Positions 1 through 64,000 of a stretch of 64,000 bases of DNA are shown here, piece by piece. The notes under the pieces are model-generated. The model saw nothing but the letters and a program-made list of their open reading frames with translations. It had not been told where the DNA came from and ran no database searches. The position numbers were made by a program, and so were the translations under genes. The stretch is taken from positions 124,001 to 188,000 of the forward strand of contig JAAFJP010000001.1 in assembly GCA_013298125.1 (NCBI GenBank), read 5' to 3'. Every line of letters starts with the position of its first letter. Position 1 is the first letter of the stretch. Origin of the DNA: Cytophagales bacterium. Its GTDB lineage: Bacteria > Bacteroidota > Bacteroidia > Cytophagales > Spirosomataceae.

Positions 1-1521
1 ATCATATCTCAATCCCAAAGTCAAATCAATGGATGAGTCAAATGAATAAGTCGCTTGACCAAAAAACGCAATTCCATTATTGTCTGCCAAAGCATTTGTC
101 AAAGATTTAGCATTATTGGGTTGTCCAAACTTACTTCCATCTTTTCCGATAATAAGATTTTGACTTGCAGGGTCATTTTGTGTAAAATAAAACCCGCCCA
201 AAGTCCATTTCAGATTGGATTCTGAATTAGGAGAAGAATTCAAACGTACTTCCTGAGTCCAGAAACTAACTGTATTTTGGTTGGCATCGTTTTTTACCTC
301 AACAGCATTGACATCCAAACTTTGTGATTTGTAAGGTAACTGTACATCCGCATCAATTGGTCCATCATAAAAACGGTCATTGGTTTGATAGGCAGTTATA
401 GAAGTAATATTAACTTTGTTTCCGAAATAATTTAACACCGCTGAACCGTTCAAAGTATTGTCATTATCCTGGGCAACAGCATTATAATTGACCTTAAATT
501 TCACCGAATCCACCAAAGCCACTGCATAAGGAGCAAGCGTAAAAGAGCCTTTATTTTTACGATTATATTGTTTCAGATTCAAGACCGCCGAAAACTTGGG
601 AGATGCTACATATTTTAAGAAATAATTACCCGTAAAACTACTATGAACATCAAATTTTGAGTTATCGAAAATATTAGTATAAAAACCATCACGAGCATCA
701 AAAATCACCGAAGCACCCACAAAAAGATGGTCTTTTATCAACGGAGTACGTACACCAGCCGAATAGCGTTGTGTTCCGAATGAACCAAAATTTACTTCAC
801 CAAAACCACTGGTTTTATTAGTCGGTTGTTTGGTAATAATATTGATAACACCTCCCATTGAGTTACGTCCATAGAGCGTTCCTTGCGGACCTCTCAAAAC
901 TTCAATACGTTCAATATCAATAAGTTGCGGCACGTAGGCATCTAATCTAAATTGATTTACACCATCCACGTAAGTTGCCACGGGTTGGTCATAAGAAGCC
1001 GATGCAATGCCACGAATGGAAGTAAAATTTTTGTCGTCCCCAGCACTTGCAGTGTACATATTAGGTACGATTGTAGTCAAATCTTTAATATTCCAAAGAC
1101 GATATTCGGCTACTTGTTTTGATGAAATTGATGAGATAGCCAAAGGTAATTTTTGAGCATTTTGTTCAACTTTTTCAGCCGAAACCACTACTTCTTCTAA
1201 TTGCTCATTCGACTCACTCAAAGTGACATTAAGCTCCTGATTTTCTGTCGATTTAGTCGTGAATTTTTGCGTTTTTGTGGAAAATCCAACCGCTGAAATT
1301 TCAAGGATTAAATTACCAGAAGGCACTTTTTTGAATTGATATTTCCCATCTGTATCAGATACAGTTCCGAGATTAGAATTTAAGATTTTGATATTAGTTC
1401 CCCTCAGACCTTCTCCACTTTTTGAAGTTATTTTTCCAGTGATACTTTGGCTAAAAGATTCTATACAGAAACTAAAAATACAGAAAAGCAAAGTAATTGA
1501 TTTTACAAAATTGGGTTTCAT
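1..1521 (-). CDS. TonB-dependent receptor with N-terminal carboxypeptidase-regulatory-like domain (partial, C-terminus runs off the window)
   Basis: Own reverse translation from ATG at 1521: MKPNFVKSITLLFCIFSFCIESFSQSITGKITSKSGEGLRGTNIKI...VEVLRGPQGTLYGRNSMGGVINIITKQP; plug-domain motif is diagnostic; no stop inside the window. Confidence 0.93.
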   Translation of the reverse strand, partial: MKPNFVKSITLLFCIFSFCIESFSQSITGKITSKSGEGLRGTNIKILNSNLGTVSDTDGKYQFKKVPSGNLILEISAVGFSTKTQKFTTKSTENQELNVTLSESNEQLEEVVVSAEKVEQNAQKLPLAISSISSKQVAEYRLWNIKDLTTIVPNMYTASAGDDKNFTSIRGIASASYDQPVATYVDGVNQFRLDAYVPQLIDIERIEVLRGPQGTLYGRNSMGGVINIITKQPTNKTSGFGEVNFGSFGTQRYSAGVRTPLIKDHLFVGASVIFDARDGFYTNIFDNSKFDVHSSFTGNYFLKYVASPKFSAVLNLKQYNRKNKGSFTLAPYAVALVDSVKFKVNYNAVAQDNDNTLNGSAVLNYFGNKVNITSITAYQTNDRFYDGPIDADVQLPYKSQSLDVNAVEVKNDANQNTVSFWTQEVRLNSSPNSESNLKWTLGGFYFTQNDPASQNLIIGKDGSKFGQPNNAKSLTNALADNNGIAFFGQATYSFDSSIDLTLGLRYD

Positions 1522-1774
1522 TATGATGATTTTTGATTGAAATTATTTACAAAGATACATCTGAGAAACGTATTCTTTGTCCTTTTCTATTGAAGCTTCA
1601 CTAAAAGGAAATGTATCTTCATTACTTGACTTATTTTTGAATATCATTATGCAACGACAATATTTTCTTCTTACCTCTTTTTCAATGTTGTCCCCAGTTT
1701 ATTTCTGGATTATCCAATATTTCTCTTTTTGCTCCCAAAATAATCATTTTTTGACCTATCTTCAGAAGCGAGAT

Positions 1775-1812
1775 AAAACAAAAAACGCTACAATAATCAT
1801 TGCAGCGTTTCC
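1775..1812 (-). terminator. Rho-independent terminator-like hairpin for the minus-strand operon ending at 1850
   Basis: Minus strand AAACGCTGCAATGATTATTGTAGCGTTTTTTGTTTT: stem followed by T-rich tract. Confidence 0.6.
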
Positions 1813-1849
1813 AAATCACTTAAACTCTATATTATGAAAAATTCTTAAA

Positions 1850-2530
1850 TCACTTTTTTACTTTTACTGCCCTTTTCCCAAACTGATAACTCGCACCAAA
1901 CCTGAGACTTAACCCACCGTTTGAGGTACTACTATTAAAAGGCAACTGATAACCTGTTTCTACTGTGGCGAGAATCCTTTTCAAAACCACATAATTTAAG
2001 CCCGTTCTCACAGCCGCAAATCCCTGAACATCATTATTATACGAATTATCTTCTGTATAATATCCCCAAAATCCACGCCCATATTTTCCACCACGTCCAC
2101 CTCTGAATCCATCACCACCTGCACCCGCACTTAGTCCAAAGTAAGGTTGCAATCTTCTACTTTTAAAAAGCATCCAATTGACACCTAACGAAGCCTGACC
2201 AGTCGGAAAAGTTGTTGCTGAATAATAATTTCCAGACACTTCACCCACCAACGACCAACGATTTGAGAAACCATATTCAACCCTCAATCCGCTTGTTCCA
2301 CCACCTTTTTCGGTAGTACCATTTTCAAAGCCTACAAGACCTCCGCCCATCACACCTATACGTAAAAAGGCAGGCTTTAGAGGATTGAAAGAAGCCTTTT
2401 TCTTGGTCGAATCTTTCTGTACTTTACGTTCAACCACCGACCCAAAAATGGGTTCTGGTTTTGTATTTTGGGCAAATCCTACCCATGAGTATCCCAAAAA
2501 AAGGACACACAAACATTGTTTTGCATTCAT
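1850..2530 (-). CDS. Outer-membrane beta-barrel-like hypothetical protein
   Basis: 226 aa with signal peptide; alternating glycine/aromatic strands; C-terminal LRFGASYQFGKR. Confidence 0.7.
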   Translation of the reverse strand: MNAKQCLCVLFLGYSWVGFAQNTKPEPIFGSVVERKVQKDSTKKKASFNPLKPAFLRIGVMGGGLVGFENGTTEKGGGTSGLRVEYGFSNRWSLVGEVSGNYYSATTFPTGQASLGVNWMLFKSRRLQPYFGLSAGAGGDGFRGGRGGKYGRGFWGYYTEDNSYNNDVQGFAAVRTGLNYVVLKRILATVETGYQLPFNSSTSNGGLSLRFGASYQFGKRAVKVKK

Positions 2531-2570
2531 GTTTATTGATGATTAGATATTTAAAAAACAGGTATTCTAC

Positions 2571-3791
2571 TTACCTCCCAAAACGGTAACTTATGCCAAC
2601 ACGACCACCCAATACTGATGAGGCATCGTTATCAGTATTTTGATTTTTACTTAATTGAGAATTATAATAAACTTCACCATTCAATGATAACTTCCTTGAT
2701 AACAAGACATTAACCCCCGAGTTTATCCCCAACATACTTATCGTTGAAGCATCAGAGGGGGCTGGCAATGTGTTACTCACACCTTCATAATAAAGTTCTC
2801 TGTTGTACTGATACGGTATTTTTATGTTCCAACTTGTACCAAAATAAGGCTTTATTTTTTCACTAAATAAAAGATTATACCTCACTCCAATACCTAACTG
2901 TAACGATGAATGAACAGGGTGCCCAATTTTCTTTAAATCTGGAATGCTACCATCTGGACGAGGACTTGGTTTTGCCAAAAAGTCAAGCCTATCTCTTTCG
3001 TTTTTATTTAAAGTTTTACCGCCTCGGTCAAAAAACATAGAACCTTGCTGAACATCCAACACAACACCCCAACGTTCCTGACCTTTACTATTGTGATAAC
3101 CCAAAACCGTTCTCAGTCCAATATCCGCTCCACCTCCATCAACAAAATCATCTGAAATGGGTTTCTGAATACCCCCTAAAATACCAACCGTAACAGATTT
3201 CGGAATCAAAGAAAAATGATTTTCTTCTTGAACAGAATCCTCTGGAAACGTAATCACTTTGTACTTTGATAACTCATCATTAACAGAAATATTTGATGTA
3301 TTCAAAACTGGGTTTTTACTTGACAATTTGTTTATCCCAATAAATTTTTCTCTTTCTGTAATGTTTTGATTCTCAGTAAAGTTATCTCCATATTTTTCGT
3401 AATAAATATTGTTTGGATTATTAGTTGCGTTTTGGTTTTCTGTTTGAATTTCTTTGATTATCTGTCGGACGACTATTTGTTTATAAATCGTATCATGCAG
3501 GATAATTTTCTGAGGACTAATTTCGGGTAGTGTTGCTCGTTTTTCGTAGGCACTCACCAACCTATCCTCCAACGACCTAACCTGTTGCCGAGTCTGATTG
3601 AGTTGATAATACAACATTCCAGAAATCGCCATAAACATACCACCCAAGGCAGGCAAAGCCCACAACAATCTTGTGAATTGTTTTTTGAGGTCATGTCGGT
3701 CTAACTGCCCTTCTAAACTCCGCCAATCCTTATCGGCAAAGTTGGGAAGATTAGAACCAAATAATTTGTCAAAATCGTTTTGCTCTTCCAT
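2571..3791 (-). CDS. Hypothetical envelope protein: N-terminal cytoplasmic region, single TM helix, C-terminal outer-membrane beta-barrel-like domain (possible anti-sigma partner)
   Basis: 406 aa; TM segment LLWALPALGGMFMAISGMLYY near residue 43; C-terminus ends VLGGRVGISYRFGR; downstream of the ECF sigma gene on the same strand. Confidence 0.65.
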   Translation of the reverse strand: MEEQNDFDKLFGSNLPNFADKDWRSLEGQLDRHDLKKQFTRLLWALPALGGMFMAISGMLYYQLNQTRQQVRSLEDRLVSAYEKRATLPEISPQKIILHDTIYKQIVVRQIIKEIQTENQNATNNPNNIYYEKYGDNFTENQNITEREKFIGINKLSSKNPVLNTSNISVNDELSKYKVITFPEDSVQEENHFSLIPKSVTVGILGGIQKPISDDFVDGGGADIGLRTVLGYHNSKGQERWGVVLDVQQGSMFFDRGGKTLNKNERDRLDFLAKPSPRPDGSIPDLKKIGHPVHSSLQLGIGVRYNLLFSEKIKPYFGTSWNIKIPYQYNRELYYEGVSNTLPAPSDASTISMLGINSGVNVLLSRKLSLNGEVYYNSQLSKNQNTDNDASSVLGGRVGISYRFGR

Positions 3792-3851
3792 TATTTTAAA
3801 GAGGTATTGAATATTATTTCGGAATTATATACTTATTAATGCAGTTCTTTA

Positions 3852-3946
3852 AAAGCCTCACCCCCAGCCCCTCTCCCGAGGAGAGGGGAGAAAAAAGCGG
3901 ACGAATGCTCCCCTCTCCTCGGGAGAGGGGCTGGGGGTGAGGCTTT
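3852..3946. repeat. Perfect 39-bp inverted repeat with 17-nt loop (CTCACCCCCAGCCCCTCTCC-type intergenic repeat)
   Basis: Left arm 3852-3890 and right arm 3908-3946 are exact reverse complements. Confidence 0.95.
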
Positions 3947-4010
3947 ACATTTTTAAGTACATAGTTCCGTATTATTTTGCCACTAAGTCCAGTGTTAATT
4001 AAGTCCTGTT

Positions 4011-4091
4011 AACTTCCCGAAAGTTCTTTTTACTTTCGGGAAGTTCTTCCTGTATCAACTTTCCTAAAGTAAAAAAAACTTTCGGAAAGTT
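4011..4091. repeat. Two tandem hairpins of related sequence (AACTTCCCGAAAGT / AACTTTCCTAAAGT)
   Basis: 4011-4024 pairs perfectly with 4032-4045; 4057-4070 pairs with 4078-4091 with one mismatch. Confidence 0.85.
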
Positions 4092-4205
4092 CGTCACTCA
4101 CTAATTTTAAAGAAAAAATGAAAACTACTTAGCTAACAGTACACAAGTCACCAAGAATCAAAGTATTATAACAAATCTTGGAGACTTGGTGTCTTCGTGG
4201 CTAAT

Positions 4206-4742
4206 TTATAACTCATTCACTAAAATCAACTCCTGTAATTTTTTACGAGCTTTATGCAAATTAGAAAGAGAAGTCCCAATCGAAATCCCCAACATCTCCG
4301 CAATATCCTTATGTTCGTAACCCTCAATCACATACAGATTAAAAACCGTGCGATAGGAGGGGGACAATTGTTGAATCAAATGCCCAATTTCATCAACCGA
4401 AAACTTACCAAACAAATCTAATTCAAACCCAACTTCCTGAGCTTCAATCAATTCAGCCGTTGGTACGTTTTGATGAGATTTTCGGAGATGGTTAATACAC
4501 GTGTTTATCAGAATACGCTTGAACCAACTCACAAAAGGGTACTCAGGTTTATATTGGTCAATATTTGTAAACACTTTCATAAAACCATCATTCAACAGTT
4601 CACGAGACACCTCAATATCAGCCACATACCGCAAGCACACAGACAACCCGAAGCGATAAAAACTTTCGTAAAGTTCTCGCTGGGCATTTCTATCGTTCTT
4701 CCGACATTTTTTTAGAGTTTCTATGAGTTGTTCTGTTCCCAT
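4206..4742 (-). CDS. RNA polymerase ECF-type sigma-70 factor
   Basis: 178 aa; sigma-70 region 2 (FVSWFKRILINTCINHLRK) and region 4 (SPSYRTVFNLYVIEGYEHKDIAEMLGISIGTSLSNLHKARKKL). Confidence 0.95.
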   Translation of the reverse strand: MGTEQLIETLKKCRKNDRNAQRELYESFYRFGLSVCLRYVADIEVSRELLNDGFMKVFTNIDQYKPEYPFVSWFKRILINTCINHLRKSHQNVPTAELIEAQEVGFELDLFGKFSVDEIGHLIQQLSPSYRTVFNLYVIEGYEHKDIAEMLGISIGTSLSNLHKARKKLQELILVNEL

Positions 4743-4823
4743 CTGTACAAGATTACGCCAATACTGTTTCTGTTATTGCTTTTAGATGAGAAATTAATTC
4801 AAAAGTTTATTTCAACCTAATTT

Positions 4824-4972
4824 TTAAGTAGTTCATACTATTTAAATGACGTTTTTTTTGAAACACGAAAGAATCAAAAGGTATCAATAGTTTAGAATAA
4901 TCAATACTTTGTTTTCTTTTGATTCTTTTGTGGTAAAAAATAAACGTCATTTATTTACATTCGACTACTTAA
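4824..4972. repeat. MITE-like palindromic element, about 57-bp imperfect terminal inverted repeats
   Basis: Ends TTAAGTAG...CTACTTAA; shared inner blocks AAATGACGTTT and CAC(G/A)AAAGAATCAAAAG in inverted orientation. Confidence 0.7.
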
Positions 4973-5756
4973 TTTGAAAGAAGCATTTTCTCAAAGATTA
5001 TTTTATTTTCCAAACTATTGAAAATCAGCGACTTAATATCCTAAATCAAAAAAAACCTAACATGAAGCCATTTTCCTGACGATATTTCAGAATCCTTTGC
5101 ATATTAGTCCAGAATATTCAATTCTCAGGCTCTTACAAAAAGTATCATTTGATAAGAAATAAAAATAATCTTCAATAAGTTTGGTATTGTTAATTTTTAT
5201 TTTAATATTTGCAAACGAAAGCATACAAAATTATTGTAAGTCTTCGCTCGCATTTAAAATTTATACTTTTCGTATTATTCCTTCCTTTACCTTAAGTGGT
5301 ATCTCAATCTGATTTTGTCCCAATTTTTCACTGGGCTTATTTCAGTATTTTCCTTTGTATTTATTAGTTGCTCGGATTTTAAACTAAAATCTGCTGGTAT
5401 GTTTTTGGCATAATTTTCGCTAAACTGGCACGATTTGATTTTAGGGCTAATCAAATCCAATATTTGGATAAATTGACTTTTAAAAAAGATTGTGTTTAAT
5501 CTTTTTGGAAGTTCAAATTAGCTTTAATGCGTTTATTATCAATGTTTTAGAGTAGAGTATAGATTTATTTGTGGTAATCTCTCAAAAGGTGTGTCTTTTT
5601 GGCACAGTTTTGGAGGATTATTCCATGAATCATAGTCTAAACTGCTCTGATTTGAATGATTCTATGGATTTAGTGCTTTAAAGAGTATTAAAAACATCCT
5701 GAGAATTCCTTAGCCCAAGTAGAAACAGGTTTAGAAAACTATTAAATAAGCAACAG

Positions 5757-8700
5757 ATGAAAGGAACTTTTACGTTCACTGATGGTGCAAGCAACCAAAC
5801 GAACCTTACTAAATCATCCGAATTGGAGGCAAAAGAGAGTACATTTCTTTTTGCTAAAAATTTGTTTCGGAAAGTCAAACAACTATTTGTTCAGGAAGAA
5901 ATCTCTGAAACGATAGTTGAATCAGTGTGTATTGACGAGTCAATAGATACTCCATATACTATTGTAGAGAGAAATGCAATAGTAGAAGCGGCTATTCCAG
6001 TTGTTGTGGCTGAAAAGCAATCACATTCTTCGCATATAAATTATCAATTAAACATACAGCAAATGAATCTTTTTACTTACCTGAGACGAGCGATTACGAG
6101 TAGTGAGGAATCGCTTAGTGGGCAATTCTTGGAGAAATTCAAGAGTTTTCTATCGGTAATAGTCGGCACCGCCTCCGATAATAATGCCCCTCTTGGCACT
6201 GTCAAGCGGGATTTTGGCATTTTATCGAATTTGGGTGGTTCACAACTACTCAGTAGTAAAATCTTTAATCAGCAAGCCATGCGTTCGTGGGCGAGTGTGA
6301 TGTTCTTGACGTTATTTACGGCGTTTGGGTCATTGGCACAATCAGCTACGAATTCTGTTAGTGGGACTGACTTATCGGTTAAAAAAACAATTAGTACCCA
6401 AAGCCCAACGCTTGGTCAGGACGTAACCTATACTATAAAGGTTAGGAATGATGGAAATATTGGGGCAACAGGCGTAGAACTTACAGATGTTCTTCCTTCG
6501 GGAGTTACGTTCAAGTCAGCATCGGTTACGGCTGGTTCGACAAGCAACACGACGAGTGCTGGGGTAACAACCGTCATCTGGAATGTTGGTGCAGTTGGAG
6601 CATCTCCTGCTGAATTAACAATGACGATTGTAGCTACCGTAAAAACTCGTGGTTTGTGGTTCAACATTGCTGAAATTACTAAGGAGGTAGAGAAAGATTT
6701 AGATTCTACTCCGAATAATAAAGACATTAATGAAGATGATCAAGATGCTGTGTGTTTTTCAGTAGAAGAATATTTTTATAAGGGAGACGAATTCACTACC
6801 GCTCTTCCAGCAGGCTACACCAATATTACTTGGACAAGGAAAGTTGGAACAACAGGTACAAAAGTTCCTGTAACGGCAACCACGCCTGGAGTGAAAGTTT
6901 TAGCAGATGGTAATTTAACCATTACAGCTATTACTGATTATACAGAATTTGAATTTTCAGCAAGTAATAAAAATTGCCCAGTTACTGGATGTTGTCCAAT
7001 CAAGTTCATTCCTGGTCCACTTGGTTCAATTGGAGACTATGTTTTCAACGATAACAATGGAAACGGAATTCAAGATTCAGGCGATACTTTTTTATCAGGT
7101 GTAAAAGTACAATTATATAAAGCCGACGGTGTAACATTTATTAAAGAGGTTACAACTGGTCCAGACGGTAAATATTTATTTGATTCATTATTCACAGATA
7201 GTTATAAGGTAAAATTTGTACTTCCTTCGGGTTCAACATTCTCTCCATCAAAAGTTACTACGGGTGGAACAAATGATGTTAATGATTCAGATGCAGGAAC
7301 AGATGGCTTTACGGGAGTAATCAATATAGATGTTGAGAAAACTGGTAAAGACAAAGATAATAGAGATGTTGATGCAGGTGTAATTTCAAACAAAGGAACA
7401 ATTGGAGATTTTGTTTGGTTGGATGCCAATGGCAATAACAAACAAGATGCTGGTGAAGTAGGAGTGGCAGGTGTAACGGTTGAATTATATACTTCAACAG
7501 GCACAACACCAATCAAAACATTCACAACACTTGCTGACGGTAAGTATTTGTTTACTGACTTAGCATCAGGTGCTTACAAAGTAAAATTTGTATTACCTTC
7601 TGGAAAAACCTTCGTAACGCCTAACACTGGTACTTCTACGGAAGACTCGGATGCTGGTGTGGGCGGGTTCTCAGGAATTATCAATATAGATGTAACTAAA
7701 CCTGTTGGAGATATAGGTCGTAACAACTTAACAATTGATGCGGGTGTGAAAGCTGACTGTAATATTAATGCAGGAACTTTGGCAACGACTACTCCAAACT
7801 TCTGTTTACCAACAGGTGGTTCAGTAGTATTGACTGCAACAACAGGAACAGCACCAACTGTACCAACAGGATATACAGTAAAATATGTATTGACAAAAGG
7901 TGCAGGTTTAGTAATTCAACAAGTTGCTAATACACCAACATTTACAGTAAATACAACAGGTGAATACAGAATTCATACCTTAGTATATGACGCAAATCCA
8001 GCAAACGGAAGTTTCCTTGATTTATCGGTAGTCCAGTTAGGAACAACTACTGGTGTAGATGTTGTGAAAATTATCACAGACAATAAATTATGTGCGGCAT
8101 TAGATGTTACAGGAGCTAAGTTCAACGTGAACGAGATTCCAGCAGCACCAGTATTTACCGCTAAAACAATATGTGCAGGAGAGAAAGTAACGATTGGTGA
8201 TACAGGTCCAGCACAAACAGGAAAATCTTATGCTTGGTTTACATCAGCAACGGGTGGAGTAGCTTTTGCAACGACACAATCAGTTGAGGTTTCGCCAGCA
8301 GCAACAACTACTTATTATGTAGAGACAACATTGGTAACGCCAGGTGCTTGTACAAGTGCAAGAGGTTCAGTAGTGGTAACGGTTAATCCAAAACCAGCTA
8401 ATCCAATTGCAAAATCTACATTATCTAATGATTGTACGAAGAATTTGCAGACAGTTAATTTGGCAGATGCTATTACTACAACTCCTGCGGGAAGCGTAAT
8501 TGAGTGGCACGTTGCTAATGACCCTGCTTCGGCAATTATTACGAATACAACTACGGCGGGTGCAGGTACTTATTACGCATTTGCTAAATCAACAGTAGGT
8601 GGATGTTATAGTGGAGGTGCAACAGTAACGGTAACGATTACTCCTTGTGATTGCCAAAATCCAGCGACTGTTTCAGTTGCACCATTGGCAGCAATTTGTG

Positions 8701-11700
8701 CAAGTTCAGCAACAGCAGTACAATTAAGTGCTACGATTGGTGGAGGTGCAACAAGCGGAAAATGGACATCGAACGGAACAGGTACATTTGATAATGCTAA
8801 TATTGTTAATGCAAAATATACCCCATCGGCAGCAGATATAGCTAATGGTTCAGTAGAATTGACATTCACAACAAATGATCCAGATGGAGCAGGTACTCAG
8901 TGTATTGCAGCATCAGCAAAAACTACGCTTTCAATCAAAGCAAAACCAGCCGCTCCATACAACTTGAAGTGTAACAAAGAAATTTGTTTGGGAGAAAGTA
9001 ACAAATTGTTTGCAGTAAGTCCAGGTAGTGTAGTTACTTGGTATGCAACCGCTACAAGCACAACGCCAATTGGTGTTGGTTCAGACGATGGATTTGATGT
9101 AACACCAACGGCTGAGGGAACATTTACTTACTATGCAGAAGCAAAAGTAGGAGATTGTACCAGCGAACGTTCTTCGATTTCATTTGTAGTGAAGAAGTGT
9201 TTGACAGATTTGGCAGTAATCAAGAAAGTAGTTGATGCACCAGAGGCAGTTTCAGCTCCTGATTATTTATTAGGACAAACGATTACTTATTCAATTCAAG
9301 CACAAAACATTGGAACAGCTAACGCTACGGATGTTAAAGTAGATGACATTCTTCCAGCAGGAGCTACCTATGTTAGCTCAACACCATCAGGAGAGTACAA
9401 TACTTCAACAGGTGTTTGGACGATTGGTAGCTTGACAAAAGGTTCAGAGAAAGTTTTATTAATTCAGATTAAATTAAGTAAAGTTGGTTCAGTAGCTAAT
9501 ACAGCAACAATTTCTGGAACGAACGAAGACCCAACTAAATTAGCAAATAACACTTCAACAGTAACAATCAAAGTAGCAGACATTGCAGATTTGAGTTTGA
9601 CAAAAACTGTTAGCAAATCAGCGGTAAATGTAGGTGAAGAAGTTGAATACACTATTACAGTATTGAACTCAGGACCAAATACAGCGACTAACGTTGAAGT
9701 AAAAGATAAATTGCCAGCAGGTTTAACGTATGTAAGTTCATCTACATTGACTGAAAGTGCAGGAACATTGACAGGTTCAATTGCAAGTCTTGCAAGTGGA
9801 TCTTCTAAATCTTTCACATTCAAAGCAAAAGTTGCGAAAGATGGAAAAATTACAAACGTTGCTGAGATTAGTAAATCAGACCAAAAAGATCCAGATTCGA
9901 CACCAGGTAATGTTTCGACTAAACCAGATGAAGATGATGATGATAGTGTAGATATTAATTCAACAACTCTTTGTGATTTGACGAAACCAACTATTGCTTG
10001 TGGATGTACTCAAAAAACAGTTTGTTTAGGAAGTAGCGAGACATTGACAGCATCGGGTTGTGGAACAGGAGCTACTTATATATGGAGTAATGGTGAAACA
10101 GGAGCAAGTATTACTGTAACGCCTAAGACAAACCAGACTTATACCGTTTATTGTAAGAAAGATGAGTGTAAAAGTGAGGCTTCAAATGCAGTAGAGGTGA
10201 AAGTGATTGTGGTAGATACTCCATTATTGGCAGCAGCTCCAAGCAAAATTTGTGCAGGTGAATCAACAACATTGACAGCCAAAGGTTGTGGAGGAGTAAT
10301 CGAGTGGCAAACATCACCAAAACAAACGGGTCCATCAATTATTGTGAACCCAGTTGTAACACAAACATATAAAGCAGTTTGTAAAGAATTTGAATGTGTT
10401 AGTTTAGCAGGAACAGTTGAAGTAATTGTAACTCCAACACCAAAAGCACCAGAGATTGTTTGTGCAAAAGGAGAGATTTGTCCAGGTGAAACTATCTCAA
10501 TGACAGCTATTAACTGTAACGGACAAGTGAAATGGAGTACAGGTCAGGAAACTACTACAATAACAGTATTCCCAACTGTAACTACTTCATATACAGTTAC
10601 TTGTTCAGTTAATGGATGTACAAGTGAGCCATCGAAAGCGTTTGTTTTGACAGTGAAACCAATTGCGGTACCAACTATTAAAACATCTGATTTGATTGTT
10701 TGTACTGGAGGTTCAGCAACATTGACAGCAGAGGGATGTACAGGTAAAGTAACTTGGTACTTTGGTGATAAGACCTTGACAGGTGCAACTATCATTGTGA
10801 AACCAGCTACCACCACAACTTATTATGCTACTTGTAGCTCAATATCTTGTGCCTCTGATAAGTCATCACCAGTAGTTGTACAGGTAGTAAATCCAGCTCC
10901 TCCAATTGTAAGTTCTGGAACATCAACCATCTGTTCTGGTTCATCAGTAGAATTAACAGCAACGGGTTGTGAAGGAACAGTAACGTGGTCTGACGGTCAG
11001 AAAGGGGCAGTAGTAACGGTGAAACCATTGGCTTCAACTTCATACACTGCAACTTGTACAATCGGTACTTGTGTTAGTGAGACTTCAATTAAGAGAAGTA
11101 TTACAGTTACTGATTTTGCTAAACCAACAATTACAGCAAATAAATTAACGATATGTGCAGGCGAATCAATTACGATGACTGCCAACGGATGTAACGGAAC
11201 ATTAAAATGGTCTGACGGTGTAACAGGTTCTCCAAGAACAATTACCCCAACGACTGATATTAAATACACAGCAGTTTGTGAATCAGCGACTTGTAAATCA
11301 GATGTTTCAAATGAATTAGCTATCAAAGTAAATGTAGCAGGTCCAGCACCAGCCATTGCAGCTACTAAAACTGAAATTTGTGCAAGTGAGACAATTACTT
11401 TAACTGCAACAGGTTGTACAGGAACTGTGAAATGGTCAGAGGGAAGTACAGGTTCTACTTTAACAGTAAAACCAAGTACAACTACAACTTATACAGCAGT
11501 TTGCTCGACTAATACTTGTGATAGTCCAAAATCAAATGAGGTAACTATCAAAGTTAATCCAGCAGTTGTCTTGAACTTGACAGCATCAGCAAGTAATGAA
11601 AAAGTTTGTGCTGATTCAGAAGTGACATTGACATTAGCAGGTTGTACAGGAACAGTAACATGGACAGGAGGTTTGACAGGAACAAGCGTGAAAGTCAAGC

Positions 11701-14700
11701 CAAGTGCAACAACAACTTATACAGCGACTTGTTCGGGTGTAGCTTGTGCAAAAGATGCTTCGGCAAGTGTGAAAGTATCAGTATTGCCAGGAGCAACAAC
11801 TCCAAACATTACTCCAACAAATACTCAAATTTGTGCAGGCACAGAAGTAACGTTAACAGCTAATAATTGTAACGGAACAGTATTATGGAGTAACGGAGCA
11901 ACAACAGCTTCAATCTCAGTTAAACCAAGCACTACGACAATTTACTCAGTAAAATGTTCAGTAGATGGTTGTGGTGAAGCTAAAACGTCTGAACCAGTAA
12001 CGGTGAAAGTAGGAACGCCAGAAGCACCAGTAGTAACATCAGTTCCACCAAGTGTATGTGCAGGAGGTCAAGTAGTATTGACTGCCACTGGATGTTCAGC
12101 AGGGACAATTGTATGGTCTGACGGTAAAACAGGAAGCACAATTACTGAGACAGTAAACGCAACAACAACATACTCGGCTATTTGTAAACAAGGAACTTGT
12201 AATAGCCCAGAGTCAAATAAAGTAGTCGTAACAGTAACAGTACCATCAGTACCTACAATCTCTTGTGCAACAAGCACTGTATGTGCAGGAAGTACAATTA
12301 CATTAGTAGCGACAGGATGCGAAGGAACTGTGAAATGGTCAGATGGACAAACTGGTGCAATCGTAACAGCAACGCCAACTAAGACGACGGATTATACAGC
12401 AACTTGTTCAGTAGGAACTTGTACATCAGCACCATCAAGTGTAGCAACGGTGAATGTAGGAAATCCACCTGCACCATCTATCACTTGTAATGCGACTTCG
12501 ATTTGTCAGGGAATCCAAATTACATTGACAGGTACTAATTGTACTGGAACAATTGTATGGAATGACGGTCAAGTAGGAGCAGTGATTACTGCAAAACCAA
12601 ACGCAACGACTACTTATACAGCTATCTGTAAATTAGATAAGTGTGAAAGTGGTAAATCAAACCCTGTGACAGTGACAGTAGGAGCTGGTATCAAAACACC
12701 AACTACTAAGAACTTGAACAACGTTTGTCCATTTACAACGGTAGATTTAGCATCGGGTGTAACATCAGGTTTATCAGCAGGTGGAATATTTGAATATCAT
12801 ACAGGTGTATTACCAACATCACCATTAGTTTCTAATCCAAATGCAGTAGGTACAGGTACTTATTATGTATTTGAGAAAACAGCTTCGGGATGTTATTCAT
12901 CGCCAGGTGTAATCAACACATTTGTAAATGCAGACTGTACGCCAAAAGATTGTGCTAAAACACCAGCCACAGCAAGTGCAGGTGCAGACGCTACAATATG
13001 TGCAGAGAAAACATATAAGTTAGCGGGAACATTCGGAGGTGCTGCAACAAGCATCACTTGGAAAACAACAGGTACAGGTACATTTGATAATCCATTGAAT
13101 CCAGTAGCTACTTATCGCTCATCATTAGCGGATGTAATAGCAGGAACAGTTAAATTGATTATCTGTACAAATGACCCAGACGGTTCAGGACCTTGTAAAG
13201 CAGCAGCTGATACAATGGTATTGACGATGAACGGTGTGAAATTCAAACCAAGAGTTGTAGTTAATGGTAACTTAAATTCTTGTGGTTCAGACTCAGTAAC
13301 ATTGACCGCAACAACAGGTGCTTACGAATACAAATGGTTTAAATTAGGAACAACAACTGAAATTGCTTCGACGAAGAGTATCACCGTGAAAAACTCAGGT
13401 GGATATTACTTCAAGTTAGTGGATGCTACTAAGTGTTGTTCAATCGAATCAGATACAGTAACAGTTAATTATTTGGCAGGACCATCTGCACCAATAGCTA
13501 ATAGTGTTAAAATTGATAAAGGTACAACGGTTGATTTGACCAAATTGGTAGTAAGTAATACACCAGCAGGAGCAACCTTAGTATTCAAAACAGGAGCAAG
13601 TTCAAGTGCTTTGACAGTAGCAAATCCAAGTGCAGTAGGAGCGGGTATTTATTATGCTTGTTACAGATCAGCACAAGGTTGTTTCTCAGTCGCAACGAAA
13701 ATAACAGTTGAAAATAAAGATACTCCTCCTGTAACGAAAGAGGCTGATATTGAAATTACAGTAACAACTGATAATAATATTGCTCTCGACGGTACAGTGA
13801 AAGTAACTGTTACAGTGAAAAATAACGGACCTGCAACTGCAAAGGGTATTAATGTTACAGCTCCAATCCCAGGTGGTTTGACTTATGTGTCTTCAACAGG
13901 CGGATTAGTAGTAAGTGGCAGTGACTTAAAAGGTTCGTTAGATAGTTTGATTAGTGGAGGTGTTAAGGTTTATACATGGGTAGGTAAGATTTCAGGCACA
14001 ACAACAAGTGTAACTGTTGGAGCAACTGGAACTACCACAACCGTAGATCCTAAACCAAGCAACAACGACGGAACTAACCCAAGTGGAAAAGTTATCGTTA
14101 CTGTGCCACCAACCAACTCGTCAGACTTAGTAGTAACTATCACAACTGATAAATCTACTTATGCTATAAATGATACAGTAACGACAACCATCACGGTAAG
14201 AAATCTTGGACCAGCAACTGCTAAAAGTGTAGTTGTAACCAGTGAAGTACCAAATGCTTTGACTTATGTTTCACAAACAGGAGGTTTATTAGTGAATGGA
14301 AAAGTATTGACTGGTAAGTTAGATAGCTTAGTAAAAGACGGCGTGAAGATTTACAAATACAAATCAGTATTGACAGGCAGTGGTCCAGTAGTATTAGTGG
14401 CAACAGGAACGTCGAATAATCCTGATCCTAATCCAAATAGTAATAATGGTTCAGGAGACGGTACAACGACAATTAATAAAAATGTACCACCATCAAGTGC
14501 TGATGTAGTGGTAACAGTAACAACTGATAAAACTAATTACGCAATCGGTGACATCGTAACAACGACAATTACTGTTAAGAATAACGGACCAGCAACGGCA
14601 AAAGGAATCAATGTGAGTTCAACGCTTCCATCTATTTTGGAATACATTGCACAAACAGGTGGTTTGACAAAAACTGGAAATGTATTCTCCGCAAGTATTG

Positions 14701-17700
14701 ATAGCTTAGTGAAAGATGGTGTGAAGGTTTATACTTATACAGCCAAAGTAACTGGTAATGGAACAGCGACTATCTCAGCTTCAAGTACAAGTACAACGGT
14801 TGATCCAATTCCAAATAATAATAATGGAACAAGTGGAGCAGTTATCAAAGTTGGAGCAACACCAACAACAGGTGCTGATGTAGTAATCACGATTACAACT
14901 GATAAAGCAACTTACGCAAAAGGTGATACTGTGACGACTACTATCAAGGTAACTAATCTTGGACCAGAAGTAGCGAAAGGAATTAGCGTTTACTCAGTTA
15001 TTCCAGGAACATTGACTTACGTATCACAAACAGGTGGTTTAGTTAAAACAGGAAACTTATTGACAGCAACTATTGCAAGTTTAGACAAAGACGGAACTGT
15101 AACATATACTTACAAAGCGGTCTTGAATACTAAGTCTGAAACAGTTGTGGCAGTGGGTGGAACAACAACGACACCAGATCCAAATCCAGGAAATAATAAT
15201 GGAACGGGTACAGGAACGGCAACTATCAATAAAGGAGATGTTGACCCAACTGTTGCAGACGTAGCTATTGTGATTACAGCAGATAAGACCATTGCGAAAG
15301 TAGGCGAGAATGTTAATTTCTTATTGACACTTACGAATAATGGACCAGCAACAGCGAAAAATGTAGTATTTGTAAATCCAATTCCAGCAGGATTGACATT
15401 CGTGTCAAGCACAACAGGTGAGGTATTGACAAGTGGTGCAATCACAAGAACACTTGATTCATTAGAGAAAGGACAAATTAGAACGTACTCATACATTGCC
15501 AAAATGAATGTTAAGACTGATGTGATAAACACAGTTTCGGTAGGTTCAACCAAAGATAACGTAGGACCAAATAACTTCTCGTTCGTAATTGTAAAAGGAG
15601 ATACTACTACAACGATAAGAGACGAAGCAGAAGTTGCTCTGATATTATCGGCTGATAAGCAGTTAATTAAGAAAGATTCTGAAGTAACATTCACTATCAA
15701 ATTAACGAACAATGGTAATAAGACAGCAACGAATGTAGTAGTGGATAACATTTTACCTAAAAACTTAACATTTGTATCTGGTGATCCAGAAAGAAGAGGC
15801 GATACATTGAGAGTAACTACGGCATCTCTCGCAAATGGCGAAATGAAGACATATACTTATAAAGCGAAAGTGAATAAGGATACAATCATTAGCAACACAG
15901 CGAGAATTACGAAGTCATCACCAATTGACCCAATCTTGACAAACAATGTTTCGACTGTGGTATTAGTACCAGAAACCGATACAACGTATGCAGATTTGGG
16001 AGTGTTGATAACGGCTGATAAAGCAACCTATAAGAAAGACGACAATGTAGTTTATACAGTAACATTGACAAACAATGGAGCTGGTAAAGTGAAAAACGTT
16101 GAATTGTGTGGTGCGTTCCCAACTGGATTAACATTCGTGTCAGGAACAGGAGCTTTAATATCAGGAGATAGCTTGAAGTTTAAAGTTGATACATTGAGTA
16201 AAGGTAGAACTCGTACATTCACTTATACTGCGAAAGCAACGAAAGTAGGAGAGATTGCCAATACAGTATCAATCTGTAAATCAAGCAAGCCAGATTTGAT
16301 TACGCCAAACAATACAAGTACAGTGAAAATCAAAGTTGATTCATCAACAACTGGTGGTGACTGTAAAGTTGAATTGGCAATGGCAATCATTGACACTGCA
16401 AAAGTTTCAGACGGAGTTTATAACGTAACTTATCGTTTAATTGCGAAGAACGTTTGTAAGGATACTTTGAAAACTGTAACATTGACCAATGACTTAGCGA
16501 AAACGTTTAGAACGCCAGTAACATATCAGGTTACAGGAAAACCAAGTACAGGTGTAAGAACCAACTTGATTCCAAATGACTTGTTTGGCAATACAGTCTT
16601 AGACTCGAGCTTAGTTAAAGCTGGAAGCTATATGTTACCAAACGCAATCGACACCATCAAGTATGTGGTGAAAGTAACATTGGCAGGTAATAAAGGACCA
16701 TTTGTGAGCAACGCAACCATAACTGGTAAAACTGCCCCAGGCAACCAAGTATTGACAGCGAATGCGAAAGATGTGTTACGTTTCGACTTACCAAACACAC
16801 GTATAGGTGTAGCGAAGGAAGTAGTAACGACAGCCTTGAAAAACGATTCGACAACATTCTGGACAGTTAAATACCGCATCCGTGTCGTAAACTTAGGAGC
16901 TAATGCAATTACTAATTTGAGTGTTAAAGATAGTCTTGCAGCAGTATTTACAGCAAAAGGAGCGAAAATCATTGGCAAACCAGTATTGTTTGCATCACAA
17001 GGATTGACAATCAACAAAAACTACACGGGTGTAGGTAAAGGTGATAGTACAGAGTTATTAGACCCAACTAAATCAGGTTTAGGATTAATTGACTCGCTTC
17101 GTATAGGTATAATTGACTTAACAGTGAGAGTAGATGTAGCTGGTGCAAGTGACCCAGAGAAAATCTTTAACAACGTTGCAATAGGTACTGGTAGAGGTAC
17201 AGATAACAAAACGTATAAAGATATTTCAACTGATGGTACAAACCCTGATCCAGATGGAGATAAAGACCCATCTAATAACAGTGTAGCAACACCAGTGAGA
17301 TTATTAGATCGTGATCCAGTGGGTGTACAAATTGGTTTAGCATTAGCAGCAGTGAGAGATACCATCCCTCAACCAGATAGCACTTGTAACGTATTGTTAG
17401 TAATGACTGCGAAAAACTACGGTAAGGATAATTTGAAAAATGTACGTCTATGTACAAATATCGAAAAGACTATCGGTAGAGATGCCCAATCATGGAAATT
17501 GGTGGGTGCTCCAAGAGTAATCAAAGGAAATGTGAAAATCAATTTAGCTTTCAACGGCAACTCTGATTCGACCATTACTAAAACAGATAGCTCATTCTTA
17601 GCAGTAGGAGATAGTATCGTGGTAGCATACACTGTAAATATTAAGAAGCCAGCGAAAGATACCATTTACACCCAAGCCATTGCGAAGGCAGTAAGTGCAG

Positions 17701-18149
17701 TTGATCCAACGAAGAGTACATCTGATATTTCAATGAACGGCTTGAAACCAGATATTAATGGAGACGGTAAACCAGACGAGGCAGCACCAACACCAATTAT
17801 CTGTAATCCAAAAGCACAGCCACCAGTTGGTAAGTTGTTGATTCCAAATGGTTTATCGCCAAACGGTGACAACATCGCTGAGACATTAGTGATACAAGGT
17901 TATGATAAGGCAACTCAAAAAGTAGAATTGATTATCTTTAATCGTTGGGGTGGTGTTGTTTATGCACAGGATGATTATGATGGAGAAAAAGATGGCTTCA
18001 AAGGTATTGCTAACCAAGGTGTAGTAGCCGTTGGTAAAGGTCAGGGATTACCAGATGGAACATACTTCTACTGCGTAACACTGAAAGATAGAACGTCAGG
18101 TGCGAAAATTGGAGAGGAAGTAATTTCTTCATTGACATTGTTGAGATAA
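5757..18149 (+). CDS. Giant repeat-containing surface protein/adhesin: DUF11 repeats, SdrD-B-like domains, Cys-rich Ig-like repeats, C-terminal CHU_C/T9SS type-B-like sorting domain
   Basis: 4130 aa; likely signal peptide MRSWASVMFLTLFTAFGSLAQ at residue 175; two GSIGDYVFNDNNGNGIQDSGD-like domains; tandem repeats; C-terminus IPNGLSPNGDNIAETLVIQGYDKATQKVELIIFNRWGGVVYAQDDYDGEKDGFKG...LPDGTYFYCVTL. Confidence 0.93.
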   Translation: MKGTFTFTDGASNQTNLTKSSELEAKESTFLFAKNLFRKVKQLFVQEEISETIVESVCIDESIDTPYTIVERNAIVEAAIPVVVAEKQSHSSHINYQLNIQQMNLFTYLRRAITSSEESLSGQFLEKFKSFLSVIVGTASDNNAPLGTVKRDFGILSNLGGSQLLSSKIFNQQAMRSWASVMFLTLFTAFGSLAQSATNSVSGTDLSVKKTISTQSPTLGQDVTYTIKVRNDGNIGATGVELTDVLPSGVTFKSASVTAGSTSNTTSAGVTTVIWNVGAVGASPAELTMTIVATVKTRGLWFNIAEITKEVEKDLDSTPNNKDINEDDQDAVCFSVEEYFYKGDEFTTALPAGYTNITWTRKVGTTGTKVPVTATTPGVKVLADGNLTITAITDYTEFEFSASNKNCPVTGCCPIKFIPGPLGSIGDYVFNDNNGNGIQDSGDTFLSGVKVQLYKADGVTFIKEVTTGPDGKYLFDSLFTDSYKVKFVLPSGSTFSPSKVTTGGTNDVNDSDAGTDGFTGVINIDVEKTGKDKDNRDVDAGVISNKGTIGDFVWLDANGNNKQDAGEVGVAGVTVELYTSTGTTPIKTFTTLADGKYLFTDLASGAYKVKFVLPSGKTFVTPNTGTSTEDSDAGVGGFSGIINIDVTKPVGDIGRNNLTIDAGVKADCNINAGTLATTTPNFCLPTGGSVVLTATTGTAPTVPTGYTVKYVLTKGAGLVIQQVANTPTFTVNTTGEYRIHTLVYDANPANGSFLDLSVVQLGTTTGVDVVKIITDNKLCAALDVTGAKFNVNEIPAAPVFTAKTICAGEKVTIGDTGPAQTGKSYAWFTSATGGVAFATTQSVEVSPAATTTYYVETTLVTPGACTSARGSVVVTVNPKPANPIAKSTLSNDCTKNLQTVNLADAITTTPAGSVIEWHVANDPASAIITNTTTAGAGTYYAFAKSTVGGCYSGGATVTVTITPCDCQNPATVSVAPLAAICASSATAVQLSATIGGGATSGKWTSNGTGTFDNANIVNAKYTPSAADIANGSVELTFTTNDPDGAGTQCIAASAKTTLSIKAKPAAPYNLKCNKEICLGESNKLFAVSPGSVVTWYATATSTTPIGVGSDDGFDVTPTAEGTFTYYAEAKVGDCTSERSSISFVVKKCLTDLAVIKKVVDAPEAVSAPDYLLGQTITYSIQAQNIGTANATDVKVDDILPAGATYVSSTPSGEYNTSTGVWTIGSLTKGSEKVLLIQIKLSKVGSVANTATISGTNEDPTKLANNTSTVTIKVADIADLSLTKTVSKSAVNVGEEVEYTITVLNSGPNTATNVEVKDKLPAGLTYVSSSTLTESAGTLTGSIASLASGSSKSFTFKAKVAKDGKITNVAEISKSDQKDPDSTPGNVSTKPDEDDDDSVDINSTTLCDLTKPTIACGCTQKTVCLGSSETLTASGCGTGATYIWSNGETGASITVTPKTNQTYTVYCKKDECKSEASNAVEVKVIVVDTPLLAAAPSKICAGESTTLTAKGCGGVIEWQTSPKQTGPSIIVNPVVTQTYKAVCKEFECVSLAGTVEVIVTPTPKAPEIVCAKGEICPGETISMTAINCNGQVKWSTGQETTTITVFPTVTTSYTVTCSVNGCTSEPSKAFVLTVKPIAVPTIKTSDLIVCTGGSATLTAEGCTGKVTWYFGDKTLTGATIIVKPATTTTYYATCSSISCASDKSSPVVVQVVNPAPPIVSSGTSTICSGSSVELTATGCEGTVTWSDGQKGAVVTVKPLASTSYTATCTIGTCVSETSIKRSITVTDFAKPTITANKLTICAGESITMTANGCNGTLKWSDGVTGSPRTITPTTDIKYTAVCESATCKSDVSNELAIKVNVAGPAPAIAATKTEICASETITLTATGCTGTVKWSEGSTGSTLTVKPSTTTTYTAVCSTNTCDSPKSNEVTIKVNPAVVLNLTASASNEKVCADSEVTLTLAGCTGTVTWTGGLTGTSVKVKPSATTTYTATCSGVACAKDASASVKVSVLPGATTPNITPTNTQICAGTEVTLTANNCNGTVLWSNGATTASISVKPSTTTIYSVKCSVDGCGEAKTSEPVTVKVGTPEAPVVTSVPPSVCAGGQVVLTATGCSAGTIVWSDGKTGSTITETVNATTTYSAICKQGTCNSPESNKVVVTVTVPSVPTISCATSTVCAGSTITLVATGCEGTVKWSDGQTGAIVTATPTKTTDYTATCSVGTCTSAPSSVATVNVGNPPAPSITCNATSICQGIQITLTGTNCTGTIVWNDGQVGAVITAKPNATTTYTAICKLDKCESGKSNPVTVTVGAGIKTPTTKNLNNVCPFTTVDLASGVTSGLSAGGIFEYHTGVLPTSPLVSNPNAVGTGTYYVFEKTASGCYSSPGVINTFVNADCTPKDCAKTPATASAGADATICAEKTYKLAGTFGGAATSITWKTTGTGTFDNPLNPVATYRSSLADVIAGTVKLIICTNDPDGSGPCKAAADTMVLTMNGVKFKPRVVVNGNLNSCGSDSVTLTATTGAYEYKWFKLGTTTEIASTKSITVKNSGGYYFKLVDATKCCSIESDTVTVNYLAGPSAPIANSVKIDKGTTVDLTKLVVSNTPAGATLVFKTGASSSALTVANPSAVGAGIYYACYRSAQGCFSVATKITVENKDTPPVTKEADIEITVTTDNNIALDGTVKVTVTVKNNGPATAKGINVTAPIPGGLTYVSSTGGLVVSGSDLKGSLDSLISGGVKVYTWVGKISGTTTSVTVGATGTTTTVDPKPSNNDGTNPSGKVIVTVPPTNSSDLVVTITTDKSTYAINDTVTTTITVRNLGPATAKSVVVTSEVPNALTYVSQTGGLLVNGKVLTGKLDSLVKDGVKIYKYKSVLTGSGPVVLVATGTSNNPDPNPNSNNGSGDGTTTINKNVPPSSADVVVTVTTDKTNYAIGDIVTTTITVKNNGPATAKGINVSSTLPSILEYIAQTGGLTKTGNVFSASIDSLVKDGVKVYTYTAKVTGNGTATISASSTSTTVDPIPNNNNGTSGAVIKVGATPTTGADVVITITTDKATYAKGDTVTTTIKVTNLGPEVAKGISVYSVIPGTLTYVSQTGGLVKTGNLLTATIASLDKDGTVTYTYKAVLNTKSETVVAVGGTTTTPDPNPGNNNGTGTGTATINKGDVDPTVADVAIVITADKTIAKVGENVNFLLTLTNNGPATAKNVVFVNPIPAGLTFVSSTTGEVLTSGAITRTLDSLEKGQIRTYSYIAKMNVKTDVINTVSVGSTKDNVGPNNFSFVIVKGDTTTTIRDEAEVALILSADKQLIKKDSEVTFTIKLTNNGNKTATNVVVDNILPKNLTFVSGDPERRGDTLRVTTASLANGEMKTYTYKAKVNKDTIISNTARITKSSPIDPILTNNVSTVVLVPETDTTYADLGVLITADKATYKKDDNVVYTVTLTNNGAGKVKNVELCGAFPTGLTFVSGTGALISGDSLKFKVDTLSKGRTRTFTYTAKATKVGEIANTVSICKSSKPDLITPNNTSTVKIKVDSSTTGGDCKVELAMAIIDTAKVSDGVYNVTYRLIAKNVCKDTLKTVTLTNDLAKTFRTPVTYQVTGKPSTGVRTNLIPNDLFGNTVLDSSLVKAGSYMLPNAIDTIKYVVKVTLAGNKGPFVSNATITGKTAPGNQVLTANAKDVLRFDLPNTRIGVAKEVVTTALKNDSTTFWTVKYRIRVVNLGANAITNLSVKDSLAAVFTAKGAKIIGKPVLFASQGLTINKNYTGVGKGDSTELLDPTKSGLGLIDSLRIGIIDLTVRVDVAGASDPEKIFNNVAIGTGRGTDNKTYKDISTDGTNPDPDGDKDPSNNSVATPVRLLDRDPVGVQIGLALAAVRDTIPQPDSTCNVLLVMTAKNYGKDNLKNVRLCTNIEKTIGRDAQSWKLVGAPRVIKGNVKINLAFNGNSDSTITKTDSSFLAVGDSIVVAYTVNIKKPAKDTIYTQAIAKAVSAVDPTKSTSDISMNGLKPDINGDGKPDEAAPTPIICNPKAQPPVGKLLIPNGLSPNGDNIAETLVIQGYDKATQKVELIIFNRWGGVVYAQDDYDGEKDGFKGIANQGVVAVGKGQGLPDGTYFYCVTLKDRTSGAKIGEEVISSLTLLR

Positions 18150-18159
18150 TTAATTGAAA

Positions 18160-18190
18160 TACTCGGTAGCTCTAAAAAGGCTACCGAGTA
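18160..18190 (+). terminator. Hairpin (possible terminator/attenuator) after the giant gene
   Basis: TACTCGGTAGC ... GCTACCGAGTA perfect 11-bp stem, 11 bp after the stop; weak U-tract. Confidence 0.45.
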
Positions 18191-18288
18191 TAAATAAAGC
18201 AGAAAGACTCATAGGATTTGTAAGAGACTGAAACGAAAAGTCTTTCTGAATCCTTACAAAAATTAAATTCATTTAAACATTTTATCAC

Positions 18289-19287
18289 ATGAAACTCCAA
18301 GGTTTGCTTACAAGAGTTAGATATATGACAGCATTGGCTATCGCTACGTTGGCAGGTATCCAAACCGTTCATGCACAGCAAGAGGTTCAATACTCTCAAT
18401 ATATGTTCAATATGTTGGCGGTAAATCCAGCGTATGCAGGTAGTAGAGACGTATTAAGTATGACTGGCTTGTATCGTCAGCAATGGGCAAATATATCTAA
18501 TGCTAATACGGCATCATTCACCATAGATATGCCTATCAAAAAAGAAAAAGTAGGAGTTGGCTTACAAGCCTACCGTGACCAAATTGGTATTTTTACGAAT
18601 ACGGGTCTTTACGGTTCTTACGCCTACCGAGTAAAAGTTTCTCAAAGAACTACGCTATCAATGGGTATTCAAGGAGGAGTGAATAATCTTGTGGGTGATT
18701 TTAGAGATATTATTACTGCCTATAACACAGGAGGAACAGGGATTAATAATGACCCAACTTTCTCAGGAGGTATCAATAAATGGTTACCAAACGTGGGTGT
18801 GGGACTTTATTTGAGTAATGACCGAGGATATATTGGTTTATCTGCCCCGACTCTGATTCAGAATGTAATTGGAGTAACAGGAAAAGCTGACTCGACAGCT
18901 CGTCAAGACCGTCACTATTTTTTAATGGCTGGTTTCGTAGTAGGCTTAGGACGTTCCTTGGCATTGAAACCATCGTTCTTAGTAAAAGCAACTCGTGATG
19001 CAGCGGCTTTTGACTTTAATTTAAACCTTTGGATTAAAGACAGAATTGCGATTGGTGGTTCATGGAGAACCAACAACAGTAACTTTAAATCTCCTTTCTC
19101 AAATAACGGAGGAGATGCAGTAGTTGGACTTTTAGAAATACAACTAACTGACCAATTCCGTTTGGGATATTCGTATGACTTCATGCTGAATGGACTTGGG
19201 AAAAGAGCAGGAGCAACCCACGAAGCTATGCTGAGATATGAATTTGGTTATCGTAAAGCCAAAATTCTTACACCGAGATATTTCTAA
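18289..19287 (+). CDS. PorP/SprF family type IX secretion system membrane protein
   Basis: 332 aa; QQEVQYSQYMFNMLAVNPAYAGSRDVLSMTGLYRQQW is characteristic of PorP/SprF. Confidence 0.93.
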   Translation: MKLQGLLTRVRYMTALAIATLAGIQTVHAQQEVQYSQYMFNMLAVNPAYAGSRDVLSMTGLYRQQWANISNANTASFTIDMPIKKEKVGVGLQAYRDQIGIFTNTGLYGSYAYRVKVSQRTTLSMGIQGGVNNLVGDFRDIITAYNTGGTGINNDPTFSGGINKWLPNVGVGLYLSNDRGYIGLSAPTLIQNVIGVTGKADSTARQDRHYFLMAGFVVGLGRSLALKPSFLVKATRDAAAFDFNLNLWIKDRIAIGGSWRTNNSNFKSPFSNNGGDAVVGLLEIQLTDQFRLGYSYDFMLNGLGKRAGATHEAMLRYEFGYRKAKILTPRYF

Positions 19288-19433
19288 TGATGTGCTAATT
19301 TGGAAATGTGCTAATTTGAAAATTCCAAACCTTGTATAGGTTCTAATTATTTTCAAATAAACTCATCATCAAATTTTCAAATTAAAATTAAATAACCCCC
19401 GCCTTAATAACGTAGTAAAACTTTCTTAAAACG

Positions 19434-21956
19434 ATGATTAATTTGAAGAAAACTGGACTAATGCTTGTGCTGGCATTGCTGGTAGTTGCTAAAACATTCT
19501 CTCAGTCTTTGAAAGACGCAGAGTATGAGTTTAACAAAATGAGCTACCTCAACGCCGCCGAAATGTTCGAGCAGGTTTTGAAAGGAAAACTTTCCGATTC
19601 AGAAAAGCAGTCGGCTCGTATGAAATTGGCTTATGCCTATCGCCAAATTCATGACTCGCAAAATGCGGAGCGAGTTTATAGAGAATTAATCAGTGGAGGT
19701 TCTCAACTTTCAGGCGATGCCTCGAAAGCGTATTTGTACTATGCCCAAGCATTGGCTTCAAACGGCAAGTATAAAGATGCACAAGAAGCCTACGAAAAAT
19801 ATTCAAAAGTAGAATCAGCCGATAAACGTAGTGGTGGTTTTCAAAAGCTCTATAAAAATGTAGAGACTTTGAATAAAAATGCCGCTTGCTACAAAGTGGA
19901 CTACCTTTCTATCAACTCAGACAAGGCTGATTTTAGCCCAATGTACTACAAAAATGGTCTGGTTTTCAATTCAAGTCGTACCGAAGGCACGGGTCTAAAA
20001 CGTGTATTCTGTTGGGATAATTCTCGTTTCTTGGATATGTACTATCTTACTGACCTTACTCAGTTGACTTCTTCGGCCGCTGGTTTAGGTGGTTCAGGAG
20101 CTAATAAAACGGCTTCAAGAGGTACAGAAAGAGTAGTAGGTTCAGACGAATATACTGCCCCAACTGCCAATGATACAAGAACAGTAGGAACGTTTGGTGG
20201 GACAAATATCTATCAAGGATATGGCTATTCAGAGACACCTCAAACGAAAACACAGAGATTTAGTAAAACATTAAATTCTAAGTATCACGAAGGTCCAATG
20301 ACTTTTTCGAGTGATGGTAAGAAAGTTATATTCACACGTAACAACTATACAAACGGAAAATATAAAACCTCTTCTGATAAAATCAATAAGCTGAAAATTT
20401 ATACAGCCGACGACAAAGGAGCTGGTCAATGGAATAATATAAAAGAAGTACCTTTCAATTCTAACGAATATTCAACAGGACATCCATCTCTTTCAAAAGA
20501 TGATAAATTGATGTATTTTGTGTCGGATATGCCAGGAGGTTTTGGAGGAACGGATTTGTACGTAGTTCAATACAACGGTGGAGCTTTTGGAACACCAGTA
20601 AATTTAGGTCCAGAAATCAATACCGCAGGAAACGAAATGTTCCCGTTTGTGGACGAAAGAGGAAACCTTTATTTTTCTTCTGACGGACACGCTGGTTTGG
20701 GTGATTTAGATATTTTCTATGCTCAATTGACAGATGGTTCAAAATTGAAGGGAAAAATCAAAAATATGGGTACGCCTGTCAATTCAAGCAAAGATGACTT
20801 CGGTTTCATTGCAGACGGCGAGCGTAAAATGGGTTATTTGTCTTCAAATCGTAAGCGTGGAGGAACTGATGATGATATTTATCGTTTCACTCGTGATTGT
20901 GATGAAAAACCAGATTGCGAAGAAGTACAAATCATTGTCTATGATGCAGAATCAAAAATGCCTTTGGATAATGCAGACGTAGCCGTTACGGTGGATGGTA
21001 AAACTGAAATGAAGAAAACGGATTCAAACGGAACTGTTAAAATCTGTGTAGAAGAAGGTAAAGAATGTGAATTGAAAGCAAGCCGTGAAGGATATTTACC
21101 AAACACAGTAGCTTGTAAAGAAGGAGAAGCAACCGTTGATATTCCATTATCGAGAATCAAAGACGTAGCTTCCGTTGATAGCAGTTCTGTTCAAGGTGGT
21201 ACAACTACAACGGACGGTTCTTCAACAACTTATTCACAAACAACAACTACTGACGGTGGAACAGCCGTTGATGGAAGTACAGTAGGTTATCAAGGTACAA
21301 CTGGAAACACAATTCCATGCCCTGCGACTAAAACAATTCGTGGACGTGTAACTGCCAATAAAGACAAACGTGCTTTGGGTGGTGTAACAGTAACATTAAG
21401 AAACGAATGTGACGGTTCAACGCAAAGTTTTGTAACAGGTGCTGACGGACGCTATCAATTTGAAATCTGCGAAGGTTGTGACTATACAATCGAAGCGGCA
21501 AAAGATAATTTTGGCTCACGTGGAAACAAAATTAAGAAATTGGGTAAAGGTGGACCAAGAACGGTTAATGCTAATTTGAGTATGTTTGAACAAGGAGACG
21601 TAGTAGCGATTGATAATATTTATTATGACTATGGTAAGTGTAACATCCGTGAAGATGCTTCTCGTGAATTAGACAAATTGGCTTCGATGATGAAACGTTA
21701 CAGATCAATGACCGTTGAGATTCGTTCACACACAGATAGCCGTGCAACGACAGAGTTCAACCAAAAAGTATCAGAAGGACGTTCGCAAGCAGTTAAGAAA
21801 TACTTAGTAAAACGTGGCGTTTCAGCAAGTAGAATCGAAGCATCTGGTTACGGTGAATCTCAATTATTGAACGAATGTGCTGATGGTGTAGAATGTTCAG
21901 AAGAACAACATTCAGCTAACCGTCGTACAGAATTCAAGGTTATTCAATTGAAATAG
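19434..21956 (+). CDS. OmpA family protein with TPR-like N-terminus, PD40/WD40-like beta-propeller repeats and CarboxypepD-reg-like domains
   Basis: 840 aa; GHPSLSKDDKLMYFVSDMPGGFGGTDLYVVQY; C-terminal OmpA motif IRSHTDSRATTEFNQKVSEGRSQAVKKYLVKRGV...NRRTEFKVIQ. Confidence 0.93.
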   Translation: MINLKKTGLMLVLALLVVAKTFSQSLKDAEYEFNKMSYLNAAEMFEQVLKGKLSDSEKQSARMKLAYAYRQIHDSQNAERVYRELISGGSQLSGDASKAYLYYAQALASNGKYKDAQEAYEKYSKVESADKRSGGFQKLYKNVETLNKNAACYKVDYLSINSDKADFSPMYYKNGLVFNSSRTEGTGLKRVFCWDNSRFLDMYYLTDLTQLTSSAAGLGGSGANKTASRGTERVVGSDEYTAPTANDTRTVGTFGGTNIYQGYGYSETPQTKTQRFSKTLNSKYHEGPMTFSSDGKKVIFTRNNYTNGKYKTSSDKINKLKIYTADDKGAGQWNNIKEVPFNSNEYSTGHPSLSKDDKLMYFVSDMPGGFGGTDLYVVQYNGGAFGTPVNLGPEINTAGNEMFPFVDERGNLYFSSDGHAGLGDLDIFYAQLTDGSKLKGKIKNMGTPVNSSKDDFGFIADGERKMGYLSSNRKRGGTDDDIYRFTRDCDEKPDCEEVQIIVYDAESKMPLDNADVAVTVDGKTEMKKTDSNGTVKICVEEGKECELKASREGYLPNTVACKEGEATVDIPLSRIKDVASVDSSSVQGGTTTTDGSSTTYSQTTTTDGGTAVDGSTVGYQGTTGNTIPCPATKTIRGRVTANKDKRALGGVTVTLRNECDGSTQSFVTGADGRYQFEICEGCDYTIEAAKDNFGSRGNKIKKLGKGGPRTVNANLSMFEQGDVVAIDNIYYDYGKCNIREDASRELDKLASMMKRYRSMTVEIRSHTDSRATTEFNQKVSEGRSQAVKKYLVKRGVSASRIEASGYGESQLLNECADGVECSEEQHSANRRTEFKVIQLK

Positions 21957-21986
21957 AACAAAGTAAGGATTAATTTAATAAATAAT

Positions 21987-22022
21987 GAAATGCCTCAGTC
22001 GAAAGATTGGGGCATTTTTTCG
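21987..22022 (+). terminator. Rho-independent terminator
   Basis: AAATGCCTCAGTCGAAAGATTGGGGCATTTTTTCG after the OmpA stop. Confidence 0.75.
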
Positions 22023-22172
22023 TTCAAATAAACCAGACAGAAATGTCATTCGTTATGAGTACATTTAAGGAATTTATATGTTTTATCATAGAGTTTTGTA
22101 TGCAAAATGTCTTCTAAATTGAGCAAATACAATTTTAACCATAAAACCATTATCCAATCACTCATAATCACC

Positions 22173-23645
22173 ATGAAAAAGAAACAATTAACCCAGAGTT
22201 TTATCATTTTTTTAGGAATATTTATTTCTAATTTTTCGATAAATGCCCAAAAGAAATTTACTTGGGTAAGTACTACCGAAAATCAGGCTTGGGTGGTTCG
22301 TAAAAATATTCCAAAAGCAACTATCACTCCGAATCAAACTATCGTTTTGAATCCTTCGGAGGTTCTCCAAACCATGGAGGGCTTCGGAACTTGCTTTAAT
22401 GAAGCGGGCTGGTTTTCCTTACAATTATTACCCCAAAAAGACCAAGACTACATCTTCAAAGAACTATTTGCACCAAATACAGGGGCAAACCTAACGCTTT
22501 GTAGGATGCCTTTGGGAGCAAACGATTTTTCAAAAGATTGGTACTCGTTCAACGAAACGGAAGGTGATTTTGAGATGAAAAATTTTAGCATTACTAATGA
22601 TTTGAACAGCTTAGTCCCATACATTCACAAGGCACAGAGTTATAATCCTAAAATCAAAATTTGGGCTTCACCGTGGTCGCCTCCGTCTTGGATGAAATAC
22701 AATAAACACTATGCTGCCAAAAGCCTGATCAAAGGCGTAACTAACAATGAATCAGAGGAATGGGGGATTTATTTTGCAGGAATAAATAACGGATTGCCAC
22801 AAGATAGAGAAGGTAAAGAAGGGCAAAATATGTTTATTCAAGAAGAACCTTACTTCAAAGCCTACGCCAAGTATTTTGGAAAATTTGTGAGTGCCTATCG
22901 TGAACAAAACATCAATATCAGCATGGTGATGCCTCAAAACGAATTTAATTCTGCCCAACCCTTCCCAAGTTGTACTTGGACTGCGGCGGGGTTAAACAAA
23001 TTTATCAAATACCTTGGTCCTGAGATGAAAGCCCAAAATGTGGATGTATTTTTTGGAACAATGGAAAGACCAAAGTTTGAGTTGGTGGATAGTATCTTGA
23101 CCAGTCCAGACGGGCGTGAGTACATAAAAGGCGTTGGTTTTCAGTGGGATGGCAAAGGAGCTATTGCCAAGATTCATGAGCGTTATCCTAATCTAAAACT
23201 TTATCAGTCAGAACAGGAATGTGGCAATGGCAAAAATAACTGGAAATATGCCAAACACACGTGGGATTTGATGAAACACTACATCGGCAATGGTGCAAGT
23301 GCTTATATGTACTGGAATACAAGTTTATTGAAAGGCTCAATCAGCCGTTGGGGATGGAAACAAAACTCCATGATAAGCGTTGATGAAAACACGAAAACTT
23401 ATCAGTTTAACTACGATTATTATGCCTTCAAACACCTAAGTCACTTTGTGAAACCAGGGTCAAAACTCTTGAAGGCTTCGAGCGAATATAAAAACGTTTT
23501 AGCATTCATAACGCCTGAAAATCAAGTAGTTATTGTGATTCATAATAACCAATCACAAGCTGTCGTAATGAATGTAAAGGTAGGAAATAAAAGTATTACA
23601 CCTACGTTGGCAGCGGATTCGTTTAATACTTTTTTGTTGAAATAG
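22173..23645 (+). CDS. Glycoside hydrolase family 30 (glucosylceramidase-like); start re-called from 22107 to 22173
   Basis: MEGFGTCFNEAGWFSLQLL, LCRMPLGANDFS, WASPWSPPSWMK, GVGFQWDGKGAI; signal peptide begins MKKKQLTQSFIIFLGIF. Confidence 0.9.
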   Translation: MKKKQLTQSFIIFLGIFISNFSINAQKKFTWVSTTENQAWVVRKNIPKATITPNQTIVLNPSEVLQTMEGFGTCFNEAGWFSLQLLPQKDQDYIFKELFAPNTGANLTLCRMPLGANDFSKDWYSFNETEGDFEMKNFSITNDLNSLVPYIHKAQSYNPKIKIWASPWSPPSWMKYNKHYAAKSLIKGVTNNESEEWGIYFAGINNGLPQDREGKEGQNMFIQEEPYFKAYAKYFGKFVSAYREQNINISMVMPQNEFNSAQPFPSCTWTAAGLNKFIKYLGPEMKAQNVDVFFGTMERPKFELVDSILTSPDGREYIKGVGFQWDGKGAIAKIHERYPNLKLYQSEQECGNGKNNWKYAKHTWDLMKHYIGNGASAYMYWNTSLLKGSISRWGWKQNSMISVDENTKTYQFNYDYYAFKHLSHFVKPGSKLLKASSEYKNVLAFITPENQVVIVIHNNQSQAVVMNVKVGNKSITPTLAADSFNTFLLK

Positions 23646-23695
23646 TATTGGTGATTAAACGATTTAGTGTTATCAATTAACGTGGTGATTTTCAG

Positions 23696-23737
23696 AACCA
23701 AGTGTATCTATTGTGATAGGCATACTTGGTTTTTTTA
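23696..23737 (+). terminator. Rho-independent terminator-like hairpin
   Basis: AACCAAGTGTATCTATTGTGATAGGCATACTTGGTTTTTTT. Confidence 0.65.
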
Positions 23738-23766
23738 TGTAAATTAGTATCAATAAAGTTAAACTC

Positions 23767-24444
23767 ATGTATATAGACTTCCATACCCACAAACCCATAT
23801 TCAGTTCCAACTCAGAGGTTTTGGAGGTGATTTCTATGCACAAAATGGTAAAATATGAAAACGAATATTTCACCGTAGGACATCATCCTTGGTGGACAGA
23901 AGCACCGCTTTCGGAAGGAGATTTACAGAATTTAGAGGCTTTATTATTGGATAAATTTTGCCTCGGAATTGGGGAATCAGGATTAGATAAGTTGAAAGGG
24001 GCTTCCAAAGAAATTCAGGAAGAGGTCTTTTATCAACACATCATGCTGGCGAATAAACATAATGTTCCCCTCATTATCCATTGTGTGAGACAGTATGACC
24101 AAGTAATTAATTTTAGAAAAAAATACGGAAAAACACCTTGGGTGATTCACGGTTTTAGAAGAAATACTCAGTTAGCAAAATCCCTCATCGACCAAGGAAT
24201 TATAGTTTCGGTAAGTCCGTTTGAAAATATGAATGAGAGTTTTGTAGAAATGCTAAAACACTTACCCTCAGACACTTATTTCATTGAAACGGATAGTGAA
24301 TATTCTCTAAACATCATGCAACGTTATCAAATTATGGCTGATTTGAAAGGGATTAATTTGGAAGATTTAAAGGTACAGATGATGGAGAATTTTAATGCGT
24401 TTTTTGCTTGGAAGGGGGTTGGTTTTACAAAATTAGCGTATTAA
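23767..24444 (+). CDS. TatD family hydrolase
   Basis: MYIDFHTHKP, VGHHPWW, GIGESGLD, IIHCVR, HGFRRN, FIETDSEY. Confidence 0.9.
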   Translation: MYIDFHTHKPIFSSNSEVLEVISMHKMVKYENEYFTVGHHPWWTEAPLSEGDLQNLEALLLDKFCLGIGESGLDKLKGASKEIQEEVFYQHIMLANKHNVPLIIHCVRQYDQVINFRKKYGKTPWVIHGFRRNTQLAKSLIDQGIIVSVSPFENMNESFVEMLKHLPSDTYFIETDSEYSLNIMQRYQIMADLKGINLEDLKVQMMENFNAFFAWKGVGFTKLAY

Positions 24445-24993
24445 ATTCCTCATCCTCAACTCGCTCAAAGTTCTGTTCAAACTCCGCAAAGTTATCCCTA
24501 AGTAATTGGCAATATCTAACTTCGGTATCGTCTCAAATATCCCAGGAAATTCTTTTTGAATTCGTAATAAATTCATCTCTACATCATTCGACTGATTATG
24601 AGCGTGACGTAGGGCTTTGTAATGTATTTTGGCAGATAAAGCCTTTAAAATCAAATGATTGAAAATTTTGTCTTTATCCAAAAAGTGTTTGAAATTCTCT
24701 TCTGAAATTTTATAAACTGATAATTCTGTAACCGCTGAAACCCCACAAACACTAACGTGATTGTTAATAATTTCGATTTCTCCCACAATTTCCCCTTCTC
24801 CAAAAAACTCTTCCACAAAGTCATTTCCATTCTCGTTAGTCAAAAAACATTTGGCAATACCTGACTTGATAATATAGACAGTATTTACACGTTTCCCTTG
24901 TCCAATGAGGGTTTGATGGGGAAGATAGGTTTGTGGATCTGAATTAAGATTTTTCTTGACATAATCCAGTAATTCTTGATTAGTTCTAATCAT
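24433..24993 (-). CDS. Crp/Fnr family transcriptional regulator; start re-called from 25110 to 24993
   Basis: Cyclic-nucleotide-binding-like domain (GQGKRVNTVYIIKSGIAKCFLTNENGNDFVEEFFGEGEIVGEIE) and C-terminal HTH (IANYLGITLRSLNRTLSELR); the upstream extension is encoded by an inverted repeat. Confidence 0.88.
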   Translation of the reverse strand: MIRTNQELLDYVKKNLNSDPQTYLPHQTLIGQGKRVNTVYIIKSGIAKCFLTNENGNDFVEEFFGEGEIVGEIEIINNHVSVCGVSAVTELSVYKISEENFKHFLDKDKIFNHLILKALSAKIHYKALRHAHNQSNDVEMNLLRIQKEFPGIFETIPKLDIANYLGITLRSLNRTLSELRMRNLIR

Positions 24994-25091
24994 TTTTTTA
25001 TCGTTGAGACAAATGTCCTTTACTGATGTTGAAATTAGTATTTTCTTTGCAGTGTTCAAAATAAAAGGCTGTTGGATATTTTGTGGTACTG

Positions 25092-25156
25092 TGGTAGGGA
25101 CGAATAGCATTCGTCCTTTCTATGAGACTGCGGACGAATGCTATTCGTCCCTACCA
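25092..25156. repeat. Perfect 25-bp inverted repeat (MITE/REP-like, GGACGAATGCTATTCGTCCCTACCA family)
   Basis: 25092-25116 and 25132-25156 are exact reverse complements with a 15-nt loop. Confidence 0.92.
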
Positions 25157-25184
25157 TAAAAACAGCCAAAGAAAAATCAAAACC

Positions 25185-25778
25185 ATGCAAACAGACAGAT
25201 TATCCAAACAAATAGAATTTATCAAAGAAATTGATAAAATCAAATACATCCAAAGGAGAACCAAACTCATCAACAGTGACCGTCACGAAAATGATGCAGA
25301 ACACAGTTGGCATTTGGCAATGATGACCATTGTTTTGGCAGAATATTCCAACACGCCAATCGATGTATTAAAAGTGTTGAAAATGGTCTTAATCCACGAC
25401 ATTGTGGAGATTGACACAGGTGATGTTTTCCTCCACGATACCACAAAAAATCACGACAATACCGACGAAGAAACCACTGCGGCAAAACGCATTTTTGGAA
25501 TGCTTCCACCCGAACAAGCCGAGGAATTTATTATCGTTTGGGAGGAGTTTGAGGAGGGAGAAACCAATGAAGCCAAATTCGCCAAAGCGATGGATAGGTT
25601 TGAACCCCTATTACAAAATGCCTCAAATAAAGGCGGTACTTGGGCAGAGTATAATGTTGATTATCAGAGGGTTATCGATACAGCATTTAAAATCAAAAAA
25701 GGCTCTGAGACGATTTGGAGCTACACAGAAGACCTTTTGAATAAATCTGTCGAGGAAGGGATATTGTTGAAAAGATAA
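25185..25778 (+). CDS. HD domain-containing protein (YfbR-like hydrolase); start re-called from 25122 to 25185
   Basis: HENDAEHSWHLAMMTIVLAEY...VLIHDIVEIDTGDVFLHD: HD-superfamily metal motif. Confidence 0.9.
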   Translation: MQTDRLSKQIEFIKEIDKIKYIQRRTKLINSDRHENDAEHSWHLAMMTIVLAEYSNTPIDVLKVLKMVLIHDIVEIDTGDVFLHDTTKNHDNTDEETTAAKRIFGMLPPEQAEEFIIVWEEFEEGETNEAKFAKAMDRFEPLLQNASNKGGTWAEYNVDYQRVIDTAFKIKKGSETIWSYTEDLLNKSVEEGILLKR

Positions 25779-25802
25779 TGGAATACTAACTCATATTTTT
25801 GG

Positions 25803-25981
25803 GTGCATGAATAAGTGCAGGTCATTCTTTTTTTACCCCCAACGGATTGAAATCCGTTGTTAGGAAATAGGTCATTCCTACGGAATTTTGTCGCTTTAAA
25901 TAAGTCCCAGAGGGACGACTCATATCCTAACAACGGATTTTAATCCGTTGAAAATCGGAATACTTGCACTTATTCGTACAC
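25803..25981. repeat. MITE-like palindromic element with outer TIR (GTGCATGAATAAGTGCA / TGCACTTATTCGTACAC) and an inner CAACGGATTGAAATCCGTTG inverted repeat
   Basis: Outer 17-bp arms match 15/17; inner 29-bp arms 25840-25868 / 25922-25950 have two mismatches. Confidence 0.85.
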
Positions 25982-26033
25982 TCAAATTTTCGTTTATCCT
26001 TCTAATTAACAAAACTTTAACAGCAAAAAATGC

Positions 26034-26062
26034 TTGCCTAAATATTGAAAAGCATAACTTTG
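26034..26062 (+). promoter_or_regulatory. Bacteroidota-type sigma-A promoter (-33 TTG / -7 TAnnTTTG)
   Basis: TTGCCTAAATATTGAAAAGCATAACTTTG, 25 bp upstream of the DUF2911 gene start. Confidence 0.55.
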
Positions 26063-26087
26063 CGGTTCAACAAAATCTCAACAAAAT

Positions 26088-26927
26088 ATGAAAAAATTAT
26101 TCTTTACATTATCTCTGTTATTTGTGGGCGTACTGACCCAAGCACAAATAAAAACGCCTAATGCAAGCCCCAGTGCAAGCGTTATCCAAGAAATTGGTTT
26201 AGGCAAAGCCACCATCGAGTATTCTCGTCCATCATTAAAAGGGCGTAAAATGTTTGGGGCGGAGTTGATTCCTTATGGTAAAATTTGGAGAACGGGAGCA
26301 AACAAAATCCCAAGTTTGATTTTATCGCAAGACATGACCATTGAAGGAAAGAAAATATCGGCGGGTACTTATGGTATAGCTACCGTTCCAAATGCTACGG
26401 AGTGGACAATCATTATCACCAAAAATGCTGAACAATGGGGCGTGTATGAATACAAGGAAGCGGAGGACTTGATGCGTTTCAACGTGAAAGCTGAAAAGTT
26501 AATGAACAAAGAAGAGTATTTTACGATGGGTTTCAGCGACTTTACGCCAACGAGTGCCTCGGTTGTGATTGCGTGGGAAAACACACAAGTAAAATTTAAA
26601 CTTGCCCAAGACCCAAGCGAAACCATCATGGCAGATATTAAGGCAAAAACGGCTGAAAAGGATGTAAATACTGAGACATTGCAAGGGGCTGCCAACTATT
26701 ACCTTGAAAATGGTAAAGATTTGAATCAGGCAATGGAATGGGCAAACAAGGTTGTGGAGAAGGATAAACAATATTGGACATTGGCTTTGAGAGCGAAAAT
26801 TGCTCAAAAATTAGGCAAATGTGAAATTGCCAAAGAAGATGCCAAAGTGGGCATTGAATTAGCTAAGAAAGAAAACGATAATTCATACGTGATGACATTG
26901 AGCAAAATATTGGCTACTTGTAAGTAG
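26088..26927 (+). CDS. DUF2911 domain-containing protein
   Basis: SASVIQEIGLGKATIEYSRPSLKGRKMFGAELIPYGKIWRTGANKIPSLILSQDMTIEGKKISAGTYGI. Confidence 0.9.
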   Translation: MKKLFFTLSLLFVGVLTQAQIKTPNASPSASVIQEIGLGKATIEYSRPSLKGRKMFGAELIPYGKIWRTGANKIPSLILSQDMTIEGKKISAGTYGIATVPNATEWTIIITKNAEQWGVYEYKEAEDLMRFNVKAEKLMNKEEYFTMGFSDFTPTSASVVIAWENTQVKFKLAQDPSETIMADIKAKTAEKDVNTETLQGAANYYLENGKDLNQAMEWANKVVEKDKQYWTLALRAKIAQKLGKCEIAKEDAKVGIELAKKENDNSYVMTLSKILATCK

Positions 26928-27048
26928 TTGTTAAGTTTTAAGTCGATAAGTTGTTAAGTTAAAAATGACACACAAGTTGCTGATTAACAAAAAGTTATAG
27001 ATAATTTTTAGATTTAAAATAACATAAATTATTACTCAAAAAATACTT

Positions 27049-27085
27049 AAAGAGATTGCTGTTTGTTCGGCAATCTCTTTTTTGT
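27049..27085 (+). terminator. Rho-independent terminator
   Basis: AAAGAGATTGCTGTTTGTTCGGCAATCTCTTTTTTGTT. Confidence 0.75.
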
Positions 27086-27098
27086 TGGTAACTAATTG

Positions 27099-27740
27099 TC
27101 AGACCTGTTTCGAGAATTTTCTGTAATAATAAATGATAAAACCTATTTGTAAGATGGTACAAAAAACAGCGGGTAAAATCTGGCTATAAGGCTTATACAT
27201 ATACAAAACTGAACCTGAGAAAGCTGATAATAATCCAGAAAATGCTCCAATCATTTTATAGATATGTTCATAAAACCATAATCTTTGATACTTGGTTTTT
27301 GGGATAAAATATCTCAAAAAATCATATAAAATTATGATTAATAAGCCTCCTACGGTGCTGTAAATAACCACTGGATTCCATATCATGCCAATGGTTTTGA
27401 AGTAGTATAAAAAATAAAAAACGGTACTTACGGACAATATAGCAACTATTATGTCAAGCATCTTTGGCTCATTAGATTTTGCTTTTATGATTCTGTAACC
27501 CGAAAACCCAACATAACCACTCAGCACGGTAATGACTAATAAAAAGTTATTTCTACCAAAGATAAAAACGCCAAAAAGTGCCGTTAAAATGACGATTGAT
27601 AGAACTGCCAAAAAGACTTTCCCTACTTTTTTATGGAATATTATTCGCTTATTTGATATGATGGCAATGATAGCCAGAATGAGGGCAAATGTCCCTGCGG
27701 TAACGTGAATAAAAATGTTTGATTTATGTAAGATTTCCAT
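27099..27740 (-). CDS. Multi-pass membrane protein, DUF2306-like (start re-called from 27932 to 27740)
   Basis: MEILHKSNIFIHVTAGTFALILAIIAIISNKRIIFHKKVGKVFLAVLSIVILTALFG; several TM helices. Confidence 0.65.
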   Translation of the reverse strand: MEILHKSNIFIHVTAGTFALILAIIAIISNKRIIFHKKVGKVFLAVLSIVILTALFGVFIFGRNNFLLVITVLSGYVGFSGYRIIKAKSNEPKMLDIIVAILSVSTVFYFLYYFKTIGMIWNPVVIYSTVGGLLIIILYDFLRYFIPKTKYQRLWFYEHIYKMIGAFSGLLSAFSGSVLYMYKPYSQILPAVFCTILQIGFIIYYYRKFSKQV

Positions 27741-27763
27741 TATTTTGATTTTAAAATTGTTTA

Positions 27764-28510
27764 CTAATCCATCAAATAAAAAATACAATAAGTCATGCCT
27801 AAATTGAAGGCGGCATGGCAAATTATTGCTCCTAAAATTGACCCAGAAAGTTTTTTGAATTTGAAAAATAAAAGGCTTACCAAAAACATACACAATACCC
27901 AAATGATAGCTGGAATTGTGTAAAACGCCCATTGGTTGTTGATAAAGACTAAGCCAAAATGTGAAATATGAACTAAGGCAAATGCGGAGCTATCAACGAG
28001 AGAGGCATTTCTTTCTCCAATTGATTTTTCAAAACTTGCGTGAATGATTCCTCTGAATAACAGCTCCTCGCCAATAGGACTAAAAGTCATGCCCGTAAAT
28101 GCCATGATTGCAAATAGTATTAGCTTGTCATTTGGATTTATTTGAAGGGGAATTCGATACGATTTACCAATATATTGATACCAATTTTCGTAAGAATTAC
28201 CATAAAGCAACTTTCCTAAAAAATAAATCAATACACTGACTAACAATCCAATAAAAAAAGCGATTAGTAATGATTTGTAGTTTTTGGACTTCTTTATTCC
28301 GATTTTTTCTCTTCCATATTTACTCAAAAAAATAAAGGGTAAAAAGGAAGAAATAGCCATAATATGACCAATATATTCGTAATTCCCAGTAGCATTTGCA
28401 TGCATGACTAATAAGAATCTGGGAATACAAATCAAAAAAAATAAGGTCAATCCGAATTTCCAGTTGAAACTGAAAAGCCTATTCCAAAAAGGTTTTAGTT
28501 CGTTTTCCAT
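27764..28510 (-). CDS. CPBP family intramembrane metalloprotease
   Basis: SPIGEELLFRGIIHASFE (EExxxR motif), HISHF and ICHAAFN motifs. Confidence 0.88.
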   Translation of the reverse strand: MENELKPFWNRLFSFNWKFGLTLFFLICIPRFLLVMHANATGNYEYIGHIMAISSFLPFIFLSKYGREKIGIKKSKNYKSLLIAFFIGLLVSVLIYFLGKLLYGNSYENWYQYIGKSYRIPLQINPNDKLILFAIMAFTGMTFSPIGEELLFRGIIHASFEKSIGERNASLVDSSAFALVHISHFGLVFINNQWAFYTIPAIIWVLCMFLVSLLFFKFKKLSGSILGAIICHAAFNLGMTYCIFYLMD

Positions 28511-28514
28511 ATTC

Positions 28515-28913
28515 TCATTTCATGTTTATTGTTATCGTTTCATCTTTTTCTAAAACAAAAATCATATCTTCAAATTTTGGAGCTGAAAGAGGTGGTCTTA
28601 CATTATTTGAACATCCCCAACTTTCCTTCGGTATCCCCAAAAAATCGGTATCCATTTTCTTATTATTGTTTTCATCGTGATAAGACCGCACAGCATATTT
28701 ACCCGATTTGAGATTCTTGAAAATAGCTTGTGTTTCATTTTCTTCAATCTTTATCCATTGCTGTTGAAGTGATTTTTGGGTTTGGTCTTGTAGCATTACA
28801 TAAGCCAAACCATCATTGTTTTTAAACTTTTTGACATTGACAATCAATGAGATATTTTGGGATTGTGCCGTGAAAGCATAACCCACCAAGAAGGTTGTAA
28901 GTAGTTTTTTCAT
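28515..28913 (-). CDS. DUF2141 domain-containing protein
   Basis: Signal peptide; LKSGKYAVRSYHDENNNKKMDTDFLGIPKESWGCSNN. Confidence 0.88.
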   Translation of the reverse strand: MKKLLTTFLVGYAFTAQSQNISLIVNVKKFKNNDGLAYVMLQDQTQKSLQQQWIKIEENETQAIFKNLKSGKYAVRSYHDENNNKKMDTDFLGIPKESWGCSNNVRPPLSAPKFEDMIFVLEKDETITINMK

Positions 28914-29007
28914 TAGAAATTAAATTTTATTTGAGGCACAAAGGAAGGGACAATCATAGACTCAAATGTCTCGAAAGGTAGGGATGGACTTGTAAATGGG
29001 CGTTTTT

Positions 29008-30144
29008 TTAAGATTTCTGAAATTCCAAAGGTGTTTTACCCACCATTTGTTTAAAAATCTTATTGAAAGACGATTTGGATTGAAAGCCACAGTCGAATCC
29101 GATGGCAAGAATTGAATAATGAGCAAAGGCAGGATTTTTCAAACGTTCTTTCACTGCCTCCACACGATAGCCGTTAATGAAATTGAAAAAATTGGAGGAA
29201 GTCTTTTGATTGATAATTTGAGATAACTGATTGGAGGTCAAATCTAATTGTTGGGCAAGCGTCGCAAGGCTCAGATTTTCATCTAAATAGGGTTTGTTTT
29301 CTTCCATGTGTAAAACTAATTTCTGAAAAAACTCATCGACCATTTCATCAGTCAGTCCAGAATTTTTATAGTTTGGTTTTGAATCAGAAGCCTTCTCAAA
29401 ATTTGTTTCAATGGGAATATTTGTAAAAACTGTTGTTTGTCGTAATCCAAAAAAGCCGATAAAAAAGAGGTAAAAAGTGAGAAGACTCCCAACGACAGCA
29501 AATAAATTTTGGTAAGTAACCAGTCCTAAATTTACGCCGAATTTGATGAGAGGAAATAAGACGATAAACATAATCAAAAAAGAAATAACTATCCATTTGA
29601 GCCAATTGAGATTGATTCTCTCAGTATAAGAATAATTTTCGGGGATGAGTTTTTGATAGTTGAGAAGGACTCGCAAGCTCAAAATGGTATAAAATGCAGG
29701 AATTAAAGCCAATGGAATTGTTAGCGTATTTTGAAACCCGTTTGGAAAATCATTGCTAAAAATTGGTAGTCCATCTTTAAACGAAATGCTGTTTGAATGA
29801 ATAAGATTTAGGCAAATGCAAATCAAGCTAAAAATGGAGAAAGGCAACAGGTGAATCCAATATTTTTTCCATAAAAAATCACTTCCTACCGAGAAAGAAT
29901 AGACGTACAAATAGAGGATTGGCGAACTTATCAAAGGCAAATAAAAACCCATTATTTGCAAGAAATTTGGGGCAAAAGGGGCTGGTAATAAATTGTCGTA
30001 GTAGAACATCAATTGAAAAGAAACGACCCCAAACCAAGTCATTAACAGATAGTCAGAAATAGAGTTTTTCCTTTTAGACTTCAATAAAAGTATCAAGAAA
30101 AACCCCTGTATGACTCCTGTTAATAGTAAAGATTTGAAAATCAT
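29008..30144 (-). CDS. AraC family regulator with N-terminal multi-TM region
   Basis: TM-rich N-terminus, C-terminal LDLTSNQLSQIINQKTSSNFFNFINGYRVEAVKERL...SILAIGFDCGFQSKSSFNKIFKQMVGKTPLEFQ. Confidence 0.92.
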   Translation of the reverse strand: MIFKSLLLTGVIQGFFLILLLKSKRKNSISDYLLMTWFGVVSFQLMFYYDNLLPAPFAPNFLQIMGFYLPLISSPILYLYVYSFSVGSDFLWKKYWIHLLPFSIFSLICICLNLIHSNSISFKDGLPIFSNDFPNGFQNTLTIPLALIPAFYTILSLRVLLNYQKLIPENYSYTERINLNWLKWIVISFLIMFIVLFPLIKFGVNLGLVTYQNLFAVVGSLLTFYLFFIGFFGLRQTTVFTNIPIETNFEKASDSKPNYKNSGLTDEMVDEFFQKLVLHMEENKPYLDENLSLATLAQQLDLTSNQLSQIINQKTSSNFFNFINGYRVEAVKERLKNPAFAHYSILAIGFDCGFQSKSSFNKIFKQMVGKTPLEFQKS

Positions 30145-30314
30145 TTTTGAATATCTTTATTGAATTAATCTGACAAATTTTTACTTTAATTTATTGATTT
30201 TCAAATATTTATCTTTTTAGACAGCAACTCTCTTAATTGGTTTGACTATACATACTATAAAGACGACTAATCAATATTACCCAACGCCAAAACGAATGTA
30301 GAGTTAGTAGGGTA

Positions 30315-30683
30315 CTATACATTAATTTTCAAGAAATAAATTACCAAAACAGCTAATACAATAAATATCAATGGCGAAATAATCATATTGTACTCACCTC
30401 TTCTAATGTGTAATGCCATAGCACCAATCATAACAACGACAATAGCATACGATGAATAATTAGTAACTGAAAATGGTACTGATTTGATAACTCTTGGTAA
30501 AATGATTAACAGCCCAATTAATAGTTCAGCTAAACCTAAACATCTTACAAATGATGTAGGGAAATCACTAACCCATTTCATGTTTTCTGATAATTTTGAA
30601 ACTGGCATAAATAGTTTCATAAAACCAACCATCGTAAAGATAATTGATAAAAGTACTTGACAAATCCAAAGTGTGATATTCAT
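30315..30683 (-). CDS. DoxX family protein
   Basis: 122 aa, four TM helices; GFMKLFMPVSKLSENMKWVSDFPTSFVRCLGLAELLIGLLIILP. Confidence 0.85.
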   Translation of the reverse strand: MNITLWICQVLLSIIFTMVGFMKLFMPVSKLSENMKWVSDFPTSFVRCLGLAELLIGLLIILPRVIKSVPFSVTNYSSYAIVVVMIGAMALHIRRGEYNMIISPLIFIVLAVLVIYFLKINV

Positions 30684-30694
30684 AGATAAATATT

Positions 30695-31120
30695 TTAATT
30701 GTTAGATAATTTTTGAAAGGGTTTATAGATACTTGGAGCATCCACCAAAAACCAAATAGCAATGATTACATCAAATATCGCACAGCCAAAAGACGAAAGT
30801 GCGTCATTATGAATCATTGGGTAACCTTTTATGTGGTGAAAAATATCTGCAACTGTATGAATTAACCAACCGAAGGCAATAAATTTATAAGAGTTAAGTC
30901 CTTGATAGGCAAAGTAACCAAGTAATATAGCAATGGGCATTCCAAGTCCTAAGCTATTATTGACATAAACTCCGCCTGCAACACCAAGCATGATTACCAT
31001 TGTTTTTTGGCGGTAGGGTTCTTTTATAAACGATACGAGAGTAATAAAAATAACTCCTCCGAGGAGAGATGAAAGGATGTCACCATTTGTAAATGGGATG
31101 GGGGTACTATACTGATGCAT
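30695..31120 (-). CDS. DUF6010-like membrane protein
   Basis: 141 aa; AGGVYVNNSLGLGMPIAILLGYFAYQGLNSYKFIAFGWLIHTVADIFHHIKGYPMI. Confidence 0.6.
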   Translation of the reverse strand: MHQYSTPIPFTNGDILSSLLGGVIFITLVSFIKEPYRQKTMVIMLGVAGGVYVNNSLGLGMPIAILLGYFAYQGLNSYKFIAFGWLIHTVADIFHHIKGYPMIHNDALSSFGCAIFDVIIAIWFLVDAPSIYKPFQKLSNN

Positions 31121-31197
31121 TTTCTGATTTGCTTTTAAAATTATTATGCAAAGGTCAGTTTAATACTAAAAAATAAACAGTATTTAATAATCCAATT

Positions 31198-32115
31198 TTA
31201 GGACTTTTCAATCAATTTTTTAAATTCAGCTGGTGTGACACCTTCATACTTCTTGAAGATTCGAGAAAAATAGGATGGTTCGAGATGCCCTACTTGATAT
31301 GAAATTTCACTTATAGTTAGTGAAGTTTGAAAAAGCAAGTATTTCGCTTCACATATAATGGTTTCATCAATCCAGGTTGTTGGTGACTTTCCTGTTATTT
31401 CCTTTACCGATTTATTGAGATGATTAGGTGTAATGTGTAATAAATTGGCATAATCTGTCACTTTTTGTTTTTCTTTGATATTCAGAAAAAGTAACTCTCT
31501 AAATTGATGCGTAATCTTTGTTGCCGATGTTAGTTTTTCGTTGTTTTTAGTAGTGCAAGTGTTCAATTCAAAAAGTATGGCAAATAAATACGACTGGATA
31601 AGTTCATTTTGTTGAATCCCATTTGAAGCATATTCAGCTTGAATACGATTGAATAATTGGAACAAAAAAAATGCTTTTTGTTTTGATAACTTTAATTGGC
31701 AATCACCCCAAATTTTTAAGAAGTCAAAATGGTTAATCAATTCTTTGTTTCCCAATTTTCCGATTAAGAAGTCGGGGTGAAAGTGGATAGTAAATCCTTC
31801 TACACAATTATCTATACCATCTAAGGAAAAAATTTGTCCCGCAGGTACTATCAAAATTTCATTTGGTTTTATCTCACACTCTCTAAATCCAATTTTCGCT
31901 TTGTAAACACCTTCTGAGACAAAAATGAGCGAATGACTATTTTCTTTGGAAGGCGTTATTGGAAACTTTGCATACTTTTTAATGTCTTCCAGTTTTGAAC
32001 AAAAGAACATTTCAAAATTAACCTTAAAGATACTGTCAGTTGCTTTTTCATTGGCAACAAACTTGTCTCTAAATGATTTCGCATCATAAGTTTTAACTTG
32101 AACTTTTGAAGTCAT
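31198..32115 (-). CDS. AraC family transcriptional regulator
   Basis: N-terminal cupin-like domain, C-terminal HTH_18 (LHITPNHLNKSVKEITGKSPTTWIDE...ISEISYQVGHLEPSYFSRIFKKYEGVTPAEFKK). Confidence 0.92.
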   Translation of the reverse strand: MTSKVQVKTYDAKSFRDKFVANEKATDSIFKVNFEMFFCSKLEDIKKYAKFPITPSKENSHSLIFVSEGVYKAKIGFRECEIKPNEILIVPAGQIFSLDGIDNCVEGFTIHFHPDFLIGKLGNKELINHFDFLKIWGDCQLKLSKQKAFFLFQLFNRIQAEYASNGIQQNELIQSYLFAILFELNTCTTKNNEKLTSATKITHQFRELLFLNIKEKQKVTDYANLLHITPNHLNKSVKEITGKSPTTWIDETIICEAKYLLFQTSLTISEISYQVGHLEPSYFSRIFKKYEGVTPAEFKKLIEKS

Positions 32116-32172
32116 ATATTTGGCAAGGCTTGGCGATTGAAAGTTGAAAGAGTGTTTTCATATAGGTACTTT

Positions 32173-33318
32173 TTACTCAGGAAATTTACTCTTATCAAGC
32201 CCAGGGATGATTCTGAGGGCATTTTTGTAATAAACCTTCTTCAAAATCGCATCTGAAAGTCCGATGCCGTACATTCTCCAAAAGGCATGATATTTTTTGT
32301 GATAAGGGAAATATTCGTCTTCCGTTTCCAAGACTCTGAAATAGGTTTCGTACTCGTCAGGCACGTAGGAATCTTTCCCAAACAAAACCTTATCCTGACG
32401 TTTTTCAAAGAACTTTTTAGCTGCCCTCGGTTGGCGACCTAACTCCGCAATCACCGCCCCGATTTCCACGTACATATTCGGAAAAATGTCCATCAAACTA
32501 TCCAATTTTGCGAGATTATTTGGATACCAACCCATGTGTGCGTTGATGAAAGTCGTTTTGGGATGTTTTCTGAAAATATTATGCTGTTGCTCAATCAATT
32601 GTTCCCACGAAAAATCCCCTTTGCTGGTTTCTCGCTTGCGTTCTTTGTGAGTTTTTAGTTCCAACCAACGTTCATTGTACGAGTCCACAGGTTGCCAAAA
32701 AGGGGCTGGGTCTGCGGTATGAATGATTACTGGAATGCCCAATTCCCCACATTTTGCCCAAATCGGGTCAATGCGAGCATCATCCACAGGAATTAACTTT
32801 CCGTTTCCTTTCACACTAAAGCCCAAACTTTTATAAATTTTCAAACCCTTCGCTCCGTGATTTTTAACATCATCGGTGAGTTTAGCAACTGCCTTTTCTG
32901 TCCAACCCGCTTCGCCTATATTTGAGAAATCTACGTTGGTAAAAATGGCAAAACGATTAGGAAATGCCTTTTGAGTAAGTTCGATTTGGTTATAAAGTGT
33001 GGCATTGCTTTTGGCTTCATCAGCACCCCAACCACGCCCACTCAAATTGACCAAAAGCCCCATATTGAGCTTATCCATTCCCTCCACCAATTTCGCCACT
33101 TTCTCCTGACTATCCATCTCCCATTGATGATTATGAACATCAATAAACGGAAATTTTGCCCGTTTCGTAGGATGCTGAGGCGTTACCAAAGTAGATTTCG
33201 GTTCGTATTCTTCAAAAGTAATCGTACCGTTATTATCCCCAATCTTAACATTCTGAGCGTGAATGGATTGGATAATGAAAGTGGCAAAAAGTAATGAATA
33301 AATTAGTGTTTTTCTCAT
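32173..33318 (-). CDS. Amidohydrolase family protein (secreted)
   Basis: Signal peptide; PFIDVHNHQWEMD; IIHTADP; FINAHMGW; LFGKDSY. Confidence 0.88.
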   Translation of the reverse strand: MRKTLIYSLLFATFIIQSIHAQNVKIGDNNGTITFEEYEPKSTLVTPQHPTKRAKFPFIDVHNHQWEMDSQEKVAKLVEGMDKLNMGLLVNLSGRGWGADEAKSNATLYNQIELTQKAFPNRFAIFTNVDFSNIGEAGWTEKAVAKLTDDVKNHGAKGLKIYKSLGFSVKGNGKLIPVDDARIDPIWAKCGELGIPVIIHTADPAPFWQPVDSYNERWLELKTHKERKRETSKGDFSWEQLIEQQHNIFRKHPKTTFINAHMGWYPNNLAKLDSLMDIFPNMYVEIGAVIAELGRQPRAAKKFFEKRQDKVLFGKDSYVPDEYETYFRVLETEDEYFPYHKKYHAFWRMYGIGLSDAILKKVYYKNALRIIPGLDKSKFPE

Positions 33319-33476
33319 TTATTATAATGTTGATTTGTTACGAAGGATTTGAAATGTAAAGATAACCCATATAGATTATCCTAAAACGGTTTAAGTATAT
33401 CTTTTGGTCAGAAAAGTATCAAATTTGATTTCAATTTTTGAAGAACTTTGTATTTTACCTTAAACAATTTTATTCG

Positions 33477-34511
33477 ATGCAATACAGCATTTTTGGAAAA
33501 ACAAATAAACAGGTTTCTCGCATTGGCTACGGAGCAATGGGTTTGGGCGGGGCTTTCGGAACTTTTGACGAGAAAGAGGGCATTCGTTCTGTCCTTAAAT
33601 TTCTGGAAAAAGGCGGAAATTTCATTGACACAGCACGCCACTACGGAGAATCTGAAACGATATTGGGTAAAGCCCTCAAAGAATGGAAGGGAGATGCTCC
33701 TTTCATCGCCACAAAAATTCAATCGCACGGAGAAGCAAATACTCGATGGGCTCTTCCACCTAATGTAGAAACCACTTTCCCAAAAGACCTAATTCGCCAA
33801 AACACCGAAGACTCATTAAAACGTTTGGGTGTTGATTTTATCGACAATATGCAGTTACATCTCTACTATCCAACTTGGGGTGTAAGTGGCTATTGGTTGG
33901 ATGAACTGTTGAAATTGAAAGAAGAAGGTAAAATTGGTTCAATTGGCGTTTCGATGCCAGACCACCGTGCTGATTTGTGTTTACCCTTAGTGATGTCGGG
34001 GGCGATAGATTCCGTACAAGTAATTTGTAATATTTTTGACCCATTGGTTCTGGATTGTGTCGTGCCAATTTGCCAACAAAACAACGTGGCAGTTATTGCT
34101 CGTTGTGTGCTTGACGAAGGCGGTTTGTCTGGATTTTTGACCGAAGACACAACTTTTGAAGAACAAGATTTTCGTAAAACTTTCTTTGAAGAAGTGCCAC
34201 GCAGTATGTACATGGCTCATGTGGACGGATTGCGTCAATTTGTTCCCGAACACGCTGGTTCATTGGCAAAATTAGCCTTGAAATTTCTCTTGAAAAATAA
34301 AGGAATCACCACCGCCATTTCGTCTATGCACATCGAAAAATTTGCGAACGAAAACATCGAAGCCGCTCTCGAACCAGAATTGAGCGATGAGATTTTCTAC
34401 GAAATCAGAACTAAACATCGTTGGGTTCGTAATTTTTACAATAAAAAATATTGGCAAGAAGAAAATGACCTCGACCGTGCAAATAAGGTAGAGGCGAGTA
34501 AAGTAAAATAA
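33477..34511 (+). CDS. Aldo/keto reductase (start re-called from 33438 to 33477)
   Basis: MQYSIFGKTNKQVSRIGYGAMGLGG; FIDTARHYGESETILGKAL; LGVDFIDNMQLH. Confidence 0.92.
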   Translation: MQYSIFGKTNKQVSRIGYGAMGLGGAFGTFDEKEGIRSVLKFLEKGGNFIDTARHYGESETILGKALKEWKGDAPFIATKIQSHGEANTRWALPPNVETTFPKDLIRQNTEDSLKRLGVDFIDNMQLHLYYPTWGVSGYWLDELLKLKEEGKIGSIGVSMPDHRADLCLPLVMSGAIDSVQVICNIFDPLVLDCVVPICQQNNVAVIARCVLDEGGLSGFLTEDTTFEEQDFRKTFFEEVPRSMYMAHVDGLRQFVPEHAGSLAKLALKFLLKNKGITTAISSMHIEKFANENIEAALEPELSDEIFYEIRTKHRWVRNFYNKKYWQEENDLDRANKVEASKVK

Positions 34512-34519
34512 GCAATATC

Positions 34520-35383
34520 ATGCAAAACAAAACACGCTGGGCTGATTTATTTCCAGATGAATTTTTGAAAAAACAATCAGAACAATCTATCATATACCTT
34601 CCATTGGGCATTTGTGAGCCTCATGGACACATATCCACCTTCGGACTTGACACCTACAAAGCTGATTATCTATGTGATGAATCATCTCGAAGATTTGGCG
34701 GCATCGTAGCTCCAACTTTGGCTTATCAAATCCACGAAGCAGGTTATCATGCCCCTTGGTTATCAGAAGTTTTGGGCGAAAAACCTACCTACATGACGGG
34801 TATGCCTCCGCACGTGATGCTCCATTTTTTTATGTACCAATTACGGACTTTTCATAATGCAGGCTTCAAAACGGCAATTGTCATCTCTGGACATTCGGGC
34901 GGCAACCAAAACGATTTCAGACTTGCAGCGAGTATTTTTGGGCAAGTTTCGGACATGAAAATCTTTGCTTTTTCAGACCCAGAATTAGTAGAATCACATT
35001 ACGAAGGCGACCATGCAGGGAAATATGAAATTTCACAATCACTTTATCTTCGTCCAGAAACCGTAAATCTCAACGCCATCAACAGAATGAACGATGCCGA
35101 TAGCCTCGGGCGTTTTGCACAGGGCGAAGATGCTTTGGAAGCAACGGCTGAAATGGGAAAAGACATCATCGAAAAGAGCCTTTCGTTTATTGAAAACTTG
35201 ATTGCTGAAAAACATGAAAATCAAGTAATTGCCAGAAAACCAATGACTTATCAAGTCGTAGAAGAATTATACGCTCAATTACTGATTCGTAAAAATGAAT
35301 GGGTAACTTTACAGAAATATGATTTTCAGAACGAAACACCCGCAGAATCGCAGTGGAAAAGTTTTGAGAGAGTAATTTTGTAA
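34520..35383 (+). CDS. Creatininase family protein
   Basis: YLPLGICEPHGHISTFGLDTYKADYL; VISGHSGGNQNDFRLA; GDHAGKYEIS. Confidence 0.88.
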   Translation: MQNKTRWADLFPDEFLKKQSEQSIIYLPLGICEPHGHISTFGLDTYKADYLCDESSRRFGGIVAPTLAYQIHEAGYHAPWLSEVLGEKPTYMTGMPPHVMLHFFMYQLRTFHNAGFKTAIVISGHSGGNQNDFRLAASIFGQVSDMKIFAFSDPELVESHYEGDHAGKYEISQSLYLRPETVNLNAINRMNDADSLGRFAQGEDALEATAEMGKDIIEKSLSFIENLIAEKHENQVIARKPMTYQVVEELYAQLLIRKNEWVTLQKYDFQNETPAESQWKSFERVIL

Positions 35384-35395
35384 GAAAATCAAAAG

Positions 35396-35635
35396 ATGGA
35401 AGCCGTAAGTTTTGAGCAATTTGACGCCAATATTCTTCAAGAAATAGTTACTATGAAAATGCCCTTTGGGAAGTACAAAGGGCATATAATCTGTAATTTG
35501 CCAGAATATTATCTCGTTTGGTTTTATAATCAAGGCTTCCCCAAAGGTCGTCTGGGAATACTTTTGGAGACTTTGTACGAGATAAAATTGAATGGCTTGG
35601 AGTTTTTGTTGAAGCCTTTGAAGGGTGGAAATTAA
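35396..35635 (+). CDS. DUF3820 family protein
   Basis: MPFGKYKGHIICNLPEYYLVWFYNQGFPKGRLG is the characteristic motif. Confidence 0.85.
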   Translation: MEAVSFEQFDANILQEIVTMKMPFGKYKGHIICNLPEYYLVWFYNQGFPKGRLGILLETLYEIKLNGLEFLLKPLKGGN

Positions 35636-36739
35636 CCCAATAACCTCTTCAACGACTCTGGGTCAGGCAAAATATTTTTCAAATGTTCAGGCAGTTGTTC
35701 GCTCAATTGATAAACCGCCACACCCATTGGATTTGAGATTTTTTGAAAGGCATATTCAACTGTTTTATCGTTTTTCTCCGAACACAAAATAATCCCAATT
35801 GCAGGATTTTCATCTTCCAATTTTTCAGTATCATTCAATACGTTCAGATAAAAGTTAAGTTGTCCAGCATCTTGTGGTCTAAATTTACCTTTTTTGAGTT
35901 CAAAGGCAATCAAACATTTCAGGATTCTGTTGTAAAATAGCAAATCAACAAAGAATTCGTCCGCTTCGGCGTTCCGATTCATCTACGAGTAAGCGATGTT
36001 GATTTCCGATAAATGAAAAACCCTTCCCCATCTTCATAATAAACTCCTTGATGTTGTTCACAATTCCCTTCTCAACCACTCTTTCATCACTCGTTTCTAC
36101 ATTAATATAATCCAATAAATATTCATCTTTAAACGCCAAAGTAGAATTCAATTGAAGCGGAAGAGGCAAGGTATTTTCAAAATTACTCTGAATCGTATTG
36201 CCTTGTTTCTGAAATAAATTCGTCTTGATTTGCCATTCCAGCATTTCATGAGTCCAATGATTTTCGACAGACTTTTTAAGATAAAATAGCCTTTCTTTCC
36301 ACACTTTACATTTGTTCAATAGTAAAGTATGATGTGAAAAGCCCACTCCGAAAAATAGTTCGGGCGTAATACCTTCTAATTTGGCAGATGCCGTCTGCCA
36401 AATTGTATTTTCCTGATTATCAGCACTTTGCAATTGGGCAGATGCCGTCTGCCAAATTGCGATAGAAGAATATTCATCAGCAAACTGCCTCATATTTCGG
36501 AGATTTCTATATGAAAACCCTTTTAGTCCAGGCAATTCTTTTTGCAAATCAATTGCTATTTGTTCAATGATTTGTGTACCCCATTTTTCGGAAGCAACCT
36601 TTTCAGATAATCGTTTTCCGATGATGAAATAGAGTAACAATTGCTCACGATTAACCAAGCGAGCCGCCAAATAACGACTATGAACAATTTGATTTTTTAC
36701 TTCGATAATAAAGTGGTTGTAGGTAGTTTCTGTGGTCAT
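35632..36739 (-). pseudogene. DUF1016/YhcG-type PDDEXK nuclease, interrupted by a frameshift near 35945-35982
   Basis: N-terminal ORF 35945-36739 (MTTETTYNHFIIEVKNQ...GKGFSFIGNQHRLLVDE) and C-terminal ORF 35632-35982 (DEFFVDLLFYNRILKCLIAFELKKGKFRPQDAGQLNFYLNVL) are two halves of one protein in different frames. Confidence 0.85.
36378..36458. repeat. Two copies of a 27-nt palindrome (AATTTGGCAGATGCCGTCTGCCAAATT) in frame inside the DUF1016 gene
   Basis: Copies at 36378-36404 and 36432-36458, one difference, 54 nt apart; each encodes IWQTASA(K/Q)L. Confidence 0.92.
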
Positions 36740-36940
36740 TTTGTTGTGGTTTGATTTGGGCAGTTGGTGACTGCCTAATTGGGTTTATTGGGATAAATTT
36801 ACCACAGAAATTTTAAAATATTGGAGTTTTACTTTGCGAAATAAAGATTTATGTTGTGATTAACATTAAAAGAACTGTGGAATAAATCGTTACAGTTAGG
36901 TATAATCTGACTTTTAAAAATAAGGTATTCTATTGTTTTA

Positions 36941-36977
36941 TCTTAATGCCGCATTTTTGTAGATAACGGCATTAAGA
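36941..36977 (-). terminator. Hairpin just downstream of the HTH gene (possible terminator)
   Basis: TCTTAATGCCG ... CGGCATTAAGA perfect 11-bp stem. Confidence 0.5.
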
Positions 36978-36989
36978 TTTTTACTCACA

Positions 36990-37808
36990 CTAACAAAAAA
37001 TCGAAGATAAACACTCTATATCCTCGTTTAAATTAGAAATTTGACCAATTACTTTAACAAGTATCTCTTCTTTTTTTCCATTAATTCTAAGTATTAAATT
37101 ACCATCATTACAATTTATTATTGAGCAATTACTCAAAAAGTCTTTATTAAGTATATCTCTGAAATAATCGCCTTCATGACTTTTATTAATAGAGTCCTTA
37201 TGTAAACTTTTACTACGTAATATTTCCTCACCTATCCAGTCAGAAAATTTATTACTTGGTAATGCTTGAATTGATTTCTTCATCACGAAAAACTGATAAA
37301 AATTAGAATTACGTTTTTTTGAATACATTTCATTTAGATTTCGTGAAAATCTTGTACATAACGCAAGAAAATCTCTTCGTACTAACGATGGAACATTTGA
37401 AAGCTCTGCATGAAATACAGGGAGGTATGATTTTGAAATATAATCTGCCAATGTTCTACTCCCTTTGAATTTATTAACCATTTCTGCTGGTAAAAATTCT
37501 GATAAAGGTTTATCAGCCATTTTATAAAATTCATTTAATATGCTTAAAGTATCTTTATCTTTAAACCTCTCAATATACAGAATAATCTGTTCAAGATGTT
37601 CAGACCTTGGAATAGTCTGCCCCTTAACCCATTGAGTTATTGCAGATGGACTGACACATAAATAGTCTGCCCACTCATTTCGACTCATCTTGCCAGTTTC
37701 ATCTAAAAGTTTAGTGAAACAACTTATAAATTGATTTTCCACACTTGCATTTTTTAGGAAAACCATTTGAGATTGAGGAAGATGGTTCATTACTTGCTTA
37801 ACTGCCAT
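36990..37808 (-). CDS. XRE-like helix-turn-helix protein (start re-called from 37850 to 37808)
   Basis: MSRNEWADYLCVSPSAITQWVKGQTIPRSEHLEQIILYIERF HTH_3-like motif; remainder unrecognised. Confidence 0.75.
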   Translation of the reverse strand: MAVKQVMNHLPQSQMVFLKNASVENQFISCFTKLLDETGKMSRNEWADYLCVSPSAITQWVKGQTIPRSEHLEQIILYIERFKDKDTLSILNEFYKMADKPLSEFLPAEMVNKFKGSRTLADYISKSYLPVFHAELSNVPSLVRRDFLALCTRFSRNLNEMYSKKRNSNFYQFFVMKKSIQALPSNKFSDWIGEEILRSKSLHKDSINKSHEGDYFRDILNKDFLSNCSIINCNDGNLILRINGKKEEILVKVIGQISNLNEDIECLSSIFC

Positions 37809-38315
37809 TTTAGTTAAATTTATAAAGTATTTTAAAAAATTAAGTGTCAAGAAAAATAACTAAACCTTTGGCAATACTATATTCATTTTCGATAAGTTAT
37901 GATTTTATTTGTGCCATGAGTTTTTTGTCTAAACACTTAAAATAAGTTTCTAATAATAATGCCAAAATAACTCATTGATTATAGAATAGAATTTATCTTC
38001 ACTCCATATTCGCATAATTTATTTCGTTCCTAAAATACAAATTCATAAGAAATTGATATTATGTAAAGTAGTTTAAACCAAAAATAGAAATTATAAATTC
38101 TTAACATTATGTTATTAAAATTAATGGTGGTGAATGCTCACTATGGTATAAGCATTTAATAAATTTCAGCAATATAGCTTTTATATTTTCCTTAAAATAC
38201 ATGAGAAATGGTAAGATATTATTTTGTAAATATCCGTTTGAAAGATTGAAATTAACTTTCCATTTTTTTTTGAACACTTTTTTTTCCATGATAGTAATGC
38301 TGTAAGTGATTCGAT

Positions 38316-39494
38316 TTATTCATACCACATTGTATGATATTTTTGGATATCTTCACTTAATACAATATCATGTTTATAATTTTGCTCCCTATTAATTTCA
38401 ATTCCTGATTTAGCTATCATTTGTTTTGCGGTGTAAAGACCCAATGTAGCTTTTCCTGCCCCTCCAACTACTAATCCTTTATATTGGTCAAATGAAAAAT
38501 ACCAAGGTAAATAATTAGGGTTTCCAAATTCATCACATTGCTCGACCTTGAAACAAGAAATCATATCCTCAACTTTACATATTTTTTTAAGGATATCTTG
38601 TACATTTTTATAATCCTTAAAGTGATCAATAAATTCATCTACTTCCCAAGTATTTATTTTTTTGTAATTATCAATATTGTTTAATAAATCTATTTCTTGT
38701 GAACGAACACCACTCCCCAATAAATACGTTGGTTTGCCATTGAATGAGGAAACATTGATAAAATTCACATTTCGTTTTTTATCAGCAAACATTTCAATAG
38801 AACATCCAAATGGGTAAGGTACTTTTATCAAAGTAGATCTATAAGCTTTAATAGGTACACTTATATCATCAAGTCCTTTAATTACCTTTAATGTACCGAC
38901 TCCTGCTGCTACAAATACATGCTCGGCTATATATTTTGTACCATCAACTAATACATGATAACCATTACCATTAGATTCTGTCTTTTGTAGAAGTATATTG
39001 TCAGCATTTCGATATGTATAGCCATTTTGCTGACCTATACTTCTACAAATATTTAAAATTGTGCCTTCCTCAAATGGATGATCAGGTACACGTAAGTAAA
39101 TGAGATCAGGTGCATAGAAATGTGATAATTTCGCTTCCGCTTCTCTATTATTTATTATATATGAATCTAAACCTTGTTTGTTCAAGAAGTCTATTTTTGA
39201 GTTAGCTTCATCTAATGAGCTAACCCCCATAATACCATGTCGGTTATGATTTTGAAGATGAAAGAGTTCTTCAAATAAAGGACCTTGCTGAGCTAAAAGT
39301 TTAGCAACTGTTTTTTGTTCTTCGATGCTTGTGTCATATAAAGACCCATGTTGAAGCCAAGTTTGATTATTTACGGACGCTTTATGATATTTAGTGGTAA
39401 AAATTGTAACATTTTTGATTCCTAATTGTGCTAATAAGTACACAAGTAGTGACCCTACGATTCCGTCTCCAATAATAATATAACGCTTTTCCAT
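38316..39494 (-). CDS. FAD-dependent oxidoreductase (DAO-like)
   Basis: N-terminal dinucleotide-binding motif IIGDGIVGSLLVYLLAQLG; HVFVAAGVGTL; VVGGAGKATLGLYTA. Confidence 0.85.
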   Translation of the reverse strand: MEKRYIIIGDGIVGSLLVYLLAQLGIKNVTIFTTKYHKASVNNQTWLQHGSLYDTSIEEQKTVAKLLAQQGPLFEELFHLQNHNRHGIMGVSSLDEANSKIDFLNKQGLDSYIINNREAEAKLSHFYAPDLIYLRVPDHPFEEGTILNICRSIGQQNGYTYRNADNILLQKTESNGNGYHVLVDGTKYIAEHVFVAAGVGTLKVIKGLDDISVPIKAYRSTLIKVPYPFGCSIEMFADKKRNVNFINVSSFNGKPTYLLGSGVRSQEIDLLNNIDNYKKINTWEVDEFIDHFKDYKNVQDILKKICKVEDMISCFKVEQCDEFGNPNYLPWYFSFDQYKGLVVGGAGKATLGLYTAKQMIAKSGIEINREQNYKHDIVLSEDIQKYHTMWYE

Positions 39495-39643
39495 AACCTT
39501 ATCTTGTTTAAATATTGACGATAAGACAAAGGAAATAAAAAAAAATTATTAAGCAAAATTAAATTTACTTAATTTATCACTTAATTTTTATTGGGTTATT
39601 TTTTTTGATAGCAAATATACCAGTTAGCATAAATTTATATTGT

Positions 39644-40483
39644 TTACCCAATCAAAATCCCCTCCCCAATCTCCAAAACCTTATACACAACCCCCTCTCT
39701 ATCAGCTTCTTGGATAAAATTATGTGGGTCTTCGGTATTGAAATCGAAGAGATTATAGTGGTGTGGAATGGTTAGTTTTGCGTTGATTTTTTTGGCTAAT
39801 TGCACTGCCTCTTGGTAGCTCAAATTCCCTGCAACTCGTCTTTCGGGTTTGTTGCCGTTTATGGGTAAAAATGCTACATCCACTTGAAAGGGTTTCAGCG
39901 TTTCCACTATACCATCATACCAGAGTGTATCGCCTGAATGATAGACTTTGTAGCCCCCAAATTCAGCCACGAATCCCATGAATTTTAATTTACCGTTTTC
40001 GTCTCTTTCAATCTTGTTATGTGCCGCTGGTACACCATAAATTTTGAAGCCTTCCACCTCCACAGATTCCCCGTTAGACAGCCCAATCGGAAAGTCGTTG
40101 GCACACTTTACCCGCTCACACACAAAGCCACGATTAGCTTCTGGAATGATAAATTTTATATCGGAATTGACTGACAATAAAGGAATTAGCGTTTCACCGT
40201 CTAAGTGGTCGGTGTGGTTGTGGCTGGATGTTACGATGTCAATCATATCCAATTTTGCAGGGTCGATTGCTAACTCACTCATGCGGGTATGAGGCTTGTC
40301 GGTAGAGGCATATTTTACCGAAAGAGAATCGGATAAATAAGGGTCAAATAACAAGAATTTTCCTTGCCATTTTATCAAAAATCCACTCTGGGCTAACCAC
40401 CAAATTTTAAAGCCATTGCCTGTTTCGGAGGTCTTGATGTCATTTAAAAGTACATCGTTTTTTTGATAAGGTTTAAGTAGCAT
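39644..40483 (-). CDS. MBL-fold metallo-hydrolase
   Basis: TSSHNHTDHLDGETL (HxHxDH), VYHSGDTLWYDGI, TIPHHYNLF. Confidence 0.88.
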   Translation of the reverse strand: MLLKPYQKNDVLLNDIKTSETGNGFKIWWLAQSGFLIKWQGKFLLFDPYLSDSLSVKYASTDKPHTRMSELAIDPAKLDMIDIVTSSHNHTDHLDGETLIPLLSVNSDIKFIIPEANRGFVCERVKCANDFPIGLSNGESVEVEGFKIYGVPAAHNKIERDENGKLKFMGFVAEFGGYKVYHSGDTLWYDGIVETLKPFQVDVAFLPINGNKPERRVAGNLSYQEAVQLAKKINAKLTIPHHYNLFDFNTEDPHNFIQEADREGVVYKVLEIGEGILIG

Positions 40484-40485
40484 TT

Positions 40486-40938
40486 TTATTTATCTGATTT
40501 AAATTCTTCTGTAAAACTGTCATCCCATTTAAATGAATTTATGACCCAGCCTTTATCACTTTTGTAGTAAGTAAAAATTAGCCTAATTGCACTGTAATTA
40601 TATCGAACAATATATGTTTCTCTAACAGCTATATCACTTATTTTTTCTTCATTAACTTTTACATTACCAATAATTCCCCCAAATCTTTCATCCAAAATAT
40701 TCATGTATTTCAATGTTTTGGTTCTTAAATCTTCAAACTCATCGGTTGGAAGAGGCCAATAATCAAGCATTTCGTCAAAAGCAACTGACGATTTTTTTTC
40801 TACAAATAAATTTGCTATTTTTTTAGAAAGAACTCTTACCGATTCAGGGTTTTCGAGATACTTATTTTGGGCATTCGAGATACTTACAGAACATATGAAT
40901 AAAATAGTAGTGAGAAATAAGAATTTGTTAGATTTCAT
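40486..40938 (-). CDS. Secreted hypothetical protein
   Basis: Signal peptide MKSNKFLFLTTILFICSVSISNAQ; no family recognised with confidence. Confidence 0.65.
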   Translation of the reverse strand: MKSNKFLFLTTILFICSVSISNAQNKYLENPESVRVLSKKIANLFVEKKSSVAFDEMLDYWPLPTDEFEDLRTKTLKYMNILDERFGGIIGNVKVNEEKISDIAVRETYIVRYNYSAIRLIFTYYKSDKGWVINSFKWDDSFTEEFKSDK

Positions 40939-40989
40939 GATTCGTTTTTTTATTTGGATAATTATTATTTTTAAAAGGTACATTCAAAA

Positions 40990-41826
40990 TTACTCAAATA
41001 TTATCGTCTTATTTCCATGGATAAAAACTCTATCCTCCAAGACTAATTTTAGTGCTTTTGCCAGTACGATTTTCTCAACGTCACGACCAGCCTGAGCCAT
41101 TTCTTGGGCGTTTTTTGTGTGATTTACACGGGTAATATCTTGAAAAATGATTGGTCCTTCGTCCAAATCGTCCGTCACGAAATGAGCCGTTGCTCCAATG
41201 ATTTTCACACCTCGCTGATAGGCTTGTTTATAAGGATTTGCCCCGATAAAGGCGGGTAAAAAGGAATGATGAATATTGACAATTTTCTTATGAAACTTCT
41301 CGCTGAAAGTAGAAGTCAGGATTCGCATAAACTTTGCAAGTATCAGATAATCAGGTGAATAGCTATTGATTATTTCCTCAATTTGTTTCTCATGTACCTC
41401 ACGAGTGATGTTTTCGGCAGGAAGATAATGAAAAGGAATATTGAATTTTTCGGTCAATTCTCTCAGCGTATCATGGTTTCCGATGACAGCTAAAATATTG
41501 AAAGGCAGGTCTTTAAACTGATTTCTGACCAACAAATCTGAGAGACAATGGTGTTCTTTGGTTACTAAAACCACTACGTCTTTTATCTGTTTGGTAGTGA
41601 GGTCAATATTGGCAGTATCGGGCAAAATTCCCCGCAAACCGTCTTCAATTTTATCAGGGTCACAATCGCCCGAGAAGGCAACCCGCATGAAGAAAAGATT
41701 GTTCTCAACATCCACAAATTCATCGGTTCGCTCGATGTTGAGGTTGTTGAAAAACAATACGCCTGTGATTTTATGAACAAGCCCTTTTTCGTCTGGGCAA
41801 TCGATTCTTAGTATATAATCGGTCAT
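40990..41826 (-). CDS. purU: Formyltetrahydrofolate deformylase
   Basis: ACT domain DYILRIDCPDEKGLVHKITGVLF; formyltransferase domain IGNHDTLRELTEKFNIPFHYLP...VNIHHSFLPAFIGANPYKQAYQRGVKIIGATAHFVTDDLDEGPII. Confidence 0.95.
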   Translation of the reverse strand: MTDYILRIDCPDEKGLVHKITGVLFFNNLNIERTDEFVDVENNLFFMRVAFSGDCDPDKIEDGLRGILPDTANIDLTTKQIKDVVVLVTKEHHCLSDLLVRNQFKDLPFNILAVIGNHDTLRELTEKFNIPFHYLPAENITREVHEKQIEEIINSYSPDYLILAKFMRILTSTFSEKFHKKIVNIHHSFLPAFIGANPYKQAYQRGVKIIGATAHFVTDDLDEGPIIFQDITRVNHTKNAQEMAQAGRDVEKIVLAKALKLVLEDRVFIHGNKTIIFE

Positions 41827-41830
41827 TTTT

Positions 41831-42018
41831 TTGGCACACGGATTTAATGGATTGGACACGGATTTAACAGATTTTCTTTTGGATAAAAAGGTTTTACTAA
41901 GTTACAAAAGAGATTCTTACAGAATGACAGGTGAGGAAGCATTACTTCAAAAAATATCAATTTACCCATTTTAAAATAAAAATAAATCCGTGTCTAATCC
42001 GTCCAATCCGTGTGCCAA
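41831..42018. repeat. Long inverted repeat with 36-bp arms (CACGGATT-type) flanking an intergenic core
   Basis: Left 41831-41866 TTGGCACACGGATTTAATGGATTGGACACGGATTTA; right 41983-42018 is its reverse complement with few mismatches. Confidence 0.85.
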
Positions 42019-42023
42019 TATTT

Positions 42024-43043
42024 TTATCGTAACTGCTTCGCCGCTTCGCACATATTGGCAATTTTTAATTTCGTTGCCCAACGTGCTGTTTGAGACATTC
42101 CGCAGTCGGGAGCAACTGCCAATTTCTCGGCTGGAACGTATTTTAGACACATTTTGATACGTTCTTTTACGTCTTCAACCGTTTCGATGTAGTATGATTT
42201 TACGTCAATCACACCCACAGCCACGTCCATTTTTTCTGCAAAACATTCTAATAAATGGACCTCTTGAAAATTAAGAATTGTCATTTCTGAGTGCAATTCA
42301 TCAACGGTCAAATCTAAGAAATCTGGCAGCATTGGAGCGATAGTTTTCTTACCTACTGAACGACCTTTGAAGTTTCCGAAACAAAGGTGCGTACCGATGC
42401 GAGTTTTGCCTACGATACCTTTTACAGTACGGTTAAAAATATCCACAAAACGCTTGGTATCTTCTTTATACGCATAGCACGACATCGAAGGTTCGTCAAT
42501 ACAAATCTCCTGACAACCCGCCGCCACCAATGCCTCTAATTCACGAGAAACCATGGGCAAAAGTGCCTCTGTAATCTCCCAACGGTCTTTATAAACTTCA
42601 CCTGGCAACATTCTTCCCGACAAGGTATAAGGTCCAGGAATGGATGCTTTCAAAATTTGTTCCGCAGGAGCAAGGCGTTTCAAACGGTTATATTCTTCAA
42701 CCACGCCCAAGCCTTTTGGAGCGGTAAGTGGCTCAATAACTGTGTGTTTACCACGTTGGTCGTGGGCAGGAGGTCCGAACTTACGAGTTTCTTCGTGGTT
42801 GGGTTGCATTCCTTTGATGAAGCCGTAGAACGACAAATTGAAGTCCAGACGAGTTTGCTCGCCATCAGTGATAACGTCCAGACCAGCCGTTACTTGGTCG
42901 TGAATGGCATTGACAACGGCATCTTCAATAATTTCGTTGATGTCGGCTTTGCCGAATTTATCTAAATTTTCTGAGGCAAATTCAAGCCAACTCGGGAAGG
43001 GCCAAGAGCCTACTACGGTGGTTTTTATGGGTACTTGTTGCAT
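42024..43043 (-). CDS. Cobalamin-independent methionine synthase II (MetE C-terminal domain)-like protein (start re-called from 43145 to 43043)
   Basis: TTVVGSWPFPSWL; VTAGLDVITDGEQTRLDF; SIPGPYTL; EICIDEPSMSCY; GTHLCFGN; VAPDCGM. Confidence 0.9.
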   Translation of the reverse strand: MQQVPIKTTVVGSWPFPSWLEFASENLDKFGKADINEIIEDAVVNAIHDQVTAGLDVITDGEQTRLDFNLSFYGFIKGMQPNHEETRKFGPPAHDQRGKHTVIEPLTAPKGLGVVEEYNRLKRLAPAEQILKASIPGPYTLSGRMLPGEVYKDRWEITEALLPMVSRELEALVAAGCQEICIDEPSMSCYAYKEDTKRFVDIFNRTVKGIVGKTRIGTHLCFGNFKGRSVGKKTIAPMLPDFLDLTVDELHSEMTILNFQEVHLLECFAEKMDVAVGVIDVKSYYIETVEDVKERIKMCLKYVPAEKLAVAPDCGMSQTARWATKLKIANMCEAAKQLR

Positions 43044-43083
43044 ATTGATTACGTTAATTAAAACTTGAAAATTGGTCATTGAA

Positions 43084-43225
43084 CATTGTAAATTGAAAAT
43101 TATCTTCATTGTTTTAATTTTCAATTTACAATGCTCAATATTCAATGTTCAAGTGAAAAAAAGTGAAATGTTAAAGTGTTTTAATTCTCAATGTTCAATT
43201 TCCAATGCTCAATGTTCAAGTGGAT
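43084..43225. repeat. Intergenic repeat block: inverted repeat CATTGTAAATTGAAAATTA plus direct copies of CAATGCTCAAT(A/G)TTCAATGTTCAAG-like motif
   Basis: 43084-43102 pairs perfectly with 43115-43133; CAATGCTCAAT motif recurs near 43130 and 43203. Confidence 0.8.
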
Positions 43226-43239
43226 AACATTGAATAGTT

Positions 43240-44049
43240 TTAAATTTTATTTCCTTCCGAAACATAAGAAGCAATCCCATTTTTCGCATACATTTTTGCG
43301 ATGCGGTGGGCGTGTTCGTCGTAAGCTCCTTCAAATAATTCTACGGCTCTTTCCGCTCCTACGATTACACCCGCACTCAATACTTTTGGTGGATGCCCAG
43401 CCTCGGTTAAGAGTTTGGCAACTTCCGCTTTGATGGAATTTACCAACAAAGCACCACCCACGGTTGAACCTGGGGCAACGGGAGTATCTAAGTTCGGTAC
43501 ATACACCATCGCATCACCCACGGGAGCTCCTGTGTCGAGGATTATGTCTGAAAAATCGCCTAATTTTAAGCCGTCTTTGCGTTTTGAAGTGCTGGCATCT
43601 GAGTGTGTTTTTGAGATTAATCCTACGGTTTTGATACCTCTTTGTTGGAAGATTTCAGCCATTTCGATGGGTACAATATTGCAACCTGACGAAGAAATTA
43701 CTAAGGCAGTGTCTTGTTCTGACAAATCAAAATTGCGAAGAATTCTATCGGCAAGTCCAGATACATTTTCCAAAAACATAGCCTGACGTTGTCCATTTGC
43801 CCCTACAACTAAATTATGAAAGGTTAAAGACAGTTCGACAATGGGATTAAATCCTGCAAAAGAACCGTAACGGGGCCACATTTCTTCGACCATAATTCGG
43901 CTATGTCCAGAGCCAAAAACGTGTACCATTCTTCCCGCCAAAATGGAGTCAGCGAAGATGCGAGCCGTTTGTTTTATCTGTGCTTCTTGGGCTGAGACCG
44001 TCTCAATAATGCCCTTACATTTTTCTAAATAATCTTGTATTACGTTCAT
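43240..44049 (-). CDS. SIS domain-containing sugar isomerase-like protein (UPF0309-like)
   Basis: VHVFGSGHSRIMVEEMWPRYGSFAGFNPIVE; LVISSSGCNIVPIEMAEIFQQRGIKTVGLIS. Confidence 0.88.
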   Translation of the reverse strand: MNVIQDYLEKCKGIIETVSAQEAQIKQTARIFADSILAGRMVHVFGSGHSRIMVEEMWPRYGSFAGFNPIVELSLTFHNLVVGANGQRQAMFLENVSGLADRILRNFDLSEQDTALVISSSGCNIVPIEMAEIFQQRGIKTVGLISKTHSDASTSKRKDGLKLGDFSDIILDTGAPVGDAMVYVPNLDTPVAPGSTVGGALLVNSIKAEVAKLLTEAGHPPKVLSAGVIVGAERAVELFEGAYDEHAHRIAKMYAKNGIASYVSEGNKI

Positions 44050-44136
44050 TGTGGGTAATTATGAATTATCAATTATCAAACAAAAAATTGACTATAAGTT
44101 ATTGATAATCAATTGTTTAAATAATTTTGCAAGTTG

Positions 44137-44541
44137 CTATTTTTTGATTTCCTGACACAATTCTATCAAAACAGAATTCGTCCCTTTGGGATGCAGGAAA
44201 CACACTAATTTATTATCAGCCCCTTTCTTCGGGACTTCATTTAAAAGCGTAAATCCTTCGTTTTTCAGTCTCTCCATTTCTGCCAAAATATCAGCCACTT
44301 CAAAAGCAATATGATGGATTCCTTCGCCTTTTTTCTCAATAAATTTTGCAATCGGACTTTCTGGATTAGTTGCTTCTAACAACTCAATCTTGGTTTGACC
44401 AGTCTGAAAAAAAGAAGTCATAACGCCTTCTGATTCCACCCCTTCCTGTTTGTATGGAGCTGTACCCAAGAGTTTTGTGAATAAGTCATTCGAGAATTTT
44501 AAATCTTTAACGGCAATGCCTATATGTTCAACGTTTTGCAT
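44137..44541 (-). CDS. mce: Methylmalonyl-CoA epimerase
   Basis: VEHIGIAVKDL; KIELLEATNPESPIAKFIEKKGEGIHHIAFEV; FLHPKGTNSVLIELCQ. Confidence 0.93.
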   Translation of the reverse strand: MQNVEHIGIAVKDLKFSNDLFTKLLGTAPYKQEGVESEGVMTSFFQTGQTKIELLEATNPESPIAKFIEKKGEGIHHIAFEVADILAEMERLKNEGFTLLNEVPKKGADNKLVCFLHPKGTNSVLIELCQEIKK

Positions 44542-44550
44542 GATTTTGTT

Positions 44551-45234
44551 TTACTGTTTAATACCATACTGCCCGAAAATTCCACTGTCAAAAGGAGTCC
44601 AAAGAGCGGCTTTTTGTCCACAACTTTTTAGACCGTTGTTCGCCCATGTATTGCAGGTGTGAAGCATACTGTAACTTCCCCCTGCCTCATAGAAAGCATC
44701 ATTCTTTCCGTAATTGGCGTTGGTTTTGATGTTGATAATATGCCCGTCAGGACTTCTGAGAAGGCTATTTTGAACATATTTTATCAATCTTCCGTATTGT
44801 TCTTTACTGATTTTTAATTCTACGCAATCATTGCCCACTTTCATAGTTTTATAAAATGTTGCATGAATGGCAGAGGTACTCAGACCCGTTGCGGCTTTGA
44901 AGGCAACGCTGAAAGTTAAGTCTGCCCAAGTGGGTGTGTTGAGGTAAAAGCCTTTGTCACCCCAACCTACGGCGAGGTATTCAGCAAGGGTATCTTTACC
45001 GATGGTATTCTCAAATTTAACTTCTTTGCTCCAATCCATTTGCTCGTTTCGGAGGGGCATCACCAAGTCGGTATGTACTCCGTTGGTGAGGATGTACATC
45101 GTTACTTCTTCGGGAGAATTGGGTTCTTTATCGACACTTATTTTCCCCAAACCATAGGCAGAAAGCAAGTATAAGCCAATAAATACAATAAATCCGAGGC
45201 TTGAATAGAGGAAATATTTTAGAAATTTTTTCAT
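44551..45234 (-). CDS. DUF2459/TIGR02117 family protein (start re-called from 45270 to 45234)
   Basis: YILTNGVHTDLVMPL; YLAVGWGDKGFYLNTPTWADLTFSVAFKAATGLSTSAIHATF. Confidence 0.88.
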   Translation of the reverse strand: MKKFLKYFLYSSLGFIVFIGLYLLSAYGLGKISVDKEPNSPEEVTMYILTNGVHTDLVMPLRNEQMDWSKEVKFENTIGKDTLAEYLAVGWGDKGFYLNTPTWADLTFSVAFKAATGLSTSAIHATFYKTMKVGNDCVELKISKEQYGRLIKYVQNSLLRSPDGHIINIKTNANYGKNDAFYEAGGSYSMLHTCNTWANNGLKSCGQKAALWTPFDSGIFGQYGIKQ

Positions 45235-45243
45235 GGGAATCAG

Positions 45244-45306
45244 AGTATAACAGGTTTCCAACCTGTTCATAGTGTAATATTCAACAAGTTGGAAACCTGT
45301 TATACT
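45244..45306. repeat. Inverted repeat AGTATAACAGGTTTCCAAC (REP-like)
   Basis: 45244-45262 and 45288-45306 are perfect 19-bp reverse complements. Confidence 0.9.
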
Positions 45307-45311
45307 TTATT

Positions 45312-45710
45312 TTAATCCTTCTTCTCCGCCCCCAAGACATCACGAGTATTTTTCTGAACGGTGATTGCTCCGAAAAGAGACAACAAAAATGCAAAGGCAT
45401 AAAAACCTTTTTCGCTTGGTAAAAGCGTAGCGTTCCAAAGACCAACTGCCAATAATAAAATGGCTAAAATCGTAGAAACCCAGCAAAGTCCGTAATAAAT
45501 ATCTGTAACAGCAATGCCCTCCAAACGGTCACGGACGCTTTTTTGAACGGAAACTACCGCAAAAAGCCCGTACATGAGGATGGTGAAGTAATAGCCTTTT
45601 TCGTTGAGTAACATCTCCGAACGAAAAAGCCCGATAAGAAAGCCTGCCATGCCTGCCGCCAAGGCAACCCATGAAGCCATAATAAATGCTTGTGATGGTT
45701 TTTGGTACAT
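45312..45710 (-). CDS. YiaA/YiaB-type inner membrane protein
   Basis: Duplicated two-helix unit: FIMASWVALAAGMAGFLIGLFRSEMLLNEKGYYFTILMYGLFAVVSVQKSVRD ... KGFYAFAFLLSLFGAITVQKNTRD. Confidence 0.88.
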   Translation of the reverse strand: MYQKPSQAFIMASWVALAAGMAGFLIGLFRSEMLLNEKGYYFTILMYGLFAVVSVQKSVRDRLEGIAVTDIYYGLCWVSTILAILLLAVGLWNATLLPSEKGFYAFAFLLSLFGAITVQKNTRDVLGAEKKD

Positions 45711-45865
45711 TTTTTATTTGGGGTTATAATTGTAAGATTTCACAAGATACTAAATTATTAATTCCAGTAAAAGCAAAAAAGCCCACAAAGATTGCTTTTG
45801 TGAACTTTTTGTCTCCGTGGTAAAATCAAATTTCTTTGTATTTCTTTATGCCTTTGTGGTAAAAA

Positions 45866-46519
45866 CTACGAATAACTCAACCCAAATTCCTTCAAAACCT
45901 CATCAGGCACACCTTCCCAATTGTTGGGGCGGTTGCCTACGTAGCCCATATCTTGATGTCCCATTTCGGAAGAATAGAAACCTGTTGCAGTCAAATTTCG
46001 CATCAAAGAAAAGAAACTTACGCCTTGCGAGAATTCGGGTTTTACTTTTTTATTTGGGTAAGCAATTTCGTCCACGATTTCAATCTGTTGTTTTGGCGTA
46101 ATGGAAACAAAATCCTTCTCAAAAAGCCTAATTGACGTTGAATCTAACCATCGCAAACCTCCACGCATAGGCGTTTTGAATTCGGGTTTGTCTTTTACGA
46201 TAAACTCAATAAATGCTGGCACACCCGCCTGTGAGGCACTTCCAGAGAATTTATCGGCAGGAATGATAATGTCTGATAGCACGGTGATGGTTTTTAATTC
46301 ATGTTCTGTCAAAAACTTTTCTGCCATCAATCGGGCATCTCTTTCGGCTTCGTCTTTGGTTCTGCCGTAATTGAGTTTTGGGGTATTGGGAGTTGGGGCA
46401 ATGACCTTTTTCTTAGGTTTTGGACCATCCAACATTTCAGCCGCCAAAGCATCGGGACTCATCACCGCCATTCCAAGCGACGAAAGCCCTATATTTTTTA
46501 AAAAATCTCTTTTTTTCAT
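45866..46519 (-). CDS. Gluconate 2-dehydrogenase subunit 3 family protein (start re-called from 46567 to 46519)
   Basis: Tat-like leader MKKRDFLKNIGLSSLGMAV; LTEHELKTITVLSDIIIPADKFSGSASQAGVPAFIEFIV. Confidence 0.9.
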   Translation of the reverse strand: MKKRDFLKNIGLSSLGMAVMSPDALAAEMLDGPKPKKKVIAPTPNTPKLNYGRTKDEAERDARLMAEKFLTEHELKTITVLSDIIIPADKFSGSASQAGVPAFIEFIVKDKPEFKTPMRGGLRWLDSTSIRLFEKDFVSITPKQQIEIVDEIAYPNKKVKPEFSQGVSFFSLMRNLTATGFYSSEMGHQDMGYVGNRPNNWEGVPDEVLKEFGLSYS

Positions 46520-46550
46520 GATGACACTACTTTTTATATGGTCGAAATAT

Positions 46551-46610
46551 GTAGGGGCGAATAGCATTCGCCCACTGTACTACCGCTGGACGAATGCTAT
46601 TCGCCCCTAC
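46551..46610. repeat. 24-bp inverted repeat (GTAGGGGCGAATAGCATTCGYCCA), related to the element at 25092-25156
   Basis: 46551-46574 vs reverse complement of 46587-46610, one mismatch. Confidence 0.9.
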
Positions 46611-46620
46611 CAATACATAT

Positions 46621-48366
46621 TTACAAATTACCCATTTTCTTTTGTTCTATAATATAATTAGAAGTACGAGCTGACAATGCCAAAATAGTCCAAGTTGCAT
46701 TTTTATCCCCTTGTGAAACAAACGGTGCTGCATCTGCCACAAATAGATTCTTGACATCATGGGCTTGGCAATTACTGTTCAATACCGACGTTTTAGGGTC
46801 ATTCCCCATGCGGGCAGTACCAACTTCATGGATGATTTTGCCAGGTTCTGCCAAGCCGTAATTGGTCTTGGCATCTGGTTTTTTACCCAAAGGTTCGCCG
46901 CCCATTTCGTGGATAATTTGCTCGAAAGTATCCTGCATATGTTTAGCTTGTTTGATTTCGTAGTCCGACCAATTATAGTTAAACCGTAGCACAGGAATAC
47001 CGTATTTGTCCACCACATTTGGGTCGATTTCACAGTAATTGTTGTAGTCAGGCACGGGTTCTCCACGACCAGCCATGCCGATATACGCACCGTAAAAACG
47101 TCTATAATCTTCCTTTAAACTTGCTCCATAGCCTCCCGCAGCCTTTTTGATGCCCTCACGAGTAGGATATTTTTCATTAATTCCTTCAATCCCCCAACCA
47201 AAACCGTAGGCTGGCATTCCCATTCCACCACCGTACTCGATGTGATAACCCCGTGGAAAATCCAATTTTTTATTATCCAACCACCAGGGCGTATAGACGT
47301 GCATTCCGCCTACACCATCTTCATTATAACGTTTTCTATCAAAAAGGGCAGGCACAATTGCTGAACGAGAAGCCCCCGTTGAGTCGTTGATATATCGCCC
47401 CACAATTCCACTCGAATTGGCTAAACCATTCGGGAAACGAGTTGATTTTGAGTTCAATAATAAACGAGCCGTTTCACCCGCACTTGCCGCCAAAATCACC
47501 ACTTTTCCTTTGACCGTTTTCTCGGTCATTGTTACGGTGTCCACATAAGACACGCCCGTAGCCAAACCCGTTGTTGGGTCTGTGAGTACCTCACGAGCCA
47601 TTGCGTACGTAATGAGCGTACAATTACCCGTTTTCATGGCAGGAATCATCAAGACCGAAGACGAAGAAAAATCGGCATACGCCTGACAAGCTCTATTGCA
47701 TTGACTACAATAAAAACATTGCCCACGGTCTTTATTGATAGGTTTTGTTAGAATTGAAAGCCGAGAAGGAATCGTTGGAATACCTAATTTTTTATTATTC
47801 TTTTGTAACATTAACTCATGCAAACGCTGCTTTGGCGGGGGTAGAAATATCCCATCAGGCTCATTTCGTAAGCCTTCATTTGAGCCAAAAATACCAATCA
47901 ATTTGTCAATATAGTCATAATAGGGTTTGATGTCGTCATAACCAATGGGCCAATCGTCACCCAAGCCATCAATCGATTTTCGCTTGAAATCATCGGGTCC
48001 AAAACGGAGTGAAATACGTCCCCAGTGATTGGTTCGTCCGCCCAGCATCCTTGAACGAAACCAGTGAAATTCTGTTCCCGAAGTGGTGGTATAGGGTTCA
48101 CCGTCAATTTGCCAACCACCATAGGCAGCATCAAAATCGCCAAAAGCACGAGTAGAACCTGCCCCTCGACGTGGCGATTCCCATGGAGCTTTCATCTGGG
48201 TAATATACTTTGGGTCGGCGGGGTCATAATATTGCCCAGCCTCCAATACACAGACTTTTGCACCCGCTTTGGTGAGTTCATGGGCAGCCATTCCTCCGCC
48301 CGCACCCGAACCAATGATAACCACATCATAGACTGTTGATTGGTCTTTTATCTGAAAATCAAGCAT
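46621..48366 (-). CDS. GMC family oxidoreductase
   Basis: [72 protein letters not shown]. Confidence 0.95.
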
Positions 48367-48550
48367 TTATGTTTTCTGTTTTAGGTTAAATCAAGGAAAA
48401 TAATAAAATCAAATTACTTTATTTTATTACTCAAATATATCCTTTTTTACCCTATTTTTATGTAATTATTTTGAGAAAAAACATAAAAAAGGGTTATCTC
48501 GAGGAAACGTCCATTGCGAGATTTCAACTTAATTGGTTTTGGAAAACAAA

Positions 48551-48581
48551 TTGATAGCTAAACTCAAAATAATTATCTTTG
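48551..48581 (+). promoter_or_regulatory. Bacteroidota-type promoter (-33 TTG / -7 TATCTTTG)
   Basis: TTGATAGCTAAACTCAAAATAATTATCTTTG upstream of ATG 48609. Confidence 0.5.
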
Positions 48582-48608
48582 GAAAAATATATTGACAAAC
48601 ATTTTACG

Positions 48609-49258
48609 ATGGAATTAAAGAATACAAACAACGATTATAAGCATTGGTTGGAACAAGTGAAAAGCCGTATTCGTACCGCAAGAATCAAGGCTTCATTAGC
48701 TGCCAATGCTGAACTGATTTCTTTTTATTGGGATTTGGGGAAAATGATGTCGGAAGTGTCAGACACAGCCGAGTGGGGCAATAACTGGTTAGGAAGGTTG
48801 TCAAATAATCTTCGTAAAGATTTCCCTGATATGGAAGGATTTTCAAAGACTAACTTGTATAATGTCAGGCGGTTATATAATTTTTACATCAAAGATGAAT
48901 TTTTCCACCAGCTTGGTGGAAAAATTCCGTGGAGGCATCATGTTGAAATTTTTACCAAAGCAAAAAGTACAGAAGAAGCTCATTTCTACATCACTCAAAC
49001 CATAGAAAACGGTTGGAGTCGTGATATTTTGGGTTTTCAAATCAAAGCTAATCTTTTTGCAAGACAAGGAAAAGCTATCCATAATTTCAAAAATACACTT
49101 CCAGAGCCAACCTCAGACTTGGCAGGGCAATTATTGAAAGACCCTTACCAGTTTGATTTTTTGTCAATGACTGAGCCTTATAAAGAAAGGGAATTAGAAA
49201 ATGCTCTGGTAGATAATGTTACGAAGTTTTTGATGGAATTGGGAACAGGTTTTTTAGT
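48609..49258 (+). pseudogene. DUF1016/YhcG-type nuclease N-terminal domain, truncated before the PDDEXK domain
   Basis: MELKNTNNDYKHWLEQVKSRIRTARIKASLAANAELISFYWDLGKMM...LENALVDNVTKFLMELGTGFL; homology ends here and the ORF continues antisense into the permease gene. Confidence 0.82.
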
Positions 49259-49260
49259 TA

Positions 49261-50910
49261 TCAATTCGCCAACTTACTATGCTTATACCCATACGAGAAA
49301 TAAATCACCAAGCCAATCGCTAACCAAATCAAGAAAATTGCCCAATTCAAAACGCCTAACTCAGTCATTAAATAGAGATTCGTTAGAATTCCTAAAACTG
49401 GCAAAATGGAGAATTTGTGTAGATAAGCCAATACAGATAAGATTCCCCAAACTAACCAAAATACTGACAAAAGAGGCTTTAATTGTATTTCTGAAATAAA
49501 ACCATTAACAGAAATTGCATATCCAAGAGCAATTACAAGTAATCCGCCAACTAAATACTGACCGTTCAAATAAGGAATTTTAAATTTTGCATCTTTGGAT
49601 AAACCCTTGTAATCCAAATACAAAACCCCTCCACAAACTACAATGAATGCAAAGAAAGTTCCCACACTGGTCAAGTCTGCCACAAAGCCCATATCTAAAA
49701 ACATGGAAGGAATTGCTACTAAAAAACCCGTAACAATCGTTGAAAAACTGGGCGTTTTGAATTTTGGATGAATTTTAGAAAAACGTTTCCAAAGCAATCC
49801 ATCACGGCTCATAGACATCCAGATTCTGGGTTGTCCCATCTGATAGACCAACAAGGCACTCGTAATGGCAACCACCGCTGAAACGGAAATGACCCCCGCT
49901 ACAAAATCAAGATTTACTTTCTGGAAAACATAAGCCAATGGGTCATCCACTTTGAGTTCAGTATAATTTACCATTCCTGTCAAAACCAACGTAATCATCA
50001 CGTATAAAACTGCACAAATCACCAAGCAATAAATCATAGCACGGGGCAAATCTCGTTGTGGATTTTTACATTCCTCTGCCATCGTAGAGATAGAATCAAA
50101 GCCAATAAAAGCGAAAAAAACCAAGGCAACTCCCTTCAAAACGCCCTTTGAACCATTGGGAGCAAAAGGTGTCCAGTTGTCGGGTTTAACATAAAATGCT
50201 CCTACACAAATAACTAATAGAATGACAGCTAACTTCAATGCTACCAAGAAGTTACTCACATTTCGAGACTCTTTGATACCAACATAAACCAATGCCGTTA
50301 CCAACATCGTAATCAAACCCGCTGGTAAGTCAATTAAGAAATGAATTCCTCCAATCAAAGGAGCATTTGCATAAGCCTGTGCCGCCGCAATATCTCCCCC
50401 AACCAATTTTTCGGTTTGTCCTAAAACAAATGCCCTGTGAGCTGTTCCGTAGTCAAAAGTTAGAAAATCTGGAAAAATTATCCCAAATCCCCTGAGCATA
50501 GAAACGAAATATTCTGACCATGAAATCGCTACTACCATGTTGGAAACAGCGTATTCTAAGATTAAAGCCCAACCAATTACCCAAGCGAAAATTTCTCCGA
50601 ATGACACATATCCATACGTGTAGGCACTCCCCGACACTGGTACCATTGAGGCAAATTGGGCATAACAAAGGGCAGTAAAAACACAGGCGATTGATACGAA
50701 AAGGAAGAGTAAAGTAACGGCTGGACCACCATCAAAACTGGCTCGTCCGATGGTACTGAATATCCCTGCCCCAATAATGGCAGCGATTCCGAATGAAGTT
50801 AAGTCTCTGACTCCTAAAATTTTATTAAGCCCCGACCCACCGTGTGAATCATCGCTTTGTTTAATAACATTTGAAATGGATTTCCGTCTAAAAATAGAGT
50901 TTTCTGGCAT
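49261..50910 (-). CDS. Amino acid permease (APC superfamily)
   Basis: LTSFGIAAIIGAGIFSTIGRASFDGGPAVTLLFLFVSIACVFTALCYAQFASMVPVSGSAYTYGYVSFGEIFAWVIGWALILEYAVSN. Confidence 0.95.
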   Translation of the reverse strand: MPENSIFRRKSISNVIKQSDDSHGGSGLNKILGVRDLTSFGIAAIIGAGIFSTIGRASFDGGPAVTLLFLFVSIACVFTALCYAQFASMVPVSGSAYTYGYVSFGEIFAWVIGWALILEYAVSNMVVAISWSEYFVSMLRGFGIIFPDFLTFDYGTAHRAFVLGQTEKLVGGDIAAAQAYANAPLIGGIHFLIDLPAGLITMLVTALVYVGIKESRNVSNFLVALKLAVILLVICVGAFYVKPDNWTPFAPNGSKGVLKGVALVFFAFIGFDSISTMAEECKNPQRDLPRAMIYCLVICAVLYVMITLVLTGMVNYTELKVDDPLAYVFQKVNLDFVAGVISVSAVVAITSALLVYQMGQPRIWMSMSRDGLLWKRFSKIHPKFKTPSFSTIVTGFLVAIPSMFLDMGFVADLTSVGTFFAFIVVCGGVLYLDYKGLSKDAKFKIPYLNGQYLVGGLLVIALGYAISVNGFISEIQLKPLLSVFWLVWGILSVLAYLHKFSILPVLGILTNLYLMTELGVLNWAIFLIWLAIGLVIYFSYGYKHSKLAN

Positions 50911-51062
50911 TTAGTTTGATGAGTAAATTGTTTAGTGAGTTTTTAGGATTTAGCTTTTAGGATTTTCGATTCAAAACTTATTGCCAATAGCTAAAAGCCG
51001 ATAGCTAAAAAGCTAATTTACTCAAAATCTTCAAATAAAGCGAAAGCAAACACGAATGTTTA

Positions 51063-51091
51063 GTTTTCGGGAAAATCAAATTACCTTTGCT
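51063..51091 (+). promoter_or_regulatory. Bacteroidota-type promoter (-7 TACCTTTG)
   Basis: TTTTCGGGAAAATCAAATTACCTTTGC upstream of GT2; supports the 51147 start over 51087. Confidence 0.45.
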
Positions 51092-51146
51092 ACATAAATT
51101 TTTAGGCTCAAAACTCCCCACTTCATTGCTCAATATTAATATCAAA

Positions 51147-52154
51147 ATGAATCAAACCGCAGTAGTCATTCTCAATTATAACGGACAAAAATTTCTGACA
51201 GATTTCTTGCCTTCTGTGGTTAATCATTCACCCAATGCTGATATTTATGTAGCCGACAATGCCTCAACGGATGATTCTATTCAGATTTTACAAAAAGGTT
51301 TTCCTTCCATAAAAATTATTCAACTTACTGAAAATCATGGCTTTGCACAAGGCTATAACGAAGCCTTAGAATACATCAAAGACCAATATCAATACTACAT
51401 TCTTCTAAATTCTGACGTAGAAGTTACCCAAAATTGGATTGAGCCTGTTATCCATTTAATGGAATCAAATCCAAACATTGCCGCTTGCCAACCAAAAATT
51501 AAAGCCTTCCACGAAAAAACGCATTTTGAATACGCAGGAGCGGCGGGTGGATATATTGACCGTTTGGGTTATCCTTATTGTAGAGGAAGAATTTTTCAAG
51601 AATTAGAAAAAGATTTAGGACAATATAACGACAGTGTGGAGGTCTTTTGGGCAACGGGTGCGTGTATGTTTGTACGTGCAAGCGTATTCCACGAAGTTGG
51701 TGGTTTTGATGGAGATTTTTTTGCCCACATGGAAGAAATAGATTTATGCTGGCGAATGAAACACACTGGTTATCAAGTATTTACCTGTGGCGAATCAGAA
51801 GTGTATCATGTAGGCGGTGGAACTTTACATAAATCTAATCCAAGAAAGACATTTCTAAATTTCAGAAACGGATTGGCAATGCTCTACAAAAATCATCCAG
51901 ACGAAGGACTTTACACAACTATATTTACAAGATTAATCCTTGATGGCGTTGCGGGAGCTAAATTTTTATTTTTTGATAATTGGCAGGATTGCATGGCAGT
52001 TATAAAAGCCCATTTCAATTTTTACGCAAACATTTCACATTGGCATAAAAAGCGGAAGCAAATAAAGAAGCGGAATGATTTAGGGCAAATATCCAAACAG
52101 AATATTGTTTGGCAACATTTTGTGAAAGGTAAAAAACGATTTGATGAAATATAA
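51147..52154 (+). CDS. Glycosyltransferase family 2
   Basis: AVVILNYNGQKFLTDFLPSV; VADNASTDDSI; YYILLNSDVEV; GACMFVRASVFHEVGGFDGDFFAHMEEIDLCWR. Confidence 0.95.
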   Translation: MNQTAVVILNYNGQKFLTDFLPSVVNHSPNADIYVADNASTDDSIQILQKGFPSIKIIQLTENHGFAQGYNEALEYIKDQYQYYILLNSDVEVTQNWIEPVIHLMESNPNIAACQPKIKAFHEKTHFEYAGAAGGYIDRLGYPYCRGRIFQELEKDLGQYNDSVEVFWATGACMFVRASVFHEVGGFDGDFFAHMEEIDLCWRMKHTGYQVFTCGESEVYHVGGGTLHKSNPRKTFLNFRNGLAMLYKNHPDEGLYTTIFTRLILDGVAGAKFLFFDNWQDCMAVIKAHFNFYANISHWHKKRKQIKKRNDLGQISKQNIVWQHFVKGKKRFDEI

Positions 52155-52161
52155 TCAAATT

Positions 52162-53001
52162 TTACTTACTAAGCCCAAACGCTAAAATATACCCATCTCC
52201 ATCTTTGCCTTCCGAGGAAATGTATAGAGTTCCTTCGGGTGAAAAACAAATACCTTCGGGTTGCTTAAAAATATTTGGGTCTAAGGAAATCAAGGCTTCT
52301 TTTTTTCCATCTTCTGATAAAACCAATAATTTTTTACCGTCTGAGGCAAGAATAAAAACCTGTCCAGTCAGTGGGTTCACTGCTATTCCCGATGGTCTGA
52401 AATCTTTTCCATTAGCTTTGTCAGTAATTTGTTCTTGGGGAATGGCGATATTTTTGAACAAGACTTTTCTATCAAAATCATAAGCATAAATCATCTTCTT
52501 GTCGTCCTTATCTTTTACTCTTTCTTTGGCTGCCAAAAGAAGTCGTTTGCTTTTGGGGTCATAACCAAGTCCCTCATATTCAATCACATCGGGGTCAGTA
52601 CAGTCAATCGTACGTTCATAAGCCTCTCCGACTTTAAAGCTATTGATTTTACCGTTGCTTTTCAGGATAAACACCTCATTTCCAACTACTTCTATACCTT
52701 CATAATCGCCATCTTTGCCAAAAGGAATTTTCTCTGCAACTTCTTTTTTAGTTAAATCATAAATAAAAACCTTTCCCTCCTCATCGTTTACACAGGCTAA
52801 TTGATTGTTTTTGTAATACGAAAGTCCAGAGATTTCTTTCAGTTTTTTGGGTAAATCGTACTGTTCAGAAGGCTTTTCAAAATCGTATGGAAGGTTTATA
52901 TTTTGAAATACTGAATCAGTATTTTCATCTTGTTTTTGCTTTTTGGGTTCACAGGCATACAAAAAGGCAATAATTAATAAAAAGATAGGAAGATGTTTCA
53001 T
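52162..53001 (-). CDS. SdiA-regulated-domain-like lipoprotein (beta-propeller)
   Basis: Lipobox-like FLYACEP; KLKEISGLSYYKNNQLACVNDEEGKVFIYDL; FRPSGIAVNPLTGQVFILAS; QPEGICFSPEGTLYISSEG. Confidence 0.85.
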   Translation of the reverse strand: MKHLPIFLLIIAFLYACEPKKQKQDENTDSVFQNINLPYDFEKPSEQYDLPKKLKEISGLSYYKNNQLACVNDEEGKVFIYDLTKKEVAEKIPFGKDGDYEGIEVVGNEVFILKSNGKINSFKVGEAYERTIDCTDPDVIEYEGLGYDPKSKRLLLAAKERVKDKDDKKMIYAYDFDRKVLFKNIAIPQEQITDKANGKDFRPSGIAVNPLTGQVFILASDGKKLLVLSEDGKKEALISLDPNIFKQPEGICFSPEGTLYISSEGKDGDGYILAFGLSK

Positions 53002-53181
53002 GAGGATAAAATTTAGCTGTTTTAAGTTTCCAAAGATATGAATACTTCACAGAATAGTGTATTGGAGTCGAGATATAATACATGAAGAAATGTGTCAGTA
53101 AGTCTTACTTACATCAAGTGCAAAAATTGCCTGTCTTTCAATAGAGTTTACGAAGGAGAAAATTTAACAAACTAAAAGAGA

Positions 53182-53403
53182 CTAAATCTCCCAAACAGAA
53201 GGATTGTTTTGTTGGCGAAGATAACGACGAATATTCATCCAAAAAGCTAAAATCAGATAAATAATTACAGGAGAACCAACTGTAATAAAAGAAAGATAGA
53301 CAAAATATAAACGAATACTTGCCGTAGAAATTCCAAATTTCTCTCCTAATTGAGTACAAACACCATAAACATGATATTCAACGAAGTATTTTAATTTTAT
53401 CAT
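53182..53403 (-). CDS. PspC domain-containing small membrane protein
   Basis: VYGVCTQLGEKFGISTASIRLYFVYLSFITVGSPVIIYLILAFWMN. Confidence 0.82.
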   Translation of the reverse strand: MIKLKYFVEYHVYGVCTQLGEKFGISTASIRLYFVYLSFITVGSPVIIYLILAFWMNIRRYLRQQNNPSVWEI

Positions 53404-53760
53404 ATTTTTATTGGTTTACGCTTTGCGGTTTATTGGATGAACGAAATTACGATAATTTAATGTGGAATCAAATAGCGTTAACTAATATATAAACATAACT
53501 CTTTTTTGAGCAAATTGTTAGAAAAACACAAAAAAATAATGAGTAAATACTACTAATTTGATAAAATAATAGAAAAATAACTCATTAAAAGTAGGATTGT
53601 TTAAAATTATGACTACATTTGATGGTCAATAGTCAAAAGTATCAAGTTTTTTAGTACAAAGTAGTCCGTTTTCAAGAGTATGTTAGTCCCCCCTAAGATT
53701 TACTTCCTCATTGATTATCACCCACTTAGCGTATCAAGTCTGAAACTTTCTGGCAATTAA

Positions 53761-53800
53761 TTCACAACGAAATTGACGTTTTGTCAAATCGTAGTGTGAA
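53761..53800 (+). promoter_or_regulatory. Hairpin in the 5' leader of the first cold-shock gene
   Basis: TTCACAACGAAATTGAC GTTTT GTCAAATCGTAGTGTGAA, about 25 nt upstream of ATG 53825. Confidence 0.5.
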
Positions 53801-53824
53801 AGTTTAAATAATATTTTTTTTATC

Positions 53825-54019
53825 ATGCAAACAGGCACAGTAAAATTTTTTAATGAGAGTAAAGGATTTGGTTTTATCTTAGATGATGAATCAGGTCAAG
53901 AGATTTTTGTTCACGTAACGGCATTAGGGGGTACACACATTCGTCAAGACGATAAAGTTTCATTTGACATCGTTGATGGCAAGAGAGGCTTAAACGCTGA
54001 CAATGTAAAGAAACTATAA
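53825..54019 (+). CDS. Cold-shock protein (CspA family)
   Basis: MQTGTVKFFNESKGFGFILDDESGQEIFVHVTAL. Confidence 0.95.
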   Translation: MQTGTVKFFNESKGFGFILDDESGQEIFVHVTALGGTHIRQDDKVSFDIVDGKRGLNADNVKKL

Positions 54020-54211
54020 TTTGTAGTTTCAATTGATTAGAAAGAAATTGTTTGTTTTATATACTGGTTTTGTGAAATTCATTACCTATTAGTTCATTTA
54101 TTCATTTCGATTTATCGAAAAAAGCCTAATTAGCTGTGTATGTTCATTGAGTTCACTAACTCATTTTTAATAACTTAGAATTTTTATTTTTTATACTTTT
54201 ATATTTTTTTT

Positions 54212-54406
54212 ATGCAAACTGGTAAAGTTAAATTTTTCAACGAATCAAAAGGTTTTGGATTTATCGTTGACGACAATTCAGGCGAAGAAATCTTCGTTCA
54301 CGTTACAGGCTTATCTGGATTAACTATCCGTGAGAATGATTCTGTTTCTTTCGACGTTCAAGAAGGAAAGCGTGGCTTAAATGCTGTGAATGTAAAGAAA
54401 GCGTAA
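54212..54406 (+). CDS. Cold-shock protein (CspA family), second tandem copy
   Basis: MQTGKVKFFNESKGFGFIVDDNSGEEIFVHVTGL. Confidence 0.95.
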   Translation: MQTGKVKFFNESKGFGFIVDDNSGEEIFVHVTGLSGLTIRENDSVSFDVQEGKRGLNAVNVKKA

Positions 54407-54428
54407 TTCCTTTTTTTATATAGTCATT

Positions 54429-54463
54429 AAAAAAGCTCAACCATTCATTTGGTTGAGCTTTTT
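54429..54463 (+). terminator. Rho-independent terminator
   Basis: AAAAAGCTCAACCATTCATTTGGTTGAGCTTTTTGTTTTT. Confidence 0.85.
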
Positions 54464-54482
54464 GTTTTTATTAGAGTTTAGG

Positions 54483-54672
54483 TTTTGGGGGTTAGGGGTT
54501 AGATTACTTGATATTTTCCTAATCCCTAACTAAACTGATTGGTTAAGTTATACACAAGGGAAATTTTATAAACTAACCCTCCCAAGGGTTCAAAACCCTT
54601 GGGAGGGTTTTGGATGAGTACAACTTAATTAACCAGTTCACTTAACCCCTAAATCCCAACCCATAACCCCTA
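54483..54672. repeat. Nested palindromic element (core AACCCTCCCAAGGGTT-CAA-AACCCTTGGGAGGGTT)
   Basis: Core 54575-54590/54594-54609 perfect 16 bp; middle arms 54533-54553/54618-54638 with 4 mismatches; outer GGTTAGGGGTTA/TAACCCCTAA arms. Confidence 0.85.
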
Positions 54673-56388
54673 ATTTTCAAACCACTTCATCACCTCATTC
54701 TTCTGAGGAATCGAAATGTCAAGTTTTAATTTTTTACGCATACCGCCCAAATCATTGAAAACTTTGTTTGGATTAGCCTCTTTTATAGCCTGAATCGTCA
54801 TAAAGCCCATTTTTTGTAAAACTGGAATCCATTCCACGGGTACGCCAATGGCTTGATATTCAGCATCGGTTGCCATTTCTGACTTCTTCTCTGGACGCAT
54901 CTGTGGGAAAAAAAGCACCTCTTGAATAGAAGTCTGATTAGTCATCAACATCGTCAGACGGTCAATTCCAATTCCAATGCCTGCCGTCGGTGGCATTCCG
55001 TATTCTAATGAACGCAAGAAATCTTCGTCCATTGCCATTGCTTCATCATCGCCACGTTCTGCGAGTTTTAGTTGTTCTTCAAAACGCTCACGTTGGTCGA
55101 TTGGGTCGTTTAATTCTGAATAGGCATTGGCAATTTCTTTTCCGTTTACGAATAATTCAAAACGTTCAACTAATCCAGGTTTGCTACGGTGCTTCTTGGT
55201 CAAAGGCGACATTTCGACTGGATAATCAATGATAAAAGTGGGCTGAATCAAGTTTGCTTCTACTTTTTCTCCAAAAATTTCGTCAATCAATTTACCAGTT
55301 CCCATCGTGTTATCCACTTCAATTCCCCATGATTTGCAATGTCCTCTGAGCGTTTCTTCGTCCATGCCTTCCACATTAACACCTGTATATTTTTCGATAG
55401 CTCCTGCAATGCTCAGTTTCAAGAATTCTCCTCCGAACTCGATTTCGTTTTCACCTACTTTTACCAAGGTTTGTCCGTTAGTTGCTAAGGCTACATTCTC
55501 AAAAATCTTTTCGGTGAAAGTCATCATCCAGTTGTAGTCTTTGTAAGCTACATAAAACTCCAAGGACGTAAATTCTGGATTGTGGGTTCTATCCATTCCT
55601 TCGTTTCTGAACATTTTTCCAAATTCATAAACGCCTTCAAAACCACCTACGATTAATCTTTTCAAGTACAATTCATTCGCAATACGCATATACAAAGGCA
55701 TATCAAGCGTATTGTGATGCGTCTTGAACGGACGGGCAGATGCTCCTCCGTGGATGGGTTGCAGGATTGGCGTTTCTACTTCCAACCAACCTTTGGCATC
55801 AAACATCGAACGCATCGTAGTAATAATCCGAGAGCGTTTCAAGAAAATATCTTTAACTTCTGGATTTACAATCAAATCCACATATCGCTGACGATAACGC
55901 ATTTCTGGGTCAGTGAAACCGTCATAAATTTTACCTTCTTCGTCTCTTTTTACGACAGGAAGTGGCTTCAAGGATTTATTCAAAATCTTGAATTCTGTAA
56001 CGTGAATAGAGATTTCGCCCGTTTGCGTCGTGAAAACGTAACCTTTTACCCCGATAATATCACCGATGTCCAAGAGTTTTTTGAAGACGGTATTATAAAG
56101 TGTTTTGTCTTCGTCTGGACACAAATCATCACGACGAAAATATACCTGAATACGTCCCGTTGAGTCTTGTAGTTCCGCAAAAGAGGCACTTCCCATAATG
56201 CGGAAAGACATCAAACGCCCTGCAATGGAAATATTTTTATAGTCTATTTTATTATTTTCATAGTTCTTATGGATGTCCTCTGCTGTAACGTTTACCTCAA
56301 ACATTTCGGCAGGGTAGGGGTCGATGCCCATTTTCATCAATTCTTCACGCTTTTGACGGCGGAGTTGTTCTTGTTCTGAAAGTATCAT
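54670..56388 (-). CDS. lysS: Lysyl-tRNA synthetase (class II)
   Basis: 572 aa; RQRYVDLIVNPEVKDIFLKRSRIITTMRSMFDAKGWLEVETPILQPIHGGASARPFKTHHN; GIGIGIDRLTMLMTNQTSIQEVLFFPQMRPE. Confidence 0.97.
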   Translation of the reverse strand: MILSEQEQLRRQKREELMKMGIDPYPAEMFEVNVTAEDIHKNYENNKIDYKNISIAGRLMSFRIMGSASFAELQDSTGRIQVYFRRDDLCPDEDKTLYNTVFKKLLDIGDIIGVKGYVFTTQTGEISIHVTEFKILNKSLKPLPVVKRDEEGKIYDGFTDPEMRYRQRYVDLIVNPEVKDIFLKRSRIITTMRSMFDAKGWLEVETPILQPIHGGASARPFKTHHNTLDMPLYMRIANELYLKRLIVGGFEGVYEFGKMFRNEGMDRTHNPEFTSLEFYVAYKDYNWMMTFTEKIFENVALATNGQTLVKVGENEIEFGGEFLKLSIAGAIEKYTGVNVEGMDEETLRGHCKSWGIEVDNTMGTGKLIDEIFGEKVEANLIQPTFIIDYPVEMSPLTKKHRSKPGLVERFELFVNGKEIANAYSELNDPIDQRERFEEQLKLAERGDDEAMAMDEDFLRSLEYGMPPTAGIGIGIDRLTMLMTNQTSIQEVLFFPQMRPEKKSEMATDAEYQAIGVPVEWIPVLQKMGFMTIQAIKEANPNKVFNDLGGMRKKLKLDISIPQKNEVMKWFEN

Positions 56389-56463
56389 TTTTCTAATTGC
56401 GATTATTGAATTTGTTTAAACAGATTCATGTTGTAAAATTACCCACAAACGGCATGATAAACA

Positions 56464-56495
56464 AAAAGAGCCTGATTTTTGGTCAGGCTCTTTGT
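56464..56495 (-). terminator. Rho-independent terminator for the 1944-aa gene
   Basis: Minus strand AAAGAGCCTGACCAAAAATCAGGCTCTTTTTGTTT. Confidence 0.75.
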
Positions 56496-56514
56496 TAATT
56501 ATTCTAATGTTCTA

Positions 56515-59500
56515 TCAAAAACTCAAACTACTACCAGTTCCAAAACTCACACTACCTTGATTATCAAGACTTTTGATGAAGTAAGTGGAGGTATTGGGCA
56601 AGGACACTACATGACCAAAATTTACTTTTACATTATCCAAACTATTGGGCGTTCGTAAACACGTCCATACACTTGCATTATTCCATATCCCTGTTTTTGT
56701 ACTTTCCATTGGGCTTATGGAACTTATCACAAAAGGCTGAGAAGTTGCTGAACAGCCGTTTATGGTATTTGTAACGGTGTATGTGCCAACGCCATTTATT
56801 GTCAATAACGGGCTACTTGTACCAATATTTACCCCATTTTTTTTCCATTGGTAGGTTGCTCCACTACCAATAGAATTTGTGAGAATAGTCGCTCCATCAC
56901 CACAAATATAGGCTAATGGGCTACTCGGAAAAATAATTGCAGCAACGCCATTTTGTATTTCGATGGGATTACTCGTTCCCGTGCAAGTACCTTGATTTAC
57001 AATGACTTGATACGTTCCGCTTTGAGTTGGATTGTAAAAAGTGTTTGTTCCTCCCATAATGTTCACGCCATTTCTTTGCCACTGATACGTACCACCCGTA
57101 ATTGAATTGGTCGCTAAAGTGGCAGAAAGTAAATTACAAGATACATCATTTGAAGTACTTATACCAGATACTCTTGGTGTTAAGGTAGTAGCATTCAAAG
57201 ATACAGGGACATACCTTGTTGCTGTAGTACAAGTTCCTTGAGTTACTCTAACATTATAATTTCCTGCGGCATTGGTGCTATATATTGACGAAGTAGCATT
57301 TGGAATTAAAATATCATCCTTATACCATTGATAAGTATCAAAATTACCAGCGGGTGATAAACTTAAATTAATAGAAGCATCACTACATATATTTGATCCA
57401 TCTAAACCACTGAGAAAAGGAGAGGTTGGTGTTGTCCCTAAATTTAAGGTGAACACTGGCGAGGAAACAATACACCCTCCAAGAGTTGTAATATCTATAC
57501 TATAAGTTCCAGAGGTAGTTGGTTGATAGGTGGCAGTATTTGCTCCTGCAATAACTGAACCCGCATTTTTCCATTGATATTGATAGATTCCTGCTTTGGG
57601 AGTAACTGATAGTGTGGTATTACTACCACTACAAGCGGTTAGGCTATTATTTGAACTACTAATAAAGCCCCCAACATAACCAATTGAAGGTACTAATGAT
57701 GATGTTGCACTAACAGGAACTGCAGCCGCTGAACTATATGTACATGCTCCCTGTGTAGCTGTAAATGTATAATTACCAGCGGTGGTGGCTGTATATGAGC
57801 GAGTATTGATGTTTGGAATCAGTACATTGTCTTTGTACCATTGATGGACAAATGTATTTCCCAAATTTGTATTTAAAGTAACATAGCCATTATCACAAAG
57901 TTTATTACTTGATGGAGATGATGTTATGGTAGGGGTTGAGTTTCCGATGGTTACAGGAGTGGCTAATGACGAAATCGTACAAGTCCCCAAGGTTACATCC
58001 AATGTATAATTACCTGACACAGTGGCATTATGAAAATTCTGATTTGTACCAATATTTACCCCATCTTTTTTCCATTGATATGTATATGGAGATTTTGTGG
58101 AGGAGTTTGGAATAGATGAACTTAACAAAACCTCCGTACATCCGTAAGTTCCATTAATAGCACTTACAGAAATATTATTCCCTGAATTATACATGGTGTA
58201 AGCACTTGATAAAGCGGATTGAGATGCTCCTACAACTAATTGGACTTGATAGTTTCCAGCATCTGATACGAATAAAAAATAATTTGTTTGCCCTGCCAAT
58301 AATACGCCGTCTTTAAACCATCGATACATTACAGTAGGGTATGTTGATGAATAATTAGTCGTAAAAATCAGTTGTTTCCCACTATTTGTACAAATTACTC
58401 GGTCTGACGAATTTGAAGATATAGAAGGAGTAGCAATTGATGTGATTGTAGTTGTCGTTGAACAATCTTCATAAACCGACACACTACTTGTAGTAATAGT
58501 TTTAGTGCCTTTGGTTATGTCTAACGTATAAACGGCCGGAACGTTGGTGGTATAAGTTGCAAGAGTTGCTCCTGAAATTGCTACGCCATTTCGTTTCCAC
58601 TGGTAGGTGTAATCATTACAAGCTGTCGAAGCACTCAAAGTAGATGAACTTGGGCTACAAAAACGAGTACTTCCAGAAATAGACATACTTCCAAATTCCC
58701 CAAATATTTGTTGTATTTCTGAGGAAGTAGATGAGCAAGTTCCTTGTGTCACTCTGAGTTGATACTTACCACTACCAGTTTGTGCTGAATTATAAGAACT
58801 TGAAGTTGCCAAGGGAATATCAACACCATCTTTGACCCATTGGTAGGTTATATTTGAGAGTTTACCAACACTACCAAACAATTGAGCTTGGTTATTAGAA
58901 CAAGTGATGTCATTGACAAGACTACTCCCAACGCCTATGGGGGTTAAAGCATTACCAACTATTAATTTCATAGGGGCGGAAATAGACGAGCAAGATCCTT
59001 GATTGACTCTAAGAGTGTAAGAACCGGTGGTATTAGCTAAATATGTAAATACATCAGTTGCCGAAGGAATATCAATACCGTCTTTTATCCATTGATAAGT
59101 CAAACCTGTTCCGCAGCAAGTCTGACCTTGACGATAAAAATTAGTGATATTATGAGTTGCCCCCGTGCAAATACTCAGATCCCCTTCCAAAGAAGGAGGT
59201 GTAAGGCTACCAACTCTCAATGCCACAGGGAAACTCGCTCCCGTACAAGTGCCTTGGGTAATTTTTACAGAATAATATCCTGTTTGTGAAGCTGTATAAG
59301 TCGGATTAGTTTCTCCCGAAATGTCCACACCGTCCAATTGCCACTGATAAGTTGTACTTGCTGAACGATGGGAAGTCGAAAGAATCATTGAGCCACTGCA
59401 AATATTGAAGGGTTGAGAATAAACACTATAGTTAGGAGAAATATCTGTACCTCCGTATAACGAAATGGAATTATCTAATGAATTTGCTCCTGATACCAAT

Positions 59501-62349
59501 GATAACGTTGTGCTTAAAGACGTTACAGGTGTACAAGTCCCCTGCGTTACTCGTACAGAGTATGCTCCTGCCAAAGTTGCAGTATAGCTTGCAGAAGTTG
59601 CTCCAATAATATCAACGCCACCTCTCCTCCATTGATAAGTTGAAATGGGATTATTAGGACTGGCAGTAATGACTATTGATGTTCCGCTACAAAAAGAGGA
59701 AGAAGAACCGTTAAACGATATAAAAGGGGAAGCAATAGCATAAATTTGAATTGGACTTGATGTTTTTATACAAGTACCAACGATTGTTTTTAATGTATAA
59801 ATTCCTGGTATTCCAACTCCGTAAGATACAGATGTTGCTCCTGATATATCTAAACCATCTCTTTGCCATTGATAGGTTCGTCCACTTAAATTAGGAGTTT
59901 GAAGTGTAATTGAGTTACAAAGAACAACATCGTTACTCGAAATAGTAGGCGTATTATTTATCGAAATAAAATTACTTGGACTACTTACCGTGAGTGGATC
60001 AGTAGCTAAAACTCTGATTTTATAATTAGCACTCGTAGGTGTATTTCCATCTAAATTAACCATTATTGGGCTACTACTACCTGTTGCCAAAACTGTGGGT
60101 GTCAAAGGAAAATTACCGCTTGCATCTGAAAGTTGAACCTGAAAAGTATTCCCTCCATTGAATGTTCCAGTAGTGGTAAAACCGACTGAGAATGAACCGC
60201 CTGGGCATATATTGGTTGGTGATGGATTATCAAGCGTAATGGTTTGCAATTGTGCTACATTCACTACACCTGCAACTCGTTTGATGCTTGAACAATTAGT
60301 CTCTGCACAATTGGCATAAAAAGTAGTAGTGCTTGGAAGTTGAGGCGTTACGTAAGGATTTCCAGTATTTACTAAACTTCCTCCATTTAAAGCGTCGTAC
60401 CATGTAACCGTTCCCGCACAACCCGTTGCGGTTAAAGTAGCGGTTTGTCCGTTGTTGATATTTACAGGGGCAACACTCATTAAAGGTGGTTGGACGATGT
60501 TTAAGGCTAATGCTGTGCTTGTACCTGTACAACCATTTTGATTGTAAGTTGCGGTATAATTTCCTCCTTGATTGGTATATAGAAACGAAGAAGTTTCTCC
60601 TGCGATGGTTACGCTATTTCGTTGCCACGTAACAGGAGTATTATAATAATTTGTATTTCCTCCTTTCAAATCCAATCGAACCATTTTATTGATGCAAGAC
60701 AAATTATTATCACTCGCTGAAATGGTCAGGGTTGGAGCATTATTCGTAATTATAAGGGCATTCGAAACGACCGTGCAAGAGCCATTTACAACCCTAAGTG
60801 TGTAAGTTCCAGTACTATTTATGTATAAAGTGCTACCTGTTGAACCCGAAATATCTACCCCATCTTTTACCCATTGATAAGTATATATCCCACCCGAAAG
60901 ATTACTATTGTCAAAATAGAGAAATTTGTAATCACTGGTTCCACATAAATTTGTTGTTCCAGAAAAAGAAGGTATATAAATTTTGGGCGTAAAAGTTGTT
61001 CCGATGCTCACTGTTACAGGGTCGGATTCATTGGCACAAGAAGTTCCGTAACCATTCACCAATTTATACGTTCCAGATGCCGTGGCTGTATATGAAGAAT
61101 TGTTTGTACTTGTTGTTGCAACGCCGTCTTTGAGCCAAGTACCACGTAAATTAGCATTTACACCATTAATATTTTGGGTTAAAGTAAAACTCCCCGAACA
61201 AATAGAAGTAATATTCCCCGCAGTGATAACAGGCTTTTGGGAAGTTGTGCTACTCACAATCGTAACCCCTCTACTGTTTGTTGAACAGTTCCCTTGCGAA
61301 TAAATAACACTGTAAACACCTGCCTGATTGGCGAGATAGCTATTACTAATTGCTCCGCTAATGTTTACGCCATCTTTTTGCCATTGATACGAATACTGGG
61401 GCGAACTTTCAGAAGTTGCGTATAGTCTTTTACCAGAACTACTACCACATAAAGTTGTATCTCTGTCATTGAGTAAAATTGAGGGGATTAACCCCGTTCC
61501 AAAAGTAAGACGTTTCTCATCCGCTGTCGAAATACAAGTTCCATCGGTTGAGACTACTTTATAAAACCCTGATACAGTAGCATTATAGTCTCTATTGGTG
61601 GCACCCGAAATATTCACGCCGTCTTTTTGCCATTGATAAGTAGCGGTGTTACTAAAATAACTGGATTCTAATTTTTTTGTCGTTCCTGCACAAGCCACAT
61701 CATCACCATCAGACGTAATTGCCGTAAACGGGAATGCTGTCAAATTAAGCGAAACGCTGGTAGAATTTATACTACATCCTCCTTGGGTAGCCACAAAAGT
61801 GTAAGTACCTGCCACTGAAACTGTTAAACTACTTAACGTAGCCCCCGAAATATCCACGCCGTCCTTTTTCCATTGGTAGGTGATATTATTTGTCATTATT
61901 GTATTGTAATTATCACGAACTGTAGCATAATAGATTTTTGTTTTACCAGTACATAAATAGTCTGGATTAATATAAACTCGACGATTATTAACGTCTGTAA
62001 CTTCGGAACTTGTAATATTCCCAATTGTTAGATTTGGACTAAGCCCACTGCTGAAACTTCCCGAAGTAACTTGAACCGTATAATCCGTTCCATAAACAAA
62101 ACTCTGGATATTAGGAATGGAAACATTGATGGGACTCGAAGTAGCACTGGCAGTATTGATTATGGTTGTCCCTTTTCTGAGAGTAACAGTATAGGTTGTC
62201 CCAGTAACAAACCCCGTAGTAACAAAAGGAACTGTAATATTATTCCCTGCACAGTAGTTAGTCGAGGAAAGCGAACTAAGGGTAATTGTCTGTGAAAAAA
62301 CGTGTTCTGAAACGAACAAAAAGATAATAGCGAGTAAAAATTTTTTCAT
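56515..62349 (-). CDS. Large secreted/surface protein with many Ig-like repeats (YQWxKDGVxIxGAT...TQGTC)
   Basis: 1944 aa; signal peptide MKKFLLAIIFLFVSEHVFSQ; recurrent TYQWQKDGVNISGATNxxYxAxxxGxYxVxxTQGTC units. Confidence 0.9.
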   Translation of the reverse strand: MKKFLLAIIFLFVSEHVFSQTITLSSLSSTNYCAGNNITVPFVTTGFVTGTTYTVTLRKGTTIINTASATSSPINVSIPNIQSFVYGTDYTVQVTSGSFSSGLSPNLTIGNITSSEVTDVNNRRVYINPDYLCTGKTKIYYATVRDNYNTIMTNNITYQWKKDGVDISGATLSSLTVSVAGTYTFVATQGGCSINSTSVSLNLTAFPFTAITSDGDDVACAGTTKKLESSYFSNTATYQWQKDGVNISGATNRDYNATVSGFYKVVSTDGTCISTADEKRLTFGTGLIPSILLNDRDTTLCGSSSGKRLYATSESSPQYSYQWQKDGVNISGAISNSYLANQAGVYSVIYSQGNCSTNSRGVTIVSSTTSQKPVITAGNITSICSGSFTLTQNINGVNANLRGTWLKDGVATTSTNNSSYTATASGTYKLVNGYGTSCANESDPVTVSIGTTFTPKIYIPSFSGTTNLCGTSDYKFLYFDNSNLSGGIYTYQWVKDGVDISGSTGSTLYINSTGTYTLRVVNGSCTVVSNALIITNNAPTLTISASDNNLSCINKMVRLDLKGGNTNYYNTPVTWQRNSVTIAGETSSFLYTNQGGNYTATYNQNGCTGTSTALALNIVQPPLMSVAPVNINNGQTATLTATGCAGTVTWYDALNGGSLVNTGNPYVTPQLPSTTTFYANCAETNCSSIKRVAGVVNVAQLQTITLDNPSPTNICPGGSFSVGFTTTGTFNGGNTFQVQLSDASGNFPLTPTVLATGSSSPIMVNLDGNTPTSANYKIRVLATDPLTVSSPSNFISINNTPTISSNDVVLCNSITLQTPNLSGRTYQWQRDGLDISGATSVSYGVGIPGIYTLKTIVGTCIKTSSPIQIYAIASPFISFNGSSSSFCSGTSIVITASPNNPISTYQWRRGGVDIIGATSASYTATLAGAYSVRVTQGTCTPVTSLSTTLSLVSGANSLDNSISLYGGTDISPNYSVYSQPFNICSGSMILSTSHRSASTTYQWQLDGVDISGETNPTYTASQTGYYSVKITQGTCTGASFPVALRVGSLTPPSLEGDLSICTGATHNITNFYRQGQTCCGTGLTYQWIKDGIDIPSATDVFTYLANTTGSYTLRVNQGSCSSISAPMKLIVGNALTPIGVGSSLVNDITCSNNQAQLFGSVGKLSNITYQWVKDGVDIPLATSSSYNSAQTGSGKYQLRVTQGTCSSTSSEIQQIFGEFGSMSISGSTRFCSPSSSTLSASTACNDYTYQWKRNGVAISGATLATYTTNVPAVYTLDITKGTKTITTSSVSVYEDCSTTTTITSIATPSISSNSSDRVICTNSGKQLIFTTNYSSTYPTVMYRWFKDGVLLAGQTNYFLFVSDAGNYQVQLVVGASQSALSSAYTMYNSGNNISVSAINGTYGCTEVLLSSSIPNSSTKSPYTYQWKKDGVNIGTNQNFHNATVSGNYTLDVTLGTCTISSLATPVTIGNSTPTITSSPSSNKLCDNGYVTLNTNLGNTFVHQWYKDNVLIPNINTRSYTATTAGNYTFTATQGACTYSSAAAVPVSATSSLVPSIGYVGGFISSSNNSLTACSGSNTTLSVTPKAGIYQYQWKNAGSVIAGANTATYQPTTSGTYSIDITTLGGCIVSSPVFTLNLGTTPTSPFLSGLDGSNICSDASINLSLSPAGNFDTYQWYKDDILIPNATSSIYSTNAAGNYNVRVTQGTCTTATRYVPVSLNATTLTPRVSGISTSNDVSCNLLSATLATNSITGGTYQWQRNGVNIMGGTNTFYNPTQSGTYQVIVNQGTCTGTSNPIEIQNGVAAIIFPSSPLAYICGDGATILTNSIGSGATYQWKKNGVNIGTSSPLLTINGVGTYTVTNTINGCSATSQPFVISSISPMESTKTGIWNNASVWTCLRTPNSLDNVKVNFGHVVSLPNTSTYFIKSLDNQGSVSFGTGSSLSF

Positions 62350-62590
62350 GGGATATGAATTTATAGATTATGGAATAGTAATTTATACTCAAATTAATCA
62401 ATTCTTTTTGATGATACAACCCTCATTCTGCAAACGGTAAAAAACAAGGCTAAATCAAGCAATTTAAAGCACTTAGACTTTGTTTACGGTACTTTCCTAA
62501 GTTTTTATACCCCAAAAAACAGAAAATAAGCCTCCTCGTTTGCCATATAATTTTAAAGAATAATTTTACATAAAAAATAACAAAATCACC

Positions 62591-63148
62591 ATGGGAACAA
62601 CACTACAATATCAATTAGAGAATTTTTATGAAGTGAACGGCTACGGAGAAGAAGGAGGAATCAATAATAAATGGATTTGGTTGAAATTTAAGTATTTTTC
62701 ATTACCAATTCCCAATGTAAAAGGACGGCGAGAAAATGTTTGGCGACATGATATGCTACATATTCTCTTGGACTATCCGCCCACATGGAGAGGAGAAGGT
62801 CAAGTGGCAGGTTGGGTTTTGGGATCTGGTGGTTGGGGAAAGTTTTATGTAGCTTGGCTTTTTTGTTTATCAATCTTTGCTGTTGGGTTTGTTTTCTTTC
62901 CAAAATCTACTTTCGAGGGATTCGTCAGAGGTCGAAATACGTTGAGTCCGTATCTGTTGGGTATAGAAAAAGAAAAATTATTTACAGCTGATATAGAAAT
63001 TTTGAAAAAAGATTTTTTGTTCGATAAACCCAATTTTGAAGAAAAACCGATTGATAAAATACTTTTCGCAGCTTGGATATTAGTAACAATACTTTGGTAT
63101 AGCCTCCCAATTTTGGCACTAATCTTAGCCTATATTGCATTCAAGTAA
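62591..63148 (+). CDS. Hypothetical membrane protein with two predicted TM helices
   Basis: 185 aa; hydrophobic segments VAWLFCLSIFAVGFVFF and ILFAAWILVTILWYSLPILALILAYIAF. Confidence 0.7.
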   Translation: MGTTLQYQLENFYEVNGYGEEGGINNKWIWLKFKYFSLPIPNVKGRRENVWRHDMLHILLDYPPTWRGEGQVAGWVLGSGGWGKFYVAWLFCLSIFAVGFVFFPKSTFEGFVRGRNTLSPYLLGIEKEKLFTADIEILKKDFLFDKPNFEEKPIDKILFAAWILVTILWYSLPILALILAYIAFK

Positions 63149-63362
63149 AAATAACTGATTTTATAACCTATTTTGTTACGAAAAATTTTATACTTGCGAC
63201 TAATAGGCAGTGACTTGATAGCGTTCAAAAAGTCACAGCGTAAAAATACGGATTTTTTACCATTAGGTAATTTTACGCTAAAATGAGACATTTATGCTTA
63301 GTTACTTTGTATCGTTAAAACGAACGGAACAGCCCGTAACCCGTCTTATCTCTAAATAAAAT

Positions 63363-63752
63363 ATGAACGCATCAGTACAAAGTTTTTCTTATCCAACCGC
63401 CAATTTTAGAACCAATTTTCATCCCGTTATTTACACGGATAGAATGAAAACTTCCATCGTAATCAAAGATGTGATGATGTTGGAAGGCGAAGGAAATTAT
63501 ACTCATATTCATTTGAGTAATGGAAAGAAGATTTTATTATCAAAGACTTTAAAAGAATTTTGCGATACATTCAGTCAGTATGATTTTGCAAGAATCAGAA
63601 AGTCTTACCTCATTAACCTTAATTTTTTGAAAGAAGTAGATTTGTTGGGTGATGTGTCGGTAACGATGAAATCTGGACAAAAAATCGAAATTTCGAGACG
63701 AAGAAAAAATGCTTTTCAACAACAATTAAAGAGCTTTAAACAGAAGAATTAA
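63363..63752 (+). CDS. LytTR-type DNA-binding domain protein
   Basis: VIKDVMMLEGEGNYTHIHLSNGKKILLSKTLKEFCDTFSQYDFARIRKSYLINLNFLKEV. Confidence 0.92.
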   Translation: MNASVQSFSYPTANFRTNFHPVIYTDRMKTSIVIKDVMMLEGEGNYTHIHLSNGKKILLSKTLKEFCDTFSQYDFARIRKSYLINLNFLKEVDLLGDVSVTMKSGQKIEISRRRKNAFQQQLKSFKQKN

Positions 63753-63754
63753 TA

Positions 63755-63803
63755 AAAAGCCTTTACCTTTTTAAGGGGTTTTGAAGGTACTGGCTTTTTT
63801 TAA
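63755..63803 (+). terminator. Terminator-like hairpin after the LytTR gene
   Basis: AAAAAGCCTTTACCTTTTTAAGGGGTTTTGAAGGTACTGGCTTTTTTT. Confidence 0.55.
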
Positions 63804-64000
63804 AGATAAACTATTTTAGTGGTTAGGTGAATAGCAGACAGTTTCCTGAATTTTTCGGGGAACTGTTTTTTTTGCAACCACATAGAGTGCATAGGTTACA
63901 GAGGAAAATTATATGAGTCCATTTTTTACTTGAACATTTTAAGCGGTACGCTGCCCGATTGAACATTGAAAATCACTTTTTATTTCTTTAAATATCTCTC

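Follow-up and report, generated by a model that had tools for sequence, protein, structure and literature searches.

Why should a gene for a predicted nuclease carry, in frame and inside its own coding sequence, a long perfect palindrome? The question is raised by a DUF1016/YhcG gene in the window, the whole 64,000-nucleotide stretch of Cytophagales DNA that was analysed. The family (PF17761 plus PF06250; COG4804) is listed as candidate defence PDC-S02 in PADLOC; the literature (Kosinski 2005, PMC1189080) predicts a nuclease whose function is unknown. The analyses below suggest that the palindrome is probably the cognate DNA-binding site of the protein that it helps to encode, and that it travels with the cassette that sets binding specificity. 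The features of the gene are the following.

48609..49256, plus strand: DUF1016/YhcG gene, 3'-truncated (Pfam; alignment to L012/L013)
48837..48890, plus strand: putative recognition helix GFSKTNLYNVRRLYNFYI (MI/APC and contingency tables; helix in the AF2 model)
48897..48927, plus strand: palindrome with 14-bp perfect arms, centre 48912, at codon position 1
48927..48959, plus strand: putative second DNA-reading helix PWRHHVEIFTK (covariation, AF2 model)
49014..49049, plus strand: putative third DNA-reading helix WSRDILGFQIKA (covariation, AF2 model)

The gene starts at ATG 48609 and encodes a complete DUF1016_N domain (PF17761, 2.3e-37, Pfam). Of YhcG_C (PF06250) only the first ~46 residues are present (profile positions 2-47 of 157), after which the sequence is unrelated, and the alignment to L012 and L013 ends after ELGTGF. 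The complete PD-(D/E)XK YhcG_C domain, which L013 and others retain, is absent; the window copy is a member of the family, but most of its nuclease domain is missing. The palindrome AATTTTTCCACCA-GCT-TGGTGGAAAAATT (48898-48926, 29 nt, with the 3-nt loop GCT) is in frame and encodes EFFHQLGGKI, followed by PWRHHVEIF, as the first-pass annotation had described. That annotation had also given it a perfect stem of 13 bp; the pairing is indeed perfect, but the arms measure 14 bp (48897-48910 and 48914-48927), the outermost pair being G48897...C48927. AATT stands at 48898-48901 and 48923-48926, and the half-site, taken 2-8 bp from the centre, reads ACCACCT. Allowing up to 3 mismatches, shuffles of the window give a chance expectation of none and the 5.85-Mb genome holds this single copy, so a dispersed repeat was rejected.

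The window contains a second gene of the same family, with two palindromes of its own.

35945..36739, minus strand: second DUF1016 gene (DUF1016_N and the start of YhcG_C)
36377..36405, minus strand: palindrome copy 2 (IWQTASAKL), TAATTTGGCAGATGCCGTCTGCCAAATTG, centre 36391
36431..36459, minus strand: palindrome copy 1 (IWQTASAQL), centre 36445

These two tandem palindromes have a longer spacer than the one in the 48609 gene, and the inner bases of copy 2, AGAC, are common to the E. coli yhcG sites. In both genes each palindrome lies within DUF1016_N, between the recognition helix (GFS..NL...) and the PWRHH or GFSHH helix, which bears out the earlier proposal that the two linkers are equivalent. 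The second gene has a frame break near 35945-35982, and its remaining nuclease domain lies in the ORF 35632-35982; both window genes are therefore broken, 48609-49256 by lacking the nuclease half and 35632-36739 by the frame break. The nearest relatives of the genome, Runella and a Cytophagales MAG, make a cytophagal origin probable. The genome has 11 DUF1016 genes, and all 11 paralogues have different half-sites, as would be expected if paralogues must not cross-react. Strong intergenic palindromes of another kind, of AACCCTTGGGAGG-like and CGCTGGTAGGGTT-like sequence, also recur in this genome (window 54575-54609; L300, L304, L305, L309, L312, L325); these are probably terminators. The scan for generic palindromes covered 864 kb.

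The palindrome of the window gene appears to be one instance of a rule across bacteria, by which YhcG/DUF1016 genes carry an in-coding palindrome that changes together with the DNA-reading residues. Roughly two thirds to three quarters of the ~275 DUF1016 genes compared, which come from several phyla and include E. coli K-12 yhcG, have a palindrome at the same linker and in the same codon phase; most homologues thus share the feature, while its sequence differs. At least 11 of 13 positions are paired in the domain of 130 of 175 distinct genes, compared with 28 of 875 synonymous-codon permutations, and 126 of these 130 palindromes are centred on codon position 1. With a score of at least 9 of 10 outer pairs, the counts are 183 of 274 genes (several phyla) and 72 of 1096 synonymous permutations, and 166 of the 183 share the codon phase. 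Between roughly a quarter and a third of the genes have no strong palindrome. The typical site is 27 bp long; its core (2-9 bp from the centre) varies and its AATT (10-13 bp) is near-constant, so that the AATT noticed at the borders of both window palindromes is a real, family-wide feature. At most core positions all four base-pair types occur, and the core differs between genes. Genes with more than one site were represented by the site of highest symmetry; for K-12 this is perhaps not the cognate site. In L214, L162, L197 and L222 palindromes stand two or three in tandem, with a common inner core and divergent outer bases, perhaps as relics of earlier specificities.

The protein was aligned on both sides of the palindrome, leaving out the palindrome-encoded residues, and MI with APC was calculated against the half-site bases in 218 genes (effective number 82). 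The strongest pairs of palindrome position and protein column were 7-71 (z 12.6), 3-114 (10.9), 3-86 (8.0), 4-89 (7.8) and 8-74 (6.0), followed by position 2 with column 115 and position 5 with column 75; column 71 is the bracketed residue in GFSE[R]NLRYM, column 114 that in NGWS[R]RVLE and column 86 that in SW[T]HY. Columns 71, 74, 75 and 78 lie on one face of a single helix. In the window gene these four are T (48849), Y (48858), N (48861) and R (48870) and track palindrome positions 5-8, while positions 2-4 are tracked by columns 86 (R, 48933) and 89 (V, 48942) of the second helix and by columns 114 (R, 49020), 115 (D, 49023) and 116 (I, 49026) of the third. Arginine at 71 goes with G at position 7 in 96 of 98 genes, and arginine at 115 with C at position 2, which is G on the opposite strand, in 111 of 111; arginine or lysine goes with C at position 3 when at column 114 (84/93) and with C at position 4 when at column 89 (71/79). 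The chemistry of these pairings is, as far as sequences can tell, that of DNA reading.

When bases were shuffled within clades, these associations almost never recurred (0 of 300 for nearly all pairs), and the top columns from Bacteroidota alone include the same six. In the other phyla, G at position 7 was found in 30 of 31 genes with Arg71 and in 1 of 38 without it, and C at position 2 in 23 of 23 genes with Arg115 and in 1 of 40 without it. When prediction was carried from Bacteroidota to the others, the one test whose key columns had been selected on separate data, accuracy at position 7 went up from 0.45 to 0.88 and at position 3 from 0.58 to 0.74; the gain was clear only at positions 7, 3 and 2, there was none at 5 and 6, and position 8 did worse than a majority guess. 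With pooled columns, themselves selected from these same data, the bases at positions 7 and 3 were predicted with an accuracy of 0.82-0.85 (majority 0.30 and 0.42) in genes that share less than 45% identity with the training set.

The AlphaFold2 model of the window domain has a mean pLDDT of 79, the domain itself being mostly above 85, and contains the recognition helix (79-92), a short helix encoded by the palindrome (97-104; EFFHQLGGKI), which thus stands between the putative DNA-reading helices, and the next helix (107-116). Nearly all its top PDB matches are Noc/ParB DNA-binding domains, the best with a TM of 0.69 by target length (6y93), although the Foldseek E values of 0.2-1 are not significant alone, and profile searches of Pfam and PDB sequences gave no match linking it to ParB/Noc. 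In ParB and Noc three helices, the recognition helix and two later ones, touch the palindrome; its outermost base is read by residue 173 and its sixth by residue 201 (Jalal 2020, PMC7383237). In ParB the outer bases of the half-site fall to the recognition helix and the inner ones to a later helix, and few residues switch specificity (PMC7383237). The covariation layout of DUF1016 appears to be the same as these contacts, an agreement that is independent of the covariation data. The likeness to ParB/parS and Noc/NBS would extend from the predicted fold to the assignment of outer bases to the recognition helix and inner bases to the later ones. The family differs from them in having a nuclease instead of a CTPase (Pfam finds only DUF1016_N and YhcG_C in the window gene), in its odd 27-bp site with AATT ends, and in the place of that site, inside its own gene and encoding part of the binding domain.

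Natural alleles show protein and palindrome changing together. In DNA, the window gene is 88-93% identical to L012 before, and 83-90% after, a stretch of ~100 codons in which identity is only ~55-67% and the palindrome is different; against Runella L013 the palindrome is the same and the recognition helix is identical at 19 of 20 residues. The E. coli allele 2015C-3107 and K-12 share 93-98% identity as far as the recognition-helix codons and once more beyond the linker, but 60-68% in between. Its recognition helix has K71 replaced by R and R74 by W, and compared with the O157 allele its first palindrome has G,T in place of C,G at positions 7-8, whereas positions 2-6 (CAGAC) and the helices that would read them are unchanged. 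A change confined to positions 7-8 is what the code predicts for the R71/W74 swap. From the code, the predicted cognate sites are CGCCAGACNNNGTCTGGCG for the O157-type (K71/R74) allele and GTGCAGACNNNGTCTGCAC for the R71/W74 allele; one of the two cassettes occurs in 473 complete genomes and the other in 3795. What recombination moves is, on these alignments, apparently the whole specificity cassette with its palindrome. K-12 yhcG itself has three tandem sites in the gene and one 30 bp past the stop codon. The palindrome ~30 bp downstream is conserved in all three alleles examined (L283:3483; L338:1478; L339:1541) and is always of the R71/W74 type, irrespective of the allele. In several strains (L337, L340, L341, L342) yhcG is IS-interrupted or truncated.

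Taken together, each YhcG/DUF1016 gene seems to contain a DNA address read by its own protein. The first-pass annotation had offered a self-recognised target as speculation, next to a recurrent insertion hotspot; covariation with putative DNA-reading residues outside the palindrome and the joint allele swap in E. coli lend strong support to the former. The two insert positions proved equivalent, and the inserts do not vary freely without palindromic DNA. We consider it very likely that the protein physically binds its own palindrome and dimerises on it. A YhcG/DUF1016 protein would then consist of a ParB/Noc-like helix-turn-helix DNA-binding domain and a PD-(D/E)XK nuclease, and a dimer would read the ~27-bp palindrome, the recognition helix taking the bases 5-8 from the centre, the two later helices the bases 2-4, and conserved parts the outer AATT. 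Specificity and site would move as one cassette when alleles recombine, because the site is in frame in the short-helix segment between the DNA-reading helices.

What such binding does for the cell is a more tentative matter. The site lies at one third of the gene's length, which fits an intragenic operator, and repression of the gene's own transcription by binding there is a reasonable proposal that we hold at slightly less than even confidence; an operator of this kind would work wherever the mobile gene lands. Because catalytic motif and site are kept together (the PD-(D/E)XK motif in 222 of 274 genes, 209 of those with at least 10 of 14 pairs), a reason is needed why the nuclease spares its own gene, and perhaps it is held or licensed at its own site rather than cutting. 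More broadly, this may be a family of self-addressed nucleases in which the nuclease is governed by whether its gene is present, that gene either holding or silencing it or the nuclease being aimed at DNA with the same address, and in which many mutually blind versions coexist; we put this forward with some reserve.

One alternative takes the self-site as a cleavage target: the nuclease would cut DNA with the same site, whether in a copy entering the cell, in a rival replicon or in the sister allele, leading to exclusion of related elements, gene conversion or drive, with the cassette swap as the escape of an allele. The retained catalytic motif and palindrome are in line with this, as are the PADLOC listing, the recombining cassettes and the distribution of the genes, which are multi-copy, patchy, found on plasmids and often broken. 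However, a resident gene with an intact site would also be cut unless cleavage is conditional, and we regard this reading as rather unlikely. Less likely again is a tether or antidote, in which binding to its own gene keeps the nuclease inactive until the gene is lost or the host DNA destroyed, whereupon the freed enzyme kills or arrests the cell, as in addiction or abortive infection. The coexistence of site and intact nuclease, the candidate defence annotation and the fact that the genes stand alone, without an obvious partner, suit this idea, but one to three sites per gene could sequester only a few dimers.

A further candidate is an RNA hairpin. Once transcribed, an inverted repeat of this length and perfection would fold, and such a structure might regulate translation or mRNA decay. 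Yet the mismatches show no excess of wobble pairs (at positions 2-11, 28 are G.T/T.G, 55 A.C/C.A and 108 others), spacers are of one nucleotide with a fixed odd centre, and the bases follow residues of DNA-contact type, so an RNA hairpin is very improbable; because the mismatches have no G.T bias, the symmetry is by all appearances that of double-stranded DNA. A mobile palindromic element or insertion hotspot, comparable to the protein-coding palindromes of Rickettsia, has in its favour that tandem copies occur and that a few free-standing ones exist. The hotspot suggested by the first-pass annotation, a mobile palindrome dropped into the gene, nevertheless finds no support: the window site is single-copy, place, length, centre and codon phase are fixed, the encoded helix is part of the domain, and cores differ between genes while covarying with contact residues. 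We rate this explanation, like the hairpin, as highly unlikely. A by-product of protein sequence constraint, or chance, can practically be dismissed: the peptide motif hydrophobic-x-Q-x-x-x-x-Q-hydrophobic is somewhat conserved, but such symmetry arises in 3-7% of synonymous permutations as against the 67-74% observed, which refutes a codon or peptide origin.

Known systems resemble the self-encoded binding site in part. I-TevI is a nuclease that represses its own gene through a site in the 5' region of the reading frame (reviewed in PMC3943268); its site overlaps a late promoter and resembles the homing site, unlike DUF1016, and there is no family-wide self-encoded site that covaries. As far as the account citing Ogata goes (PMC4316617), the Rickettsia palindromic elements are in-frame palindromic DNA within proteins, ~100-150-nt repeats in many genes and sites, whereas the DUF1016 palindrome is one short site, at one place in one gene family, with a gene-specific sequence. 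The donor allele of a homing endonuclease is without an intact target, while the DUF1016 gene itself carries the presumed one. Type I restriction specificity subunits also change target specificity by swapping recognition cassettes, but their target is outside the cassette. We know of no precedent for a coding segment of a DNA-binding domain that doubles as the domain's own site and coevolves with it across phyla. The literature searched, with coverage short of most subscription journals, contained no report of a palindrome or binding site in YhcG/DUF1016, nor of the principle that a coding segment is its own binding site. If the principle is true, specificity and address change and disperse together in a single cassette. 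For a very widespread nuclease family, E. coli yhcG among its members, there is then a DNA-binding code that can be read, a target that can be predicted member by member and a function that can be tested, and hundreds of natural protein-site pairs become available for studies of DNA recognition.

Similar sites also occur outside the domain. Their density in the 200 bp around DUF1016 genes (16 in 80 kb) is 13 times that further away (6 in 396 kb), and they often have a core unlike the internal one, for which reason simple autoregulation does not explain them. A uniform autoregulatory operator among these flanking sites was considered and found weakly supported, the core match being 3.19 as against 2.40 for random genes. 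At L316:14001-14065 (G000:C17) a free-standing intergenic pair of DUF1016-type palindromes (AATTTTGCAGACAATGTCTGCAAAATT, CAATTCGCCAGACAGCGTCTGGCGAATT) lies just past a gene end, with half-sites matching both E. coli yhcG specificities. In viral contigs, query P0001 found no relatives and the exact E. coli-type site was absent, and the GTGCAACA-type site had four exact matches, two of them in DUF1016 genes. Of the exact DUF1016-type sites outside such genes (L290:2411-2433 and L291:5042-5064), one is in frame in an 833-aa phage protein and one lies in a phage tRNA cluster.
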